Positions 1-64,000 of a DNA stretch of 64,000 nucleotides are shown here, one piece after another. The translations under genes were made by a program, and so were the position numbers. Below the pieces are notes generated by a model. It did no database searches. It saw nothing but the letters and a program-made list of their open reading frames with translations, and was not told where the DNA came from. This DNA comes from Pseudanabaena yagii GIHE-NHR1. GTDB lineage: Bacteria; Cyanobacteriota; Cyanobacteriia; Pseudanabaenales; Pseudanabaenaceae. Positions within the stretch are counted from its first letter, which is position 1, and every line of letters starts with the position of its first letter. Where the stretch lies: assembly GCF_012863495.1 (NCBI RefSeq), contig NZ_JAAVJL010000001.1:2538001-2602000 (forward strand), read 5' to 3'.

Positions 1-846
1 TTACCAGAATATTGGCGATCGCTTGATCAACCCACTATTGATGGATTTAATACATTTTGCATTTCCCAAATTGCCCATCAACAGGGCATGAAAGTAGTGT
101 TGTCAGGGCTAGGTAGCGATGAACTATTTGGTGGCTATGGTACATTTCGGCAAGTACCAAGGATGGTAGATCAGAGACAAAATGTTGCCTTTTTAAAAGC
201 GATCGCCAAAGTTGTTGGTAATGGGTTAGAACAATTAGCCCAGTCTCCTAAATATCGACGATTTGGAGCATTTTTATCCAAAGAGAACTCGATTCAAAAT
301 GCTTATAACTTGGTACGTGGAGTTTTTTCGACTTGGGAAGCCTATCAACTGGTGCAATTCTATTTAGGTGAAGATGTTGGAGAACAAGTTAAAAATGAGA
401 TAGTCACTTTTCTGAATGAAGAAAAGCAATCTTTTCAGGAATTCCCAACTCCACAAGATGAAGTTTCCTATCTGGAACTCAGTCGCTATATGCGAAATCA
501 ATTATTGCGAGATAGTGATGTGATGAGCATGAAATGGGGCTTAGAACTGCGCGTTCCCTTTGTTGATTGCGATCTATTTACAGCAATAAGTCAAATCCCC
601 GCATCAATGCGTTTACATAAAAATAAACAGCTATTAACTCATGCAATTCCCGAAATCCCTGAATATATTATTAATCGTCAAAAACGAGGCTTTACCATTC
701 CCTTTGTCCAATGGATTGACAAGGATTGGCTTAAAGGTACTATGGAAATCAAGATTCCGAGTCATATTCCTCTGCCACCTCAGCAATGGTATCGGCGTTG
801 GAGTTTAGTAGTTTTACAAAATTGGTTACAGGCGCTCTCCTTATGA
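1..846 (+). CDS. Asparagine synthase-like protein, C-terminal part (5' end outside window)
   Basis: The reading frame is open from base 1, so this is the 3' part of a longer gene. The visible 281 residues match the C-terminal ATP-pyrophosphatase half of asparagine synthase (AsnB type). Near the start is the segment VVLSGLGSDELFGGY, which belongs to the nucleotide-binding/synthetase site, and downstream lies LRVPFVDCDL, typical of this fold. The family amidates aspartate, but paralogs inside polysaccharide loci often have unknown acceptors. The stop overlaps the start of the next glycosyltransferase (ATGA), so the genes are probably cotranscribed in a surface-glycan operon. A glutaminase domain cannot be confirmed because it would lie outside the window. 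Confidence 0.85.
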   Translation, partial: LPEYWRSLDQPTIDGFNTFCISQIAHQQGMKVVLSGLGSDELFGGYGTFRQVPRMVDQRQNVAFLKAIAKVVGNGLEQLAQSPKYRRFGAFLSKENSIQNAYNLVRGVFSTWEAYQLVQFYLGEDVGEQVKNEIVTFLNEEKQSFQEFPTPQDEVSYLELSRYMRNQLLRDSDVMSMKWGLELRVPFVDCDLFTAISQIPASMRLHKNKQLLTHAIPEIPEYIINRQKRGFTIPFVQWIDKDWLKGTMEIKIPSHIPLPPQQWYRRWSLVVLQNWLQALSL

Positions 847-2036
847 AAGTTCTGCATATTATTCCTTCAGTGGCAAAAGTGCGTGGAGGTCCCAGCAAAG
901 CAGTAATCGAAATGGTGAAAGCGCTGCGATCGCAAAATGTTGATGCGGAAATCGTAACCACTAATGATAATGGCAAAGACTTACTGGATGTGCCTTTAGA
1001 TATACTGACTGATCGGTTAGAGGAATATGGCAATGTACCAATTCGCTTTTTTTCAAGATTTTCGCCCAATCTTAATGCTGTACGTGAGTTTGCCTATTCA
1101 GGAGCGCTGACAGCTTGGCTATGGCAACATATCACCGATTATGACATTATTCATGTCCATGCTATTTTTTCCTATGCTTCCACGATCGCTATGGCGATCG
1201 CCCGTATCAAAAATGTGCCTTATATCAATCGCCCCTTGGGACAGCTTTGTGAATGGTCATTGCAGCAAAGTAAACTTCGCAAACAAATCTATCTCAATAT
1301 TATTGAACGCTCTAATTTATTGCATAGTCAATCACTCCATTTTACGGCTGAGCAGGAAAGAGAGGAATTCCATCAACTAGGTTTGAATATTCCTAATTTC
1401 GTTCTGCCACATGGTGTGCATATACCAGAACCTATTCCTGATGCTCAAGATAAACTCCGCCAAATTCTGCAAATCCCCCATCAGATCCCCATTATTCTCT
1501 TTATGTCCCGTATCCATCCTAAAAAAGGATTGGAATATCTGATTCCTGCTCTTAGCAAATTCCAAGACTCGAATTTTGCTTTTGTGATTGCGGGGAATGG
1601 CGAGAGTGATTACATGAATCAGATTCAAGATTTACTAGAAAAACATCGAATTAGCGATCGCACCCATCTAGTCGGTTTCGTTAATGGGGAAACTAAAAAT
1701 CTATATTTACAAGGGGCTGATCTATTTGTCCTCACTTCCCATTCTGAAAACTTTGGTATTGCTGTGATTGAATCCCTCGCAGCAGGAACGCCTGTTTTAA
1801 TTACGAATGGTGTAGCGATCTCGCCAATGGTCAAAGAACAGGATCTCGGCTATGTCGCGCAATTAGATTCTGAAGCGATCGCGTCAACAATCCAAGAATT
1901 TTTCGAGCATCCCCAAGTTGCAAAGCAAAAAGGCGATCGCGCTCAACAATATATTGCTGAACATTATAGTTGGGCTAAAATAGCCCATAGTTTGATCAAT
2001 ATATATGCCAAGTATGCCAAATATACAAAGCTATGA
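843..2036 (+). CDS. GT4-family glycosyltransferase
   Basis: A GT-B fold glycosyltransferase of about 397 residues. The start at 843 is chosen because MKVLHIIPSVAKVRGGPSKA is the usual GT4 N-terminus and because it overlaps the previous stop as ATGA; an in-frame start at 786 would add 19 atypical residues. The C-terminal half has the nucleotide-sugar binding region (SRIHPKKGLEYLI) and the E-x7-E element in HSENFGIAVIESLAAGTPVL. It transfers a sugar from an activated donor to a growing glycan; donor and acceptor cannot be read from sequence. It overlaps the following DUF29 gene by 4 bases. Confidence 0.88.
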   Translation: MKVLHIIPSVAKVRGGPSKAVIEMVKALRSQNVDAEIVTTNDNGKDLLDVPLDILTDRLEEYGNVPIRFFSRFSPNLNAVREFAYSGALTAWLWQHITDYDIIHVHAIFSYASTIAMAIARIKNVPYINRPLGQLCEWSLQQSKLRKQIYLNIIERSNLLHSQSLHFTAEQEREEFHQLGLNIPNFVLPHGVHIPEPIPDAQDKLRQILQIPHQIPIILFMSRIHPKKGLEYLIPALSKFQDSNFAFVIAGNGESDYMNQIQDLLEKHRISDRTHLVGFVNGETKNLYLQGADLFVLTSHSENFGIAVIESLAAGTPVLITNGVAISPMVKEQDLGYVAQLDSEAIASTIQEFFEHPQVAKQKGDRAQQYIAEHYSWAKIAHSLINIYAKYAKYTKL

Positions 2037-2476
2037 ATGCAACCAAAGCTTTATATGAAACAGATTTTAACCTCTGGCTGAAGGAAACTGTAAATCTATT
2101 ACGCAAAGGAGAGGTTGAGAAATTGGATCTCGAAAATCTGGCTGAAGAAATTGAAGATATGGGGAATAGCCGTAAAGATGCCTTAGAAAGCAACTTGATT
2201 CGAGTATTACAGCATTTACTAAAATGGAAATACCAACCGCAAAAACGAACCAATAGCTGGAAAGCATCAATTACTGAGCATTCTCTCCGTTTAAATAAAG
2301 CATTTAAAAAAAGTCCTAGCCTAAAGCCTTATTTTGAATCTGTATTCGCAGATTGCTATCAAGATGCAAGATTGATTACGTCCCAAGAAACAGGATTGGA
2401 TATTGCTACTTTTCCTGATTTATGTCCTTTTTCACAAACCGATGTCTTAAATCCTCAATATTTGCCTGAAGATTAG
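2033..2476 (+). CDS. DUF29 family protein
   Basis: A 147-residue protein with the DUF29 pattern: an N-terminal YETDFNLWLKETVNLLRKGE segment, the helix LDLENLAEEIEDMG, and a central LLKWKYQP region. DUF29 proteins are very common in cyanobacteria and have no settled function. It starts inside the stop of the upstream glycosyltransferase (ATGA), so it is translated within the polysaccharide operon, though many DUF29 genes move independently of neighbours. A second family member lies at 9279-9749 and a fragment at 10292-10351. Confidence 0.85.
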   Translation: MNATKALYETDFNLWLKETVNLLRKGEVEKLDLENLAEEIEDMGNSRKDALESNLIRVLQHLLKWKYQPQKRTNSWKASITEHSLRLNKAFKKSPSLKPYFESVFADCYQDARLITSQETGLDIATFPDLCPFSQTDVLNPQYLPED

Positions 2477-2505
2477 TTAGACAACTTTACGGGACATTCA
2501 TCAAA

Positions 2506-3264
2506 ATGATTGAGCAAATTACGCCACTAATTCTTACTTATAATGAGGCTCCCAATATTAGCAGGACTTTAGAATGCTTAACTTGGGCAAAAAGAATTGT
2601 TGTCATTGATAGTTTTAGCGCTGATCAAACTCTAGAGATCTTAGCTAGATGTCCACAAGTAGATATCTATCAACGTACTTTCGATCATTTTGCAGGACAA
2701 TGTAATTATGGGCTAGAGCAAATTACAACGGAATGGGTGCTCTCATTAGATGCGGACTATACTTTGAGTAAAGAATTAATTGCTGAACTCCATTCTTTGT
2801 CAGAGTTTTTACCCAAAGATTCCTATTTTGCCAACTTTAAATATTGTGTATTCGGGAAACCTCTACGTGGAACTCTATTGCCACCTCGTAAAGTTCTATA
2901 CCGCAAAGATAAGGCTAATTATATTGAAGATGGTCATGCTCATCGGGTTAAGGTTGCAGGAGATTATGGATATTTAGCTGGATATATCTATCATGACGAT
3001 CGCAAATCCTTAAGTCGGTGGTTGCAATCCCAAGATCGCTATTTATTGATCGAAGCCAAAAAGTTAATGACGACACCAGTAAATGAGTTGAGTTTTGGCG
3101 ATCGCCTTCGCAAACAAAAGGTAATTGCCCCAATTGTGATTTTGTTGTATTGCTTAATCCTGAAAGGTGGAATTTTGGATGGCTGGTCAGGTTGGTATTA
3201 CGCTTGGCAAAGAATGCTTGCAGAGATTTTATTAGCCATTCGCCTCATTGAGCTAGAGCAATAA
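2506..3264 (+). CDS. GT2-family glycosyltransferase
   Basis: A 252-residue family 2 (GT-A fold) glycosyltransferase. It begins with ITPLILTYNEAPNISRTLEC, the usual nucleotide-sugar entry strand, followed by VVIDSFSADQT and the metal-binding region LSLDADYTLS (DxD-like). The C-terminal third is hydrophobic and may touch the membrane. It resembles the small GT2 enzymes (WaaE/KdtX-like) used in LPS-core or capsule synthesis; the exact sugar is not predictable. It is the last gene of the operon that enters the window from the left and is followed directly by a strong hairpin. Confidence 0.85.
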   Translation: MIEQITPLILTYNEAPNISRTLECLTWAKRIVVIDSFSADQTLEILARCPQVDIYQRTFDHFAGQCNYGLEQITTEWVLSLDADYTLSKELIAELHSLSEFLPKDSYFANFKYCVFGKPLRGTLLPPRKVLYRKDKANYIEDGHAHRVKVAGDYGYLAGYIYHDDRKSLSRWLQSQDRYLLIEAKKLMTTPVNELSFGDRLRKQKVIAPIVILLYCLILKGGILDGWSGWYYAWQRMLAEILLAIRLIELEQ

Positions 3265-3299
3265 AAAAAGAGAACGCTTTGCGTTCTCTTTTTTTATTG
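3259..3299. terminator. Bidirectional hairpin terminator
   Basis: A perfect 19-bp stem with a ttt loop and A-rich/T-rich outer arms. It covers the stop codons of both converging genes, so it can end transcription from either side. Confidence 0.8.
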
Positions 3300-3881
3300 T
3301 TTAGTTCTTTGGGCCGTGGTTGTCGTCGGCATGACCCCATCGTTATTGGGTGAGGCGATTTCGGTGGGATCGAGTAACTTAATGGTCATTTGATTACTCT
3401 TAATCAGACCTTGCTTTCGCAATAACATTTCTCTAGACTTGCCCGAATTTAAGGTTTGCGGTAGTTGCTCACGCAAAGTATTAACCCGTTGCTCGGCAGA
3501 ATTTACCTCTGTTGTAATTTCGTCGAGACGATCCTTTTGGGATGACTGATAAGGTAATAATCTCGTTATTGCAGCGATCGCTGCAAGGGACAAAGCCACA
3601 TTTACTGCAATGACAATAATTGATTCAGTAGCTTTAGTGCGGCAATATTGCTCTCTCTTGCGCTGAATAGAATGGGCAACTGCCTCACTATAGCTATTAG
3701 TAGCACTTAACTCAGGATTCACTGCTGTCGGCGTGGGAAATTTGCCGCTAGAGACGGAATGGTTGCTGCGTGCCCCAATGCTCACGACATCATTTCGCCC
3801 GTTCTGATCCTGCGATCGGCGTAGGGTTTGTTTTGCTACTGTTGGAGAAACTCGCGGAGATGGGTTTCGCTTGGCAACCAT
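3294..3881 (-). CDS. Membrane-anchored coiled-coil protein, unknown function
   Basis: 195 residues, not recognised as a named family. The first about 95 residues are polar and low in complexity (Ser/Pro/Thr/Asn rich). One transmembrane helix follows (ATESIIVIAVNVALSLAAIA), then a helical, probably coiled-coil stretch (DEITTEVNSAEQRVNTLREQ) and a short polar tail. The ATG at 3881 is preferred over a TTG six bases upstream because AGAGG lies at suitable distance. It is divergent in sequence style from enzymes and looks structural. psaM lies upstream on the same strand with a 38-base gap, so the two may share a transcript. Confidence 0.65.
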   Translation of the reverse strand: MVAKRNPSPRVSPTVAKQTLRRSQDQNGRNDVVSIGARSNHSVSSGKFPTPTAVNPELSATNSYSEAVAHSIQRKREQYCRTKATESIIVIAVNVALSLAAIAAITRLLPYQSSQKDRLDEITTEVNSAEQRVNTLREQLPQTLNSGKSREMLLRKQGLIKSNQMTIKLLDPTEIASPNNDGVMPTTTTAQRTKQ

Positions 3882-3919
3882 TCGCAACCTCTAGGTTGTA
3901 AAAAATATATGAATGAGGA

Positions 3920-4018
3920 CTAGGAATTTGCAAGAGCAGAACCTAACAAAGTAGCCAATACTGCGGGAACTAGTGCAAGTACTAAAGCTGAGAAAAGTTG
4001 AGCATCTGAAAGAGGCAT
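3920..4018 (-). CDS. psaM: Photosystem I subunit PsaM
   Basis: A 32-residue single-helix protein: MPLSDAQLF, then a hydrophobic ALVLALVPAVLA segment. The N-terminus and the helix, including the L-x-P-A-x-L-A signature, match PsaM (usually 30-31 residues), which sits at the trimer interface of photosystem I. The start has an AGGAGA ribosome site nine bases upstream. The C-terminal end differs from the RLSTELYK-like tail I know from other cyanobacteria, so I keep some doubt. Confidence 0.75.
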   Translation of the reverse strand: MPLSDAQLFSALVLALVPAVLATLLGSALANS

Positions 4019-4126
4019 ACAATATCTCCTAAATATAGTTTATATAAGTGATTATTTCGATCTTAACAATACACTGTCATATCAAAAATTGACTAGTCGT
4101 TAAAACAAATAAAAACAAAAAGTGAC

Positions 4127-4194
4127 AAAAAAGGAAAGGATTTATTGTGGTAAAAATGGGCGGTGCGAAGCGCCGCCCATTTTTACCTATTTAG
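4127..4194. repeat. Hairpin repeat, copy 1 of a dispersed family
   Basis: An A-rich lead (aaaaaaggaaaggattta) followed by a long stem with a gaa loop, ending in cctatttag. The whole unit recurs at 24410-24476 with matching changes on both stem arms. It overlaps the 3' end of the esterase gene, whose stop codon lies in its right arm, so it may also serve as terminator. Confidence 0.85.
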
Positions 4195-4819
4195 ACACTT
4201 GATGAGCCAGTATAAATTCGCGAATGCGATCGCAGGTTTCAGGACGAATTTCATGGAGCATTTCATACTCCTCATATTCCACTGTTGCCCCTAAACTCTC
4301 AAGTAATTGTCTGGCGCTACGGGCTGCACCAATGGGAACAACAGGGTCTTGTGTGCCATGGGCAATTAAAATTGGCGGAAATGCTTCATTTGCGAGATCC
4401 TGCAATTCTTCCTCAGCAATGTGTAAATAACCACTCAGAGCTATTAATCCTGCGAAGGGAAATACCAGACCGACATCTAAGGTCATTGCTCCACCCTGTG
4501 AGAAACCTAACAAAAATGTTCTTTCGAGAGGGATACCCGTGAGACTTGGTAAATTTTCCAGAAATTGACTGAGCAATTCGCAGCTTTTGGCTAATCCCTC
4601 AGTGTCAAGACTTTGGAGGTCATACCACATTTTGCCATTGGGCATCGGGTGGTTAAATGGAGCTTCAGGACAAATCCATTGATAATTTGGAATTCCAACC
4701 ATTGGTGCAAGGGAGATCAAATCATCACAGTTTGCACCCCATCCATGCAGGGCAACGATCGCACCTTGGGCATTGGGATTAGGTAGAGTAGCAGGTAATG
4801 CGCGGTAATTTAAGGGCAT
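4187..4819 (-). CDS. Carboxylesterase/phospholipase-type alpha/beta hydrolase
   Basis: A 210-residue member of the phospholipase/carboxylesterase (Abhydrolase_2) family, serine hydrolases that cleave acyl esters or thioesters. The oxyanion-hole loop is ALHGWGAN, the nucleophile elbow is LLGFSQGG, the catalytic Asp is in AHGTQDPVVP and the His in EMLHEIRPE. Length is normal for the family. There is no signal peptide, so it acts in the cytoplasm. The ATG at 4819 is used instead of a TTG two codons upstream. Substrate unknown. Confidence 0.85.
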   Translation of the reverse strand: MPLNYRALPATLPNPNAQGAIVALHGWGANCDDLISLAPMVGIPNYQWICPEAPFNHPMPNGKMWYDLQSLDTEGLAKSCELLSQFLENLPSLTGIPLERTFLLGFSQGGAMTLDVGLVFPFAGLIALSGYLHIAEEELQDLANEAFPPILIAHGTQDPVVPIGAARSARQLLESLGATVEYEEYEMLHEIRPETCDRIREFILAHQVSK

Positions 4820-4957
4820 GGGCAAATCTAGGCATGATCCGATAAATGGTAAGGCTTATCAACATCGCTTACAATGCTTACAATAAAAAAGCATCGAAAA
4901 TGCACTTTTAAACATCAAATCATAAAACCTTCTAAAAATTGCTGGAGAATTGCCTGA

Positions 4958-6001
4958 ATGCAACTCGTCGCGCTTCAGAACTTATTGGATAACACCTCAT
5001 TTGCTATCCTCTTTGCGACTATGCTCATTTTTTGGGTACATGTCGCATTTCCCAACCTGCCCTATTTACGATCGCTAGGAAATGCGGGCATGGCGATCGC
5101 TAATCTCTGCATTGCTGCATTACTGGGAGCGCGCTGGATTGATGCAGGCTATTTCCCACTAAGCAATCTTTATGAATCTCTATTTTTCTTGGCATGGGGC
5201 ATTACCACCATGCATATTGTCGTTGATCGCATTGGTAATAAGAGTGCGAACGATACTGCCAAGCGTTTGATCGGGGCATTTACTTCACCAATGGCAATGG
5301 GGATTACTGCTTTTGCAGCTTTGGCTTTACCCGCAGGGATGCAGGTCTCGGAGCCGCTTGTCCCTGCTTTAAAGTCCAATTGGTTAATGATGCACGTTAC
5401 GGTAATGTTGCTCAGTTATGCTGCTTTGATGACGGGTAGCATTTTAGCGATCGCCTTTTTGATTGTTACCCGTGGTCAAGATGTGGTTTTACAAGGTAGT
5501 TCCTTCGGCACAAATCTGCGTAGCGTTACCGAAGCAAAGCAGTCTAATCCTGAAACCTTTGCTGCTTTTGCCGTTGAAGGAATGGGTAATGTTTTAAATT
5601 CAGCAAATCTCTCATCTGCAAATACCGCTACGCTGGTATCGGAGAATGCAACCCAAACGAAACCCCTATCGCTACGTCGCCTCACCTTAGGAGAAACTTT
5701 AGATAATCTCAGTTATCGAGCGATCGGATTAGGCTTCCCATTGTTGACCATTGGCATCATCGCTGGCGGCGTATGGGCAAACGAGGCATGGGGTTCCTAT
5801 TGGAGTTGGGACCCTAAGGAAACTTGGTCTTTGATTACATGGTTAGTATTTGCCGCCTATTTGCATACACGCATTACTAAGGGTTGGCAAGGACGCAAGC
5901 CCGCTATTTTAGCGAGTGTCGGCTTATTAGTAGTTTGGACTTGCTATCTCGGTGTAAACCTTCTCGGTAAAGGCTTACATAGCTACGGCTGGTTCTTGTA
6001 A
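4958..6001 (+). CDS. ccsA: Cytochrome c biogenesis protein CcsA (also named CcsB in cyanobacteria)
   Basis: A 347-residue polytopic membrane protein of system II cytochrome c maturation, which brings heme to apocytochromes on the lumenal side. The tryptophan-rich WWD signature is present as [18 protein letters not shown], followed by conserved [11 protein letters not shown] and a C-terminal GLHSYG. About eight hydrophobic segments are visible. A polar loop of about 75 residues between the two halves is rich in Ser/Asn, as often seen in cyanobacterial members. Its partner Ccs1 is not in the window. The gene stands alone and ends in two hairpins. Confidence 0.92.
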
Positions 6002-6038
6002 ATAAAAGAGGCGGCGCGAAGCGCTGCCTCTTTTATTT
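6000..6038. terminator. Hairpin with gaa loop after ccsA
   Basis: An 18-bp stem (one G-T pair) with a gaa loop that starts at the ccsA stop codon and ends in T-rich sequence. One of the window-wide family of long hairpins. Confidence 0.75.
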
Positions 6039-6046
6039 TGGGTTGT

Positions 6047-6073
6047 AAAAAGCCTCGCATTGCGAGGCTTTTT
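6047..6073. terminator. Bidirectional terminator
   Basis: A 12-bp stem, A-run on the left and T-run on the right, placed directly at the stop of the minus-strand gene 6074-6727. Confidence 0.75.
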
Positions 6074-6727
6074 TTATGGATTATTACGTTTGCTTAGTTC
6101 TTCTTCTAGTTTCGGCAAACTCTCTAATTCAAATACAGTGATTTGTCCAGAATTGGCGCTGCCCTTGCCATTCTGTAACAACTCTACCCAATAGCCATAC
6201 TTTTTACCTTGACGTACTTCCCCCTGCAAAGCCCACAAAATTGGTGAAGCATTCTTGCCGCGCGATCGCTGCACCATTGCCGCCGTAGGATAGGCATAAA
6301 CCCGTTTTGCAGTGGCATAGTCGCGCATAATTTCGGGACCATATATCGAGCGTAGAGACTCTTCTAAACGCGATCGCGTAACACCATTGATAATGTCAAA
6401 AAAGTGAATCTGCTCACTTCTAATCAGATTTGCGTCGCTCGCCTTAATTGCTGCAATCCCTGGTAATACCACACTGGCTTGAAACTGAAATCGTCTTGAT
6501 GGAGTGTCACTTTTACGCACGAGTAAACGTTCACCTGCCTCTGGACGCAGGGCTGGGTTAGTTCTAATCCAATCAATGACTTGATCTGGCTTTTGTCCTG
6601 GTAAAGCGAGCGCTGATGGTATTGATTGCCATGTTGTTGGTACAGCAATACTTAATATCTGCGTCAAAAGCGTTGTCGCGATCGCTGTTCCCGCACCCTT
6701 GATTTTTGCGCTCTTAAAGCAATTCAT
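6074..6727 (-). CDS. Exported protein of unknown function
   Basis: 217 residues with a probable signal peptide: a basic start (MNCFKSAKIKG), a hydrophobic stretch to about residue 40 and a likely cleavage after ALA near residue 42. The mature part begins with GQKPDQVIDWIRTNPALRPEAGERLLVRKSD and has the look of a small mixed alpha/beta lumenal or periplasmic protein. I do not recognise a domain. The length and clean codon use support a real gene. It is monocistronic, ending in a bidirectional terminator. Confidence 0.7.
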   Translation of the reverse strand: MNCFKSAKIKGAGTAIATTLLTQILSIAVPTTWQSIPSALALPGQKPDQVIDWIRTNPALRPEAGERLLVRKSDTPSRRFQFQASVVLPGIAAIKASDANLIRSEQIHFFDIINGVTRSRLEESLRSIYGPEIMRDYATAKRVYAYPTAAMVQRSRGKNASPILWALQGEVRQGKKYGYWVELLQNGKGSANSGQITVFELESLPKLEEELSKRNNP

Positions 6728-6816
6728 GTAAATCCTCTAAACCAATTAAATCCTAATGGACAGAATATAGCTGGCAAATAATGGCTGACAGAATATCATG
6801 GACTGGGGGAATTGCA

Positions 6817-6912
6817 ATGACTTTTTCAGGCTTTTTACGATATTTTGTGGCGATCAGTCCCGCTGAAGTGCTAACCCATCAAGGCATAGGTGATGACATC
6901 TTAGCTGAATAG
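6817..6912 (+). CDS. Possible 31-residue protein
   Basis: A short open frame starting MTFSGFLRYFVAISPAEV with a purine-rich ribosome-like site (gggggaatt) just before the ATG. It lies alone in the 390-base gap before tRNA-Asp. No family recognised. It could be chance. Confidence 0.25.
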   Translation: MTFSGFLRYFVAISPAEVLTHQGIGDDILAE

Positions 6913-7116
6913 CATCAAAACCTTTACGCAGTGAATGTTACAGACTCTTGGATCAAAAAAACTTGAAAAAATATACTCAAAAGTATTGACAAACGCTTTT
7001 GAAATCTACATAATAAAGACCGCTTGAATAAAGAAACGCGAGTAACAAGCTTAAAAAGCAAGTAGCAAGCCGTTCTTCAGTGTATTTTTAATAAATACAA
7101 TTTTAAGCAAAAGTCT

Positions 7117-7190
7117 GGGTTCGTAGTTCAATTGGTTAGAGCACCGCCCTGTCACGGCGGAAGTTGCGGGTTCGAGCCCCGTCGGACCCG
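7117..7190 (+). tRNA. tRNA-Asp (anticodon GTC)
   Basis: A 74-nt cloverleaf. The 7-bp acceptor stem pairs GGGTTCG with CGGACCC, the discriminator is G, the anticodon stem loop is CCGCCCTGTCACGGCGG and the T loop is GGTTCGAGCCC-like. CCA is not encoded, as usual in cyanobacteria. Confidence 0.97.
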
Positions 7191-7208
7191 TTCTATAAAG
7201 AACGGATA

Positions 7209-7247
7209 AAACAAAAAAGGAGTCGCTTAGCGACTCCTTTTTTGTTT
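7209..7247. terminator. Terminator after tRNA-Asp
   Basis: A perfect 18-bp stem with a tta loop followed by a T-run, 18 bases after the tRNA. Confidence 0.85.
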
Positions 7248-7401
7248 TTTTGTTAATGCCAAGTATCCTAAAGCGCAAAAATCTGAGCCTGTATTTGCTT
7301 AGGTGCGATCGTCTCTGTAATCTTGGTGAAAGCAAGTAAAGCATGATCGCAGATTGATATATTTTAATTAGCCAAGAATTACGCTGTGTTATTTTTAAGT
7401 C

Positions 7402-7638
7402 ATGCCAACGATTTTAAGGATTGGTGGGTATCGTTTTTACTTTTACAGTCACGAACCAAATGAACCACCACATATTCATATTGATCGCGATAACTTGACA
7501 GCTAAATTTTGGTTGCAATCAGTTAGCCTAGCTCAAAATATTGGATTTCCCGCTAAAGAGTTAAGGAAACTGCAATCTATGGTGGTCGAAAATCAAACAC
7601 AATTACTTGAGGCTTGGTATGAGTACTTTGGCGATTAA
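7402..7638 (+). CDS. DUF4160 protein (toxin-antitoxin-like pair, member 1)
   Basis: A 78-residue protein with the DUF4160 signature: MPTILRIGGYRFYFYSHEPNEPPHIHI. The histidine-rich PPHIHID motif is the family hallmark. The gene overlaps the downstream DUF2442 gene by 20 bases. This two-gene arrangement is widespread and has been proposed as a toxin-antitoxin-like module; the function here is inference. Confidence 0.85.
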   Translation: MPTILRIGGYRFYFYSHEPNEPPHIHIDRDNLTAKFWLQSVSLAQNIGFPAKELRKLQSMVVENQTQLLEAWYEYFGD

Positions 7639-7891
7639 GACGGATGAGAGAGTTAAGAATGTTAGCTTTACTGAAGATACGATCAGTGTTGATTTGATGG
7701 ATGGGCGGACGATTGTAGTTCCGTTAGTGTGGTATCCGAGGTTATTGAATGGAACTAGTGAGCAGCTTGCTAATTGGGAAGTCTGCGGTGGTGGCTATGG
7801 TATTCACTGGGAAGATCTTGATGAGGATCTGAGTACTGAAGGGATGTTACGTGGTGCGCCTGCTCCCAGAAAATCAAAAGCAATTAGTTAA
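7619..7891 (+). CDS. DUF2442 protein (toxin-antitoxin-like pair, member 2)
   Basis: A 90-residue protein with DUF2442 features: VSFTEDTISVDLMDGRTIVVPLVWYPRLL followed by the GIHWEDLDEDLS end. The ATG at 7619 lies within the end of the DUF4160 gene; a TTG four codons upstream is less likely. The close overlap suggests translational coupling. Confidence 0.85.
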   Translation: MSTLAIKTDERVKNVSFTEDTISVDLMDGRTIVVPLVWYPRLLNGTSEQLANWEVCGGGYGIHWEDLDEDLSTEGMLRGAPAPRKSKAIS

Positions 7892-7967
7892 GGCGATCGC
7901 TTCTTTAATCTCAGTGAAAGTAAATAGCGATCATCATAAACCACAGAAACCAAAAAGGAGAAAGCTA

Positions 7968-8347
7968 ATGCCTCGAACCAATTCAAGCAATATTAACGAA
8001 ATCAAATTTGATGATCAAAAAGGCGTTCAAGCACAAACTTTTGTTTATTGGAGTAAAAGGTATCGCAAAGATGTTCTACAAATGAGCTTTGAGTCTTTTG
8101 GCAATTATTTAACCAGTTTTATTAAATATCTATTGCTGAAGTATGGGAATTTGTTAACAGAAAAAGATCGAAAAAAGTGTGAGGAGAGGCTTGATGGAGA
8201 ATTGACGGAAATGGTTCGATGCTTCGAGGTCGAAGAAAGATACTCGGAAAGGTCTATGAATCAGGCATGGCGAAAGTATTTTATGCTTTTTTGCATTACA
8301 GGCAAGGTGGAAAGTGATTTCGATCTTTTTAGCTACTTAAATACGGG
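7968..8347 (+). pseudogene. Unknown gene truncated by an IS1-family insertion
   Basis: The frame starts at an ATG with a good AAGGAG site (MPRTNSSNINEIKF) and runs about 126 residues before it hits the left terminal repeat of the IS element at 8348; the frame continues to a chance stop at 8411 inside the IS. The native part is rich in charged helices (RYRKDVLQMSFESFGNYLTSFIKYLL) and is not recognised. No continuation is visible on the far side of the IS, so the 3' part was probably lost. Confidence 0.55.
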
Positions 8348-8370
8348 GGCGTTGCACATATACATAATGA

Positions 8371-9092
8371 TCAGGGAAAAATGGGGAAAGATTTTTGATT
8401 TTTACGGTTGAGGTAAAAAAGCAGTAACCGAATCGAAATCTGCAACATTTCCTTAGACTTTGAGTAGCAAAGAGTCTTGCGATGCAATCTTGCTAAGTAG
8501 TGTCTCAATCTGGTGTTCTCTCCCTCCACTCTAGTCATATAGGTCTTACTAACAATGTGATCTTCAGGGTTAATAAACTTGGGATAAACACAGTAGCCAT
8601 CACTAAGCCAGAAATAGCAAGTCCAATTCCTGATCATTGCCCACAACACGGCAAAAGTCTCATGGTTACTGAGCTTGTCGAAGTACTGCTCCTATCTCCT
8701 ATTGTCCAAGCTAAAATCCCTTCTGCAAAGTGATTGACTGCTGTCCATATCCAAACTTTGTTTTCTTTGCTACCTACAAAAGTCTGGAGTTCATCTAGTT
8801 CACCGACCTCTGGCACTTCCTCAATTTCCTCTGTCTCAGGCAATTTTGTTCCTGTTTCTCTCACCCATTCGATTACCGTATTGTGACTAATTCCTGTACA
8901 TCGCTCAATTGCTCTAAATCCCATGCCATTACAGTACATTCTTAAGCAAATTTGTCTGGCATCCTCAGAATATCCTCGTTCACTATAGAATTCGATAAAC
9001 TGACGTTTGCATTGCTTACATCGATAGCATTGCTTGCCATATCGATGTCCATTTTTTACTACTTTTTCTCCGTTACAATTTGGGCATTGCAT
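8371..9092 (-). pseudogene. IS1-family transposase, disrupted
   Basis: The N-terminal part has the InsA-like zinc-finger CPNCNGEKVVKNG...CYRCKQC and the helix-turn-helix GMGFRAIERCTGISHNT; the C-terminal part has the DDE-type core FWLSDGYCVYPKF and the hallmark YMTRVEGENTRLRHYLARLH. A 23-bp insertion after GDRSS shifts the frame, so the frame stops soon after (at about 8634) and the C-terminal half lies in another frame. Removing those 23 bases restores one continuous frame, so this copy did not need programmed frameshifting. Confidence 0.88.
8662..8684. repeat. 23-bp insertion with core CTGAGCTTGTCGAAG
   Basis: Comparison with IS1 copy 2 shows these 23 bases are extra. The core ctgagcttgtcgaag is flanked by complementary trinucleotides (TAC and GTA). 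A related core, ctgagcgaagtcgaag, occurs at 60287-60303 with the flanks TAG and CTA. Confidence 0.7.
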
Positions 9093-9156
9093 TTTTTGTT
9101 ATTGAACAACTCTTACTCTTATTTTCTAACCTATCATTATGATTATGTGCAACGCC

Positions 9157-9240
9157 GATTTAGCGACCATTTCATAAACTGAGCATTTATTTGACATTAT
9201 TTAAAGCGATCTTGCTTTTACTTTTAGCGAATAGCGATCG
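9157..9240. repeat. Dispersed repeat, copy a
   Basis: Begins right at the IS1 edge: gatttagcgaccatttcataaac... and ends near ttttagcgaatagcgatc. Similar segments are found at 9838-9925 and 10440-10515. Confidence 0.7.
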
Positions 9241-9278
9241 CCTTGTGGTGATTTGAGTAAGCGATCGCATCTTACGTT

Positions 9279-9749
9279 TTATAAAATCTCCCAAAAATCA
9301 ACATTTAATATGTCATCAATATCGCGACTAAATTTCCAGTTATTTGGGAAATCAACATTTTTATACCCTTGATTTTTTCTTACAGTACGCAAAGCAAGAG
9401 CAAAAGCTTCTTCAAACAACTCATCACTATTTACATAGTTTCTAAGGCTAGGAGACTGACTCAAAATACCAATTATTTCAAATCGAGTACGATCAATAGT
9501 TATTTCCCATCCTGCATAGTCATACTCGCTTTCAACATAGCAACGTTTGAGTAAATGTTCCAGAAGTGTCGATAGCCTTCTTCTTAACTCACGTCGATCT
9601 CTACCTGCCAAGCCTTCCAATTCCTCTACCAGATTTTCAATATCGAGGTTTTCTAAACTACCACTCTTTAATTGCGCGATCACTGTTTCTAGCCACAGAT
9701 TTAGATCTTGGTCGTAAAGTGATATTTTTTTTGCAATTGTTTGAGTCAT
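9279..9749 (-). CDS. DUF29 family protein
   Basis: A 156-residue DUF29 protein: SLYDQDLNLWLETVIAQLKSG, then LENLDIENLVEELEGLAGRDRRELRRRL and LLEHLLKRCYV. The ATG at 9749 is preferred over a GTG seven codons upstream because AGGAGA sits six bases before it. The helix pattern is like that of the DUF29 gene at 2033. The gene's first 20 codons and its upstream region are repeated in degraded form at 10292-10515. Function unknown. Confidence 0.85.
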   Translation of the reverse strand: MTQTIAKKISLYDQDLNLWLETVIAQLKSGSLENLDIENLVEELEGLAGRDRRELRRRLSTLLEHLLKRCYVESEYDYAGWEITIDRTRFEIIGILSQSPSLRNYVNSDELFEEAFALALRTVRKNQGYKNVDFPNNWKFSRDIDDILNVDFWEIL

Positions 9750-9837
9750 TAGAGATTCTCCTGCGATCACTCATCTCAACTTATTCTAGTCTAGATGTTA
9801 ACTGTAAAAGATCGCTTTTACTGCACCTATTCAAATA

Positions 9838-9925
9838 GCGATTTAGCTAAAATCTCATAAACCAAGCATTTATTTAACATGATTTAAAGTGATCGCAGGT
9901 TTACTTTTAGCAAATAGCGATCATC
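9838..9925. repeat. Dispersed repeat, copy b
   Basis: agcgatttagctaaaatctcataaac continuing to ttttagcaaatagcgatc; aligns with copies a and c. It lies upstream of the DUF29 gene and just before the winged-helix gene. Confidence 0.75.
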
Positions 9926-10007
9926 TTTAACTCAAGCAAAATAAATCTACCTCTAATAAAAACTATATAACCTCTATAATAGGTAGATAGTCTTAGACTT
10001 AAAACCC

Positions 10008-10301
10008 ATGCTAAAAGAACTTTTTGGTGGTAAAACACCCGAACAAGTTTTGCTATATCTGGAAAATTATGAAGAAGGCTACGGCAAAGCGATCGCCGAT
10101 ACCTTTGAGATATCCTTGAGTTCGGTGCAGAAACAACTGCAAAAATTTGAAGACTCAGGCTTATTAGTTAGTCGATTAGTGGGCAAAACTCGCCTCTATA
10201 CATGGAACCCGCGATCGCCCTTTGTAGATCCAGTTAGAAACCTATTAGCCCAACGTCTCAAAGTCACACCACCCGAAGAAATCAAAGCCTACTACCGTTG
10301 A
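10008..10301 (+). CDS. Winged helix-turn-helix protein
   Basis: A 97-residue protein whose middle part is a winged helix: TPEQVLLYLENYEEGYGKAIADTF, the recognition region SLSSVQKQLQKFEDSGLLVSR and the wing LVGKTRLYTWNPR. Such small ArsR-like regulators in cyanobacteria often precede a nucleotidyltransferase or similar accessory gene; here the partner is missing and the end of the gene runs into a DUF29 remnant. DNA target unknown. Confidence 0.75.
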   Translation: MLKELFGGKTPEQVLLYLENYEEGYGKAIADTFEISLSSVQKQLQKFEDSGLLVSRLVGKTRLYTWNPRSPFVDPVRNLLAQRLKVTPPEEIKAYYR

Positions 10302-10351
10302 TTGAGATCGCGATCATACAGTGATGTTTTTTCTGCAATTGCCTGAGTCAT
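10292..10351 (-). pseudogene. DUF29 N-terminal fragment
   Basis: Reads MTQAIAEKTSLYDRDLN, matching the first residues of the DUF29 protein at 9279-9749, then stops. It overlaps the 3' end of the winged-helix gene on the opposite strand. The sequence upstream of its ATG is also similar to the region upstream of the intact gene, so a copy of the whole 5' region was duplicated and then lost its body. Confidence 0.7.
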
Positions 10352-10439
10352 TAGGTTTACTCCTGTGATCGCTCATCTCAATTTATTTTAATCTTAAAAA
10401 TTAACTATAGGCGATCGCCGTTACTGCCATGATTCGCAT

Positions 10440-10515
10440 AGGGATTTAGCAAACATCTCACAAACTAAGCATTTGCTTCACACCATAAAGCGAGCGCTAT
10501 TTGCTAAAAGCAAAA
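10440..10515. repeat. Dispersed repeat, copy c
   Basis: gatttagcaaacatctcacaaac and following bases align with copies a and b. Its later part is included in a hairpin whose outer arms read cacaccataaa and ttttatggtgtg. Confidence 0.65.
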
Positions 10516-10537
10516 CAGTGATCGTTTTATGGTGTGA

Positions 10538-10570
10538 AAAGAGATGTTTTGCAAAGCAAAACATCTCTTT
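10538..10570. terminator. Hairpin terminator of the transketolase-like gene
   Basis: A perfect 15-bp stem with an aaa loop, six bases from the stop of the minus-strand gene. Confidence 0.75.
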
Positions 10571-10575
10571 AAAGT

Positions 10576-12801
10576 TTAGGCAAGTAACTGCTTAGCGCGA
10601 TCGCTAATTGCCTGAGCATTCATGCCATTAAAATCAAACAACTGACCAGCCGAAGCGGTAGTTTCGCCACGCTTCCATGAGAAGACATCGCGCTTACTGT
10701 TGCTACGGAGCATCACAGGTTCCAGCATTGCCGAAGCACCACCGACGACACCAATGAGAGCATCACCACCAAATAGTGCCTCAAAATCAGCATCACTAAG
10801 GAACTTGCCATCTGGCTCAGAGCAAGTATCCCAAGCCACATCCGTTGACCTATAGAGGCGACGGGGGCTAACAATGGAAACAATCTTAGAACCTATACCT
10901 TGCTCAGCTAGCTTTTGCGCTGCTTCATATACAGGCAATAGCATCATGTCGCCGATAACAGCGAAGACAACCTTCTTACTACCTGCGATTTCTTGCAAAG
11001 CGATCGCGCCATCTTCGAGAGCTTGGCGATTTTGCTCGAAGGTAGTACGGATAGGTAGAGGTGACTTACTAGCGGTAATGACCACACCTTTATTGACCGC
11101 CTTCAAAGCCCAGTCATAACAAACTTGAATGCTATTGGCATCAAGAGGAAAGAGAGGGAAGATATTGCCATTACGCATCATCGATGCAAAGTAACCTTCG
11201 ATTTCAGGACGTTGGTGTGTCCAGCCGTTGCGACCTTGCTCTAAAGCACCTGCGGTAAATAAACACACAGTTGCAGGAGTGGGACGACGCAGCTCTGCCA
11301 TTGCCTGAGTTACGGTTTGCCAAATGGGAAGTCCATTAATTGCAAAGGATTCATAGGAACACCAGAGAGTGCGGCTACCAAATAGCGCTAAACCAACCGC
11401 TAAACCAGCACAGGCATCTTCATTCAGAGGTTCATAAACCTGTCCACCGGGAGCTTGGTTATAGAGATCATCAGTAGTAGGGTGATTGATTTTCAGAGCT
11501 TGGTTGATATTCGCAATACCCGAAGCTTCATTACCATCGGCATTGGTGACGATGAAGCGCTTATCGGTTTGTCCAACATAGCCAACTAGACGACCCATTG
11601 CGGTTGTCGCAATCTTCGCTTCTCCACCAACGGCATATTCTTCTAAGGGCAAGGTTCCTAAATCAGTTAGAGGTAGTACGGATTCGGTAACAGCTGTTTT
11701 AGAAGAAGAACCACCACCAGCCCATTGCAAGTTGGTGCTGACGGTTTGCCATGCTTCAGGATTGAGAGCGCGAGATTTTAAGCCAGCAACAACATCGGGA
11801 TTGTCGAGGGTGTGATGGGCATAGAGATTATGGGATTTTGCGCCACGAGCGTGAACACCTGCTCCCTTAAGTTGTTTGATGATAAATACGGTCAGCTTTC
11901 CACCAAAGGCAAGTTTCGCAGCTTGATCTGCACCAACGAGAACTGCTTCGGTAAAGACAAGACGTTGTTTTAGAGAGAAAGCAGTACTATCGACATAAGC
12001 ACCTGTTTGATTTTGATCATCAAAATCCTTAGCATCAACCAGAATTACTTCATCAAAGCCATTGCCTTTCCAGAAAGCAATCATCTCGGCATTAGTTTTA
12101 GTGGAAACCATGCTGTGATGCTCTTGGCTATAGCCGTTCCATACCAAAATCGGTACAAAATTGGTAACTTCAGGATAGGCGGTATGGAAATGGGCGATCG
12201 AGCTAATGGGATAGGGTTCACCTAGTCCACCATCACCGATGGTGACAGGGAATAATTTATCGCGATGCAACAAAGCACCTGCCATCGCAAAATGCTGTCC
12301 TTGTCCTAGAGGACCCGCAGGTGCAAGAATTCCGGGGATATAGCCCGACAAGTGACCGAGTAAGCCATGTTTTTCACGATAGCGATCGCGCATTTGAGCA
12401 ACAGTATTAATTCCCATATCTTCGAGGGATCGATCTAAAAACATCGCACTGTAATAACCGGGAGCATGGTGTCCTACTTCCGTTGGCATATTCTTATGAC
12501 CGAGCATATAGAATGCGGCAACAGCTTCAGCACTGCTGGCAAATCCTCCGGGGTGTCCTGATGCTTTGCTACCTGTAATTTGTAAGGTGAGATAGCGCAA
12601 AGCATCTGCAGCTAGTAACGTTTGGAAAACCGATGCGCGATCGCGAGGATCGGTAACACCAGATTTATCAGGGCTGAGGACAGGAATCCGTCCGAGTTCG
12701 TCGAACCCCTCCAACGGTTCGCCAAAGTACTGAATGCCTTCGCGAAAGTCATCTTTGAAGGCGGGAGTGGCTGCGTTTGTGGTGTTAGGGGTTGCGACCA
12801 T
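10576..12801 (-). CDS. Transketolase-like thiamine-diphosphate enzyme
   Basis: 741 residues with a transketolase layout. The N-terminal domain has SKASGHPGGFASSAEAVAA, APAGPLGQGQHFAMAGA and the thiamine-diphosphate motif that starts IGDGGLGEP and ends at VWNGY. The middle pyrimidine-binding domain has FIVTNADGNEASG and YEPLNEDACAGLAVGLALFG with the catalytic-type Glu. Family members move two-carbon keto units between sugar phosphates. The sequence differs from the canonical Calvin-cycle transketolase I expect (about 670 residues) and shares traits with phosphoketolase-like relatives, so the exact substrate is uncertain. It stands alone, ending in a hairpin. Confidence 0.75.
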   Translation of the reverse strand: MVATPNTTNAATPAFKDDFREGIQYFGEPLEGFDELGRIPVLSPDKSGVTDPRDRASVFQTLLAADALRYLTLQITGSKASGHPGGFASSAEAVAAFYMLGHKNMPTEVGHHAPGYYSAMFLDRSLEDMGINTVAQMRDRYREKHGLLGHLSGYIPGILAPAGPLGQGQHFAMAGALLHRDKLFPVTIGDGGLGEPYPISSIAHFHTAYPEVTNFVPILVWNGYSQEHHSMVSTKTNAEMIAFWKGNGFDEVILVDAKDFDDQNQTGAYVDSTAFSLKQRLVFTEAVLVGADQAAKLAFGGKLTVFIIKQLKGAGVHARGAKSHNLYAHHTLDNPDVVAGLKSRALNPEAWQTVSTNLQWAGGGSSSKTAVTESVLPLTDLGTLPLEEYAVGGEAKIATTAMGRLVGYVGQTDKRFIVTNADGNEASGIANINQALKINHPTTDDLYNQAPGGQVYEPLNEDACAGLAVGLALFGSRTLWCSYESFAINGLPIWQTVTQAMAELRRPTPATVCLFTAGALEQGRNGWTHQRPEIEGYFASMMRNGNIFPLFPLDANSIQVCYDWALKAVNKGVVITASKSPLPIRTTFEQNRQALEDGAIALQEIAGSKKVVFAVIGDMMLLPVYEAAQKLAEQGIGSKIVSIVSPRRLYRSTDVAWDTCSEPDGKFLSDADFEALFGGDALIGVVGGASAMLEPVMLRSNSKRDVFSWKRGETTASAGQLFDFNGMNAQAISDRAKQLLA

Positions 12802-12992
12802 AAATTTTGTGACCTTAATTTGTCCAGAATAGAAATTTAGCTATGCGATCAGTAGAGATTAAGAAATGTTGAAATTTTCTCTACGAGTCATTTTAGTATG
12901 TACTGGTGACAGAGAGCATCTTTAAATAAGTGCTTTGCAAAGTTAAAAAATTGCAATGATTGCAATTTTTCATTCAGTATTTATGTTAGGAC

Positions 12993-13440
12993 TTACGCAA
13001 GAATCATAGGGATAGAAGGATGCTTAAGTTGAGATCTTAAATAATCAGATAAAAGTCCAGATTTAAGCTTGTAGATAGAGTTACTCACTTGAAAAGCTAA
13101 ACGTTTAAGATGAGGCAAGACGAGCATGGCACAGGCGATGTGATTGCGTTGGATTCTAGACTTGCGGCATTGGCAAGACTGAATACCCGTCAATTGTTTG
13201 AGTTCGCGAAGAAATTCCTCAATAATCCACCTAATGGAGTAAATAGCATGTACTTCATAGGTATAGTCTTGAGTTAAGTCGTTAGTCATGACATATTCTG
13301 TCCTGCTGGAAGAAACAGTAACCCAGAATAGTTTCACCTTTTTTTCTTTGGGGAATTTATGGATTTTGATCAATTTTCCCTGCAATAATTCTTTATCAGA
13401 CCAAGTTAGCTGGTCAATCCGTTTATATTTCTCTATTCCA
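12993..13440 (-). pseudogene. IS701/IS4-like transposase, C-terminal fragment
   Basis: About 149 residues, from YKRIDQLTWSDKELLQGK to HPSIPMILA. RWIIEEFLRELKQLTGIQSC is the conserved YREK-like region of DDE transposases of this group. The stop codon lies inside the terminal repeat, as in compact IS elements. The N-terminal half is missing; the frame runs on into antisense of the neighbouring IS630 fragment. Confidence 0.7.
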
Positions 13441-13788
13441 CCACTGGGTTCAATGAAAGGGGAAGATTTTCTCACCTTTATCCAAGATGACCTAGTGCCT
13501 AAATTACGTCCTGAGCATAAGATAATCATGGATAACCTCAACTGCCATAAAGTTGAGAGTGTAGCACAAGCAATCACAGAGAGCGGTGCTAAGATTTTGC
13601 ATTTACCCACCTATTCTCCTGATTTTAATCCAATTGAAATGATGTGGTCGGTTCTCAAATGTTTTTTTGGATTGCTCAGACCTCAGTATCAAAAACTACT
13701 CCAGCATTTAATCAACATTTTCCATTACTTGTTAGAAAAGGATTTCTTCAAAAATTGGTTTACTAAGTGTTCTTACTGTACTACTTAA
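13441..13788 (+). pseudogene. IS630-family transposase, C-terminal fragment
   Basis: Begins abruptly at GSMKGEDFLTFIQDDLVPKL and contains DNLNCHK and the DDE_3 signature LPTYSPDFNPIEMMWSVLK. The first half of the gene is absent. The end of the frame (FKNWFTKCSYCTT) agrees with family members. Confidence 0.8.
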
Positions 13789-13861
13789 TCTCTCAATGAA
13801 CTGTATTCCCCTAAGTACAATTAAGATGTGCCTAATTGAGATGCTCTCGGCGTAAGTCCTA

Positions 13862-14254
13862 TATATTTTCTTAATAGTATTGATATTACAAGAAATTGAT
13901 GATATTATACAAATGCTTAGGGAATAGGAAAAATAAAAAAACTTGCACAAATAATTTCTCTACGAGTGATATATTTAGCTATATCACCGATAGCTTTATT
14001 GTTTGTGATAGATAATAGTGTCGCAAAAAAGTATCCATTTCAACGCAACGCAAAACATTTACATATGTCAATCTATTACACGATGTACAACTGTTTTGGA
14101 GCAATAGCTCTGAAGTGATTTGAGCTACCGAAAATCCAAATTACTCATTAGTGCAGTACGAGAGATCGGGGATTTCAGACTTTTAGTTGCACATATTGCG
14201 TATCCTATACAATGGCTAACCCAGCCTTAGTCTAAAAAACTAATCAATACAACC
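13862..14254. other. Gene-free stretch before the APS kinase gene
   Basis: About 390 bases, AT-rich. I see no convincing reading frame, hairpin or repeat. It presumably holds the promoter of the island's first gene. Confidence 0.5.
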
Positions 14255-14354
14255 ATGAAATATAAAGGCTTTACCTTATGGCTAACAGGACTAAGTGGTT
14301 CGGGTAAAACTACAATTGCCCAAGGAGTAGCAGAACGTTTAAGAACACAGGGTC

Positions 14355-15133
14355 GGCGTTGCACAAATGAAGGATGAATCAAGAAAAGGTGGGAATCGAT
14401 TTGTACTTGAGATAATGAATTAACAGACGAATTGAATACCGCAACATTTGTTCAGATTTTGAATAACATAAAGTTTTGCGATGCAATCTGGCAAGATAAT
14501 GTCTCAGTCTCGTATTTTCACCCTCAACTCTGGTCATGTAGGTTTTGCTAATAATTTGATCTTCCGAGTTGATAAACATTTTGTAGACACAGTAGCCATC
14601 GGTAACCCAGAAATAGCATTGCCAAACCTTAATCAATGTCCATAGAGGTTCAAAGGTTTTGCTACTCCTATCCCCTAATACCCAAGCCAAGATACCTTGG
14701 CTAAAATGATTCACCGCAGTCCATAGCCAAATCAAGTTTTTTTTGACCCAACAAAAGTCTGGAGTTCATCCAGTTCACCAACATCAGGAATAGTCTCAAT
14801 CGGTGGATGTTCTGGTAATTGCTTGGCTGCTTCCTTAACCCAGTTGATGACTGAGTTGTGACTAACATCGGTACATCTCTCAATTTGTCTAAATCCCATG
14901 CCGTTGCAGTACATTTTTAGGCATATTTTTTTGACATCTTGGGAATATCCCAGCACTGAGTAATGATCAATGAACTGACGACCGCAATCAGCGCAAATAT
15001 GATTTTGTTTGTCTCCTCGTTTCCCATTTTTACGAATATGTGTTGAACCACACTTTGGACATTTCATTGTTTTTCATTGCTTAAACTCGTTATCTTTAAT
15101 ATTTACTCATTCATCCCTCATTTATGCAACGCC
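14355..15133 (-). mobile_element. IS1-family insertion sequence, copy 2 (possibly active)
   Basis: Ends read GGCGTTGCACAAATGAAGGA on the left and GGCGTTGCATAAATGAGGGA on the right (inverted), two mismatches in 25 bases. Length 779 bp. Both transposase frames are undamaged and joined by a slippery A-run. It interrupts the APS kinase gene. Confidence 0.92.
14379..15067 (-). CDS. IS1-family transposase made by -1 frameshifting
   Basis: Upstream frame (15067-14732): zinc finger CPKCGSTHIRKNGKRG...ICADC, helix-turn-helix GMGFRQIERCTDVSHNS, ending FVGSKKT. Downstream frame (from about 14745 to 14379): LIWLWTAVNHFSQGILAW, YFWVTDGYCVYKMF, YMTRVEGENTRLRHYLARLH. The two overlap at eight consecutive A residues, giving the slippery heptamer A-AAA-AAA just before the upstream stop; slipping back one base gives the full-length fusion, as known for IS1. 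All key segments are present, so this copy may be mobile. Confidence 0.85.
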
Positions 15134-15670
15134 AGTTTTAGATGGAGATATTGTGAGAACTTATCTTTCTCAAGAATTAGGATTTAGTAAAAAAGATAGA
15201 GATACAAACATTCGTCGAATTGCTTTTGTGACTATGTTACTTCGCCGCCATCAAGTAATTGTAATTGTTTCAGCTATTAGTCCATATCAAAAAACTAGGG
15301 AAGAAGCAAGAAAAATGCTAGAAAATTTTGTAGAGGTTTATGTTAAAGCACCCCTAGATGTTTGTGCAAAAAGAGACACAAAAGGCTTATATGCAAAAGC
15401 TAAAAGCCGAGAAATTAAACAATTTACGGGTATTGATCATCCCTACGAAGAGCCTATCAATCCTGAAATTATTTGTCATACAGATCTTGAGACTACTGAG
15501 GAAAGTATAAATAAGGTTATCTCTTTATTACAACAGAAGCAGTATCTTTCTGACAAAGTGGGATGTTCAGCAAATTAATAACTCGTAATTCTCAATTTTG
15601 GGTATTCTAATTACTCTTACTATTATCAATCTCGCTTAATTATTAACTTTAATTTACAACTAAATTAATC

Positions 15671-16891
15671 ATGTCAACATATTCTAATACCACTACAAAG
15701 CCCGTAATTATTAGTCAGTCTAATAAAAAACTGGAAAAATTACAATTCGTTTTTGTTAGTTCTTGTGCAGCTTGGGGTGGCAGCGAAGATCTATGGACTA
15801 AATCGGCTAGATTTTTGAAAAAGCAAGGTTTTACGGTTCATGCCTTGAAAAATGGGGTTCCCGAACATAAATACGTCCAAGAATTAAAAGATGATGGAAT
15901 CGAAGTAAAGAATATTTGCATTTTAGTTGAATTTCTCCGTAAATTAAGGTTTTTGCTAAATCTGCAATTTGTTTACAAAAGTATAAAACTCCTCAAATTT
16001 TTTAAACGTAAAAACCTACATCAGTTATTAAAAAATAGGCTGGTAGTGATAATTTCTCAAGGAGATAATTTTGATGGTATAGGAATTGCTAAAGTTTTTC
16101 TAGCGCTGAATTTGCCATATATTATTATCAGTCATAAGGCATCTGATTCTATTTGGCCATGTGGTAGGAAACGTCAAATAATGCAAGATGTGTATAGCAA
16201 AGCTAAATTTTGCTTTTTTGTTTCCCAACACAATTTATCCTTAACAGAAGCTCAAATAGGTTTTAGGTTGAATAATGCTGAAGTTGTCAGAAATCCTCAT
16301 CAAGCAATAATTTCAGAAGCACTGCCGTATCCAAAAATAGAAAATGATACTTTTAAAATTGCTTGTGTTGGAAGGTTGTGGATTTTAGATAAAGGACAAG
16401 ATGTTTTATTAAAAGTTTTAGCTCAAGATAAGTGGCAAAATCGTAATTTACATGTCTCTTTTTTTGGAGAGGGAGTTGATCAAGAGGCACTACTGGATAT
16501 GTTAAGACTTTTGAAACTAGAAAATGTTAGTTTTCACGGATTTATCAATAATATTTTAGATGTTTGGCATCATCATCACGCTCTAATTATGCCATCTCGT
16601 GCAGAAGGGTTGCCTATAGCTTTAGTGGAAGTAATGATGTGTGGCAGACCAGCAATTGTTACAGATGTAGGAGGTATGTCAGAAATTATAGAAGATGACA
16701 CTACAGGTTTTATAGCTACCAGTGCTTGTTTTCAAGAAATTGACAAGGTTCTAGAACGAGCTTGGCAACGTCGTTATGAGTGGGAAAATATTGGCAAGCA
16801 AGCATCTATGTCTATTAGAAAGCTAATCCCCCCCAACCCTGAACAAGTATTTGCACATAAGTTAATTCAAATATGCCGAGATTTGAATTAA
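15671..16891 (+). CDS. GT4-family glycosyltransferase (paralog A)
   Basis: 406 residues, GT-B fold. The N-terminal domain starts with FVFVSSCAAWGGSEDLWTKS, the acceptor-side glycine-rich region. The C-terminal domain has CVGRLWILDKGQDVLLKVL and the E-x7-E donor site in MPSRAEGLPIALVEVMMCGRP. It is closely related to the next gene along its whole length, pointing to tandem duplication. It follows the split APS kinase and lies on the same strand as the whole island biosynthetic block. Codon use is AT-rich and there are no HIP1 octamers. Confidence 0.88.
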   Translation: MSTYSNTTTKPVIISQSNKKLEKLQFVFVSSCAAWGGSEDLWTKSARFLKKQGFTVHALKNGVPEHKYVQELKDDGIEVKNICILVEFLRKLRFLLNLQFVYKSIKLLKFFKRKNLHQLLKNRLVVIISQGDNFDGIGIAKVFLALNLPYIIISHKASDSIWPCGRKRQIMQDVYSKAKFCFFVSQHNLSLTEAQIGFRLNNAEVVRNPHQAIISEALPYPKIENDTFKIACVGRLWILDKGQDVLLKVLAQDKWQNRNLHVSFFGEGVDQEALLDMLRLLKLENVSFHGFINNILDVWHHHHALIMPSRAEGLPIALVEVMMCGRPAIVTDVGGMSEIIEDDTTGFIATSACFQEIDKVLERAWQRRYEWENIGKQASMSIRKLIPPNPEQVFAHKLIQICRDLN

Positions 16892-16937
16892 TTGTTCATA
16901 ACTAATGATTATTTATAACAATTATTCCAGTAATTAA

Positions 16938-18266
16938 ATGCTAACTGAAACTATCTCATCCATTAGTAACCCTTCTCAGTCTCAACAGCTAGGGGGTTTT
17001 GTATTTATTAGTTCTTGTTTTGATGTCTGGGGTGGTAGTGAAGAGCTTTTCGGAGCTACTGCCAAATGTCTCAAGCAACAAGGACATGAGGTGTATGTCT
17101 TCAAATTACAAATCAGTACTCATCCTCGAATTTTAGAATTACAAGCTGCTGGAGTTAAGGTAATCGCCCTTAATTCTTTACGGTTTCTGAAGGTCAAACA
17201 TCTTGCTTTCATATCTATATACTATCTAGTCAGACTACTGAGTTTTTTACCTATACCTACAAGATGTTATTTTATTCACAAACAAAGTTTGATGTTACAA
17301 ACCTTAAAACAAATAGAACCTTCCTTAGTAGTAATTTCCCAAAAAGACAGTGATAATATAGATCCACAACGAAGTTTTCTTTTGCATACCTTGAGGCGGA
17401 TAGAACCTTCCTTAGTAGTGATTTCCCAAGGAGACAATTTTGATGGAGTAAAATATGCAGAAATTTGTCTGGAACTTAATTTGCCATATACAATTATTAG
17501 CCAAAAAGCATCAGACACATTTCTGCCATATGGGAACCTACGTAGAATGATGCAGGATATGTATCGAAAAGCAAAATTTTCCTTTTTTGTTTCTCAGCAT
17601 AATTTATCCTTAACAGAATCCCAAATTGGCTATAGTTTAACTAATGCTGAAGTTATCAGAAATCCACATCGAGCGTTAATTCCAGAAGCGTTACCTTATC
17701 CACTAATAGAAAACGATTGTTTTAAAATAGCTTGTGTAGCGAGGCTATGGATTTTAGATAAAGGACAAGATATTTTATTAAAAGTCTTAGCTCAAGATAA
17801 ATGGCAAAATCGTAATTTACAAATATCCTTTTTTGGGGAGGGGATTGATCGAGATGCTCTAATGGATATTTCCACACTTCTGGGGATTAAAAATGTTCGC
17901 TTCCATGGATTCGTCAATAATATTTTGGATATTTGGCATCATCATCATGCACTGATTATGCCTTCGCGTGCCGAAGGTTTACCCATAGCTTTGGTAGAAG
18001 CAATGATGTGTGGTAGGCTAGGAATTGTGACAGATGTAGGGGGTATCTCTGAGGTTGTAGAAGATAATCTAACTGGCTTTGTGTCTAAGGGAGCATTTTT
18101 TACAGCAGTTGATGAAGCTATGGAACGAGCTTGGCAACGGCGTTATGAGTGGGAATATATTGGTAAGCAATCTTCTATATATATTAGAAAGATTATCCCT
18201 CCCTATCCAGAAAAAATATTTGCCGATAAGTTGATTAAATTATCTAACTCGCAGAGGTGGAAATGA
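16938..18266 (+). CDS. GT4-family glycosyltransferase (paralog B) with an internal duplication
   Basis: 442 residues, paralog of the gene at 15671, sharing the SSC-x4-WGGSE start, RLWILDKGQDILLKVL and MPSRAEGLPIALVEAMMCGR. It is about 36 residues longer, mostly because a segment around IEPSLVVISQ occurs twice in a row (roughly residues 115-140 and 144-170; DNA near 17285-17370 and 17375-17450). Paralog A has only one copy of that segment. The gene starts 47 bases after paralog A, so they are probably cotranscribed. The sugars used are unknown. Confidence 0.87.
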   Translation: MLTETISSISNPSQSQQLGGFVFISSCFDVWGGSEELFGATAKCLKQQGHEVYVFKLQISTHPRILELQAAGVKVIALNSLRFLKVKHLAFISIYYLVRLLSFLPIPTRCYFIHKQSLMLQTLKQIEPSLVVISQKDSDNIDPQRSFLLHTLRRIEPSLVVISQGDNFDGVKYAEICLELNLPYTIISQKASDTFLPYGNLRRMMQDMYRKAKFSFFVSQHNLSLTESQIGYSLTNAEVIRNPHRALIPEALPYPLIENDCFKIACVARLWILDKGQDILLKVLAQDKWQNRNLQISFFGEGIDRDALMDISTLLGIKNVRFHGFVNNILDIWHHHHALIMPSRAEGLPIALVEAMMCGRLGIVTDVGGISEVVEDNLTGFVSKGAFFTAVDEAMERAWQRRYEWEYIGKQSSIYIRKIIPPYPEKIFADKLIKLSNSQRWK

Positions 18267-18327
18267 TAATGGAAAAACTTTTTTTTAAGCATAAAATCGC
18301 TATATTCTAAACTTTTAAGAGCAATTG

Positions 18328-19401
18328 ATGAATAATTTTAGAGTAAACAATCCATTATTCATGCAATTTCAAAAGTTAGTTACTATCATCCGCGCTAATG
18401 AATGGTGGGCATTTAAGGGAGCGCCAGTATTAGCTACAGCATATGCTACAGCTTCAATCTTCAATATTCCACTTTTATCGTTATGGAATTCACTCATATT
18501 GCTTTTGATATCTTTATCAGTAGTGGCAATTTATGCCCATCTGCTCAACGATCTATCAGATCAAGATGAAGATTTAATAGCGGGTAAATCTAATGCTCTA
18601 GTCGGTCGGTCAAAATTATTCAAGGTCATATCTATAGTATCGTGTTTATTTTTTGGGGTCTTGTCAATAAGTTTAGGAGATCTAATTAAATTACCTTTAG
18701 CACTTGCTATTTATATCAGTAACTGGCTTATTTTCTTTACTTATTCAATTCCACCTATACGTTTAAAACAAAGGGATATTTTAGGGGTTTTAGCTGACAC
18801 AATTGGAGCCCATTTGCTGCCAAATTTGTTTGCAGTAGTTTGGATTGCTCATGTGTCTGAACGACAGATCCCATTATTATGGATAACTTTAGTAGGCACT
18901 TGGTCGCTAGCATCAGGTTTGAGAGGAATTTTCTGGCATCAAATAAAAGATATTGAGAATGATCGCTTAGCTGGAGTCAAGACATTTGCTGTTCAAACTT
19001 CCGTCAAAACACTACACTATTTTGGTAAATGGATTGTTTTCCCAATAGAAGTAATTGCTTTTACTGGTATGTTGCTTGTTTCTAATAACTTATTAGCTGG
19101 AGTTTTTCTGGCATTATATTTAGCAACAGTATGGCTAAGATATTATTTTTGGAAAATTTATACCGTAATTGTTTTGCCATTCGCCAATCGCAGTACAATT
19201 CTTACGGAATATTATATCTTGTTTTATCCATTAGCTTTTTTAGTGATATCAGTTTGGCATAATTGGCTTAATGTGATTATTTTAATCGCGCATTCTGTAC
19301 TTTACTTTAATTGTTTATGGATATGGAGTAGAGATTTTTATGTATTATTTCGATGGGAAATCCCAATTTACCTCAACAAGTTGCAAGTTGCAAAAAAGTA
19401 A
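18328..19401 (+). CDS. UbiA-family membrane prenyltransferase
   Basis: 357 residues with about eight to nine membrane helices. The two Asp-rich Mg-diphosphate motifs of the UbiA superfamily are present: LLNDLSDQDEDLIAGKSN near residue 80 and IKDIENDRLAGVKT near residue 214. The family transfers prenyl groups to aromatic acceptors, and includes the phosphoribosyl-decaprenyl-phosphate synthases that make lipid-linked sugars. In this context (glycosyltransferases, ABC exporter) a role in making a lipid carrier or lipid-linked sugar is attractive, but this is inference. The ATG at 18328 is used rather than the adjoining TTG. Confidence 0.82.
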   Translation: MNNFRVNNPLFMQFQKLVTIIRANEWWAFKGAPVLATAYATASIFNIPLLSLWNSLILLLISLSVVAIYAHLLNDLSDQDEDLIAGKSNALVGRSKLFKVISIVSCLFFGVLSISLGDLIKLPLALAIYISNWLIFFTYSIPPIRLKQRDILGVLADTIGAHLLPNLFAVVWIAHVSERQIPLLWITLVGTWSLASGLRGIFWHQIKDIENDRLAGVKTFAVQTSVKTLHYFGKWIVFPIEVIAFTGMLLVSNNLLAGVFLALYLATVWLRYYFWKIYTVIVLPFANRSTILTEYYILFYPLAFLVISVWHNWLNVIILIAHSVLYFNCLWIWSRDFYVLFRWEIPIYLNKLQVAKK

Positions 19402-19495
19402 ATTTCATAAATTATCGTAGTTCAATCAACTAGTCGAGTTTTATCGACAGCAAGTTCAATATAGGGTTATATGCTAGAGAATAGTTTAAAATATC

Positions 19496-20311
19496 ATGAG
19501 ACAACTGTTTGATAATTCAACATTGCAAAATAGTTTTCTATCTACTGGCTATGTTCAAGTTCCCATACTCTCTGCCAGAGAAGTATCCTACTTGCTCACA
19601 GAAATTGGGAAATTGTGTCCTGATGATAACTTTAACCCACCATCAGGCAAAAAATATCGGACTTCTTATCACTGCTCTTTTCTTGATAAGAACTTGGACT
19701 ACAAACGTCAGGCATTCAGCTTGATCAAAGAGGTCTTTAATCCCTATTTAAAGCGTTATATGCCAGACTTCGAGATTGTCAATGCCAACTTCTTTGTAAA
19801 GCCGCCTCATAGTGGAGCAATGGCAATTCATCAAAACTGGACGGCGTTGGAGCTTGAGGACACCACAGTTACCCTGTGGTGTCCTTTACAAGATGTAGAT
19901 GCTCACAATGGCGGAATTCACGTTGTTCCCGGTAGTCATAAGATTATTCCTCACATTGAAAGTGTTATGTGTCCGCCCTATTTCAAAGACTTTCAAAAAG
20001 CCCTGATGGAAAAATATCTTCAACCAATACCGATGAGGGCGGGTGAAGGGCTGATATTTGACGATGGACTTATCCACTGGACACCAGTGAATAACTCTGA
20101 GGTAGCAAGAATTGCTGTCCAAATTTTTTGTGTGCCAAGTGAATCTACACCCTTTCTATATTTGTTCAATCAGGATGATCCAGAATACTTTGAGAAAATT
20201 GAGGTGGATGAAGAGTTTTTCCTATCTCAGTCAATAACCGAATATGATTGTCCGTCAGCCCCACTGGAAAAGTCTGGGCTTTGTCGAGAACAAGAACCGT
20301 TATATTTCTGA
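19496..20311 (+). CDS. PhyH-family oxygenase-like protein 1, with altered metal motif and shifted C-terminus
   Basis: 271 residues with the phytanoyl-CoA dioxygenase (PhyH) fold, normally Fe(II)/2-oxoglutarate enzymes that hydroxylate small molecules. The core TLWCPLQDVDAHNGGIHVVPGSHKI is clear. The first metal motif, usually H-x-D, reads H112-Q-N114 here; the distal His is probably H194 (GLIHWTP) and the 2-oxoglutarate Arg R205. The last about 15 residues look shifted: another frame downstream (20290-20394) encodes the tail shared by the two following paralogs (SEEEFIELLKK...). It is the first of four PhyH genes in a row. Confidence 0.82.
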   Translation: MRQLFDNSTLQNSFLSTGYVQVPILSAREVSYLLTEIGKLCPDDNFNPPSGKKYRTSYHCSFLDKNLDYKRQAFSLIKEVFNPYLKRYMPDFEIVNANFFVKPPHSGAMAIHQNWTALELEDTTVTLWCPLQDVDAHNGGIHVVPGSHKIIPHIESVMCPPYFKDFQKALMEKYLQPIPMRAGEGLIFDDGLIHWTPVNNSEVARIAVQIFCVPSESTPFLYLFNQDDPEYFEKIEVDEEFFLSQSITEYDCPSAPLEKSGLCREQEPLYF

Positions 20312-20394
20312 AGAAGAATTTATTGAACTCCTCAAAAAAGGAGACGAAATCCGCCAGAAAATCTATTTTCCGAACACAAATCCTAACTCGTGAG
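20290..20394 (+). pseudogene. Detached C-terminal tail of PhyH protein 1
   Basis: In the frame one base on from the upstream gene, the sequence reads NRYISEEEFIELLKKGDEIRQ, then a stop before the next PhyH gene. The same acidic tail closes the next paralog (ISEEEFLELLEKEEG) and the PhyH half of the fusion protein. This suggests a frameshift or internal deletion near the end of gene 1. Confidence 0.65.
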
Positions 20395-20402
20395 TAATTA
20401 CC

Positions 20403-21350
20403 ATGCGAAAAATACTTAATAATGAAACCCAAAATAGCTTGTTGATCAAAAGAGGTTATATTCAACAGCAAATTTTGTGCGAATCCGAAATTCAGTATTT
20501 GTTGGATCAGGTTCGTAAAGTCTGTCCTGAAAGTGATTTTCAGCCCCATAGCGATGCTTCTTCACACCCCTACATTTTTTCCAGTTATACACATACTCAG
20601 AATCTACGCGAATTTGGTTCCAGGATTGTACAGGAAGTTCTATTCCCTCACGTTGAGCAAATTTTTGACAACTACCGTATGATTAGTTGTGGATTGTTTA
20701 TTAAGGCTCCAAAAGGTGGATGGCTTGACATTCATTATCATCACCAGATAATCATTGATGTAGAGAAATATTGGCTGATGGACATCTGGTGTCCTTTAAT
20801 CGACACAGCCGTTGCTAATGGCACGTTCCATGCTGTTCCAGGAAGCCACAAAATCTTTCCAAAAATCATTCATCATACGGACGGTTACGGTCCTTTTTTT
20901 CAAAATTATACCCAAGTTATTAGAGATATATACTCAATTCCGCTACCATCAAAGGCAGGGGAGGCGGTCATTTTTGAAGATAGTATGCTGCATTGGTCGC
21001 CGAATAATATGACAGACTACCCACGATATGTTATTCACTGTACCTGTATCCCAAAAGAAGTTACACCCGTTCATGTGTATTTTGATCCTAAAGCTCCTCA
21101 GCAGTTTGAATTGTATGAGGCAACAGATAAATTTTTAACCAAAACTGTCTTTGGTAAATCATTACCGAGACCCAGCGATCTAAAACTGCTGGCAATTATC
21201 CCTAACAATAATCACGCCTATACTCTGGAGGAGTTTGAGGAGCGAATGCAGAATCCTGATAAAATTCGTCGCGAACTTTATCCCAATACTCCTAATATTT
21301 CTGAGGAGGAATTTCTTGAACTCCTTGAGAAGGAGGAAGGAAGAAATTAG
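20403..21350 (+). CDS. PhyH-family oxygenase-like protein 2, altered metal motif
   Basis: 315 residues, PhyH fold: LMDIWCPLIDTAVANGTFHAVPGSHK and the second-half motif EDSMLHWSPNN with H197 and R208. Where an H-x-D iron site is expected the sequence is H111-Y-H-H114, with no acid at that place. The C-terminal about 65 residues (SDLKLLAIIPNNNHAYTLEE and an acidic tail) are an extension not usual in PhyH proteins. It is nearly identical to the N-terminal half of the next gene, so the two arose by recent tandem duplication. Possible roles: a hydroxylase with unusual metal ligands, or a non-catalytic binding protein. Confidence 0.83.
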   Translation: MRKILNNETQNSLLIKRGYIQQQILCESEIQYLLDQVRKVCPESDFQPHSDASSHPYIFSSYTHTQNLREFGSRIVQEVLFPHVEQIFDNYRMISCGLFIKAPKGGWLDIHYHHQIIIDVEKYWLMDIWCPLIDTAVANGTFHAVPGSHKIFPKIIHHTDGYGPFFQNYTQVIRDIYSIPLPSKAGEAVIFEDSMLHWSPNNMTDYPRYVIHCTCIPKEVTPVHVYFDPKAPQQFELYEATDKFLTKTVFGKSLPRPSDLKLLAIIPNNNHAYTLEEFEERMQNPDKIRRELYPNTPNISEEEFLELLEKEEGRN

Positions 21351-21399
21351 CCCAAAAATCTACTCTCCGAACATAACTTTTAACTAGGAAATAATTACT

Positions 21400-23355
21400 A
21401 TGCGAAACATACTTAATAATGAAACTCAAAATAGCTTGTTAACAAAAAGAGGTTATATTCAGCAGCAAATTTTGTGCGAATCCGAAATTCAGTATTTGTT
21501 GGATCAGGTTCGTAAAGTCTGTCCTGAAACTGATTTTCAACCCCATAGTGATGCTTCCTCACACCCCTACATTTTTTCTAGTTATGCGGCGGTAGATTCT
21601 GAGTATCTGCGTGAATTTGGTTCCAGGATTGTACAGGAAGTTCTATTCCCTCACGTTGAGAAACTATTTGACGGCTACCGCATTATGAGTTGTGGATTAT
21701 TTATTAAGGCTCCAAAAGGTGGATGGATTGACATTCATTATCACCACCAGATAAACATTGATGAAGAGAAATATTGGCTGATGGACATCTGGTGTCCTTT
21801 AACCGACACAGATGTTTCTAATGGCACGTTCCATGCTGTTCCAAAAAGCCACAAAATCTTTCCAAAAATCGTTCATCATACGTGTAGTTACGATCCGTTT
21901 TTTAAAGATTATACCCAAGTTATTCGAGATAAATACTCGATTCCGCTACCATCAAAGGCAGGGGAGGCAGTCATTTTTGAAGATAGTATGCTGCATTGGT
22001 CGCCGAATAATATGACAGACTACCCACGATATGCTATTCACTGTATGTGTATTCCCAAAGAAGTGACACCTGTTCATGTCCATTTTGATCCCAAGGCTCC
22101 CCAGCAGTTTGAATTGTATGAGGCAACAGATAAATTTTTAACCGAAACTGTCTTTGGTAAACCAATACAGAGACCCAGCGATCTAAAACTGCTGGCAATT
22201 ATCCCTAACAATAATCACGCCTATACTCTGGAGGAGTTTGAGGAGCGAATGCAGAATCCTGATAAAATTCGTCGCGAACTTTATCCCGATATTCCTGATA
22301 TTTCTGAGGGAGAGTTTCTAGAACTCCTTGCGAAGGAGAAAGAAATCAGCCATAAAATGTACTCTCCGAACGAAACTTTAAACTTGTCAGCAATGAACCC
22401 AGAGATGAGGGTGAGTTTGAACGATACTCAGCAGAAAGTAATAACATTAGGGATAGCAAAAGTGCCTTCAGTTCTGACTCGCATTGCTTCCACTTGTATG
22501 GATATTCTAGGTATGAAGGCTCGATCAACAGCAAAGGTGCTGTCCAATCCTCAGACATCAAGTGTAATTCGTAAAGCCGGCACTCCGATTAACCGACATA
22601 AGGTTGCTGATGTCACCAATTACTACAACGAGTGGACTCAAAGCTATATCGAGGGCTTTGGAGAGGTTTTTCAGGGTTCAAGACCTGAATCAACGGATGA
22701 ACTACTCGATTATATTATTGGCTCGGCTCAGTTAGAGGATGGTATGACAGTGTTAGATGCTGGGTGCGGTGTCTGCGGACCTGCCATTGGGTTTGCTGAA
22801 CGTCGAAACTTAAGAATTGAAGCCGTCACACTTTCCGAAGTTCAGGTCGCGGAGGGGAAACAACGCATTCAGGATCGAGGTCTGCAAAATCACATTAATG
22901 TGAGGAAAGGGGATTTTCACCAACTTGCAAAAATTTATCCACCTGCCTACTTCGACCGAGTTTTATTTCTGGAATCACTGTGCCACGCTGAGGATTATCG
23001 AGAGGTTCTCCGTCAAGCAAAAAAAGTACTGAAGCCAGGTGGGTGCATTTACATTAAAGACTTTTATGCGTCAGATTACCGTTCCAGTCCCCATCTGCTC
23101 GAAGTGCAGGCAGAAGACCTGCGTGAGTTGAATCGAATTTACTGTCTGATTATGCCAGACCTTACCAGTATGGTAGATCTAATCAGTGAGTTAGGATTTG
23201 GGATCATTTATTTGCGAGAACCCCAGTACACCTATTCTCCAGCAGCTTGGGAAAACTTTATGCGGCATACCAATGTTTTCTGGCTTCCGAAATTAGATAA
23301 CCCAGAGCGGGCAGTCATACGACCGATAGAAATTTTTGCGTACAATTATCATTGA
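21400..23355 (+). CDS. PhyH-methyltransferase fusion protein
   Basis: 651 residues. Residues 1 to about 310 repeat PhyH protein 2 almost exactly, including the unusual H-Y-H-H motif and the acidic tail. A linker of about 70 residues (MNPEMRVSLNDTQQ to INRHK) leads to a class I SAM-dependent methyltransferase at about 390-651: DVTNYYNEWTQSY, motif I VLDAGCGVCGPAIGFA, motif post-I IEAVTLSEVQ, and FLESLCHAEDYREVLRQAKKVLKPGG. The methyltransferase resembles small-molecule C- or O-methyltransferases (Methyltransf_11 type). The fusion suggests that methylation and the PhyH step act on the same substrate. Starts 49 bases after PhyH 2. Confidence 0.87.
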   Translation: MRNILNNETQNSLLTKRGYIQQQILCESEIQYLLDQVRKVCPETDFQPHSDASSHPYIFSSYAAVDSEYLREFGSRIVQEVLFPHVEKLFDGYRIMSCGLFIKAPKGGWIDIHYHHQINIDEEKYWLMDIWCPLTDTDVSNGTFHAVPKSHKIFPKIVHHTCSYDPFFKDYTQVIRDKYSIPLPSKAGEAVIFEDSMLHWSPNNMTDYPRYAIHCMCIPKEVTPVHVHFDPKAPQQFELYEATDKFLTETVFGKPIQRPSDLKLLAIIPNNNHAYTLEEFEERMQNPDKIRRELYPDIPDISEGEFLELLAKEKEISHKMYSPNETLNLSAMNPEMRVSLNDTQQKVITLGIAKVPSVLTRIASTCMDILGMKARSTAKVLSNPQTSSVIRKAGTPINRHKVADVTNYYNEWTQSYIEGFGEVFQGSRPESTDELLDYIIGSAQLEDGMTVLDAGCGVCGPAIGFAERRNLRIEAVTLSEVQVAEGKQRIQDRGLQNHINVRKGDFHQLAKIYPPAYFDRVLFLESLCHAEDYREVLRQAKKVLKPGGCIYIKDFYASDYRSSPHLLEVQAEDLRELNRIYCLIMPDLTSMVDLISELGFGIIYLREPQYTYSPAAWENFMRHTNVFWLPKLDNPERAVIRPIEIFAYNYH

Positions 23356-23510
23356 TGACTAGACACTACTAATTAAGTTGGCATTGAATAATCAAGCCAT
23401 ACAACAAATGTTAAATTAACGAACATCTTATCAAATTAAGATGTTTCACAAATTTGATAAAGCCAAGTATGTAAGTAAGTTTATTATGCCAACTTACTTA
23501 ACTTCAAAAT

Positions 23511-24365
23511 ATGAAAAATATTCGTCACGCTTTCAGAGATTCAGTCCTTCAAGAAGAGTTCTCAAACAATGGCTATGTGGTTGTAAATTTGGCTGAACCT
23601 GGTGAATTAAAAAATTTGGCTGAGGCTTATCAATATCTCTATCCAAACAAAGAGCAAGGCTGTGTATTCTCATGTCATGATACTGATTTTGTGCGTAAGT
23701 TAAAGGCACAAAACCTTCTTCGTCATGTGATTGGGGAAAAGGCACTTAATTTGTTTGATACTTGTAAATTCGTGAGTGGAGCGTTTGTTGCCAAGCACAC
23801 TGGAGAGACCAGTGTTGTTTCTCCCCATACTGACTTGACCTTTGTTGACCACAAGCAGTACTCAGCCATCGCTGTCTGGACTCCTCTTACGGAACTTACT
23901 TCTGAAGCGGGACGGTTACACATATTGGCAGGATCTCATCATTACACACCCCTGTGTGGGTCAAATCTTTATAGTAATTATACAGACATTGCAATCTCAA
24001 GTATGACTGAGATTGACCTAGAAATCGGACAGGCTGTCTGTTATGATATGCGGACGATTCATGCATCCCCTGCCAACAAATCATTGTCTCCCCGAATTGC
24101 TGGAAATTGTGTCCTTATCCCAGAGGAAGCTGATCTATGGCATATAACCATGCGAGATAGAAAAATTCTGATCTATTCCGTTGACAATGATTTCTACATC
24201 AGACGGGGTGGTGATGAGGCAAGCAATCAAGAGCTATTGAGGAATTATCGAGTTATTCATTCTGAACCGTTTGAATCAGATTTACTCGTTGAAAGCAGTC
24301 AATGGAATAATTCTCAACCCTTTGGTTTCTTTCAACGGGTAATCAAGCGGTTAGGCATTGTTTGA
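23511..24365 (+). CDS. PhyH-family dioxygenase 4, canonical metal triad
   Basis: 284 residues. This copy has the normal Fe(II)/2-oxoglutarate set: H106-T-D108 (SPHTDLTFVD), distal H184 (RTIHASPANK) and R195. The middle strand is AVWTPLTELTSEAGRLHILAGSHH. It is more distant from the other three and is the one most likely to be an active hydroxylase. Substrate unknown; candidates are a glycan, a lipid or an amino-acid-like head group made by this island. It ends the plus-strand block of the island, 154 bases after the fusion gene. Confidence 0.83.
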   Translation: MKNIRHAFRDSVLQEEFSNNGYVVVNLAEPGELKNLAEAYQYLYPNKEQGCVFSCHDTDFVRKLKAQNLLRHVIGEKALNLFDTCKFVSGAFVAKHTGETSVVSPHTDLTFVDHKQYSAIAVWTPLTELTSEAGRLHILAGSHHYTPLCGSNLYSNYTDIAISSMTEIDLEIGQAVCYDMRTIHASPANKSLSPRIAGNCVLIPEEADLWHITMRDRKILIYSVDNDFYIRRGGDEASNQELLRNYRVIHSEPFESDLLVESSQWNNSQPFGFFQRVIKRLGIV

Positions 24366-24409
24366 AAAGTCATTTTTCAAAGCTCCTTCTAGCTAATTTA
24401 GGTAGTCCT

Positions 24410-24476
24410 AAAAAGGAAAGGATTTATTTTGGTAAGGATGGGCGGCGCGAAGCGCCGCCCATCCTTACCTATTTAG
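24410..24476. repeat. Hairpin repeat, copy 2 of a dispersed family
   Basis: Same unit as at 4127-4194: aaaaaggaaaggatttatt, a stem with gaa loop, then cctatttag. The stem differs from copy 1 at several places, with both arms changed so that pairing is kept. Outer bases (aatttaggtagt and actaccctaattt) form a further imperfect inverted repeat, like a small MITE. It lies between the converging PhyH 4 and sulfotransferase genes. Confidence 0.85.
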
Positions 24477-24675
24477 CACTACCCTAATTTACTGTGATTT
24501 AGACTAAAGACAGCCAGAGGAGACCTTAATCTGTCAAGAGAGAGAGAATAAAGAAGTAAACAAAATCTTCTACAAGATTATGCAAAAATCTATCGGTAGC
24601 ATTTTTGTATAGAGTATTAGTATCTCTTTGCTAAACGGAGACTTCACCGAACTTTAACCCAATTAAGAGAGTTTT

Positions 24676-25593
24676 TTAAAATCTTTCCGACTTTTTAAAC
24701 ATCTTCTTAAACCAAAAGAATTTTCGCTTTTCCGTTTGTAATTGCTTGTTAAATAATTTTTTACCATACTCATAAATTTCTCGATCACATACTGTCAACT
24801 CATCTATTTGCTTGATGACATCGTCAGGGATTGTTCCAGATTTCCGATAGGTTAAATTCCCTAATGCTAAATTTTCAGGTGATACATTTTCTCGTGGCAG
24901 ATTTTTAGGAGTAGATATTCCTAAAGAATTACAAATCAAGTGAGCCGAATCATTAAATTGTTCCATTATCCCCACAACTTCCATTGCGTCGAGTCTTTGT
25001 TTAGCCTTATTGAAGATTTCATTTATATCTAATAGTCCAGATGATAATTGTTGAGCAATAATATTCTCAATGAAGATTTCTTTACTCTTATCAAGTGTAT
25101 CAAGTGAGCATTGCGAAACACCTAAATACTCATTCAAATCTATATCGCATCCCAGATAACAACTTTGCTGTTCTTTCATACTTGGCATAAGATTAAGCAT
25201 CTCTCTAATATTAGTACACTTCAATAGTTCGCTGATATCACTCTTGAGCTTGAGATCTTCAACTTCATCCAACGCTAATGGATTAGAAGCAAACTTTTTT
25301 ACCACAATCCTTTTTATAAAAAGGCAATTTGAAACTGTTCTCTCAAAAGGATCTCGCAACATAGTAATAGAGGAAATTTCTTTATCTAGCAGACTAAACA
25401 GACCTGTTCCCCAATGACCTGCAAAGCATTTGAATTGACTAATTTCCTCTCTGCTCATTTGTAACAGTTGTGATAGCGAACAATTGAGTTGTGAGCCTTG
25501 AGGGTAGGAGCAAAGAATTAATTGACCTAAGGAAGAACCAGCAGTTTTGGGAATATGCAGAAAATAAATCGGAGGCAGCTTGTGTTTCATCAT
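24676..25593 (-). CDS. Sulfotransferase family protein
   Basis: 305 residues of the Sulfotransfer_2 type. The 5'-phosphosulfate loop is IYFLHIPKTAGSSLGQLI at the N-terminus and the 3'-phosphate loop is SITMLRDPFERTVSNCLF near residue 75. These enzymes move sulfate from PAPS to hydroxyls of glycans or lipids. The gene follows the ABC exporter genes in the order wzm-wzt-sulfotransferase with a 31-base gap, so it probably belongs to their operon. The PAPS-forming APS kinase in the same island is broken, so activity would depend on another PAPS source. Confidence 0.85.
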   Translation of the reverse strand: MMKHKLPPIYFLHIPKTAGSSLGQLILCSYPQGSQLNCSLSQLLQMSREEISQFKCFAGHWGTGLFSLLDKEISSITMLRDPFERTVSNCLFIKRIVVKKFASNPLALDEVEDLKLKSDISELLKCTNIREMLNLMPSMKEQQSCYLGCDIDLNEYLGVSQCSLDTLDKSKEIFIENIIAQQLSSGLLDINEIFNKAKQRLDAMEVVGIMEQFNDSAHLICNSLGISTPKNLPRENVSPENLALGNLTYRKSGTIPDDVIKQIDELTVCDREIYEYGKKLFNKQLQTEKRKFFWFKKMFKKSERF

Positions 25594-25624
25594 AAAAAGT
25601 CTAAAAACAATAGAATAGTAATTT

Positions 25625-26890
25625 CTATTCCCATTGTACTGGAATATGAAATAGGCATTTAGAACTTCGAGAAAAATTCAAACTAGGGTCTGCCAAACCT
25701 TTAACCTCAAAGCTGTAAAGTTGATCCCTGATCCCTTTTCTTCCTAAAATGTCATGGGTGTCATAGTCCACAACATATACTTCTAACTGATATTTTCCTG
25801 GGAGGAGAGGCAATTGATTAATTGTGCATCTAAATTCATTTTGTCCTGCTTTTATTTGATAATGCTGATCTCCATAAATCCCAGTCATATTTGCCATCAG
25901 AAAAAGTTCATCTTTTCTTAAAGCAAAACCAATAAGAATTGGGTATTTATCAAGTTGTGAATGACAAGTTAATTGAATTTGAACTTGACTACCTGGAAAA
26001 ATTTCTTTCCCATCGGTGGCAACTACCTCCACTTGTTCAATTTTAACTGTACCAAATTTTTCTCCTGTTATTAAATCTTCATCTTTATTGGCTTGTTGGG
26101 ATAGATTATTGTCTATTGACTGGGAATAACTCTGTTCTATCAATTCATTGTAAGTGTGAATTATCGTATCTGGTTCGCCTGTGTCATATACTTGTCCCTG
26201 ATTCAAAAGAATGACACGGTGACAAAGTGATTTAATTTGAGGTATTTGATGAGAAACCAGTAGTATAGCTCCACCCTTTTCAACATAGTCTCTCAGATAA
26301 ATTTGAAACTTCTGCTGAAAGCGAATATCTCCTCCCCCTAAAGCTTCATCTATGATAAAAATATCTGGATGCAGTTGCGTATAAATAGAAAATGCTAACC
26401 GCAAGCGCATCCCTGTACTGTATGTACCCACAGGTGCGTCAATAAAGCTTTCAATACCTGAATAATCAATAATATTATGAATATTTTTCTTAATTTGCTG
26501 TTCATTAACTCCATACATTGATAATTTGTTGTAGATGTTTTCTCTTCCTGTTTGCACAGCATTTAATCCAGATTGATTGTCTATCATTACCACTTGATTG
26601 GTATTCCATCTCACCTCACCCAAAGTAGGGCGCAAAATTCCCGTAATTAAGTTAATTAATGTACTTTTCCCTGCCCCATTATGTCCAACTAATCCCAGTA
26701 CTTCCCCAGCTTTTAGTTGTAGATTGACATCGTAAAGAGACCAAAATTCCCCCTGGCGAAGATAATTTTCTCCTTCTGCTCTGCGACGAAACTCCCAAAA
26801 AATATCCTGAATTGTATAACGTAATGCTAACTTGGGATCACTGCAAAATCGTTTTGATAAATGATTTACTTCTAATAGTATTTTTGCCAT
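25625..26890 (-). CDS. wzt: ABC exporter ATPase, Wzt type with C-terminal domain
   Basis: 421 residues. The ATPase domain has Walker A GHNGAGKST (69-77), signature YSTGMRLRLAFS, Walker B IFIIDEALGGGD and the switch His in LVSHQ. Residues from about 270 form a separate beta-rich domain (EVVATDGKEIFPGSQVQIQLTC) like the Wzt C-terminal domain, which in O-antigen exporters binds the modified end of the glycan. The pair with the upstream permease exports lipid-linked polysaccharides across the inner membrane. The domain suggests that export here waits for an end modification such as methylation or sulfation (inference). Confidence 0.9.
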   Translation of the reverse strand: MAKILLEVNHLSKRFCSDPKLALRYTIQDIFWEFRRRAEGENYLRQGEFWSLYDVNLQLKAGEVLGLVGHNGAGKSTLINLITGILRPTLGEVRWNTNQVVMIDNQSGLNAVQTGRENIYNKLSMYGVNEQQIKKNIHNIIDYSGIESFIDAPVGTYSTGMRLRLAFSIYTQLHPDIFIIDEALGGGDIRFQQKFQIYLRDYVEKGGAILLVSHQIPQIKSLCHRVILLNQGQVYDTGEPDTIIHTYNELIEQSYSQSIDNNLSQQANKDEDLITGEKFGTVKIEQVEVVATDGKEIFPGSQVQIQLTCHSQLDKYPILIGFALRKDELFLMANMTGIYGDQHYQIKAGQNEFRCTINQLPLLPGKYQLEVYVVDYDTHDILGRKGIRDQLYSFEVKGLADPSLNFSRSSKCLFHIPVQWE

Positions 26891-26892
26891 GA

Positions 26893-27783
26893 TTAAGCTA
26901 GAGATCTTTCAATTATATGAGGTAAACACAGGCGGCAAAACAACCAACTTCCTAACATCAATAATATTGTTAGAGGCATTAATAGAAATAAAGCCAAAGG
27001 ATTAATTGAACCAACACCATAAGTTAAAAATCTTACAGCTTCAAATATGTAAGTTAAAGGATTACATATTTGCACGAAGTAAAGCCAAGTTCCTGGTTGG
27101 ATGACGACAAAGACAGGAGTAACGAGAAATAGAACCCAAGGAAAAACCTGTATCACATTTTCTAAATCTTTAGTTAAAGAATTACAAGGAGCTAATAATA
27201 AACCCAAACCAGAACCTAATCCAATAATTAATATAATACCTAATAGCGCTAGAATAAATGTTATACTAGGAGTAATATTAAAAACTAACAAAATAGCTAC
27301 TAACACTGGAAATCGCATCAAAAAGCTAAAAGTAGACTCTGCTAAACCAGCTATCATTATCCCTTCTATAGGGATTTTTTGTCGGGCTAATAAGTGAATG
27401 TATCGCGTAAGAGAACTACACTGAATATTCAATGCTTCCAGAAAGGTCTGTGCCATAACTACTCCAAAGACACCATAAACTTGAGGTGGAACTTGCCCAC
27501 CAATTAAAATCGGAATGCGATCTCGCTGTCCCAATGTCAGTAATATAGCGACTAAAGCTGAAGGCACAAAAGCCCAAAATAAGCCAAGAGATGAATAACG
27601 ATAACGTTGGGCTATATTTTGTAAAAACAGACGCTTGGCAAAGCCAGATGAGGCTTGCAAATCCAGCCATGCACCTGCCAGAAATGTTCTAACTGAAAAT
27701 AACTGACTTCTAGCGCTATTAATCTTGACAGGGTAAGATAAATCGCTACTACTTTGTTGAGACTGAGGATAAAGTAAATTCAT
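26893..27783 (-). CDS. wzm: ABC exporter permease, Wzm type
   Basis: 296 residues with six predicted membrane helices (ABC2_membrane family). Conserved elements include LFLQNIAQRYRYSSLGLFWAFVPSA, the usual Wzm/TagG start, and the amphipathic GLLLAPCNSLTKDLENVIQVFPW region. Two bases separate it from the ATPase gene, so the two subunits are made together. It would form the membrane channel for a lipid-linked glycan. It is transcribed away from the remnant IS at the right edge of the island. Confidence 0.88.
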   Translation of the reverse strand: MNLLYPQSQQSSSDLSYPVKINSARSQLFSVRTFLAGAWLDLQASSGFAKRLFLQNIAQRYRYSSLGLFWAFVPSALVAILLTLGQRDRIPILIGGQVPPQVYGVFGVVMAQTFLEALNIQCSSLTRYIHLLARQKIPIEGIMIAGLAESTFSFLMRFPVLVAILLVFNITPSITFILALLGIILIIGLGSGLGLLLAPCNSLTKDLENVIQVFPWVLFLVTPVFVVIQPGTWLYFVQICNPLTYIFEAVRFLTYGVGSINPLALFLLMPLTILLMLGSWLFCRLCLPHIIERSLA

Positions 27784-27886
27784 ACTTTTTCTCCCATAAC
27801 TTTAGAATCAAATTCTAGCCTAGATACAGCGCTTTGCAATTACGTAAAACCCAGAAATATTTTTGAAAGTGCTGGGCACTGGTCAG

Positions 27887-28060
27887 TTAAATCGTGAGGG
27901 AGTGAAAGCCTCGTAGTGATAGCAACTCCAGAATCGAAATCGGACGATGATATAGCCCGATCGTCTTAGCAGGAGTCTTATTCTTCCCTGAGCCCACATG
28001 AGGTCTCATCCAGTTGTGAACTAATCGTTGTAAGGTAACCGTCCAGGCGTAATCTGCTCA
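27887..28060 (-). pseudogene. Transposase C-terminal remnant
   Basis: The minus strand reads YAWTVTLQRLVHNWMRPH and then KTIGLYHRPISILELLSLRG before a stop, a type of ending known from cyanobacterial transposases. Nothing upstream of it remains. I cannot name the IS family with certainty. Confidence 0.55.
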
Positions 28061-28083
28061 AGGGGATTCGGGGTCAGGGGACA

Positions 28084-28458
28084 CTCGAAAAAGAAAAACC
28101 ACCCATCTTCGGCATGATTCAACGCGGTGGTGAAGTGGTAATTCGCATGTTAGAAAACGTGCAATAACGCACTATTGAGTCTCTGATTAAAGCAACAATT
28201 TCTCTTGGTACTTTGGTTTACACTGACGAATATGCTATTTACACCCCTTTACAAGCTTATGCTCACAAAACTGTTTGTCATGGCGCGGGAGAATATGCAA
28301 GAGATGAAGATGGGGAAGGCTTTTGCGAGGTTCACGTCAATACCATGGAAGGCTTTTGGTCGCTTTTGCGCTCTTGGTTACGTCCTCATCGCGGTATTTC
28401 TCAAGAAAAGTTGCCTTTGTATTTGATGAGCTGCTTTGAGTTTGTTCATAATGCATAA
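28084..28458 (+). pseudogene. IS1595 (ISXO2-like) transposase remnant
   Basis: Reads KEKPPIFGMIQRGGEVVIRML, then an in-frame TAA, then TLVYTDEYAIYTPLQAY and FCEVHVNTMEGFWSLLRSWL with RPHRGISQEKLPLYL, all hallmarks of the ISXO2-like DDE domain. The N-terminal part and a short end are missing. With the fragment at 27887 it marks the right edge of the HIP1-free island. Confidence 0.85.
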
Positions 28459-28586
28459 GAGGATGGGTAAAACTTTGCTAAGCGCTTTGCTGGACTCTCT
28501 ACTTTCTTGACCTCCCCGATTCTCCTATTGAGCCAAGCTAAATTAGCCCAAAAACTAAGTTTCACCAGCGATCGCAGTTAAAAGCA

Positions 28587-29009
28587 GTGCAAAATTGGCT
28601 AACAGATGTAGGCATTCCAATAGATGCTTGCCAGATCTTCTTGCCCAATAGCTCTGCTGCACAACATCTAGAGCAATGGCTGAGCCAGTCTTTCCCTTGG
28701 CAATATGGACAAATCGACTGGCAGCTTGTCCCTGAAAGTATCTGTGTAAATTGGCATAGTGATGATGATGCGATTTTAGCTTTTCAGCAGCTTTGTCAGG
28801 TTAAGCAATTAATCAGCCCCAATGTCAATATCCTCTGGTGTTCTGCCCATCAGCCCACTTTAGAAATGCCCTTACAACTGGTTAAACCTGTGATCGCGGA
28901 AATTGTGGCGCAAGATTGGGATACATGGATCTTTGAACCCTTTACTGGTTGGTGTATTGAGTTTTACCACGAAGGAACAATATGTTACGGTACATCCCCC
29001 CAAAGATAA
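28587..29009 (+). CDS. Conserved-looking protein of unknown function
   Basis: 140 residues from a GTG start (MQNWLTDVGIPIDACQIF). The frame is open upstream for about 17 more codons without a good start, so the N-terminus is uncertain and may have been cut by the IS remnant before it. It is rich in Trp and acidic residues (WDTWIFEPFTGWCIEFYHEG) and has no membrane segment. Family not recognised. Its last codons lie in the left arm of a hairpin. Confidence 0.6.
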   Translation: MQNWLTDVGIPIDACQIFLPNSSAAQHLEQWLSQSFPWQYGQIDWQLVPESICVNWHSDDDAILAFQQLCQVKQLISPNVNILWCSAHQPTLEMPLQLVKPVIAEIVAQDWDTWIFEPFTGWCIEFYHEGTICYGTSPQR

Positions 29010-29043
29010 AAGGCAGAGATTCGCCCTGCCTTTTATCTTTGGG
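28999..29043. terminator. Hairpin terminator
   Basis: An 18-bp stem and 9-nt loop, overlapping the end of the gene 28587-29009. Confidence 0.75.
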
Positions 29044-29047
29044 TAGT

Positions 29048-29100
29048 CCAGATAAATTTTCAAAAAGCTTGCAAAGCAAGCTTTTTGAAAATTTATCTGG
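29048..29100. repeat. Long perfect hairpin (25-bp stem, aaa loop)
   Basis: Lies four bases after the preceding hairpin. The stem is AT-rich, with central gc-aaa-gc. Longer than needed for a terminator; a member of the window-wide hairpin class. Confidence 0.8.
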
Positions 29101-29191
29101 ATTTTAAACAAGCATAAATCGCTGTCACGATCAAAAATTCAAACCAAATATTGCAAAAAATTTACATCAGCTATGTTATATTAACAAATGC

Positions 29192-29265
29192 GGCAGCTTG
29201 GCTCAGGTGGTTAGAGCGACGGTCTCATAATCCGTAGGTCCCGGGTTCAAATCCCGGAGCTGCTA
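29192..29265 (+). tRNA. tRNA-Met (anticodon CAT), elongator type; Ile2 not excluded
   Basis: 74 nt. The acceptor stem GGCAGCT pairs with AGCTGCT (G-T at the first pair), the discriminator is A, the anticodon loop is CTCATAA and the T loop GGTTCAAATCC. The first pair and lack of three G-C pairs in the anticodon stem argue against an initiator. A CAT anticodon may also be modified to read AUA (Ile), which sequence alone does not settle. Confidence 0.9.
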
Positions 29266-29274
29266 TAAATATAG

Positions 29275-29311
29275 AAAAACATCGGTGTTATATCCCAACG
29301 CCGATGTTTTT
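29275..29311. terminator. Terminator after tRNA-Met
   Basis: A 13-bp stem (one G-T pair) with A-run and T-run, starting ten bases after the tRNA. Confidence 0.75.
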
Positions 29312-29362
29312 TGTTCATGATAGTATGTAGACAATTTACTCCCTAACGCAAAGGACAGGATT

Positions 29363-30130
29363 ATGGGATTACTCGATCGCATTGGTATGGTGGTCAAGTC
29401 CAATGTAAATGCAATGGTTACGGCTGCTGAAGATCCAGAAAAAATTCTGGAGCAATCAATCATTGATATGCAAGAAGATTTGGTGCAATTGCGCCAAGCT
29501 GTCGCGCAATCAATGGCTGCCCTCAAGCGCCAAGAGCAACAATATAATCAAAGTGCAACTCAAGCCCAAGAATGGGAAAAGCGGGCAATGCTAGCTCTCC
29601 AAAAGGGAGATGAAAACCTAGCAAGGGAAGCTCTCAGTCGCAAGAAAACCCATGCGGACGCGGCGGCAACTTTAAAGGTTGGGTTGGATCAACAAACAAC
29701 TCAAGTAGATACTCTCAAGAAAAATCTAATTGCGATCGAAGGCAAGATTTCTGAGGCGAAAACCAAGAAAGAAATGCTTAAGGCAAGATTGCAATCGGCT
29801 AAAGCTCAAGAAAATCTCAACAATATGTTGGGCAAGGTAAATACTAACTCTGCTGCTGCGACGTTTGAGCGCATGGAAGAGCGTGTATTAATGGCAGAAG
29901 CTAAGGCAAGTGCTAGCTCTGAACTGGGTATGGACAATCTAGAATCACAGTTTGCTCAGCTAGAAGCTGGTAGTGGTGTCGATGATGAACTCGCCGCCCT
30001 CAAGGCAAAGATGATTTCTAGTAGTCCCACACCTCAAGGCGCATTACCTCCATCGGATGCGGCAAGACCAAGTGTTGGTGCAGCGATCGATGCTGAGCTA
30101 GAAGCTCTTCGTCGTCAAATGGGTAATTAA
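29363..30130 (+). CDS. vipp1: PspA/IM30 family membrane-maintenance protein Vipp1
   Basis: 255 residues, mostly long alpha-helical. It starts MGLLDRIGMVVKSNVNAMV, the amphipathic membrane-binding helix, and continues with AAEDPEKILEQSIIDMQEDL and long coiled-coil helices. A linker rich in Ser and Pro (ISSSPTPQGALPPSDAARP) leads to a short C-terminal helix (IDAELEALRRQMGN), the extension that separates Vipp1 from bacterial PspA. Vipp1 forms ring- and rod-like ESCRT-III-type assemblies that support thylakoid biogenesis and repair. Single gene with its own terminator. Confidence 0.93.
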   Translation: MGLLDRIGMVVKSNVNAMVTAAEDPEKILEQSIIDMQEDLVQLRQAVAQSMAALKRQEQQYNQSATQAQEWEKRAMLALQKGDENLAREALSRKKTHADAAATLKVGLDQQTTQVDTLKKNLIAIEGKISEAKTKKEMLKARLQSAKAQENLNNMLGKVNTNSAAATFERMEERVLMAEAKASASSELGMDNLESQFAQLEAGSGVDDELAALKAKMISSSPTPQGALPPSDAARPSVGAAIDAELEALRRQMGN

Positions 30131-30137
30131 ATCTAAT

Positions 30138-30182
30138 CCCCAAAAGAAAAAGGCTCGCTTTGCGAGCCTTTTTCTTTTGGGG
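30138..30182. terminator. Terminator after vipp1
   Basis: A perfect 21-bp stem with ttt loop. Confidence 0.82.
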
Positions 30183-30235
30183 AGCTAAGTCAATGGTTGA
30201 TGTCGATAAATAGCGATCGCCCAAAACTTTAATGC

Positions 30236-30400
30236 TCAGCGAATCTCAATCAAGTCACCTTTACCAATGCAGGCAATCCGATCTTGTTCAGGAATAAATA
30301 GAAAAACATCTTTACCAGAAATACTCACACAGTAACCAATCCAGCCCATACTGATGTGGCGGAATTTGCGATTATTTAAATAGGGGTTATTGTTATTCAA
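30236..30400 (-). CDS. Small protein of unknown function (54 residues)
   Basis: Reads MNNNNPYLNNRKFRHISMGW, then IGYCVSISGKDVFLFIPEQD and RIACIGKGDLIEIR. It begins at a TTG preceded by GAGG at good distance. The composition (alternating hydrophobics, closing DLIEIR) looks like a small beta-barrel protein and not like random translation. No family recognised. Confidence 0.5.
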   Translation of the reverse strand: MNNNNPYLNNRKFRHISMGWIGYCVSISGKDVFLFIPEQDRIACIGKGDLIEIR

Positions 30401-30540
30401 CGGAAAAATCCTCTGCCCAAAGCCAAATCATTAGATATTTTAGGAAATCTGGGATTATCAGTACCTAAGTATAAGGATTAATCTTAATAATTCTACATTT
30501 GACAGTAGTGATCGCCTGATCAATACCTTTCGCTACAAAA

Positions 30541-30573
30541 GGTTATAGGCAGAGCTTTGCTCTGCCTATAACC
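30541..30573. repeat. Hairpin (15-bp stem, ttt loop)
   Basis: Perfect stem in a gene-free stretch; may be a terminator for the minus-strand gene at 30693. Confidence 0.7.
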
Positions 30574-30599
30574 ACCCTAAATCATTTTTAGATTTTTAG

Positions 30600-30640
30600 G
30601 TTTGTGGAAGTGCACCCCGAAGGGGTGCGCTTCCACAAAC
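30600..30640. repeat. Hairpin (19-bp stem, gaa loop)
   Basis: Stem with one G-T pair, followed by gggattgctatataa, which resembles the outer end (ttgctata) of the MITE-like unit at 48550-48665. Confidence 0.7.
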
Positions 30641-30692
30641 CATTTGGGATTGCTATATAACCACCCATATATGACTATCCTTAGTTAACAAT

Positions 30693-30932
30693 TTAGTTCA
30701 GAATTAATTCATGAGGAATTGCAATCCAAACACTAAACTGATTGGCATTTGGGGTAATTAATAGTGCCATACATAAATCTAAATCTCTTCTACATCCTGC
30801 GATCGCTTCATTAAGAGAGTCATAATTTTTATCAGCTACAAAAATTTTGCCTAAGAAGATAATTGCTTTTTCTGTGCCAGTAATAGTATTGATGACTATG
30901 GAGCGAACTTGATTTAGTGAATTGAGGATCAT
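30693..30932 (-). CDS. Small protein of unknown function
   Basis: 79 residues from ATG at 30932 (MILNSLNQVRSIVINTITGTEK), with AAAGGG upstream. An alternative upstream start would give 104 residues but adds atypical sequence. It includes IIFLGKIFVADKNYDSLNEA and CMALLITPNANQFSVWIAIP. Soluble, mixed alpha/beta. No family recognised. Confidence 0.5.
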   Translation of the reverse strand: MILNSLNQVRSIVINTITGTEKAIIFLGKIFVADKNYDSLNEAIAGCRRDLDLCMALLITPNANQFSVWIAIPHELILN

Positions 30933-31102
30933 TACTTTTACCCTTTGCAAGAATTTCTCTATGGATATAAGTATGGCTTTCTCTCTAGGAATGGATGGCG
31001 ATCTCACAGCTATAGATCCTGTGATGCTCAGTAACCAAAAATGCGATCGCTATCACAGGCATCAACAAATAAACCAAAGCTACAGCCTGTTTAAAGTATG
31101 CC

Positions 31103-31151
31103 AGAGAATCTTTTGAGATCTTGGCGAAGTCAATATCTCAAAAGATTCTCT
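31103..31151. repeat. Hairpin (17-bp stem, 15-nt loop)
   Basis: Perfect arms agagaatcttttgagat and its complement. It is unlike the 3-nt-loop class. No nearby gene explains it. Confidence 0.65.
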
Positions 31152-31183
31152 CAGTGCCAAGTCAGTATAAAAAATTACTTCAA

Positions 31184-31220
31184 AGCAAAAGCTGCGGTAT
31201 AAAGTACCGCAGCTTTTGCT
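31184..31220. terminator. Hairpin terminator of the small membrane gene
   Basis: A 16-bp stem, 5-nt loop, 28 bases downstream of the minus-strand small gene. Confidence 0.65.
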
Positions 31221-31247
31221 ATCTTAAAAACCTGTGATTTCGGGGAT

Positions 31248-31331
31248 TTAGAGAATGATTGCGAGTAATAAAAATGCAATCACTGCACCGTAGGATTTAA
31301 CCATCAATTCGCCAATAGTAACTTCCATCAT
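31248..31331 (-). CDS. Single-helix membrane miniprotein (27 residues)
   Basis: MMEVTIGELMVKSYGAVIAF followed by LLLAIIL. One membrane helix with a short polar start, in the size range of photosystem, cytochrome b6f or NDH-1 small subunits. A strong purine ribosome site (GGGAAGGAA) precedes it and a hairpin follows. I cannot match it with confidence to any named subunit. Confidence 0.5.
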   Translation of the reverse strand: MMEVTIGELMVKSYGAVIAFLLLAIIL

Positions 31332-31469
31332 TGCCTTATTCCTTCCCTTTAAATCTTGATGTCAATAATATCTAGCTTTTTGAAGGTTAGGCTGGTGATT
31401 TCGCGCTCCATATTTAAAGGAATTACTCACAGATCTTCTGTGATTTCTATCACCTAAGCATCGAGACAT

Positions 31470-31523
31470 AAACCCCAAAAGCCATGGCGCACGCGCATCG
31501 TGCGCCACGGCTTTTGGGGTTTT
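31470..31523. repeat. Long hairpin, about 24-bp stem
   Basis: Outer stem aaaccccaaaagcc, one mismatch, then gcgcacg with loop cgcat. Same style as the inner stem of the unit at 50766-50871 (gcgcacgcgca core). Confidence 0.75.
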
Positions 31524-31601
31524 GTTGTAGCTAACTAGATCAATTGTCAAACGAAAATTAGAACTGTAACGAACACTCAGTGCTACAGTTCCAATTACTT
31601 A

Positions 31602-33191
31602 CTACTTACCACCTAAAGCAATTAGGGCTAAGAAGCTACCACTATTCCATAGGCAATGTAATAGCATGGAAGATAAAAGGTTTTTCGATCGCCAATAGAC
31701 AAATCCCATTACTATTCCCAAAACACTTAGGGGAATAATGTCTGCAATATTCAAATGGGCGAGTGCAAATAAAAATCCGCTAGTAGCGATCGCCCCCCAA
31801 ACTGGTAAAAACTTGGTCAGTGAAGGTAATAAAAATCCGCGAAATAGGTATTCCTCGAAAAATGGTGCAGCGATCGCCAAAGTTGACCAGAGCAGAAGCT
31901 TTGGCAAAATATTTTGGCTTTCCGTCAAAATTGGCAACAGGGGATTACCACCACCTTGACCTTGGAGAAACTTTTGGCTGATCACAGAGACAATTAGCAC
32001 CAGTGGCACAGCAGCAAAATAACCACCAATTCCCCATACTAGCCATTGTGGCGAAGTCAATTTAAAGCGGAACCAACCTTCAGGCAAGGGACGATAGGCA
32101 GCCAGACTAAACCGTAAAATCGGCAGCATCGGCATAACCGAGACTGTATAGGGAATCAGCACCAACAAGGCTTGTAATGTATAATCTTCGCTAACTCTTG
32201 ATTCAATTCCTAATAGTTCAAAAATTAAGGGCAATACTAACTGAGTAATTAAGCAAAAAGCAGAGAACCATAAAACCATAACTTCCCAAATCGTCTCCAT
32301 TCCCCAAGGAACTTGCCAGTTAATTTGATTGGAAGTTTGATTAGCCGCGCTTTCTGATTTGGTATCTGATTTGGTATAAAAGGGAGAGGATTTACGAAAG
32401 AAAATCCATTGAACTAGTAGCCCTAACCAGAGCAAAACGCCAATACTGCCACCGATTAGTGGAATGGAATTGACAATTATAAGGCGTTTAATTGCTGTCT
32501 CTACAGCGATTTGAGCTTGTTGGGCGAGGTTGCTTAATTCTTCACTTCTTTGTTGAGCTTGATAGAGCTTAGTGAGTGCAACTTGGCGATACCAACCATC
32601 AAGGGTATTTCTAATTTGAGTTTCTGCATTAGGGAACAATATGGTTGGTTCTGACCATAATCCTTGGAGAATTTGGGTAGTTAATCCATAGCTGGTCATG
32701 GATTCGCCCTCTATCTCCTTAACGTTTGACCATGTTGTGATTGCGCCTTGAATATCTCCCGTTTGGATCTGGAGCAATCCTGCCCGCATACTGATCTCGC
32801 TGACGGCATTTTGCTTTTTTTGGAGTTGTTTCGAGATAGATTGAGAATCTGCACCACTCACATCTTGGGAAAGCCGCTCAAAAGCAGATTTATTCGCTTG
32901 AAGCACCTCTTGGTAACTTCTTAGGGACTGCGTATAGATATCTTGAGGATCTCCATCACTGATCAGTGATTGCAAGAAATCTCCTGCGAAATGATCCTTT
33001 TCTTGATTAACTGATTGGGTCACTTGCAAAATTAAATCTGTTTGTAGCAAATCTAATTTTGTCTGCTCCTGTGGATTATTCCAACTTACCTGCAACGTCA
33101 GGATAATAAAAAAAACAGACAACAGGCTAAGAACACTTAATAGTAATGATTTCGCATTCCAAGATTTATCGTTTAACGACTGAGAATCCAT
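31602..33191 (-). CDS. CPBP-family intramembrane protease-like protein
   Basis: 529 residues. After an N-terminal membrane helix comes a soluble lumen-facing helical region (about residues 40-225), then several membrane helices. The C-terminal CPBP (Abi/Rce1-like) domain has APFFEEYLFRGFLLPSL (motif 1, EE-x3-R), FALAHLN (motif 2) and LLHCLWNS. These are glutamate proteases or protein handlers in the membrane; targets in cyanobacteria are mostly unknown. The long extra-membrane domain with repeat-like helices may select the client. Monocistronic. Confidence 0.87.
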   Translation of the reverse strand: MDSQSLNDKSWNAKSLLLSVLSLLSVFFIILTLQVSWNNPQEQTKLDLLQTDLILQVTQSVNQEKDHFAGDFLQSLISDGDPQDIYTQSLRSYQEVLQANKSAFERLSQDVSGADSQSISKQLQKKQNAVSEISMRAGLLQIQTGDIQGAITTWSNVKEIEGESMTSYGLTTQILQGLWSEPTILFPNAETQIRNTLDGWYRQVALTKLYQAQQRSEELSNLAQQAQIAVETAIKRLIIVNSIPLIGGSIGVLLWLGLLVQWIFFRKSSPFYTKSDTKSESAANQTSNQINWQVPWGMETIWEVMVLWFSAFCLITQLVLPLIFELLGIESRVSEDYTLQALLVLIPYTVSVMPMLPILRFSLAAYRPLPEGWFRFKLTSPQWLVWGIGGYFAAVPLVLIVSVISQKFLQGQGGGNPLLPILTESQNILPKLLLWSTLAIAAPFFEEYLFRGFLLPSLTKFLPVWGAIATSGFLFALAHLNIADIIPLSVLGIVMGFVYWRSKNLLSSMLLHCLWNSGSFLALIALGGK

Positions 33192-33246
33192 TCTTTTATT
33201 TCTTTAGTTTTAGGCAATAGGATATGGCAAAGCAACGCCCATCCTA

Positions 33247-33567
33247 TCATTTTGCACTTGTAAACCGCAAACCAACTATTCCACCAATAATCAGACTAAT
33301 ACAGATAAATCGCGTTAGGTCACGGGGTTCTCCTAAAAATACGGAACCAACGATCGCAGTTCCGACGACACCAATACCTGTCCATACGGCATAGCCTGTG
33401 CCAACGGGTAAGGTTTTTAAGGCTTGGGCAAGAAGGATAAAACTGGCGACAAGGGTGGCAATCGTAATCAGGCTAGGAATAGGTTTCGTAAAGCCATCGG
33501 TATATTTCAAGCTACTCGCCCAAACAACTTCCAATAGTCCCGCAATAATTAAATTAATCCAATCCAT
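33247..33567 (-). CDS. SMR-family efflux protein
   Basis: 106 residues with four membrane helices. MDWINLIIAGLLEVVWASSL carries the membrane Glu (E13) essential for proton-coupled export, and WASSLKYTDGFT is typical of the SugE/Gdx branch, which exports guanidinium; GTGYAVWTGIGVVGTAIVG is the usual helix 3 packing motif. I saw no obvious guanidine riboswitch upstream. A single gene here, probably acting as a dual-topology homodimer. Confidence 0.88.
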   Translation of the reverse strand: MDWINLIIAGLLEVVWASSLKYTDGFTKPIPSLITIATLVASFILLAQALKTLPVGTGYAVWTGIGVVGTAIVGSVFLGEPRDLTRFICISLIIGGIVGLRFTSAK

Positions 33568-33606
33568 TATATTTCTCTAAATCTTTGACAGCAATTTTTG
33601 ATTAAC

Positions 33607-33665
33607 CGAACCAAGAAATTTTTAAAAGTGTTGCGGAGCAACACTTTTAAAAATTTCTTGGTTCG
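33607..33665. repeat. Perfect 28-bp hairpin, gga loop
   Basis: Arms of 28 bases pair perfectly, from cgaaccaag to cttggttcg. It lies eight bases from the stop of the P-type ATPase gene and could end its transcription, but is much longer than a usual terminator. Confidence 0.82.
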
Positions 33666-33672
33666 GCTTTGC

Positions 33673-36033
33673 CTAATTTCTAGCTCTCAATGATAGTGAA
33701 CTCATCACAACGCTGACGGAACTAAGAGCCATTGCTAAACCTGCGATCGTGGGATTGAGAGAGATGCCAAAACTGGGATAGAGAATACCTGCGGCAACGG
33801 GGATCGCTAAAGTGTTATAGGCAAAAGCCCAAAATAGATTTTGGCGAATTTTGCTGAAGGTGGCGCGACTGAGTTCGATCGCAGGGACAACATCGCTCAG
33901 CCCATGACGCATCAACACAATATCCGCAGTTTCCATTGCCACATCAGTTCCTGAACTGAGGGCAATGCCGACAGTGGCACTGGCAAGGGCAGGGGCATCA
34001 TTGACCCCATCGCCAACCATCGCCACACGCTGACCTTCTGCGAGTAATTTGAGAATTGCATCGGCTTTGCCATCGGGTTTCACTTCCGCGATCGCTCTTT
34101 CGGCGGGTATACCTAACTGATTAGCGATCGCGATCGCTGTTTCTTGGCGATCGCCTGTGAGCATCCAAACCTGTAAACCCATTGCTTCAATTTGGCGCAC
34201 AACTTCAGGGGCTTCGGGTTTAAGGCGATCGCGAATTGCAATTATCCCCAAGAGTTGAGTATTCACTCCCACGAAAATTGGAGTTTTACCTAACTGGGCT
34301 AACTGTTGCGATCGCTCTGAAATTTCACTAGGAATTGTCACTTGGCGATCGTTTAACCATGCCGCATTACCCACTAGAATCATTTCGCCAGTTGTGAGTA
34401 AGGCTTCCACACCGCAACCAGCCACAATTTGCGAAGATTGGGTTGGTAGTAGCTCGATGTTTAGCTCTTGGGCTTTGGCGATCGTTGCTGCGCCAAGGAT
34501 ATGGTTTGCGCCGACTTCGGCACTAGCCGCTAGTTGTAAAACCCTTAGAGCCGATGTCGGCACTTCGCGATCAATCAGACTTTTAAAAGTAGTTTGATCG
34601 ATCATGCTTTTCCCAAACACCATTAAGTCATTGGTGATCACGTCTGTAACTTCAGGTTTGCCCGTTGTCAAAGTCCCAGTTTTGTCAAAGACAACTGCGG
34701 ACAATTGATCGATTTTTTCTAGACTTGCCCCACCCTTGATTAAAATTCCTTTTTCTGCGCCCATGCCTGTGCCGACCATGATTGCTGTCGGTGTGGCTAA
34801 GCCCAATGCACAGGGGCAAGCTACTACTAAAACCGCGATCGCTAAGCGCAAACTAAATACGATTTCCGTATGGAGCAAGCCATACCAAATGAGAAAGGTT
34901 AATGCTGAGATTGCCATCACCGAGTAGGCGAAATATCCCGCCACGCGATCGGCTAAGTACTGAATCGGTGCTTTACTTGCCTGTGCTGACTCCACCAGTG
35001 ACACAATCCGTGCCAAGGTCGTTTCTGCACCAGTTTGTAAAACTTGGACAGTAATTGCTCCCGTCAAATTCAGAGTTGCCCCTGTGACCCTTGCGCCTAA
35101 TTGCTTCGCCACAGGCATCGATTCCCCTGTGAGCATTGACTCATCAACACTAGAGCTACCCGTAATGATCTCACCATCGACAGGGATTTTTTCGCCAGCC
35201 CAAACCACGATGCGATCTCCAACTTGCAAATCTTCCACAGCGATCGGGACTTGAATCTCACCATCAGTAGAATTGACAAGCAATCTAGCACTCGCAGGTT
35301 GCAACTCCATGAGCGCACGGATAGCGTTGGAGGCTTTGCCCTTAGCCCGTTCTAATAAAGCCTGTCCTAACAGCACAAACCCCAAAAGCATGACAGGTTC
35401 TTCAAAGAAGCATTGCCAACCTAGCTGCGGTACATATAAAGCGATCGTGCTTGCCAAATAGGCGGAAATCGTTCCCAGTCCCACCAAGGAGTTCATGTTT
35501 GGGGCGCGATACCATAATGATTTCAAACCATCCCACCAGATCGGACGACCAACCCAGCCAAGTGCCACCGTAGAAACGATCCAATGGGCATACATATTGC
35601 CAAAGAGCGGTAGATCCACCACCCCGATTAATCCTAAATGTCCGACGATCGCTAGAATTACCAGCGATGCAGGAATAGCTACTTCTTGACTAATGCCAAA
35701 CCATAGAGTTGGTGGAACGGTTGCATTAAGAGATTTAAGCTTTGACTGGCGATCGCTTTGATCAATAAACTCCGCTGAAAATCCTGCCTTCGCGATCGCT
35801 TCAATTAACTGCGGGGCAAAATCCTGTGGTGTAGTCTCACCGCTATAAACGACAGTTGCTTTCTCAGTTAATAAATTTACACTCGCAGCTTTGACTCCTT
35901 CACAGCCAAGCAAACGCTTTTCTACAACTGCCACACAACCCGCGCATTTCATACCTGCGATCGCTAAAGCTAAAGAGCTAGAGGGCACAATAGATGGCGA
36001 ATTTGTTATTTCTATTGGTTGAGTTACTACCAC
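33673..36033 (-). CDS. Copper-type P-type ATPase (PacS/CtaA-like)
   Basis: About 786 residues. An N-terminal heavy-metal domain has [15 protein letters not shown] (CxxC). The membrane ion site is [14 protein letters not shown] (CPC), the phosphorylation motif [17 protein letters not shown], the phosphatase motif LTGES and the hinge [13 protein letters not shown]. These fix it as a P1B-1 Cu(I) pump. In cyanobacteria such pumps (PacS in thylakoids, CtaA in the plasma membrane) supply plastocyanin and cytochrome oxidase; which one this is cannot be told. The usual nucleotide-binding His-Pro pair reads His-Ile (GANHILGAA). The start is uncertain: GTG at 36033 or TTG at 36090. Confidence 0.9.
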
Positions 36034-36436
36034 AAACTTGTATCCCGAATCTACAAAAAATCTCAAAAGATCTAATATCGAATGAGTCAATACCCATTAA
36101 AAAACGATACCAAACTGTTATGGGTAATCTAGCTAGTACTAAAAGCTGATAGCCACATCTCAATACATAGGGTTAGCATATACTCAAATCTAGTTAAATT
36201 AGCTGGGTAATTCTGATCCAACTTCTCGATAGCAATGCTCGTCTATTCTTGTCTTGCTTATTATGTGTGACTGTTAAACTTAAAGTTAGGGGTATGGCGA
36301 ATAGTAATAACTCTTCTCCTAACTAGTACCTAACTCAAGGTATAGCAGTTTTTAGACAAGTACATATAAGCTTAAAGTTCACTAGATTTTCAGGCTTACC
36401 CCAATGGTTCAAAATTCTCTGACACTGAGTTAGCTA
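36034..36436. other. Intergenic region between divergent genes
   Basis: About 400 bases, AT-rich, holding the promoters of the copper ATPase (minus) and the metallo-hydrolase (plus). I see no clear hairpin or repeat and no convincing small gene. Confidence 0.5.
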
Positions 36437-37321
36437 ATGTCCATTTCTGACAGCGAGTTTTCTATTCATTTTTGGGGTGTACGTGGCAGCATAGCGACCC
36501 CTGGTTCAAGTACCGTGCGCTATGGTGGCAACACTCCCTGTGTAGAAATGCGCTGCCAAGGCAAAAGACTTATCTTTGATGGTGGAACGGGGATTAGAGT
36601 ATTAGGACAACATTTACTCAAGCAGATGCCCATCGAAGCGAGTATTTTCTTTACTCATAGTCATTGGGATCATATTCAAGGGTTTCCTTTTTTCACGCCT
36701 GCTTTTATTAAGGGCAATCTTTTTAAAATTTACGGCAAAATCGCTCCTACTGGGCAAACGATGCAGGAACGTCTAGAGGAACAAATGCACCATCCTAATT
36801 TTCCTGTACCATTGCGCGTGATGGGTTCCTGTCTGAAATTTTTTGATGTAGAAGTTCCGAGCATAATTGAGGTCGGGAATGGCGTAACGGTTGAGTCAGG
36901 ATTGCTCAATCATCCGGGGGAAGCGACAGGATATCGAGTCAGCGTTGGCGATCGCTCGGCAGTTTATGCCACGGATACTGAGCATTTCCATGATCATATC
37001 GATCAGAATCTTGTCCATCTTGCTCGCAATGCCGATGTTTTGATTATGGATGCAACCTATTCTGATGAGGAATATTGGTCAACTACTAATCCCAAAATTG
37101 GTTGGGGGCATTCGACATGGCAAGAGGCGATCAAGGTCGCTGAGGCAGCAAATGTCAAAACCCTAGTAATTTTTCATCACGATCCTCTACGCAGTGATGA
37201 TCAATTAGATGAGTTTGAAGGCTTAGCCAAAGAAAAATTTGCGGGATCTGTAATGGCAAGGGAAGGGATGTGTATTTCTATTCCCATTCGCACCGATGCC
37301 AAGCCTTTAGTTAAAGTTTAA
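36437..37321 (+). CDS. Metallo-beta-lactamase fold hydrolase
   Basis: 294 residues. The N-terminal strand IHFWGVRGSIATPGSSTVRYGGNTPCVEM is typical of the MBL subgroup related to cyclic-nucleotide phosphodiesterases and RNase Z-like proteins. Metal ligands are in THSHWDHIQGFPFF (H-x-H-x-D-H), LLNHPGEATGYR and ATDTEHF, MDATYS, and the late FHHDP. Cytoplasmic, no signal peptide. Substrate unknown. Monocistronic with a hairpin directly after. Confidence 0.88.
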   Translation: MSISDSEFSIHFWGVRGSIATPGSSTVRYGGNTPCVEMRCQGKRLIFDGGTGIRVLGQHLLKQMPIEASIFFTHSHWDHIQGFPFFTPAFIKGNLFKIYGKIAPTGQTMQERLEEQMHHPNFPVPLRVMGSCLKFFDVEVPSIIEVGNGVTVESGLLNHPGEATGYRVSVGDRSAVYATDTEHFHDHIDQNLVHLARNADVLIMDATYSDEEYWSTTNPKIGWGHSTWQEAIKVAEAANVKTLVIFHHDPLRSDDQLDEFEGLAKEKFAGSVMAREGMCISIPIRTDAKPLVKV

Positions 37322-37326
37322 TCTTA

Positions 37327-37363
37327 ATAAGGCTAGGCGGCGCATCGCGCCGCCTAGCCTTAT
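37327..37363. terminator. Hairpin terminator
   Basis: A perfect 17-bp GC-rich stem with atc loop. Confidence 0.78.
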
Positions 37364-37487
37364 AGTGTTCCTTAAAGCAAATCTTGAATTATTACTGCTA
37401 TTTACGTGAACCTTGGAGTTTCCTCATAGAGTGTCTTGAATCTCTTGAGTTAATGCTTGTTCATCCTAGCCTAGGCAGTTTTATCAA

Positions 37488-38612
37488 ATGTATACAGTTT
37501 TAGAAGCGATCGCAACTGCCAACCCACCCTACAAGCGCACCCAGACTGAAGCCGCCGACTTTATGTTACAAACCGAAAGTTTATCGGCGGCAATTAGAAA
37601 AAGAATTCCTGCAATTTATGCAAATTCTGGTATTGACTATCGCTATAGTTGTATTCCCGACTATGGTGGCGATCTTCAGCATTTTGAACTCTATCCCCCT
37701 AATTGGGAACTCAAACCTACACCAACCACCTTTAGTCGTAATCAGATATATGCAATCTATGCCCCAAAACTAGCTATACAAGCAGCCGAACAAGCGATCG
37801 CGCAGGCAAAACTTACTGCTCAAGAGATTACGCATCTGATCGTCGTCAGTTGCACAGGTTTTTCGGCCCCGGGGATAGATATGCACTTAATTAAGCAATT
37901 GGGCCTGCCCTATACGATCGCCCGCACGATGATTGGATTTATGGGCTGCCATGCGGCTTTTAATGGATTAAAAGCCGCTCATGCCATTTGCCAAAGCGAT
38001 CGCCAAGCCAAAGTCCTATTAGTATGTGTTGAGTTATGTTCCTTGCATTTCCAAGTTGCCGATACCCTCGAAAATACAATTATTAATGCCATTTTTGCCG
38101 ATGGTGCAGCAGCAGCGATTCTTGCCTCCCATCCATTTGCGGAAGCAGAGGGAAAGCTTGCCTATACCGATGGATGTAGCCTCTTGATTGAGAATACGGA
38201 AGAGTTAATGAATTGGACAATTGGTGATACGGGGTTTCTGATGGGCTTATCACCAAAGGTTCCAGAAGTAGTTGCGGCTTATCTGCCTAATTATTTACAA
38301 ACTTTCTTAAATAAACACCATCTTACGCAAAACAATCTTGATTTTTGGGCAATTCACCCAGGGGGTAGAAAAATCATTGAGCAAATCCAATCAATTTTTG
38401 CCTTAAGCGATCGCATGGTTGCTGATTCCTATAATGTTCTGCGGCAATATGGCAATATGAGTTCGCCGACGATTCTATTTATTCTCAAAGAGATATTAGC
38501 CAAACATCAAGCAGGAATTAGCGATCGCTCTAATTCTACTTTTCATCATGGAATTGCCTTAGCCTTTGGTCCTGGACTATCCATTGAAGGTTGTTTATTT
38601 CAGAAAGTCTAA
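37488..38612 (+). CDS. Type III polyketide synthase
   Basis: 374 residues, chalcone/stilbene synthase fold. The nucleophile Cys is in MIGFMGCHAAFNGL (about C154), the catalytic His in FWAIHPGGRKI and the Asn in QYGNMSSPTI. The final GFG-like loop appears as AFGPGLSIE. It extends an acyl-CoA starter with malonyl-CoA and cyclises it, giving resorcinols, pyrones or similar. A methyltransferase follows and a flavoprotein and MFS exporter lie close, resembling known bacterial sets in which a type III PKS product is methylated and hydroxylated to a phenolic or quinone lipid. The product is not predictable. Confidence 0.9.
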   Translation: MYTVLEAIATANPPYKRTQTEAADFMLQTESLSAAIRKRIPAIYANSGIDYRYSCIPDYGGDLQHFELYPPNWELKPTPTTFSRNQIYAIYAPKLAIQAAEQAIAQAKLTAQEITHLIVVSCTGFSAPGIDMHLIKQLGLPYTIARTMIGFMGCHAAFNGLKAAHAICQSDRQAKVLLVCVELCSLHFQVADTLENTIINAIFADGAAAAILASHPFAEAEGKLAYTDGCSLLIENTEELMNWTIGDTGFLMGLSPKVPEVVAAYLPNYLQTFLNKHHLTQNNLDFWAIHPGGRKIIEQIQSIFALSDRMVADSYNVLRQYGNMSSPTILFILKEILAKHQAGISDRSNSTFHHGIALAFGPGLSIEGCLFQKV

Positions 38613-38703
38613 GACCCTCACCCCTAGCCCCTCTCCCGCAGGAGAGGGGAACAAGATTTTTTGCTCCTCCTCTCCTGCGGGAGAGGGGGCTGGGGGGTGA
38701 GGG
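38613..38703. repeat. Dispersed GC-rich inverted repeat
   Basis: Contains ccctcacccctagcccctct, then cccgcaggagagggg, a short spacer and the inverse copy ending ctggggggtgaggg. This type of repeat is common between cyanobacterial genes. It creates an artificial upstream extension of the following methyltransferase frame (peptide SPLAPLPQERG). Confidence 0.88.
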
Positions 38704-38740
38704 CAAGATTCATAGTCAATCAATTATTTTAGGAATATTT

Positions 38741-39487
38741 ATGCCTTCATTTCAAATCCGCACCGATCAAGATGAGTTGATGGATGATTTCACAATTCAG
38801 GATGAACGCCTGACGGATGCTTTAGAACAACTGCGCCCAATTAATCAACTCTTGGGTGGCTATGCAACTACGATGGAAATTATTGCTCCTTTTTTGAGAG
38901 CAAAATCGCGATCGCAACCAAATCAAACGATCCGCATTCTGGATTTGGGTACGGGTATTGGCGATTTTCCTGAATATATTGTGCGGTGGGCAGCAGCGCA
39001 ATCCTCTGTGATTAATGTCGAAGTTGTGGCGATCGATGCGAATCCCGTAACGGTGGACTATGCCCGTTCTGCCTTACAAAAGCGTTTACCGTCAAACTTG
39101 CAATCAAAAATTAATGTGGAAGTTGCCGATGCTCTGGCGCTTCCCTACGATGACGGTGAGTTTGATATAGCGATCGCTGCCATGTTTTTACATCACTTTG
39201 CCCATGAGAATGCTGTACAAATTGTGCGATCGATGCAGCGTGTATCCAAGCATGGAATTCTGATCAATGATTTACATCGCCATCCCCTCGCCTATTACGG
39301 CATCTATGCCCTTACAAGGCTATTGCCTGCGGTAGATATGGTGCGGAATGATGCACCCGTTTCTGTTTTGCGCGGATTCAAATCTCCTGAATTAAAAAGC
39401 ATCGCCGAATCCGCAGGTTTAAGCAATTTCTCGCTCAAGTGGCGCTATGCCTTTCGTTGGGTATTAAGCAGTGTAGAGCTTAAGTAA
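38741..39487 (+). CDS. SAM-dependent methyltransferase
   Basis: 248 residues from the ATG at 38741 (MPSFQIRTDQDELMDDF). The frame stays open upstream through the repeat, but that part is repeat-derived. Motif I is ILDLGTGIGDFPEYI, followed by VVAIDANPVTV and the Methyltransf_11-like DIAIAAMFLHHFAHENAVQ. The end region (ALTRLLPAVDMVRNDAPVSVLRGF) resembles methyltransferases found beside type III polyketide synthases. Probably O- or C-methylates the polyketide. A 7-base overlap with the converging HNH gene. Confidence 0.87.
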   Translation: MPSFQIRTDQDELMDDFTIQDERLTDALEQLRPINQLLGGYATTMEIIAPFLRAKSRSQPNQTIRILDLGTGIGDFPEYIVRWAAAQSSVINVEVVAIDANPVTVDYARSALQKRLPSNLQSKINVEVADALALPYDDGEFDIAIAAMFLHHFAHENAVQIVRSMQRVSKHGILINDLHRHPLAYYGIYALTRLLPAVDMVRNDAPVSVLRGFKSPELKSIAESAGLSNFSLKWRYAFRWVLSSVELK

Positions 39488-39911
39488 TAGAAGTAGGTGG
39501 ATGTTCTCCCATCTTTACCCACATTCTGCGTACACGAATTAATTCAGGACGATTCATTTTTAGTGCTGCAATGGTTGCTCTACCAATTGCCGTAATCCCT
39601 ATGATTTCTGTGCTATCTTCTCCCCAATTAAATTCCTCTAACCATTTTTGCTTTTGAGGATGAAATAGTGGGACTAATTCTTGGCTTAATGGGTCAATTG
39701 CAGTCTGTCGTGACGATTTATAGCGATTGCAAGACGGACAAGAAAGGCATAGATTCTCAAACGTTTTAGCTCCGCCTAATGAGCGAGGATTAATATGTTC
39801 AATTTCAAATGTCGTTACAATCAGAGATTCAGCCGTTTGGCAATACGCACAACAGTTGGAAAATCGTCCCCGAATTTGACGCTGTAAATCGACAGAAATA
39901 TATACGCTCAC
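39480..39911 (-). CDS. HNH endonuclease
   Basis: 143 residues with the HNH core: CAYCQTAESLIVTTFEIEHINPRSLGG and FENLCLSCPSCNRYKSSR (two Cys pairs that bind zinc, EH-I-N-P, N). It overlaps the antitoxin-like gene before it by four bases. Small stand-alone HNH proteins of this class are widespread in cyanobacteria and travel as accessory genes; target unknown. Confidence 0.88.
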   Translation of the reverse strand: MSVYISVDLQRQIRGRFSNCCAYCQTAESLIVTTFEIEHINPRSLGGAKTFENLCLSCPSCNRYKSSRQTAIDPLSQELVPLFHPQKQKWLEEFNWGEDSTEIIGITAIGRATIAALKMNRPELIRVRRMWVKMGEHPPTSIT

Positions 39912-40240
39912 GCTGATTTTGCATAGTTCTCTATGCTTTTTAAGGTATATCTAGCTCTAGTTTTGAGAATATTTAACTGATCCACTCTGAGCAAAAGTTG
40001 ATCTAATTTAGCTAATTCATTGTTTGAAAGGATATTTTCAGAATTACGTGCCAACATGTCACTAAGTTGTTGTTGAGAGTCAGTTGTCAATTTACTCTCA
40101 GCTAATGCTTCTAGTTCAGGAATACTTAGACCTTGTAGTAGGTCAGGATCAGTATTTGAGGTCAACCGATTGTAGGTTGTGATATCTAACACAACTCCAA
40201 CTTTTTCGCCTTGTTGGTCAGTTATATATTGCAAGGACAT
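39908..40240 (-). CDS. Antitoxin-like protein paired with the HNH gene
   Basis: 110 residues from ATG at 40240. The N-terminal SLQYITDQQGEKVGVVLDITTYNRL is a Phd/YefM-like or RelB-like beginning often found in cyanobacterial antitoxins. The rest is helical, with LSIPELEALAESKL and ILSNNELAKLDQLLLRVDQL. It is followed directly (ATGA-type overlap) by an HNH nuclease. Whether the two form a working toxin-antitoxin pair is inference. Confidence 0.65.
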   Translation of the reverse strand: MSLQYITDQQGEKVGVVLDITTYNRLTSNTDPDLLQGLSIPELEALAESKLTTDSQQQLSDMLARNSENILSNNELAKLDQLLLRVDQLNILKTRARYTLKSIENYAKSA

Positions 40241-40404
40241 GGCTTTTGCTAGGTTAGCGAAGTTAACAAACAATTTATACTTACTTCAAGATACAAGTAA
40301 GAAATTCTGAGGTCAAGCTTATAAAGGTCTTATTTTTGGTGAGTTAAAATTATTAAAGGCAAATAAAATATAGATGGTTACTAATTCATAATATACACAA
40401 ATAA

Positions 40405-40911
40405 ATGACAATTAAATTACTAAAGAGAATAACTCACAAAAATTTTAAGGGTATAAGAAAATCTGTTCAGGAAGTAAAAGTTTTACCCAAGAAACTTGAA
40501 AAATCATTAGAACAAGCAAACAAAATAGTTCCTGTTGTCATTCGTAATCCTCTAGATAGTACTCTTCCATGTAGAAAAGATGAGCCTTATCTTGGAGCAC
40601 ATATTTTTGTAGTTAAGATTCATCCTAATTTAGGATTGCGATACCAGCATCATGGGATATACGTTGGGGAAAACTGCGTTATTCATCTAATGGATAATGG
40701 CATTGTGAGTAAAATTAGTTTGAAACAATTTCGTCGTATGGGACGAAAACACCGCTACGGGATTATACATAGTCCTCGTAAAGGTTCTCACAAAATCGTA
40801 GTTGAGAGAGCTAATAAACTACTTCGTAGACAAAAACTTAGATACAATTTGTTAAATCGAAACTGCGAACATTTTGCTCATTATTGTCGGAGTGGTGCAT
40901 GGAGAATTTGA
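40405..40911 (+). CDS. LRAT-fold (NlpC/P60-like) protein
   Basis: 168 residues with the lecithin:retinol-acyltransferase (LRAT) domain. After a basic N-terminus come GAHIFVVKIHPNLGLRYQHHGIYVG with the catalytic His region, then RYNLLNRNCEHFAHYCRSG with the nucleophile Cys in NCEHF. LRAT-fold enzymes are acyltransferases or phospholipases acting on lipids. Bacterial members are little studied. No signal peptide. The gene is AT-rich and sits between the methyltransferase and flavoprotein of the polyketide locus; a link to lipid-like polyketides is possible but unproven. Confidence 0.82.
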   Translation: MTIKLLKRITHKNFKGIRKSVQEVKVLPKKLEKSLEQANKIVPVVIRNPLDSTLPCRKDEPYLGAHIFVVKIHPNLGLRYQHHGIYVGENCVIHLMDNGIVSKISLKQFRRMGRKHRYGIIHSPRKGSHKIVVERANKLLRRQKLRYNLLNRNCEHFAHYCRSGAWRI

Positions 40912-41051
40912 AGAGACTTTATAATTAAAAAAGTTTATCTTAGCGAATCTGTATAAGTTAAATTCTTTCTAACGAAAATAGAGTGTTTTTTAACAGTTTT
41001 ACTTAATGTCACTCCATTAAAAGTTTAGAATCAATGATATCAGGATAAAAT

Positions 41052-42212
41052 ATGAATTATGACGCGATCGCGATTGGTGCTGGGCTATCGGGCTGTAGTG
41101 CTGCCATTCAACTAGCAAAACTTGGTTATCGTATATTACTGCTAGAGCAAAGCCATTATCCTGTACACAAACTCTGCGGAGAGTTCCTTTCCGTTGAAGT
41201 TACCGCAGCATTTGAGAACTTAGGTATATTGGAACAGGTTCACAAAGTCGGCGCACATCCGATTCATCGTGCTTACTTAACTACCTCTAGCGGCGCATCC
41301 TTTCGGAGTCCATTGCCTAGCACTGCTCTTGGTCTTAGTCGCTATCAACTAGACCTGATGCTATTTGAACGTGCCAAAGATTTGAATGTCACTTGTATCG
41401 ACAATACTAAGGTTACGGGTGTTACGGGAAATCTTGCAGAGGGATTTCAAGTTAGTACTACTAAAGGAGAATTTTCTGGACGCTTAGTATTAGGAGCATT
41501 TGGGAAAAGATCTTCCCTCGATCGCACACTCAATCGTAAATTTATCGCCAAGCGATCGCCTTGGATTGCCTATAAAGGACATTTCACAGGGATTGATATT
41601 GGTGATGTGATCGAGTTGCATAGTTTCCCCAATGGTTATTGTGGATTGTCACAAATTGAAACTGGGGAAATCAATGTTTGTTGGATTGCCCATGAACGAG
41701 TGATGAAAGAGCCAATTCATCAAGATTTAGGTATTCCTGAATCCTTGGCGAAAAACCCTGTACTAGCCGATCGCTTTGCTCATATGCAGCGAGTTTCGCC
41801 TTCTCTACAGGGCTTAAGCCAGATTAGCTTTGCGCGTAAAGAAAACTTTTATAACGATATCTGTATGATTGGTGATACAGCGGGCATGATTACGCCGCTT
41901 TGTGGTGATGGCATGGCGATGGCTCTACGTGCAGCCGAAATAGCAGTTCCCTTGGTGAGTCAATTTCTCGAACAGCAAATTAACGCGATCGCCTTTAAGC
42001 AACAATATACGATCGCATGGCAAAGGGAATTTCAAATGCGCTTACAACTAGGGCGAATCATGCACAATTGCTTTGTGCAGCCACCCCTCGCAAATATGGG
42101 AGTGAGTCTATGTCAGATGGTTCCTGCATTAGGTAATTGGATTATTGGTGCAACTCGTGGGAAACCGCAGCAATTACTCAAAACTGACTTTGCGAGTAAT
42201 GCGCTCACCTAA
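41052..42212 (+). CDS. FAD-dependent oxidoreductase
   Basis: 386 residues. The N-terminal Rossmann motif is AIAIGAGLSGCSAAIQLAKLGYRILLLEQ, with GxGxxG, and the second FAD motif is CMIGDTAGMITPLCGDGMAMAL (GD). It belongs to the geranylgeranyl-reductase/aromatic hydroxylase-like group. In type III PKS loci such flavoproteins hydroxylate the phenolic ring. Converges with the MFS gene with a 39-base overlap. RBS AGGA precedes the start. Confidence 0.85.
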   Translation: MNYDAIAIGAGLSGCSAAIQLAKLGYRILLLEQSHYPVHKLCGEFLSVEVTAAFENLGILEQVHKVGAHPIHRAYLTTSSGASFRSPLPSTALGLSRYQLDLMLFERAKDLNVTCIDNTKVTGVTGNLAEGFQVSTTKGEFSGRLVLGAFGKRSSLDRTLNRKFIAKRSPWIAYKGHFTGIDIGDVIELHSFPNGYCGLSQIETGEINVCWIAHERVMKEPIHQDLGIPESLAKNPVLADRFAHMQRVSPSLQGLSQISFARKENFYNDICMIGDTAGMITPLCGDGMAMALRAAEIAVPLVSQFLEQQINAIAFKQQYTIAWQREFQMRLQLGRIMHNCFVQPPLANMGVSLCQMVPALGNWIIGATRGKPQQLLKTDFASNALT

Positions 42213-43436
42213 AGCAATGCCGACACCTGCAAGGAGAAAAGCGATCGCTGTTAGTAAAATCGCATTTGGCGTGGAAAGCATCTCTGAGGATTTGGGAACG
42301 AGATAACCAAAGATAGCGATCGCCCCTGACAATCCGCCAAAGAATGTCCCAACTGTTAACCCACCGAGTGCCTTCGGAACCATTGTGAGGGCAAAGGCAA
42401 CCATGCCATTATTTACGGCACTGAGGAATCCTAATATCAACAAAATAACGATCAAGGAAGCGATCGCCCCATAGCCACCTGCTAACAAGCCTAGTCCCGC
42501 CGCAATTCCACCTAAACTAAAGATCATCAAGCGTTTGTTATCGATAAATTTGGAGATATTACCAGTACCGACCGCCAATAGCGCCTGAGTAATTAATGCT
42601 GAACCCATTAAAACTTCAAAGGATAAACCTGTAAGTCCTGTAAGATCTGCTTTGAGGGTGCGGGGTAACACATCTCCCATCAGCAAGCGCATTCCTAAAC
42701 CGATCGCTCCACCAACGAGCATCACGATCGCTAAATTATTTAAGAAATCTCTAATCTTGAATGGTTCCGCATTTTCTAAGGCGGGATTGAGATTTTTGGG
42801 AATATAGATCATCGCGCTGCGTAAACCTGCAACACCTGCGAGCAGGGTGAATGAGGCGATCACAAAGGTCGCTGGTGCGCCCAGTCCCAGAATAAAGCTA
42901 GTCGCTAAGGGGCGAATCGAACCGACAAAACCACCGACCAAGGTTAAAACACTACCTGCAAGCGGCAATTGGGTAGCTCCCGCAAAGCTTGCCAATAAAC
43001 AAATCACGGGACTGCGAAAGGTTGCCATGACGATCGCCCACAGAACCGCCAAGCTCGGCAAGATCAAGCGGACAATTTCATTGGAACCACCAAAAACGAC
43101 GACGGCAGGCAGGGCAATAAATAAAGCTGTTGAGCCAATTACTCCCGCCACAATCAAGGGCATCCGTGAGCTATACCAACGCTGCCAGCGATCGGAGAGT
43201 CCCCCAAATAATGGCTCGATAATTACCGCGATCGCACTTTCGATCACCAATAGCAACCCTGCAAATTGTTGAGCTTGACTAGTGGGGTATGCAAACACCT
43301 GCTCGATAAACTTGGGCAAGTACACCGCATACGCTATCCAAGTCAGAGAGATTGCCCCCTGCACTGAGGCAAGACTCCACACTTGCAGCCAACGTATTTG
43401 ATTAGATGCTGGATTTGGTGATGGTGCGATCGACAT
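42174..43436 (-). CDS. MFS transporter
   Basis: 420 residues with about 12 membrane helices. Loop 2-3 reads PLFGGLSDRWQRWYSSRMP, the MFS signature (G-x3-D-R-x-x-R). The inner linker at the middle is polar (PKNLNPALENAEPFKIRD). It may export the product of the polyketide locus, but general drug or sugar transport is equally possible. The 3' end overlaps the FAD gene; a stem-loop at its 5' side belongs to the upstream neighbour. Confidence 0.83.
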   Translation of the reverse strand: MSIAPSPNPASNQIRWLQVWSLASVQGAISLTWIAYAVYLPKFIEQVFAYPTSQAQQFAGLLLVIESAIAVIIEPLFGGLSDRWQRWYSSRMPLIVAGVIGSTALFIALPAVVVFGGSNEIVRLILPSLAVLWAIVMATFRSPVICLLASFAGATQLPLAGSVLTLVGGFVGSIRPLATSFILGLGAPATFVIASFTLLAGVAGLRSAMIYIPKNLNPALENAEPFKIRDFLNNLAIVMLVGGAIGLGMRLLMGDVLPRTLKADLTGLTGLSFEVLMGSALITQALLAVGTGNISKFIDNKRLMIFSLGGIAAGLGLLAGGYGAIASLIVILLILGFLSAVNNGMVAFALTMVPKALGGLTVGTFFGGLSGAIAIFGYLVPKSSEMLSTPNAILLTAIAFLLAGVGIALGERITRKVSFE

Positions 43437-43464
43437 AAAAAACTTCCCTCTCGCGTGACATTTA

Positions 43465-43489
43465 GAGAGAGGCGCTTTACGCCTCTCTC
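43465..43489. terminator. Hairpin terminator after the pentapeptide-repeat gene
   Basis: A 10-bp GC-rich stem, seven bases beyond the stop of the minus-strand pentapeptide gene. Confidence 0.65.
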
Positions 43490-43495
43490 AGGTGT

Positions 43496-44161
43496 TTATT
43501 TTTGCAGCATACAGCCCTGCATGGAAGTTGTCCCATCAGGCATAGTTGCACGGCAAAGATTCGCTTGGCTGAGGTCAACATTTGTAACGATCGCATTGGT
43601 GAGGTCAGCGCGATAAAGATCGGCTCCCTTAAGATTTGCACCTGTCAAATCTGCACCATAGAGGCTCGCATTACGCAAGGAAGCATTGCTGAGATTAGCG
43701 CGATTGAGTTTGGCATAGACCAATTCGATATCGATCAAATTAGCATTTTGCAAGTTGGCTTCAGTTAGATCAATATATTTCCAGCGACTATTCCGCGCAT
43801 TTGCACCCGATAGATTTGCCTGAATCAAGTCACTATTAATCAAAAAAGTATTTCGCAGGTCAGAGTTGCTGAGATCGGCGCTCCGAAAGTCAGCATAATA
43901 CATCGTGCTAAAAGCTAAAGTTGCACCAGAAAGTGCGCTTTTCCTTAGATCAGCAACATCAAGAAAAGATTCACGGAGATCTGCCCCATTTGCCGTGATG
44001 CCACTCAGTTCACAGCGCTGACATGTGTGGTGTTCCAATAAAGACTTGAGATGTTCGGCATTTTGCGCTTGTACGCTCGATGTCATACCAATGGCCATCA
44101 CACTAGCAATCATAGTGCTAGCGATCGCAGTCACGGAATGATTAAAGGCTGTTGACTTCAT
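43496..44161 (-). CDS. Exported pentapeptide-repeat protein
   Basis: 221 residues. A signal peptide ends near VQAQ (residue 33). The mature part has a Cys pair (HHTCQRCELSGI) and about 25 pentapeptide units of A(D/N)LXX form (ADLRESFLDVADLRKSALSG, ANLSNASLRNASLYGADLTG), which fold into a right-handed square helix. It ends with CMLQK, and a further Cys is in NLCRATMPDG. Likely a lumenal/periplasmic structural protein; the role of such proteins in cyanobacteria is unknown. Confidence 0.9.
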   Translation of the reverse strand: MKSTAFNHSVTAIASTMIASVMAIGMTSSVQAQNAEHLKSLLEHHTCQRCELSGITANGADLRESFLDVADLRKSALSGATLAFSTMYYADFRSADLSNSDLRNTFLINSDLIQANLSGANARNSRWKYIDLTEANLQNANLIDIELVYAKLNRANLSNASLRNASLYGADLTGANLKGADLYRADLTNAIVTNVDLSQANLCRATMPDGTTSMQGCMLQK

Positions 44162-44280
44162 AAAAAGTACCTAATTTTAGCAATCCTTTATTCATTGTTA
44201 ACACAATGCTAGGCTCTGCAACACAGCAAAATGTAACAAAATTTATCCTGTGTTTCTACGCATCAAGATATGTAAAACCA

Positions 44281-44333
44281 AAAACCAGAAGTAGAGTTGT
44301 GGCGCGAAGCGCCACAACTCTACTTCTGGTTTT
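44281..44333. repeat. Perfect 25-bp hairpin, gaa loop
   Basis: Lies in the 330-base gap between the pentapeptide and terC genes. Core ggcgc-gaa-gcgcc. No other feature seen in this gap. Confidence 0.82.
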
Positions 44334-44491
44334 TATATTTTAACTTACTTGGCTTTAGCTATAAATAACCACAAAGCAAGAAATAGCGGCAAGATAGAGG
44401 GATATACTCTCAACTTAATTCCTGAAATGATGGTCTGATGATTTTGTATACTGATATTGTTTTGTTGACCTTTTGTGATGGATCGTATTGA

Positions 44492-45220
44492 ATGTTCGAG
44501 CAGTTTCTAGATACAAATGCCTTATCCTTTCGGGTTGAAGTCATTCCCATTTTGGGTGTGCTAATTCTGCTAGAGGCGATTCTGTCTGCTGATAATGCGA
44601 TCGCTCTTGCCGCGATCGTGCGAAGTTTACCAGATCCACAGCAAGAGAAATGGGCGCTACGCTATGGCTTGATTGGCGCTTTTGTGTTGCGCGTTGTTTT
44701 AATCTTCACGGCAACATGGGTTATCAAATACTGGCAATTTGAACTCGCGGGTTCCCTATATCTACTATGGCTATCGGGCAGATTCTTCTTAGAAAAAGCA
44801 CAAGAAGGACATGATACTAAGCACCCAGTCCGCATGGCAGATAAGCTATGGCAAGTTGTGGCTCTTGTATCGCTTACGGATTTAGCTTTTTCCCTTGATA
44901 GTGTGACAGCAGCCGTTGCCGTAGCTGAGGAAACTTGGTTAGTATTAATTGGTGGGGTGGCAGGAATTATTGCTTTGCGCTTTTTAGCAGGGCTCTTTAT
45001 CAAGTGGTTATCTGAATTTACGCATCTAGAATCAGCGGGTTATCTAATTGTGTTGCTAGTAGGTTTGCGCCTATTCATTAAGGTTTTTTCTGATAGCCTC
45101 GTTCCTCCTGAATGGTTGATGCTCTCATTGATTGGCGCAGTTTTTCTCTGGGGATTCTCTAAACGTGAGCCATTAGATGATTTAGACGACATTGAAGCGA
45201 TCGCTGATACAAAACAGTAA
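44492..45220 (+). CDS. TerC-family membrane protein
   Basis: 242 residues with seven to eight membrane helices. Family motifs: LEAILSADNAIALAAIV near residue 35 and DLAFSLDSVTAAVAVAEE near residue 135, both with membrane-embedded Asp residues for metal binding. Homologs export or handle manganese and, in plants, are needed for thylakoid membrane protein insertion. Single gene ending in a hairpin. Confidence 0.9.
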   Translation: MFEQFLDTNALSFRVEVIPILGVLILLEAILSADNAIALAAIVRSLPDPQQEKWALRYGLIGAFVLRVVLIFTATWVIKYWQFELAGSLYLLWLSGRFFLEKAQEGHDTKHPVRMADKLWQVVALVSLTDLAFSLDSVTAAVAVAEETWLVLIGGVAGIIALRFLAGLFIKWLSEFTHLESAGYLIVLLVGLRLFIKVFSDSLVPPEWLMLSLIGAVFLWGFSKREPLDDLDDIEAIADTKQ

Positions 45221-45251
45221 AGAAAGGTGACGCATTGCGTCACCTTTCTTT
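45219..45251. terminator. Terminator after terC
   Basis: A 15-bp stem with att loop followed by T-rich sequence, touching the stop codon. Confidence 0.82.
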
Positions 45252-45379
45252 TTGATCACAATTTTTTGGTATAAAGACTCAAGGTAGCGATCGCACTACA
45301 AATTTGCCAATTTGCTAAGCCACACATCTTCACTGCGCTAATCAGCGACTAAATAGAGTAAACAAGGAAAAGTATCAAG

Positions 45380-45766
45380 ATGTTTGAATATCCTGAAGAC
45401 CTAAAATATACCAACTCCCACGAATACATTCGTCTAGAAAATAATGTCGCTACTGTTGGGATTACAGCTTTTGCGATCGATCAGTTAGGCGATATTGTCT
45501 TTCTTGATCTTCCTGAAGTAGGGACAAAAGTGGAGAAAGGACAAACCTTCGGCACAATTGAGTCGGTGAAAGCTGTAGAAGATATTTACTCACCTGTAAC
45601 AGGGACTGTTATTGAAGCCAATACCACTCTAATTGATGAACCTGAAAATATTGCTAACGATCCCTATGGCGCGTCATGGCTACTCAAGGTAAGCATTGAA
45701 GACGAAAGTGAACTGAGTGATACTCTTTCCGCCAGTGCATATTCTGAAAAAGTAGAAGGAAAGTAA
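45380..45766 (+). CDS. gcvH: Glycine cleavage system H protein
   Basis: 128 residues, normal length. Starts [20 protein letters not shown]; the lipoyl-lysine is in [18 protein letters not shown], and the C-terminal half has NPYG-like [13 protein letters not shown]. It carries the aminomethyl group between P, T and L proteins in photorespiratory glycine breakdown. The other gcv genes are not in the window. Confidence 0.95.
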
Positions 45767-45770
45767 TTGA

Positions 45771-45791
45771 AAAGAGCGCTTAGCGCTCTTT
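45771..45791. terminator. Bidirectional terminator between gcvH and the kinase gene
   Basis: A 9-bp stem with tta loop and A/T-rich flanks, shared by two converging genes. Confidence 0.75.
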
Positions 45792-45792
45792 A

Positions 45793-48444
45793 TTACTCTT
45801 TAGTTTGTGGCAAGCGTGGTGGCAACTCAATGGTAAAGGTAGAGCCTTGATTAACTACGCTTTCTAAGTAGATAGTTCCCCCCATGAGCAGGACAAGCTG
45901 TTCTGTAATTGCTAAGCCTAAGCCAGTACCACCATGCTTGCGGGTAGAAGATTGATCGACTTGGCGGAATTGTTCAAAAATAGTACGTTGAAACTCAGGC
46001 TCAATCCCAATACCTGTATCACGAACTGAAATAAGAATATTTGAGGTTGCGAATGGAGATGTTTGACCTTCTTCAAGTGAATTGCTGGTTTCTATGACCT
46101 CCGCAGATGGAGAATCAACAGTCTGTGAAGATGTTTCCGCATATTTTAACTCGACACAAACTTCGCCACTATCCGTAAATTTAATCGCATTGGAAACTAA
46201 GTTCGTAATTACTTGTTTAATCCGAATTGAGTCATGGTAGATCGCACAAGTACCAATGTGGTTCTCAAATACAAAATTTAGGGATTTACTGCCAGCTAAA
46301 GGTTGCAGACTTTCACAGGTATGGTGGATTAATTCATCTAGGTTAAAGAACTCAGGATGCGCTTCCATTTTGCCTGCCTCGATTTTTGATAGGTCGAGAA
46401 TGTCATTAATCAAATCTAGTAAATTTTTACCATTACGCAAAATCCGCTCTACCATATCGACTTGACTTGGTGAAAGAGCGTCACGACGCTGGCGCAGCAA
46501 TACTTGTGAGAAACCGATAATCGCATTCATCGGTGTTCTCAATTCATGACTCATATTGGCAAGAAACTGACTCTTGAGTTGAGTTGCTTCTAATAATTGA
46601 GCATTCTGTGCTTCGATTTGATTAATTAACTGAGCATTACCGATCGCGATCGCAGCCTGCACACCAAAGGAGGCTAATAGATTTAAATCTTCGCGCGAAC
46701 TCGCTCTTTCTAAACGGCAATGCCCGATCGCCAAAACCCCTAAACGCCCAGAACGACTTGACTCAATCGGTACGCACAAAGCACTTTTTACAGGTAGATC
46801 TTCGATCAAATGCGATTCTCCTGCTTTGATCTCAACAGGAATTCCTTCTTTAAATACCTGTGCGATTAGATTTTGAGCATCTAGTGCAAAGGATGCTTGC
46901 AGAGGAAAATCATCGGGCAATCCTTTTGCTGCTGACAAAGTTAGTCGGTTCTCTTTGGGATTGTATAGGGCAATTACACAAATCTCTGCCCACATAATCG
47001 CGTCGCAAGTCGCTTCTACTACTGATTCTAAGAGAACATTTAAATCCTGTAGCTGTTGGTTAATCAAGTTAGTGAGACGTTGCAAAATGCTCATGCGCTT
47101 TTGCTGCTCGATCATGATCTTGTTGGTTTCTTGCATCACCTTGTCGCGATAGCGTTGCTCGGTGACATCACGCAAAATCATCACACTGCCAATCAGTTCC
47201 GATTCAGTCCCTACCAATGGTGCAGCCTTCGTACTGAGAATGATTTCATTGCCTTCAGGAGGTCGCAAAACCACTTGATCCTCTACAACTTCGCCTGAAG
47301 ACATGGCGCGAAATACCACCAGATTCGCTAAATCGACGGGTTCGCCATCCTGATGCCTAATGTCAAACTGTTTGACAATTTCCTCCATAGATTTAGCGAT
47401 CACTGGTGATGCAGGAACGCCATCATTGACAGCATTAAAACTGAGGATTTTACGTCCTGCGGAATTAATTTTGAGAATTCGTCCCGCAGGATCGCTAAGT
47501 AATACACCATCGGCAAGTTGCTCAAAAACAGTAGTCAGTTCTTCTCTCTGACGGGCGATCGTTTCAATACTCTGGGCATTACTAATGGCGGTAGCAAGGC
47601 GGCGACCAATGGATTGCAGAATATTCCTGCCTCGAGCCGAGAGGGGGGTGAGGCTACCCAAAAACAGAACGCCCACAAGGCTACTTCTGAGCATCAGAGG
47701 ATATGCTGAAATGCTCTGTGGTAAGAGATCGCCAACGGGAGTACGGTAAACTAAATTCTGTCCTTTGAGGCGATCGCCTTCCCAAATAATCGCTTCTTCT
47801 AATTGTCCAGCTTGACCGATGATCCCTTCGCCGAGGGTGATTTCTGTAAGGGCTTGACTAGTTTTATATCCCCATTCGGCCGCTAATACCAGACATCCCT
47901 CAGGGCGAGAGTTTGAATTTTCCCATAGGTAAATGCTACCGAGTTGAGCACCTGTGAGTTTACAGATCTCTTCTAAACTTGCCTTGATTAATTTGTATTG
48001 ATCGGTGGTGTTTACTAACACGCGATCGAGAGATTGCAGGGCAAACTGAATATCACGAGCTTCAAGGGTAGCGGTTTTGGTTTCCATCTGCGCCGCCATC
48101 CGATTAAAAACCTTGGCAAATTCTCCGATTTCATCTGAACGATTTAATTGCGATCGCGCAGACAAATTACCTAGGGAGATTTCTTCGGCAGCTTCGGCTA
48201 GTTCCGTCAGTGGTGGTTGAATGCTACGGATAATGGAAATCGCTACAAATAGCCCTGAGCCTAGTCCTGTGGAAAGTACCACGATCGCTAACCATGTGGT
48301 GAAGTTTTCTAGTTCTGGTGTTCCCTGCTGAATATGTAGCAACAGAATCAAAGTTGCCGTAGCTAGGAGAGATGTACTGGTGGTTAGCCCAAAAATTAAG
48401 CGATTGACTAAACTTTCACGACGGGGCAGATTGGCATTAGTCAT
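45793..48444 (-). CDS. Membrane histidine kinase with HAMP, GAF, PAS, GAF domains
   Basis: 883 residues. Two membrane helices (about 15-38 and 44-68) with only a short loop between, then HAMP (about 70-122, LAEAAEEISLGNLSARSQ). A GAF domain follows (about 150-295), a PAS domain (about 305-430, SDPAGRILKINSAGRKIL), a second GAF (about 470-610) and the kinase core: H-box FLANMSHELRTPMNAIIGFS, N-box ITNLVSNAIKFTDSG, G boxes DTGIGIEPEF and GGTGLGLAI. No receiver domain is fused. The signal is unknown; the GAFs lack an obvious bilin Cys. Single gene, partner regulator not nearby. Confidence 0.9.
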   Translation of the reverse strand: MTNANLPRRESLVNRLIFGLTTSTSLLATATLILLLHIQQGTPELENFTTWLAIVVLSTGLGSGLFVAISIIRSIQPPLTELAEAAEEISLGNLSARSQLNRSDEIGEFAKVFNRMAAQMETKTATLEARDIQFALQSLDRVLVNTTDQYKLIKASLEEICKLTGAQLGSIYLWENSNSRPEGCLVLAAEWGYKTSQALTEITLGEGIIGQAGQLEEAIIWEGDRLKGQNLVYRTPVGDLLPQSISAYPLMLRSSLVGVLFLGSLTPLSARGRNILQSIGRRLATAISNAQSIETIARQREELTTVFEQLADGVLLSDPAGRILKINSAGRKILSFNAVNDGVPASPVIAKSMEEIVKQFDIRHQDGEPVDLANLVVFRAMSSGEVVEDQVVLRPPEGNEIILSTKAAPLVGTESELIGSVMILRDVTEQRYRDKVMQETNKIMIEQQKRMSILQRLTNLINQQLQDLNVLLESVVEATCDAIMWAEICVIALYNPKENRLTLSAAKGLPDDFPLQASFALDAQNLIAQVFKEGIPVEIKAGESHLIEDLPVKSALCVPIESSRSGRLGVLAIGHCRLERASSREDLNLLASFGVQAAIAIGNAQLINQIEAQNAQLLEATQLKSQFLANMSHELRTPMNAIIGFSQVLLRQRRDALSPSQVDMVERILRNGKNLLDLINDILDLSKIEAGKMEAHPEFFNLDELIHHTCESLQPLAGSKSLNFVFENHIGTCAIYHDSIRIKQVITNLVSNAIKFTDSGEVCVELKYAETSSQTVDSPSAEVIETSNSLEEGQTSPFATSNILISVRDTGIGIEPEFQRTIFEQFRQVDQSSTRKHGGTGLGLAITEQLVLLMGGTIYLESVVNQGSTFTIELPPRLPQTKE

Positions 48445-48549
48445 GGGACTTCAATTTAGTTTGGCGATTTAGTTTGGCGATCAAGTCTGATTCTAGTACT
48501 TATTGTAGAATCACCTCACGAATGAGAATTGCTCCCAAGGTTAGAGTTA

Positions 48550-48665
48550 TATAGCAATGTAAGAGATAGCTAGGACAAATCAAAACCCAAATAAGTGAAG
48601 GAGGCACGAAGTGCCTCCTTCACTTATTTGGGTTTTATGTCCTAAGCAAAAATTACATTGCTATA
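48550..48665. mobile_element. MITE-like element with nested hairpin
   Basis: Outer 13-bp perfect inverted repeats (tatagcaatgtaa and complement), an inner pair taggac/gtccta, and a central perfect 26-bp stem with gaa loop. 116 bp, no coding capacity. It sits in the gap between the kinase gene and ndhD. Confidence 0.75.
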
Positions 48666-48774
48666 GCTGTCGCCGCCTGTATGAGTAAAACGAGAATGGT
48701 GGTTATCACGCCGCTATCTCTTCTTAGGTTTGTGACGACAGATTTAGAGCGAGATTTACCTAAGATTTCATAAA

Positions 48775-48797
48775 AAAAGAGCGCTTAGCGCTCTTTT
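48775..48797. terminator. Terminator of ndhD
   Basis: A 10-bp stem with tta loop, A-run on one side and T-run on the other, 20 bases after the ndhD stop. Confidence 0.78.
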
Positions 48798-48817
48798 AGT
48801 CTTTGCAGAATTTATCC

Positions 48818-50428
48818 CTATTCCATAATTCCTAAAAGGGACTGAGGATTTGGGTGAGGTAGTTGAGGTGCGATAAAACCTGACGAGTAGAGATGAGGAT
48901 TGGACTGAGCGACTAAACTGAAGGCATCGCGAGCCTGTTCAGTTACCGCCACAGTCTTAGCATCATAGGTTTGGGTTGCCAACTTGGGATACATGCCGAT
49001 CGCCACAATTGGCACAAGCAAGCAAGCTGCAACAAATATCTCGCGAGGCTTTGCATCACTAACATATTTATCGAAGTGCAAAGCTGGATTAGGCTTGCCA
49101 TAGAATACTTGGCGCAAGGTTGAGAGTAAGTAGATGGGGGTGATAATTACGCCAACCGCCGCGATAAAGATCATCACAATCTTAAAATTGGATGCATAGA
49201 CATCACTGGTGGTAATACCAAGGAAAATCTTCAGTTCGCTTACAAAACCGCTCATCCCTGGAAGTGCGAGAGAAGCCATTGCCGAAGCGGTCATCAGGGC
49301 AAAAGCCTTAGGCATGATTTTGGCAATCCCACCCATTTCGTCCATCATTAAAGTATGGGTGCGATCGTAGGTGACACCAGCAAGGAAGAATAATGCGCCT
49401 GCAATCAGACCGTGAGATAGCATTTGCAATACTGCACCACTAACTCCAAGATCATTAAATGATGCAAGTCCTATCAAAATAAAGCCCATGTGGGAAATTG
49501 AGGAATAGGCTAGGCGACGCTTGAGATTTTGTTGCGCGAAGGCAGCTAATGCTCCATAAACAATGCCAACTACGCCTAAAACAGCAAGTAAAGGCGCAAA
49601 GTAAACATGGGCATTGGGCAACATTTCAATATTGAAACGGATTAAGGCATAGCCACCCATTTTGAGCAAGACCCCAGCCAAGACCATTGATACTGGTGCA
49701 GAAGCTTCACCATGAGCATCAGGCAACCATGTATGTAATGGGAAAATTGGTAACTTCACACCAAAAGCGATTAAGAAACCAGCATAGGCGAGTAACTCAA
49801 AAGCGATCGGATACTGCTTTAAGGCTAGTTCCGATAGGTTAAAGGTGGTGACATCGCCATAGAATGCCATCGCTAAACCAGCAACAAGAATGAAAATCGA
49901 ACCTAATGCTGTGTAGAGGATAAACTTGGTTGCAGCGTAAAGACGCTTAGCTCCCCCCCAAATCGAAATCAGCAAATATACAGGAACTAGCTCTAATTCC
50001 CACATCAAGAAAAATAGGAGTAAATCCTGAGCTGCAAATACGCCAATCTGAGCGCTATATAGACAAAGCATCAAGAAGTAGAACAGGCGATGCTTTTGGG
50101 TAACGTTCCAACTTGCAAAAATTGCAAGGGTAGTAATCAAACCTGTCAATAGAATTAGCGGCATGGACAAACCATCAACCGCTAGCGAAAAGTTCAAACC
50201 AATTTGGGGAATCCAAGCATAAGTTTCTGTCATCTGAAACGCTGCTTCATGCAGGTTGTATTGACTCCAGAATGCATAAATGATTAGAGATAGTTCGACA
50301 AACCCAACCCCCACGGCATATGAGCGCACGGTCTTGCCATATTTATCTGGAATGAAGGGAATCGCAAAGGCGGCGACTAGAGGAAACAAAAGAATTGTTG
50401 TAAGCCAAGGAAATTCTGCAACAGACAT
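48818..50428 (-). CDS. ndhD: NDH-1 complex subunit 4 (NdhD)
   Basis: 536 residues, about 14 membrane helices, matching the proton-pumping antiporter-like subunit NdhD/NuoM. Conserved parts: [17 protein letters not shown] with the key Glu, [38 protein letters not shown] and LGLASFND-like helices with charged Lys and Glu. Cyanobacteria have several ndhD copies (NdhD1/2 for respiration and cyclic flow, NdhD3/4 for CO2 uptake). The lack of a neighbouring ndhF or cup gene favours a D1/D2-type role, without proof. Confidence 0.92.
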
Positions 50429-50690
50429 GATGAGGATAAATACTTACTCGTTAAATACATTGTATGAAGCTTTTGTAAACTTGTATTAAGTCTTTTGACA
50501 TAAAAGTTAATAATTTTCAAATCATCCTAATAGACTCAAAGCTATACCCAGACTTATTTATTAGGATTTAGATTGAAAAGCATCTATAAATTGTCATTCA
50601 ACTGATAAATATCATTGATTTATAGCTATCGTTAAACTTGATAGCGACAAAACTCTTTGATTAACCTTAGAAATTAAATAGTTAAAAAAC

Positions 50691-50743
50691 AAACCCAGAT
50701 TGTCATGCTGCCCGCTTTGCAGGCAGCATGACAATCTGGGTTT
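50691..50743. repeat. Long hairpin (22-bp stem, 9-nt loop)
   Basis: Perfect arms from aaacccagattgtcatgctg onward. Lies in the approximately 580-base gene-free gap between ndhD and the aminotransferase gene, 22 bases before the MITE-like unit. Confidence 0.78.
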
Positions 50744-50765
50744 TAAGTTTATTTGTGCTTACTAC

Positions 50766-50871
50766 TTAAGTAGCTGGGCGCAATTAAATATAAAAAACCA
50801 CAACCTGCGGCGCACGCGCAGCGTGCGCCGCAGGTTGTGGCTCTAGTTTTTAATTATGCCCAGCTACTTAA
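50766..50871. mobile_element. MITE-like element with nested GC-rich hairpin
   Basis: Outer inverted repeats ttaagtagctgggc (14 bp perfect, similar for about 25 bp) enclose a perfect 20-bp stem (ccacaacctgcggcgcacgc) with gca loop. 106 bp, non-coding. The layout (outer repeat, AT-rich spacer, central hairpin) is like that at 48550-48665 though the sequences differ. Confidence 0.75.
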
Positions 50872-51012
50872 TACAGGCTGACTTTATTAATCACAAGTTA
50901 TGATCGCGAGACAATTTCTATTAAGATCGAAGTTCTACAACAAATTCAGTTGATTTTTGTTGCTCCGCGACAATTATTCCCAACATTCACCTTATACGCT
51001 CTCAAAACACAA

Positions 51013-52194
51013 ATGAAGACTTGGCTCAAACCTGCTCAGCGATTAGAAAAACTTCCTCAATATGTTTTTGCACGCTTAGATGAGTTAAAGTTGCGAGCGA
51101 AAGAGCAAGGTCTAGATTTGATCGATTTGGGCATGGGTAATCCCGATGGACCTACGCCCCAGCCTGTAATTGATTCCGCGATCGCTGCTTTACAAGATCC
51201 CAAAAATCACGGCTATCCCCCCTTTGAAGGTACTGCAAGTTTCCGTCGCGCAATTACAGACTGGTATAAGCGCCGTTACAATGTGCAACTTGACTCTGAG
51301 GGAGAAGCCTTACCCCTAATTGGTTCTAAAGAAGGTTTAGGACATTTAGCGATCGCCTATATCGATCCAGGGGATGTAGTACTTGTGCCAAGTCCTGCCT
51401 ATCCCGCCCATTTTCGCGGTCCTTTGCTTGCAGGGGGCGAAATCTATGAAATGATTCTCAGCGCTGAGAATAACTGGTTGATTGACCTTGCGGCAATTCC
51501 TGAGGAAGTTGCTCAACGTGCAAAGGTCATGTATTTCAACTATCCTGCAAATCCCACAGGTGCGATCGCCCCACGCGAGTTTTTTGAAGAAGCGGTTGCC
51601 TTTGCGAAGAAATACGAGATTCTATTAGTTCATGATCTTTGTTACGCCGAACTTGCCTTTGATGGTTATCAACCTACTAGCCTATTGGAAATCGAAGGTG
51701 GTAAAGATGTCGGGGTAGAATTTCATACCCTTTCCAAAACCTATAACATGGCTGGTTGGCGCGTCGGTTTTGTGGTTGGTAATCGTCACATTATCCAAGG
51801 TTTACGAACTCTCAAAACTAACCTTGATTACGGTATTTTCTCAGCAATTCAAGTAGCCGCAGAAACAGCACTACAACTACCTGACCAATATCTAGAAGCA
51901 GTCTGCGATCGCTACAAAGAGCGCCGTGATTTCCTAATTGCGGGACTGGGGGAACTAGGATGGGATATCCCCAAAACCTATGCCACGATGTATCTCTGGA
52001 TTCCTGTACCCGTAGGAATGTCCTCCGCCGACTTTGCACTCAAGGTCTTAGAAAGTACAGGTGTCGTATTCACCCCCGGTAGTGCCTTTGGTAAAGGTGG
52101 TGAAGGTTATGTGAGAATTAGTTTGATCGCTGATTGCGATCGCTTAGGTGAAGCGTTAAATCGCCTGAAGCAGGCAGGTATAAGGTACAAATAA
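51013..52194 (+). CDS. Class I PLP aminotransferase, LL-diaminopimelate aminotransferase-like
   Basis: 393 residues from the ATG at 51013 (MKTWLKPAQRLEKLPQYVFA); an in-frame start at 50950 would add 21 atypical residues. Conserved points: LGMGNPDGPTP, YPPFEGTASFR, the NYPANPTGA segment, HDLCYAELAFD and the PLP lysine in HTLSKTYNMAGWRVGF. It belongs to the group holding DapL and bacterial aspartate aminotransferases of type I-beta/gamma. A role in amino-acid synthesis is sure, the precise substrate is not. Confidence 0.85.
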   Translation: MKTWLKPAQRLEKLPQYVFARLDELKLRAKEQGLDLIDLGMGNPDGPTPQPVIDSAIAALQDPKNHGYPPFEGTASFRRAITDWYKRRYNVQLDSEGEALPLIGSKEGLGHLAIAYIDPGDVVLVPSPAYPAHFRGPLLAGGEIYEMILSAENNWLIDLAAIPEEVAQRAKVMYFNYPANPTGAIAPREFFEEAVAFAKKYEILLVHDLCYAELAFDGYQPTSLLEIEGGKDVGVEFHTLSKTYNMAGWRVGFVVGNRHIIQGLRTLKTNLDYGIFSAIQVAAETALQLPDQYLEAVCDRYKERRDFLIAGLGELGWDIPKTYATMYLWIPVPVGMSSADFALKVLESTGVVFTPGSAFGKGGEGYVRISLIADCDRLGEALNRLKQAGIRYK

Positions 52195-52198
52195 TTTG

Positions 52199-52231
52199 AA
52201 ATTAAAAAATGGCAGCGCCATTTTTTAATTT
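52199..52231. terminator. Hairpin between aminotransferase gene and lgt
   Basis: A perfect 15-bp stem with agc loop and T-run, three bases after the stop codon and 26 before lgt. Confidence 0.75.
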
Positions 52232-52257
52232 GGTATAGGAAAACAGGAAAAGGAAAA

Positions 52258-53109
52258 GTGATTAATTTGTTGCCGCTTGCTTTTGAATTTACCTCACCTG
52301 GACCGATCGCCTTAGAGATTGGTCCACTAACAATTCGTTGGTACGGATTGCTGATTGCTTCGGCGATTATTCTAGGCACTGTGTTAGCGCAAACCCTTGC
52401 CAAAAAACGTAATGTTGATCCTGAACTGGTTGGGGATCTGGCGATTTGGCTAGTCGTAGGGGCAATTCCCTGCGCTCGTTTTTACTACGTCCTATTTGAA
52501 TGGCAGCGCTTTCAAACTCAACCTTGGTACAAAGTATTTGCGATCTGGGAAGGTGGCATTGCTATTCATGGGGCAATTATTGGTGGGGCGATCGCAGCAA
52601 CTATTTTCTGTAAGCGCCAACAAATTTCCACTTGGTTAATGGCTGATATCGTCATGCCGACGGTGATCCTTGGACAAGCGATCGGGCGTTGGGGCAACTT
52701 CTTTAACTCTGAAGCCTTTGGTGCGCCCACGGATTTACCTTGGAAGCTATTTATTCCCATCAATCGCCGTCCACCTGAGTTTATTAATGAACCCTACTTT
52801 CACCCTACATTTCTTTATGAGTCACTCTGGAATGTTGGTGTATTTGCCATTTTGATCTTTACTTTTTTAAAGTTTCCTAAACTCAAAACTGGCACAATCA
52901 CTATGATCTATGCGATCGCCTATAGTTTGGGTAGATTTTGGATCGAAGGTTTACGCACCGACAGCTTGATGATTGGACCACTGCGTACTGCTCAAATGGT
53001 CAGCTTAACCGCGATCGCCGCAGGGATTTTTGGTCTGATTTGGCTATATGGTTTGCGCCGTCGTTTCCCAGATACAATCTCCAAAGAATTTCCCGCCGAA
53101 AACTCATAA
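52258..53109 (+). CDS. lgt: Prolipoprotein diacylglyceryl transferase
   Basis: 283 residues, seven membrane helices. It attaches diacylglycerol from phosphatidylglycerol to the lipobox Cys of prelipoproteins. The signature [13 protein letters not shown] is present, as are [11 protein letters not shown] near the N-terminus and [12 protein letters not shown]. The GTG start follows aaaaggaaaa. Next genes on the same strand are separated by a hairpin. Confidence 0.95.
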
Positions 53110-53113
53110 CTTG

Positions 53114-53146
53114 ATTATTAAGCCCCGCTTAGCGGGGCTTAATAAT
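53114..53146. terminator. Terminator after lgt
   Basis: A 15-bp stem with tta loop, followed by AT-rich bases. Confidence 0.8.
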
Positions 53147-53172
53147 ATAAATATTTCTTGATCCCCATACCC

Positions 53173-53799
53173 ATGTCCCCAGTTCCATCTAAAGATCCTC
53201 GTGCCATGGTAGAGACTGCCTTCTTGGCAAGCACCACGGCTATGTTGTTTTTAATTAACTATTACTTTCCCCTTGGACCTCTGCTACGAATGCTATTTCC
53301 ATTGCCAACTGCTCTTGCCTATTTGCGTTGGAATGGTCGCGCCGCATGGATGGCAATGATTGTGACAGCTTTACTTCTGGCGATCTTGATGGGACCGACA
53401 CGCAGTATTCAATATATTATTCCGCATGGACTAGTCGGAGTCACCCTAGGCTATCTCTGGAAGAGGGATTTTCCTTGGTCTGGCTCGCTTAGCATTGCAA
53501 CAATCATTGGCTCATTGGGGACAGCTTTTCAATTTGCTTTTCTCTCGATTTTATTAGGAGAGAATCTCTGGACATATTCAATTGTGCAGATTACAGGATT
53601 TCTCAATTGGCTAATGCAGCTTTTTGGTTCATTAGAGCAGCCCGACTTTGCCGCGATTCAAACCTTTGCGATCGCCGCGATCATCTTTAGCAACTTTGCT
53701 TATCAATTACTAGTTCATCTCGTTGCATGGATTGTCCTTGATCGTCTCGGTAATCCTATCCCTGCTCCCCCCAAATGGATAGAATCTTTGCTAGCTTAG
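53173..53799 (+). CDS. DUF2232-type membrane protein
   Basis: 208 residues with about six membrane helices; the ATG at 53173 is preferred over an upstream TTG. The start MSPVPSKDPRAMVETAFLAS and FPLPTALAYLRWNGRAAWMA are as in cyanobacterial members of the DUF2232 family, which resembles the substrate-binding S components of ECF transporters. No coupling ATPase nearby. Function unknown. Confidence 0.78.
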   Translation: MSPVPSKDPRAMVETAFLASTTAMLFLINYYFPLGPLLRMLFPLPTALAYLRWNGRAAWMAMIVTALLLAILMGPTRSIQYIIPHGLVGVTLGYLWKRDFPWSGSLSIATIIGSLGTAFQFAFLSILLGENLWTYSIVQITGFLNWLMQLFGSLEQPDFAAIQTFAIAAIIFSNFAYQLLVHLVAWIVLDRLGNPIPAPPKWIESLLA

Positions 53800-53947
53800 T
53801 TATGAAACTTCCCCTTAAGCTAGTTTTCAGACAAACTCAGAGAATCTTAATTAATTGACACAATATTGACTGAGAAATTATACTCATTAGTTAACCGCCA
53901 AAAATGAGTAATATTCTGAAACATTGGCGCAATTTACCCTCGCTATC

Positions 53948-54274
53948 ATGACCAATCCTGCCGAACCGACTCCAACCACACTAACACCTCAATCGATTGC
54001 CCTGTCCGAGCGAGAACTTCAAGTGATTGAATTAGTGGCTGCGGGCTTAACTAATCAAGATATCGCTGTTCAACTAGCAATCAGTAAACGAACTGTCGAT
54101 AATCACATCAGCAATATTTTAACTAAAACTAAAACTGATAATCGAGTTGCCCTAGTACGCTGGGCTTTGCAATGGGGAAAAGTCTGCATTGATGAAGTTA
54201 ACTGTTGCATCATTGACACGACCACAACCCCAATTAACAACGTTCTCAATACACAGGAATTAGAAAGTGCCTAG
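53948..54274 (+). CDS. LuxR/GerE-type helix-turn-helix protein
   Basis: 108 residues. The DNA-binding domain lies at about 20-80: LSERELQVIELVAAGLTNQDIAVQLAISKRTVDNHISNILTKT is a classic GerE helix-turn-helix. No receiver or sensory domain is fused. It resembles the small cyanobacterial regulators of this type (as with PedR), which respond to photosynthetic electron flow in the known case; equating this one is inference. It overlaps the next gene by eight bases. Confidence 0.87.
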   Translation: MTNPAEPTPTTLTPQSIALSERELQVIELVAAGLTNQDIAVQLAISKRTVDNHISNILTKTKTDNRVALVRWALQWGKVCIDEVNCCIIDTTTTPINNVLNTQELESA

Positions 54275-54542
54275 TGGGGAGCTATCGATTAATCGCAGCA
54301 AAATAACTTACAATCCCGATATTGCTTTAGCTATGTATCGGGAGTTAGCTTCACATATTGAACAAATTGATGATGTGGATGTGGAATTATTTTGGCAAGA
54401 AAGCACTGAGTTTAGCTATTTAGGTAGTCAAATTGGTGGACTCTGGCTCAGCCGTCCCCAAAACATACCAGTTCGATCGCAAGTTTTAATCGAAAATATC
54501 TTAAATCACTACGGAACTTGGACTTCTGAAACTAAAGAATAA
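54267..54542 (+). CDS. Small protein of unknown function
   Basis: 91 residues from a GTG that overlaps the end of the regulator gene (alternative starts possible). Reads NPDIALAMYRELASHIEQID and VELFWQESTEFSYLGSQIGGLWL. Acidic, no membrane helix. The tight overlap suggests coupled expression with the GerE-type regulator. Family not recognised. Confidence 0.7.
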   Translation: MPSGELSINRSKITYNPDIALAMYRELASHIEQIDDVDVELFWQESTEFSYLGSQIGGLWLSRPQNIPVRSQVLIENILNHYGTWTSETKE

Positions 54543-54581
54543 AAAATTTGATCCTGCAAATTTTTTATTCAACTAACTTTT

Positions 54582-55268
54582 ATGAAAAAACGCATATTTA
54601 CCGACTTTGATGGTCCAATCATGGATGTATCAGAGCGCTATTATCAAGTTTATTTATATTGTTTAGGGAAGATAGGTCAGCCTGAGCAAATAGTTAAAAC
54701 TCTATCTAAATCTGAATTTTGGGAATTAAAGCGATCGCAAGTTCCTGAAAAAGATATTGCTAATCTTTCAGGTTTTACTGATGAGAAGCAACAAGTTGCC
54801 TTTGCCCATTTACGTCGTGCGACTGTGCATACCGATCCCTATTTCGCCTATGATCGTTTGCTTGAAAATGCGATTCCTGCTCTAGAAAAAGCTCAAAAAG
54901 CTGGATACGATCTTGCTGTCATGACCATGCGTCGTCGCCGAGAACTTGAGCCAGTTCTCGATCAATATAATTTGAGACGTTTTTTTCCTGGCAATCGCAT
55001 ATTTTGTCTTGATGATGACTATGTAAAGACTGTCGATACTCAAGACAAACCCAAATTAATGAAAATTGCTCAAGCTACTTTACCCAATGTGGATCAGCAA
55101 TGGATGATTGGTGATACTGAAGCTGATATTTTTGCTGCCCAAAGTCATAATATTCCTGCGATCGCTGTCCTTAGCGGCATCCGCAACCAAACTCAACTCG
55201 AAAAGTACCAACCTCAGGAAATCCTAACGAATTTAACGGCAGCCATAGACAAAATTTTAGGGTGTTAA
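54582..55268 (+). CDS. HAD-superfamily hydrolase
   Basis: 228 residues. The nucleophile motif is FTDFDGPIMDVS (D-x-D), motif II lies in AVMTMRRR, and motif III/IV is QWMIGDTEADIFAA with acidic metal ligands. The helical cap (about 15-90) is type C1, as in phosphoglycolate phosphatase-like enzymes. Substrate unknown. Forty bases after the preceding small gene; likely the end of that transcript. Confidence 0.85.
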   Translation: MKKRIFTDFDGPIMDVSERYYQVYLYCLGKIGQPEQIVKTLSKSEFWELKRSQVPEKDIANLSGFTDEKQQVAFAHLRRATVHTDPYFAYDRLLENAIPALEKAQKAGYDLAVMTMRRRRELEPVLDQYNLRRFFPGNRIFCLDDDYVKTVDTQDKPKLMKIAQATLPNVDQQWMIGDTEADIFAAQSHNIPAIAVLSGIRNQTQLEKYQPQEILTNLTAAIDKILGC

Positions 55269-55301
55269 CGAAAAAGGAGCGCGGAGCGCTCCTTTTTCGT
55301 T
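55267..55301. terminator. Bidirectional terminator
   Basis: A perfect 16-bp stem with gga loop, between two converging genes. Confidence 0.82.
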
Positions 55302-55318
55302 TATGGATGAAAGTCAGA

Positions 55319-55492
55319 TTAGATGCCCCCTAAAAATTCTTGTTTAGCAATTTTTACCATAACAGCTTGTTGTCCTAGATAGAGCATATGTAACTCAGTG
55401 AGGAGTTGCTTTGCTGAGTCTAGATCAATGTTTTGGATCTGTTGGCAAAACATCATGTGGGTAAACTGCTTCTCGATAGGTAAGTCACTCAT
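55319..55492 (-). CDS. nblA: NblA-like phycobilisome degradation protein
   Basis: 57 residues: MSDLPIEKQFTHMMFCQQIQ, then NIDLDSAKQLLTELHMLYLGQQ and a basic end. The pattern (short start, EKQF, helix-turn-helix with LDSAKQLL-TELHMLY) fits NblA, a small helical dimer that directs phycobilisomes to Clp protease when nitrogen or sulfur is short. An AGAGGT site precedes the ATG. It lies near apcABC. Some positions differ from typical members, so it may be a divergent paralog. Confidence 0.7.
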   Translation of the reverse strand: MSDLPIEKQFTHMMFCQQIQNIDLDSAKQLLTELHMLYLGQQAVMVKIAKQEFLGGI

Positions 55493-55771
55493 AAGTACCT
55501 CTTTAACGGATCAAACAATGACAATAGACAATGACAACAAGTAACTTATTTAAGTTTCCTGACATGTAGATGTTAGCACTTGTGTCAACATAACGTAACA
55601 ATACTTTAAGTTTATGATGAAAACTGTATCATGTCAAACATTTTAGATTAGATATATCGAAAGGAGCATTTTTGGTGCAAATTGTAAATATATTTCTTAT
55701 GACTCCTATAAGCGATCGTGGGGCTTGCATTAATGTCAGTTCGGGTTAATCTGGCAAAAAGCCTAAAGGTA

Positions 55772-55794
55772 AAAGCCTTGCTTAGCAAGGCTTT
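55772..55794. terminator. Hairpin (10-bp stem, tta loop)
   Basis: aaagccttgc paired with gcaaggcttt. Could be a secondary terminator for apcABC. Confidence 0.6.
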
Positions 55795-55872
55795 GCTTTT
55801 TGAGATTCTCAGTTTTAAATCATCCCAAACGATAAGAGGTGGCACTTAGCGCCGCATCTTTGGGTCTATATA

Positions 55873-55909
55873 CAAAAAGCAGAAAGAGTTTTTACTCTTT
55901 CTGCTTTTG
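55873..55909. terminator. Hairpin downstream of apcC
   Basis: A stem of about 16 bp (agcagaaagagt and complement) with T-run on the minus strand; placed to end apcABC transcription. Confidence 0.65.
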
Positions 55910-55969
55910 CAAATTTTATAAAAAGCCTTACTAAGTAAGACTTTCGTGATTTTTGTGGTCAACAAAAAA

Positions 55970-56173
55970 TTAAAGCAAGCCAGTATTTGTGTTTGGCTTA
56001 CCTGTAGCTAGTTCAACCTTAAGAATTTTGCCACCCATTTTCATAATGCGTTGCTGTTCAGCGAACCAGTTGTCGTAGGAAACTAACTTCGTGAAATAGG
56101 TATTTTGCAACTCTCGTTGTGTACGTATGCGAGTTTGGCTAGGTACACAAGCAGTGATTTTAAAACTCCGCAT
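55970..56173 (-). CDS. apcC: Allophycocyanin core linker (LC 7.8)
   Basis: 67 residues from the ATG at 56173 (MRSFKITACVPSQTRIRTQR), with AAGGAG nine bases upstream; an upstream in-frame ATG adds eight unusual residues. ELQNTYFTKLVSYDNWFAEQ and QRIMKMGGKILKVELATG match ApcC, the small linker that caps allophycocyanin discs at the ends of the phycobilisome core. Last gene of apcA-apcB-apcC, 188 bases after apcB. Confidence 0.96.
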   Translation of the reverse strand: MRSFKITACVPSQTRIRTQRELQNTYFTKLVSYDNWFAEQQRIMKMGGKILKVELATGKPNTNTGLL

Positions 56174-56361
56174 AGCGGCAATCTCCTTCAGAGCCAATGA
56201 TATTAAAAATAAATTACAAAGACAAATAAAAATTAAATTTATCTGTCATAAGCGTTGGCGGCGAGATAGGAGCTTAAGCTACCTACCGCCGCCGCCTTGT
56301 AAATATTAATTAATTAGAAATTAAATTAATAAATAAATAGCAACAAACGCTATATCAGCAA

Positions 56362-56850
56362 TTAGCTCAAGCCAGAGCTGATGTAATCAAGGTAGATACC
56401 CAATTCTTTACCAGCGTCAGAACCAACGATGCTAGCAGCAACTTCCTTGATCGCTTGGATTGCTTGAATGGTGGAAACTACAGGTACTCCAAGAGAGCTA
56501 TAGGTTTCTTTCAAGCCGTTGAGTACGCGCTCATCAAGAATAGATGCATCACCAGCTAGCATTGCATAGGTTGCATAGCGGAGGTAGTAGTCGAGGTCGC
56601 GGATGCAAGCTGCATAACGACGGGTGGTGTACATGTTGCCACCGGGACGGGTAACATCAGAGTACAACAAGGACTTAGCAACAGCTTCCTTAACGATGGT
56701 TGCAGAGTTAGCAGCGATCGCTTGAGAAGCACGAACGCGAAGTTCGCCAGTTGCGAAATAATTCTTTAGCTTTTCCAAAGAAGCTGCATCAAGGTACTTG
56801 CCTTGAACGTCGGCGGAGTTGATAACCGAGGTAATTGCGTCTTGTGCCAT
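56362..56850 (-). CDS. apcB: Allophycocyanin beta subunit
   Basis: 162 residues, globin-like phycobiliprotein. The phycocyanobilin Cys is C82 in [18 protein letters not shown], and the methylated Asn is at GGNMYTT (N72). With ApcA it forms the core trimers that pass energy to photosystem II. Spaced 111 bases from apcA; operon order apcA-apcB-apcC is the usual one. Confidence 0.97.
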
Positions 56851-56961
56851 TTTTATATATTTTTTTAGGTTTGCAATTAATTTTTGAATTTAGAAATTAA
56901 GAAATCCGAAATGTTTTAAAACTAGCTACAGAATGCATTTCAAAACAGATCAAGAATCGTC

Positions 56962-57447
56962 TTACTGCAATGCACCGATTACATAATCGAAGTAGTAGCC
57001 AGCTTCTGCTGCATCTTCACCAGACAATAAAGCTGATGCTGCACTTTTCAGACCACGCACACCTTCAGAAACAGCACCGATAGGAGTACCGAGAGATCCG
57101 TACATTTCCTTAACGCCAACTAGACCAATTTCTTCGATTGGGGTTACATCACCAGATACAACTCCGTAAGTTACGAGGCGGAGGTAGTAGTCAAGGTCAC
57201 GCAAGCAAGTTGCGGTTAGCTGTTCACCATATGCGTTTCCACCAGGAGAAACAACATCAGGACGCTTTTGGAAAAGTTGATCGCCAGCTTGCTTAACAAT
57301 GCGCTCGCGGGATTCGGTCAAAGTTTGTGCAATGCGAAGACGACGCTCACCAGAGGTTACAAAGCTCTTAATGCGATCTAGTTCACCAGGGCTGAGGTAA
57401 CGTGCTTCAGCATCTGCATTCACGATGGACTTCGTGACTACGCTCAT
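56962..57447 (-). CDS. apcA: Allophycocyanin alpha subunit
   Basis: 161 residues. The bilin Cys is C81 in [18 protein letters not shown], and [14 protein letters not shown] precedes it as in ApcA. Alpha subunit of the core allophycocyanin. The AUG is reached from a leader of up to about 250 bases. First gene of the operon. Confidence 0.97.
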
Positions 57448-57698
57448 TTAATTTTTTCTCCAATCAAAAATGTGAATAAAAACGATTGATGTGATGCCGT
57501 ACCATGCAGAGATCCTTTAGCTCAAGCAATATCCAAGGGAGATTGCTAAAAGTTTAGAGGCGCTTCTGACATGGAGGGTTTCTTTGTCAAAGCAATGATT
57601 ACCAAAACATTTTGAAGCATTGCGTTGTCCACAAGCTTTTCTTCATCACACTTCTTAACATTTGCTATGGTAGCACTAGAGGTAAGAAACGGGATCAA
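57448..57698. promoter_or_regulatory. apcABC upstream region
   Basis: About 250 bases between apcA and the TMEM14-like gene, which is transcribed in the same direction. It must hold the strong apc promoter and leader. I cannot point to a certain -10 box; no long hairpin of the repeat class is present, in contrast to most other gaps. Confidence 0.5.
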
Positions 57699-58013
57699 TT
57701 AACTTGTAAGTATTGCTACAAAAAGGGTTGCGGCTCCACCAATGATCATTAAACCTGCTGGCATGAATTTTTTGGTTTTGAGGAAGCGCGTGACAAAGAC
57801 GATGACTAAGAGGGTTGCGATCGCGATACCAGCAATTTTGCCCCACCCTTGACCTTGGGCAGTGGCGATTCCTGATATCAGTAGTCCTACCCCACTGAGG
57901 CTGCCTGAGATGAGGGATATTTTGCTCTTGCTTTTGGCAAAACCGATGATGCCACCTGCGATCGCAACAATGCCATAGGCAAGTAGGGCAATTGCACTGG
58001 GAGAAAAGTTCAT
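57699..58013 (-). CDS. TMEM14/FAX-like small membrane protein
   Basis: 104 residues from ATG at 58013 (MNFSPSAIALLAYGIVAIAG), four membrane helices. GGIIGFAKSKSKISLISGSLSGVGLL and the later FMPAGLMIIGGAATL match the TMEM14 family, whose plastid members (FAX) move fatty acids across the envelope. The bacterial role is not established. Two alternative frames here are overlap artefacts. Confidence 0.82.
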   Translation of the reverse strand: MNFSPSAIALLAYGIVAIAGGIIGFAKSKSKISLISGSLSGVGLLISGIATAQGQGWGKIAGIAIATLLVIVFVTRFLKTKKFMPAGLMIIGGAATLFVAILTS

Positions 58014-58024
58014 ATAAAAGCAAA

Positions 58025-58065
58025 AATGTGAATAAAGCATTGCAAAGCAATGCTTTATTCACATT
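58025..58065. repeat. Perfect 19-bp hairpin, aaa loop
   Basis: Between the M23 peptidase gene and the TMEM14-like gene; follows the peptidase stop by about 40 bases and can end its transcript. Confidence 0.78.
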
Positions 58066-58102
58066 AAACCTAAATTTCCTTGCGGCGGGGAAATAATCGC
58101 TT

Positions 58103-59065
58103 TTAAAGCGGGAAGATGTCGGACATAACTCCTGCGATGCGGTTGAGATAGGGGGCTGGATCAAGGGCTACCCAGCCATCACCTGATGGAACCATGATCT
58201 CAAAGTGTAAGTGAGGACCTGTTGAACGTCCTGTCGAGCCGACAATCCCAAGTTGTTGTCCTTGAGCTACCTGTTGCCCTTGATAGACATAAATTGCTTC
58301 TAAATGGGCGTAGCGTGTGCCTGTGGAACCATGATCTAATTCGACAAGATTGCCATAGCCATCGCCCCACCCAGCAAAATCAACTCTACCTGCTTTTGCT
58401 GCTAGTACAGGCGTGCCAAAGGGTGCGCCGAGGTCGATCCCACTATGAAATGACCAAATCGCCGTAACAGGATTCATGCGCCAACCATAGCCAGAAGTGA
58501 CAGGGACAGAGTAGGGCAGAGGATAGCCCCCTGTTTGCATGATCACAGTTGGATTGTCAGAACCTCTAGAGGCGATCGCAGGATTGAAGGGAATAGGATC
58601 GGGTTTCCAGATGGCTCCGGGTACAAATACGACTTTAGGGCGGCGCTGACAGCCATTGCGCTCGAATAAAACGTCAGCGCGAATATTGTATTTTTTGGCA
58701 ACAGTGGTGTAGTTTTCCTCATTTTTGAAGCGATAGGTCAAGCCATCCATCGGTGGAATTGATAGGGTTTGCCCCACTGTGACGTTGCCACTACGAACTT
58801 CAGGGTTTAGTCCCATCAAGGTTGCTGTTTTGAGGTTATATTGCTTGGCGATCGCATCTAGAGTCTCGCCTTGTTTTACTTTATGTTGGGTGAGATCATC
58901 GAGGGTTGGTTTGCCACATAGTTCTTCTGCTTCTTTGGCGTTAGACTCATCTTCGGGAGTAGTAGGTTTGGATGAGGTAGCAAAGGTAGGTAAGGGAAAG
59001 AAACTAGCGATCGCAACTACCAAAAACAAGGGTGAGAGCAGGAAATTTTTCCAATAAGGCTTCAT
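58103..59065 (-). CDS. LysM/M23 peptidoglycan hydrolase
   Basis: 320 residues. Signal peptide with cleavage near FATS (about residue 31). A LysM domain (about 62-110, KVKQGETLDAIAKQYNLKTATLMGLNP) is followed by a weaker second one. The M23 metallopeptidase domain is at about 185-300: HSGIDLGAPFGTPV, AHLEAIYV and GPHLHFEI hold the zinc ligands (H-x3-D ... H-x-H). It likely cuts peptide cross-links during envelope remodelling, or acts as a regulator of other hydrolases. Single gene. Confidence 0.92.
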   Translation of the reverse strand: MKPYWKNFLLSPLFLVVAIASFFPLPTFATSSKPTTPEDESNAKEAEELCGKPTLDDLTQHKVKQGETLDAIAKQYNLKTATLMGLNPEVRSGNVTVGQTLSIPPMDGLTYRFKNEENYTTVAKKYNIRADVLFERNGCQRRPKVVFVPGAIWKPDPIPFNPAIASRGSDNPTVIMQTGGYPLPYSVPVTSGYGWRMNPVTAIWSFHSGIDLGAPFGTPVLAAKAGRVDFAGWGDGYGNLVELDHGSTGTRYAHLEAIYVYQGQQVAQGQQLGIVGSTGRSTGPHLHFEIMVPSGDGWVALDPAPYLNRIAGVMSDIFPL

Positions 59066-59399
59066 GGACTGTTAACTAGCGTTATTTACGGAGATGTTAA
59101 TCGAGGAATGTGTGGGAGGAGATCGGGCGAGTTAGTGATTTAACAAAAAATGTAACAAAACATAAAGACTTATGATAAGAATCTTTACAATGTAATGCGT
59201 TAACATTTTCGCAGCGATCGGTTCTGGATTAACACCACCAATCTGGTGATTTCTATTTTTAGGAAAATGATAGTTCGCGCTATATGAGCCACCATTATTT
59301 TCCTAATGTAATCTGAACTCTATTTTTAAAATTCGCTTTAGGGTTAGGATCAGAAATGCAAAATACCTCTCATCTCACTAGATTTAATTCTCATAATTT
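59066..59399. other. Divergent intergenic region
   Basis: About 330 bases between the M23 gene (minus) and the monophosphatase gene (plus). It contains an imperfect inverted repeat near 59261-59306 (taggaaaatga and its near-complement) but no coding sequence that I trust. Confidence 0.5.
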
Positions 59400-60251
59400 A
59401 TGACAACTTCACTAGCTTCCGTTAGTAAAGAGCAACTCCAAACCTTCTTAGATATTGCTACTGAGGCAGCTTGTGCGGGTGGTGCAGTACTTAGATCCTA
59501 TCTCGGAAACCTCCAAGAGAAAGAAGTCGAAGAGAAACGCCCTGGGGATTTAGTGACGATCGCTGACAAAGAATCGGAAGCAACCGTTCTCTCGATTTTG
59601 CAACGCCACTTTCCTGATCATGGCATTTTGGCAGAAGAGTCAGGTGTATTGGGAAATAGTGATAGTCCATATTTGTGGGCGATCGATCCCCTTGATGGAA
59701 CGACTAATTTTGCCCATCAGTATCCATTCTCATCGGTATCGATCGCCTTATTAATTGATGGAATTCCTTCCGTGGGCGCGATTTATGATCCGTTTCGCGA
59801 TGAGATTTTTCGTGCTGCCACAGGCTTAGGTGCAACTCGTAATCGTGTACCGATTCATGTTTCTAAGACGACAGAACTTAGTCGCAGTCTTTTAGTAACA
59901 GGCTTTGCCTACGATCGTACCCTCGTTGAAGATAATAACTATGCAGAATTTTGCCATTTTACTCACCTCACCCAAGGCGTAAGACGTGGTGGTTCCGCCG
60001 CTATGGATTTGGCTTATGTTGCCTGTGGGCGTTTAGATGGCTATTGGGAGCGAGGTTTGTCGCTATGGGATTTAGCGGCTGGCGTGGTGGTTGTGCGTGA
60101 GGCTGGTGGCATAGTCACGGCATATGATGGCAGCGAACATATTCCTAAGTCGGGAAGATTGCTGGCAACTAATGGTCATTTACATCAGCAAATGATTGAT
60201 GAATTAGCGCTGATTAAGCCTTTACCATTTAAGTTTCCCTTTGGAAGATAG
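59400..60251 (+). CDS. Inositol-monophosphatase family phosphatase
   Basis: 283 residues. Metal and substrate motifs: ILAEESG, WAIDPLDGTTNFAHQ and WDLAAGVVVVREAGG. Removes phosphate from inositol-1-phosphate or similar; bacterial SuhB and histidinol-phosphatase relatives share these motifs, so the substrate is uncertain. The length is normal. Single gene, followed by a short repeat. Confidence 0.9.
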   Translation: MTTSLASVSKEQLQTFLDIATEAACAGGAVLRSYLGNLQEKEVEEKRPGDLVTIADKESEATVLSILQRHFPDHGILAEESGVLGNSDSPYLWAIDPLDGTTNFAHQYPFSSVSIALLIDGIPSVGAIYDPFRDEIFRAATGLGATRNRVPIHVSKTTELSRSLLVTGFAYDRTLVEDNNYAEFCHFTHLTQGVRRGGSAAMDLAYVACGRLDGYWERGLSLWDLAAGVVVVREAGGIVTAYDGSEHIPKSGRLLATNGHLHQQMIDELALIKPLPFKFPFGR

Positions 60252-60261
60252 CCTTTTACTC

Positions 60262-60306
60262 CGCTCAGCCTGCGAAATTAAGGCTAGCTGAGCGAAGTCG
60301 AAGCTA
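60262..60306. repeat. Short inverted repeat with core CTGAGCGAAGTCGAAG
   Basis: cgctcagcc and gctgagcg pair across a short loop; the right part, tagctgagcgaagtcgaagcta, is related to the 23-bp insertion at 8662-8684. Its last bases give the stop codon of the minus-strand gene 60304-61305. Confidence 0.6.
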
Positions 60307-61305
60307 AGGAAGGGGCAAACGTTCCATTAGATAACAAAGACAATCTTGGCGAATGATATCGGTGTCGAGAGTTAGCATTGATGGCATAGCCGCAATCTTT
60401 AATTTAATTTCGCCATTTTCGATTTGGAAATAGCGATCGCCTTTTTCTTGACCATCTTCACTCAAGGCTGATAAATAGGCTCTTTCAGATTTCGCTTTAC
60501 CAAAGTTTGCTCCAATTGGTAATTCGCAAAAATTGAGGCAATCCATCTCCGTAGGAAAAGTGATGTCATCGTTAGGATTACCATCAAAACTGAAGTTAAT
60601 TTCTTCAGGTACTTTGACGATCGCCACGGTGTGAAATAAATCAATATCAGCGATCAGCGAATCTGAGAGACTATCAAAACTATCGAGATTGAGGCAAGTT
60701 TCCATGAATTCCAAAGCATGGGCTGTACCATCGGGAACATCGGGCTGTCCACATTCCACAACAATGGAGGGACAAAAATGTCCAAAAGCAAAGGACTGTA
60801 CCGTTTTGGGACTGGTGTAATAGACAACGGTTTTGCCAAATAATCTAGCCAGTTTCCGAAAATCCTTCTCTAAATGCGTAATGCAGCCGTAATGAGGATT
60901 CCTGCCCGTATTATTATGCACATCGATGCTGGCAAATACTCCACGCGATCTCATTTCATCGATTACCTGTTGTGCCATGTGATGCTCTGGAGAGTCACCT
61001 GTTTGCCAGATGCGATTGTAGTCAGGCTGATTGGGTAAATGTCTGAGGCGATATCTTGCGGCGGAAATGTTACCGATAAATACTGATAGCGATCGCGGTA
61101 GCCTTTTATCTTCATGTTTTCGCAGTAGTTCACGAATTGCTAACCAACTGGTAGTTTCATTACCATGTAGCAAAACTGAAACGAATAATGCTGGTTGGCG
61201 ATCGCCTTCTAAGTGAATTAGTGTGGGGCGCTCAAGTATTTTGTAAAGTTGATCGGACTCAAGATCGAGTAAACCGTCGGGCAAGCGATCGAAAACGTCA
61301 AGCAT
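60304..61305 (-). CDS. Succinylglutamate desuccinylase/aspartoacylase-type zinc hydrolase
   Basis: 333 residues from ATG at 61305; a TTG three codons upstream is less likely. The zinc site starts VSVLLHGNETTSWLAI (HGNE), with a second motif SIDVHNNTGRNPHYG and IVVECGQPDVPDG with the catalytic Glu. M14-like fold that removes acyl groups from amino acids or peptides. Its stop codon lies in the neighbouring repeat, so the C-terminus might have been altered slightly. Substrate unknown. Confidence 0.83.
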   Translation of the reverse strand: MLDVFDRLPDGLLDLESDQLYKILERPTLIHLEGDRQPALFVSVLLHGNETTSWLAIRELLRKHEDKRLPRSLSVFIGNISAARYRLRHLPNQPDYNRIWQTGDSPEHHMAQQVIDEMRSRGVFASIDVHNNTGRNPHYGCITHLEKDFRKLARLFGKTVVYYTSPKTVQSFAFGHFCPSIVVECGQPDVPDGTAHALEFMETCLNLDSFDSLSDSLIADIDLFHTVAIVKVPEEINFSFDGNPNDDITFPTEMDCLNFCELPIGANFGKAKSERAYLSALSEDGQEKGDRYFQIENGEIKLKIAAMPSMLTLDTDIIRQDCLCYLMERLPLP

Positions 61306-61353
61306 GGCAAACAAAAATTAGAAAACACCCAATAGTAACCAGCATAAACGCAA

Positions 61354-61388
61354 AAGAGAGAGTCGATGCTTAGCATCGACTCTCTCTT
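61354..61388. terminator. Hairpin (16-bp stem, tta loop)
   Basis: Perfect stem between psaC and the M14-like gene. Confidence 0.78.
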
Positions 61389-61393
61389 AAAGC

Positions 61394-61425
61394 AATTGAG
61401 GAGCACCAAATGGCGCTCCTCAATT
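61394..61425. terminator. Hairpin terminator of psaC
   Basis: An 11-bp stem, about 90 bases beyond the psaC stop (minus strand). Confidence 0.65.
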
Positions 61426-61514
61426 TAAATGCAGGATAAAAATAATTGCACTTAATAGAAAATAAACAAGAATCTAGCCAACTAATAAGTAATTAAAAAA
61501 ATAAATAATTAAAA

Positions 61515-61793
<279 letters not shown>

Positions 61794-61941
61794 TTAGGCA
61801 CGGGATGTTTAAAACCAAGTTTATCGTAGTGGTTTACATTCAATGATCAGATTGTGAGATAACTTAAAACAAATTAATATTTGAGGCAAAAAGTAAGTTT
61901 TTAGGTTGATTTTATTTGCTGGGGCATTAATCAAACATTAA

Positions 61942-61994
61942 TTCGACATAGCCATTTGCAAAGTGCTTAGCACTTTGCAAATGGCTATGTCGAA
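61942..61994. repeat. Perfect 25-bp hairpin, tta loop
   Basis: Between uvrA and psaC, 37 bases from the uvrA stop. Arms start ttcgacatagccatttgc. Confidence 0.82.
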
Positions 61995-62030
61995 CTCACA
62001 TTATTGTGTGGAGGCTTTGCCGCAACACAA

Positions 62031-64000
62031 TTAGGGTTTGCTGCGAGGATATTCAGCTAAAACTTGTTTGAGATATTTGCCAGTGTAAGATTTCTTAACT
62101 TTTGCCACCTGTTCGGGCGTACCTTCTGCAATCACCTCACCTCCGCGATCGCCGCCTTCAGGACCCAGATCAATAATCCAATCAGCACACCGAATCACAT
62201 CAAGATTATGCTCAATCGTAATAATGCTATTGCCCTTATCAACAAGGCGTTGCATCACATCCAGCAGTTTATGCACATCATAAAAGCTTAAACCTGTGGT
62301 CGGCTCATCGATTAAATAGAGGGTTTTGCCTGTGGCGCGTCGTGCTAACTCGGTGGCAAGTTTTACCCGTTGGGCTTCACCGCCAGAAAGGGTGGGGGCA
62401 GACTGACCGAGACGCACATAGCCTAAGCCCACATCCACCAGCATTCCTAATTTGGCATGGGCGGAGGGAATATTCTCGAAAAAGTGCATCGCTTCTTCGA
62501 TGGTCATATCGAGGACATCAGCGATCGTTTTTTCCTTGTACTTAACTTGCAGCGTCTCACGGTTATACCTTGCGCCTTTGCAGACATCGCACTGCACATA
62601 GACATCGGGCAGGAAATTCATGGAAATGATATTTACGCCTTGACCCGAACAAGCTTCACAGCGTCCGCCTTTGACGTTAAAGGAAAATTGTCCTGCTTTG
62701 TAGCCGCGAGTTTTCGCCGCAGTAGTGAGCGCAAAGGTTTCACGGATCACATCGAATAGCCCTGTATAGGTCGCAGGATTGGATCGAGGCGTGCGTCCGA
62801 TGGGCGACTGGTCGATGACGATGAATTTATCGAGGTGCTTTAGTCCCTTGACTTCATCAATACCTTTAGGGACAGGCACTTTCCGTGAAAAGTTATGTTC
62901 TAGCGAATGGTGCAGCAGGTCGTTAATAAGCGTAGATTTGCCTGAGCCTGATACGCCTGTGATACAAACCAATTTGCCAAGGGGAATCTTGACACTGATA
63001 TTTTTGAGATTATTCAGATAGGCATTGCAAATTTCTAAATATTTGCCATTGCCTTCGCGCCTTTCTGCAGGGGTATAAATTTGTTTTTGTTTAGAGAGAT
63101 AAGCCCCCGTGAGGGATTCAGAATTTTTTTCAATATCCTTGACGCTGCCTTGGGCGACGACTCGCCCACCATGCACGCCTGCCCCTGGTCCGATGTCTAC
63201 GAGATAATCAGCCGCCCGAATAGTTTCTTCGTCATGCTCAACCACGATCAGGGTATTGCCGAGATCCCGCAGTTTGGTTAATGTGGCAAGCAATCGCGAG
63301 TTATCCCGTTGATGGAGTCCAATGCTCGGTTCATCCAATACATAGAGAACTCCTGTCAATCCTGAGCCAATCTGAGTAGCAAGGCGAATCCGTTGGGCTT
63401 CGCCGCCAGAGAGGGACATGGTGGAACGGTCAAGGGTTAGGTAATCTAAACCGACATCTAATAAAAACTGCAATCGCGCTTCGATTTCCTGCAATACCCG
63501 ATCGCCGATTTGTCTGGTTCTAGTATCAAGATTGAGATTTTTGAGACGATCTAAGCAAGTCCCAATGGGAGCCGATACAAAATCAATAATATTAAAGCCA
63601 CCAATGCGAACCGCAAGGGATTCAGGTTTGAGGCGCGTACCTTCGCAAGTGGCACAGGGTTGCTCGATCAGATAATTCTCTAGCTTTTGCCTTTGCGATT
63701 CACCCGCCTCTTTGTACTGTTGCTCGAGAATGGCGATTGCCCCTTCATAGCGTTTGTAATAGCCCTCAGCGCGATCGCGATAAAGGGAATCAGGCTTAAT
63801 TAAAATCTTCTCCGTAGTGCCGTAGAGAATAATGTCAGTCTGGGCTTGCGAGAGCTTTTCCCAATGTGTATTGATTTCAAAACCTGCATATTCACCGACA
63901 CTTGATAGAAGTGAAATGTAATAGGTATGGGTTTTATCCGCCCAAGGTGCGATCGCGGCATATACAGGTAAAGAGGGATCGGGAACAATTAGTTCAGGAT
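62031..64000 (-). CDS. uvrA: Excinuclease ABC subunit A, C-terminal part (5' end outside window)
   Basis: The frame is open to the window edge; 656 residues are visible. UvrA finds bulky DNA damage for nucleotide-excision repair. Seen: [20 protein letters not shown], the first ABC signature [20 protein letters not shown] with [13 protein letters not shown], a second Walker [15 protein letters not shown], the zinc finger CEACSGQG...[10 protein letters not shown], the second signature [13 protein letters not shown] and [10 protein letters not shown]. Both nucleotide-binding halves look intact. It ends with [19 protein letters not shown]. Confidence 0.97.

Follow-up and report, generated by a model that had tools for sequence, protein, structure and literature searches.

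Conserved replacement of the iron-binding acid in PhyH-family proteins of Pseudanabaena yagii suggests a rebuilt active site

Results

Four PhyH-family genes in the window

The window, a 64,000-nucleotide stretch of the Pseudanabaena yagii GIHE-NHR1 genome (contig NZ_JAAVJL010000001.1, positions 2,538,001 to 2,602,000), carries four PhyH-family genes in a row, as originally predicted. Their products score 65.3 (PhyH1), 36.1 (PhyH2), 41.7 (fusion) and 59.1 bits (PhyH4) against PF05721, all above the gathering cut-off of 22, and at E <= 0.001 they are the only PhyH matches in the whole 5.57 Mb genome. The genes and their motif codons are, in window coordinates:

19496..20311, forward strand: PhyH1, acid-less, HxN type (PF05721; H112-Q-N114, H194-W-T196, R205, Q209, N98, K102; AF2 model; alignment)
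19829..19837, forward strand: altered HxD motif of PhyH1, codons of H112-Q113-N114 (N opposite the Asp of SnoK, PHYHD1 and PAHX)
20120..20122, forward strand: Q209 codon of PhyH1, second-shell site (Q in 15/15 HxN rows)
20403..21350, forward strand: PhyH2, acid-less, HxH type (PF05721; H111-Y-H113, H197-W-S199, R208, H212; AF2 model)
20733..20741, forward strand: altered HxD motif of PhyH2, codons of H111-Y112-H113 (alignment)
21400..23355, forward strand: PhyH3-MT, an HxH-type acid-less PhyH domain fused to a SAM methyltransferase domain (PF05721 41.7 bits, Methyltransf_11 56.8 bits)
21736..21744, forward strand: altered HxD motif of the fusion, codons of H113-Y114-H115 (alignment)
23511..24365, forward strand: PhyH4, acid-bearing, H106-T-D108 (PF05721 59.1 bits; normal HxD)

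The 2-His-1-carboxylate motif (Asp/Glu in HxD/E...H) is complete in PhyH4, and its acid is replaced by Asn in PhyH1 and by His in PhyH2 and the fusion, confirming that three of the four proteins lack the iron-binding acid. The distal His, the His-X-Ser/Thr motif and the Arg were found in all four, in line with the prediction that the distal His and the Arg remain. All three PhyH4 orthologs, from loci L029, L047 and L048, keep HTD or HID. PhyH2 and the PhyH domain of the fusion are 87% identical. The fold comparison covered the metal-free models of PhyH1 (pLDDT 89.3, pTM 0.89) and PhyH2 (pLDDT 89.9, pTM 0.90), which both correspond to the PhyH-type double-stranded beta-helix, the former matching SnoN (Z 19.6, 208 aligned, 3.6 A) and the latter SnoK (Z 17.9, 215 aligned, 3.5 A).

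The acid swap among relatives

In an alignment of 54 domains the acid column contained D in 30, N in 14 and H in 10, while both His, the 2OG Arg and one Lys were invariant in 54/54. Extension to 56 aligned domains gave D 30, N 15 and H 11 and no other residue, so that N and H prove conserved at the acid's place, a point which the original prediction had proposed to check. In the tree, 26 rows form one clade (99/98) made up of 14 N, 11 H and one apparent N-to-D revertant; for one additional HQN row, placement in the acid-less clade was not rejected. Ser/Thr at the second position after the distal His was present in 18/18 non-redundant acid-less domains, and HQN was retained down to 24% pairwise identity, where the invariant columns number 24 of 270. 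The same set of PhyH genes, arranged partly otherwise, occurs in a cluster of genome G051 and again shows HQN, HYH, HYH and HTD; the swap is therefore not due to chance.

For comparison, a background sample of 30 of the 91 PF05721 loci in nine carrier genomes was inspected, 29 of which were readable. All 26 outside the clade carry D, and the remainder are two HQN clade members and one HHD revertant. The Lys and the Arg are not universal in these wider PhyH proteins (Ile in two and Lys in two background loci). The Cyanobium member (L048) has apparently reverted to Asp with Q209 and W195 retained, and the Asn is therefore not irreplaceable. Judged from the sequences, the acid swap is an old, conserved trait.

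The H-Y-H-H motif claimed for PhyH2 and the fusion is indeed present in both (the last residue being H114 and H116, respectively), but only its first three residues hold among relatives: the nine non-redundant HxH domains keep H-Y-H (H-H-H in one), followed by P in six, H in two and L in one. The three His of the HxH group stand at places in the sequence that would fit a 3-His site. A substitute Asp or Glu supplied by the VEKYW or LELED segment, which could have explained the loss, appears improbable, since no D/E column beyond the motif is invariant in either the HxN or the HxH group of the alignment. The nearest candidate, the Asp of 'DIW' (column 126), is conserved in 8/9 HxH domains; the remaining one has N there, as does a later-found HHH member.

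Second-shell positions and selection

Two further positions follow the residue at the acid's place. In PhyH1 numbering, position 98 is N in 15/15 HxN rows and G in 11/11 HxH rows, and position 209 is Q in 15/15 and H in 11/11, respectively. Both positions are variable in the 30 HxD rows, 98 being Asn in 7/30 and 209 being His in 2/30; among HxD background proteins outside the clade, Q209 occurred in 0/25 readable loci and H in one. Strand alternation suggests that both side chains face inward and belong to the second shell. Furthermore, Cys is fixed throughout the HxH group at columns 97, 210 and 212, and these residues lie, together with H209, on the strands bearing the 2OG-site residues. Two later-found members agree with this pattern (HHH with G98/H209 and HQN with N98/Q209); as they were found with a profile built on acid-less proteins, they are not a blind sample. 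The covariation with the acid corresponds to about four changes on the tree, and with so few evolutionary events shared ancestry accounts for part of it.

The dN/dS values of the HQN gene (0.042-0.156, 10 pairs) lie beside those of two acid-bearing neighbours (0.075-0.120 and 0.063-0.087, 6 pairs each). By this measure the HQN gene is under selection as strong as that on its acid-bearing neighbours. The two HxH copies of the window, compared with each other, gave 0.314, indicating weaker constraint.

Gene neighbourhood

The PhyH genes are flanked in the window by the following genes, and the neighbourhood recurs among loci with acid-less PhyH:

15009..15578, forward strand: APS kinase, apparently without its N-terminal part (match limited to positions 31-151 of the 152 in the PF01583 profile)
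15671..16891, forward strand: glycosyltransferase group 1 (PF13692 92.2 bits)
16938..18266, forward strand: glycosyltransferase (profile family common to 15671-16891, L038, L048 and L109)
18325..19401, forward strand: UbiA-family prenyltransferase (PF01040 50.5 bits; homologs in 7/19 loci with acid-less PhyH)
24676..25593, reverse strand: sulfotransferase (PF03567 28.3 bits)
25625..26890, reverse strand: Wzt-like ABC ATPase with Wzt_C domain (PF00005 83.6 bits, PF14524 33.4 bits)
26893..27783, reverse strand: Wzm-like ABC-2 permease (PF01061 30.7 bits)

The APS kinase gene adjoins insertion-sequence-like remnants. The glycosyltransferase profile was built from 16938-18266, 15671-16891, L038 and L048, and the L109 match lies outside this building set.

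An acid-bearing PhyH is present at 14 of the 19 loci that have an acid-less one, and at L035 an HQN and an HQD domain are joined in a single 621-aa protein. Nine acid-bearing neighbours (L035-L038, L042, L044, L107) are 21-29% identical to PhyH4; the HQN proteins of the same loci are 35-66% identical to PhyH1. No PhyH4 ortholog was found in the possibly incomplete L035 genome (best 28%), and around the HHH gene of L109 a profile search of 20 kb, both flanks included, revealed no other PhyH.

Discussion

The conserved swap and the matching nearby changes in several kinds of bacteria suggest, at the level of sequence, that the active site was rebuilt and not broken. On balance, the PhyH domain of the fusion probably belongs, with PhyH1 and PhyH2, to a conserved PhyH-fold branch of active tailoring enzymes that use a metal and 2OG and that have a remodelled metal site in which a neutral third ligand replaces the carboxylate. 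Of the three functions originally envisaged (new-type oxygenases, halogenation-like enzymes, non-catalytic partners of PhyH4), that of new-type oxygenases thus appears best supported, given that the relatives retain N or H at the acid's place along with the 2OG anchors and have fixed second-shell residues to match. The three proteins would bind 2OG and a metal, Fe(II) or one similar to it, the third metal ligand being the Asn side chain in PhyH1 (2-His-1-Asn) and the third His in PhyH2 and the fusion, where H209 may serve as a fourth ligand or as an acid/base in the pocket. Their task could be the oxidative tailoring of a prenyl- or sugar-based surface molecule, shared with the methyltransferase, the sulfotransferase and the acid-bearing PhyH4; this molecule would be built by UbiA and the glycosyltransferases and sent out via Wzm/Wzt, and the product might be an exported sulfated glycan or glycolipid. 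As methyltransferase and oxygenase are fused, one domain of the fusion may oxidise a position that the other methylates. In PhyH-like enzymes His-X-Ser and Arg bind the 2OG 5-carboxylate, according to PMC2871039. Counter-evidence comes from prolyl 4-hydroxylase, whose engineered D414H, D414A and D414G variants are inactive and whose Asp is replaceable by Glu only (PMC2767507).

As non-catalytic partners, the acid-less proteins would lack turnover and would pair with the acid-bearing PhyH of the cluster, shaping or stabilising its active site in analogy to TlxI-TlxJ. The acid-bearing PhyH at 14/19 loci is what such pairing predicts and counts against the rebuilt-site reading; the joined domains of L035 and the precedent of TlxI-J, a fungal heterodimer with this fold (PMC11880133) whose chains appear among the fold matches, likewise speak for pairing. 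Nevertheless we regard the partner reading as rather unlikely, and the data disfavour in particular an obligate partnership with PhyH4. The nine acid-bearing neighbours compared do not represent a single ortholog, no PhyH4 ortholog was found in the possibly incomplete L035 genome, and the profile search showed no other PhyH in the 20 kb around the HHH gene of L109. Moreover, the 2OG arginine is lost in TlxI (same source), whereas the acid-less proteins keep Arg, Lys, both His and Ser/Thr, and a Q209 or H209 fixed in the core would be unexpected for a pure scaffold.

Alternatively, the site might be AspH-like, with a water at the acid's place held by the second-shell Asn/His and hydroxylation persisting. 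The AspH family differs from PhyH, and this arrangement seems improbable to us. An Asn could hydrogen-bond such a water, and in human AspH a tightly bound water stands in for the Asp beside two His (PMC13168262); in the HxH group, however, a water is less likely, since His is large and a good ligand. A halogenase-like site would hold an anion such as chloride at the acid's place and pass it to the substrate. The missing acid and SyrB2 among the fold matches agree with this, but halogenases have a small residue there that leaves room for chloride, Gly being one alternative, where the proteins studied here have an invariant, bulky Asn or His, and the chlorinating-enzyme model TIGR01762 gave <= 21.7 bits, its cut-off being 226.3. 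For halogenases, Ala at the acid position (PMC2767507) and a chloride site in its place (PMC4019311) have been described. Halogenation by the acid-less PhyH proteins is unlikely, and we give this mechanism very little credence. Equally remote is other metal chemistry without 2OG (isomerase, lyase, thiol-type dioxygenase) at a 3-His site, with a substrate carboxylate in the 2OG pocket. The fixed Cys and H209 of the HxH group would suit it, as would cysteine dioxygenase, a 3-His iron enzyme without 2OG use (PMC2767507), and Dke1 with its beta-diketone substrates (PMC4019311), yet the residues expected to receive the 2OG carboxylate, Arg and His-X-Ser/Thr, stay the same in 18/18 non-redundant acid-less domains.

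If the rebuilt-site reading holds, a branch in which the acid disappeared while the other residues for metal and 2OG stayed, in which two matching second-shell positions became fixed and in which one member apparently reverted from Asn to Asp would exemplify how such a site can be rebuilt, and it would supply ready enzyme pairs for testing this. A further proposal, which we put forward tentatively, is that one family holds two acid-free, 2OG-using iron sites, 2-His-1-Asn (N98/Q209) and 3-/4-His (G98/H209), both alongside a normal 2-His-1-Asp enzyme in one pathway and with one lineage back to Asp; the neutral ligands might tune the iron-oxo species for a reaction beyond simple hydroxylation. 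For annotators, the motif alone is insufficient to label acid-less PhyH proteins as dead or as halogenases.

Comparison with known systems

With SnoK, SnoN, PHYHD1, PAHX, EctD and MysH the acid-less proteins have in common the fold, the proximal and distal His, the 2OG Arg and His-X-Ser/Thr; unlike these, they carry Asn or His in place of the metal-binding acid and a fixed Q209 or H209. EvdMO1 (6ec3, deposited as a methyltransferase-domain protein; Z 17.8, 189 aligned, 3.3 A against PhyH1) joins a methyltransferase to an oxygenase, as does the fusion at 21400-23355, but the latter has the reversed order, oxygenase then methyltransferase. The orthosomycin-type oxygenases EvdO2, AviO1 and HygX also share the fold; several enzymes of this type act on oligosaccharides, and they retain the HxD triad. 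An amide as third iron ligand is found in methylphosphonate synthase, a 2-His-1-Gln enzyme of a different family that works without 2OG. The halogenases SyrB2 and CytC3 have the same fold (SyrB2 match), retain two His and lack the acid, as here, but carry a small residue instead of an invariant Asn/His, and the acid-less PhyH proteins fall far under the halogenase-model cut-off. TlxI-J resembles the present case in fold and in having one altered oxygenase-type subunit; that subunit, TlxI, is without LoopA and the 2OG Arg (PMC11880133), whereas here the Arg is kept (54/54) and the acid is changed. Human AspH is a natural acid-less 2OG oxygenase that hydroxylates, with water at the acid's place (PMC13168262). 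CDO and Dke1 come from families other than PhyH, and CDO acts without 2OG (PMC2767507); their 3-His ligand set (PMC4019311) offers a possible parallel to the HxH group.

Metal motif of the four PhyH genes

Four consecutive genes of the window score above the PF05721 cut-off and are the only PhyH matches in the whole genome at E ≤ 0.001:

PhyH1, 19496-20311, motif H112-Q-N114
PhyH2, 20403-21350, motif H111-Y-H113
fusion of PhyH with a SAM methyltransferase, 21400-23355, motif H113-Y-H115
PhyH4, 23511-24365, motif H106-T-D108

The Asp of SnoK, PHYHD1 and PAHX at this place binds the iron, and PDB alignments put the Asn of PhyH1 opposite it. Based on this alignment and on the motif residues, the original prediction that three of the four genes lack the acid was borne out, with Asn in PhyH1, His in PhyH2 and the fusion, and Asp only in PhyH4. 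In an alignment of homologs, where conservation of Asn and His at this place was followed, the acid column held Asp in 30, Asn in 14 and His in 10 of 54 domains (HxD, HxN and HxH; the latter two are termed acid-less). The domain set left out L030, L032 and L034 (overlap or cut) as well as stretches with fewer than 180 aligned residues or E above 1e-8; these stretches include broken or truncated PhyH fragments from L036, L046 and L047. The predicted H-Y-H-H motif held in its first three residues, which are kept in the sampled genome G051, whereas the fourth His of the window is Pro there. Over nearly the whole gene, PhyH2 shares ~90% DNA identity with the PhyH domain of the fusion (20343-22330), whereas the two HxH copies of locus L029 lie in different subclades; the window pair reads as the result of either gene conversion or a recent duplication.

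Conserved residues and search for a substitute acid

Lys102, His112, His194 and Arg205 (PhyH1 numbering, also for all columns below) are invariant in 54/54 domains, and Ser/Thr occupies the second position after the distal His in 18/18 acid-less domains, counted non-redundantly at 90% identity. In PhyH-like enzymes this Ser/Thr is described as contributing, directly or indirectly, to stabilisation of the 2OG 5-carboxylate (PMC2871039). Judged from this conservation in sequence, both histidine ligands of the metal and the residues that anchor 2OG are intact in the acid-less domains. Lys and Arg are less strict in wider PhyH proteins: a background set of 30 loci, 29 of them readable (all but L072), was drawn from the 91 PF05721 matches of 9 carrier genomes, and in this set Ile replaces Lys in L057 and L064, and Lys replaces Arg in L056 and L071. 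All 26 background loci outside the acid-less clade carry Asp, the other three being two HQN members and an HHD protein of Cyanobium; therefore, acid loss is not common among the PhyH proteins of these genomes, within a small sample of top matches.

An invariant Asp/Glu column following the HxN or HxH motif was found in neither group of the non-redundant domain alignment. At the sequence level, another Asp or Glu at the metal, which would have contradicted the original prediction, was thus not seen after the motif, and the nearest case is column 126, with Asp in 8/9 HxH domains and Asn in one as well as in a later-found HHH member. Column 122 holds Asp in 6/9 HxN domains and otherwise Ile, Val or His, and column 119 varies between Asp, Glu and Ala in HxN and between Asp, Asn, Glu and Val in HxH. 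Column 110, directly before the first His, is Asp in 8/9 HxH domains and Gly in one. Column 189 (IF[DE]D) is acidic throughout both groups (Asp in 9/9 HxN; Glu in 8 and Asp in 1 HxH), and was not accepted as a replacement acid because 15/25 HxD domains share its Asp.

Covariation around the metal site

For second-shell positions 9 HxN, 9 HxH and 25 HxD non-redundant domains were compared, and then all 56 rows; the Cyanobium protein L048_9992 and L051 were left out of the group comparison. Position 209 (Arg205+4) is Gln in 15/15 HxN and His in 11/11 HxH rows, and is scattered in the 30 HxD rows (A8, G5, N5, F2, H2, I2, S2, Q1, T1, V1, Y1), whose single Gln fits the Cyanobium HHD protein. Position 98 (Lys102-4) is Asn in 15/15 HxN and Gly in 11/11 HxH rows, with S11, N7, A4, V3, D2, T2 and G1 in the HxD rows. 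Among background loci outside the clade Gln209 occurs in 0/25 readable loci and His209 in one. In the PhyH1 model the two positions fall within core strands (residues 92-102 and 205-214), each four residues from a 2OG-site residue, and strand alternation therefore predicts that they should face the pocket; in open-licence literature on EctD no support was found for a pocket role of Arg+4. Position 195 is Trp in 17/18 acid-less non-redundant domains and Tyr in one, and Gly, Ala, Phe, Ser or Arg in the 25 HxD domains; Trp195 also occurs in one background HxD protein outside the clade (L052). Two later members served as a test, which was not blind because the search profile that retrieved them had been built from acid-less proteins: one is HHH with Gly98, Trp195 and His209, the other HQN with Asn98, Tyr195 and Gln209. 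Furthermore, all 9 non-redundant HxH domains have Cys at columns 97, 210 and 212, which lie on the strands bearing the 2OG-site residues.

History and selection

One tree was calculated without the acid column and a second one, with new members added, without the five trait columns; both left out L051, and L109, a duplicate of L104, was left out of the second tree and the 56-row set. The acid-less rows group together in both trees. In the second tree the clade (99/98) comprises 26 rows, 14 with Asn, 11 with His and 1 with Asp, and the HxH rows form a clade of their own (100/99). The tree requires 4 acid changes versus a mean of 22.9 in shuffles. The single Asp belongs to the Cyanobium HHD protein (L048:9992-10873), which is nested among the HxN rows (smallest enclosing set supported at 96/84) and retains Gln209 and Trp195. 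The simplest reading would be a change from Asp to Asn, then from Asn to His, and one return to Asp, the Cyanobium protein being an apparent natural return. A long-branch HQN protein (L044, 17249-18292) was placed outside the clade, yet joining it to the clade was not rejected (p-AU 0.30), and it may thus be either a sister of the clade or a second origin.

The HQN gene shows dN/dS of 0.042-0.156 (10 pairs, five close actinobacterial-type loci), a constraint like that of its acid-bearing neighbours (HVD 0.075-0.120 and HQD 0.063-0.087; 6 pairs and four loci each). For HxH genes values of 0.146 (L046/L047), 0.150 (L048/L049, whole fusion) and 0.314 (the two window copies) were obtained. Decay or artefact was rejected because the acid-less genes are conserved across distant bacteria, dN/dS is low and a second cluster exists in G051.

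Distribution of relatives

In a sample of 386 genomes from the phylum, PhyH1 has relatives in 5 and PhyH2 in 4 at E ≤ 1e-10, own genome included; those in G338 and G116 are HQD, and the match in G213 is too short for the motif to be read. G051 holds an equal PhyH set (HQN, HYH, HYH fused to a methyltransferase, HTD) accompanied by UbiA, a glycosyltransferase and an exporter, with the gene order differing in part. When 84,980 species genomes were scanned, 17 loci were recovered, and in 15 of these (L035-L049) an acid-less gene is present; their labels include Rhodanobacteraceae MAG, Chthonomonas MAG, Bacteroidetes MAG, Actinobacteria, Cyanobium and further names, and some of the labels look doubtful. 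Doubtful organism labels concern L035, L039 and L040: the 'Kuenenia' genome measures 8.2 Mb, and the 'Bifidobacterium breve' contigs carry genes nearly identical to those of Actinobacteria IMCC26207. Two further members came from genomes in the phyla of the L037 and L036 genomes.

Counting the centre genomes, members were present at E ≤ 1e-25 in 1/296 genomes of the phylum of G386 and 1/38 of the window's order, and at E ≤ 1e-40 in 1/24 (family of G391), 2/151 (family of G389), 2/151 (phylum of G392), 2/267 (phylum of G387) and 1/267 (phylum of G388). The acid-less family is sporadic in the genome samples searched, and the presence in the own genome alone within the window's order suggests horizontal gain of the window genes. 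A viral or plasmid origin was rejected, as 0 of 18 candidate stretches in viral contigs were relatives and plasmids gave distant matches only (25-32% identity; 3 records for PhyH2, 7 for PhyH1).

Gene neighbourhood and putative product

In the window the four genes are accompanied by an APS kinase remnant, two glycosyltransferases, UbiA, a sulfotransferase, Wzt with Wzt_C, and Wzm. An acid-less gene was counted in 19 loci: the window, L029, L035-L049, L109 and L110, the last of which coincides in position with L107. Of these loci, 10 have a methyltransferase match (weak in L109, 2.6e-06), 8 have Wzm plus Wzt (for L029 in part on the neighbouring stretch L028) and 7 have UbiA; the profiles for these families, the glycosyltransferases and the sulfotransferase were built from some of the loci, and those loci match by construction. 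In L038 the acid-less genes stand with a sulfotransferase and, by eye, APS kinase and sulfate-activation genes. We infer a product that would be sulfated, methylated, prenyl- or sugar-based, and exported.

Beside the window cluster transposase-like remnants were noted by eye (12993-15578). The N-terminal part of the APS kinase (ORF 15009-15578) seems to be lost, because the profile match starts only at position 31; to activate sulfate, the cluster may rely on a different gene. PhyH-rich clusters were seen in L111/L112 (G391:C145; 9 PhyH matches in ~26 kb, with Wzm and Wzt) and L113 (G386:C4; 7 in ~17 kb); L111-L113 were scanned for neighbours and are not in the tree. Two giant fusions show the association of UbiA and PhyH with normal acids: one of 1908 aa (L031:5475-11201) with two HQD PhyH domains, glycosyltransferase parts by eye and a UbiA gene nearby, and one of 1510 aa (L033:584-5116) arranged as PhyH-UbiA-cyclase-like-PhyH. 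Squalene-cyclase-type repeats recur by eye beside or fused to PhyH (L033, L042:18604-20595, L049:6809-7948, L050:8894-9967, L109:16591-17625), and the repeat part of the L042 protein gave no Pfam match.

Possible roles and comparison with known enzymes

The original prediction offered new-type oxygenases, halogenation-like enzymes or non-catalytic partners of PhyH4. We lean slightly towards the first, in which the acid-less proteins would be catalytically active and use a neutral residue as third metal ligand, a reading favoured by the intact 2OG site and metal His pair. AspH is an acid-less 2OG site able to hydroxylate (PMC13168262). The engineered prolyl 4-hydroxylase variants D414H, D414A and D414G are inactive (PMC2767507), which speaks against activity of the acid-less proteins. 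Halogenation is unlikely, since it would need room for a halide at the acid place.

A role as partner of an acid-bearing PhyH draws on the frequency of such neighbours (14/19 loci) and on a single 621-aa protein in which HQN and HQD domains are fused (L035:10001-11866). Of the five loci that lack such a neighbour, L039 and L046 are short contigs and L045 and L049 cover one flank only; in the fifth, L109, the HHH gene stands alone, no other PhyH being found by profile in 20 kb with both flanks. The neighbours, furthermore, are non-orthologous: in a hand-chosen comparison of 8 HQN and 12 acid-bearing proteins, PhyH4 was 21-29% identical to nine of the latter (L035-L038, L042, L044, L107) and 59-64% to the other three, whereas the eight HQN proteins were 35-66% identical to PhyH1. 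No PhyH4 ortholog was seen in the possibly incomplete L035 genome. The precedent, the fungal heterodimer TlxI-J, also differs, as TlxI is described without its Arg (PMC11880133) and the 2OG site is intact here. Consequently, the partner role is disfavoured against that of an active enzyme.

A description of an HxN or HxH PhyH group was not found in the searches of open-licence literature, subscription papers lying mostly outside this scope. The AlphaFold2 models (PhyH1, pLDDT 89.3, pTM 0.89; PhyH2, pLDDT 89.9, pTM 0.90) matched SnoN (PhyH1; Z 19.6, 3.6 Å, 208 aligned) and SnoK (PhyH2; Z 17.9, 3.5 Å, 215 aligned). The fold list also contained EvdO2, AviO1, EvdMO1, TlxI-J and SyrB2, a common fold being no proof of function. 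The acid-less group is thus supported as having the known PhyH fold, with Asn or His in place of the carboxylate ligand.
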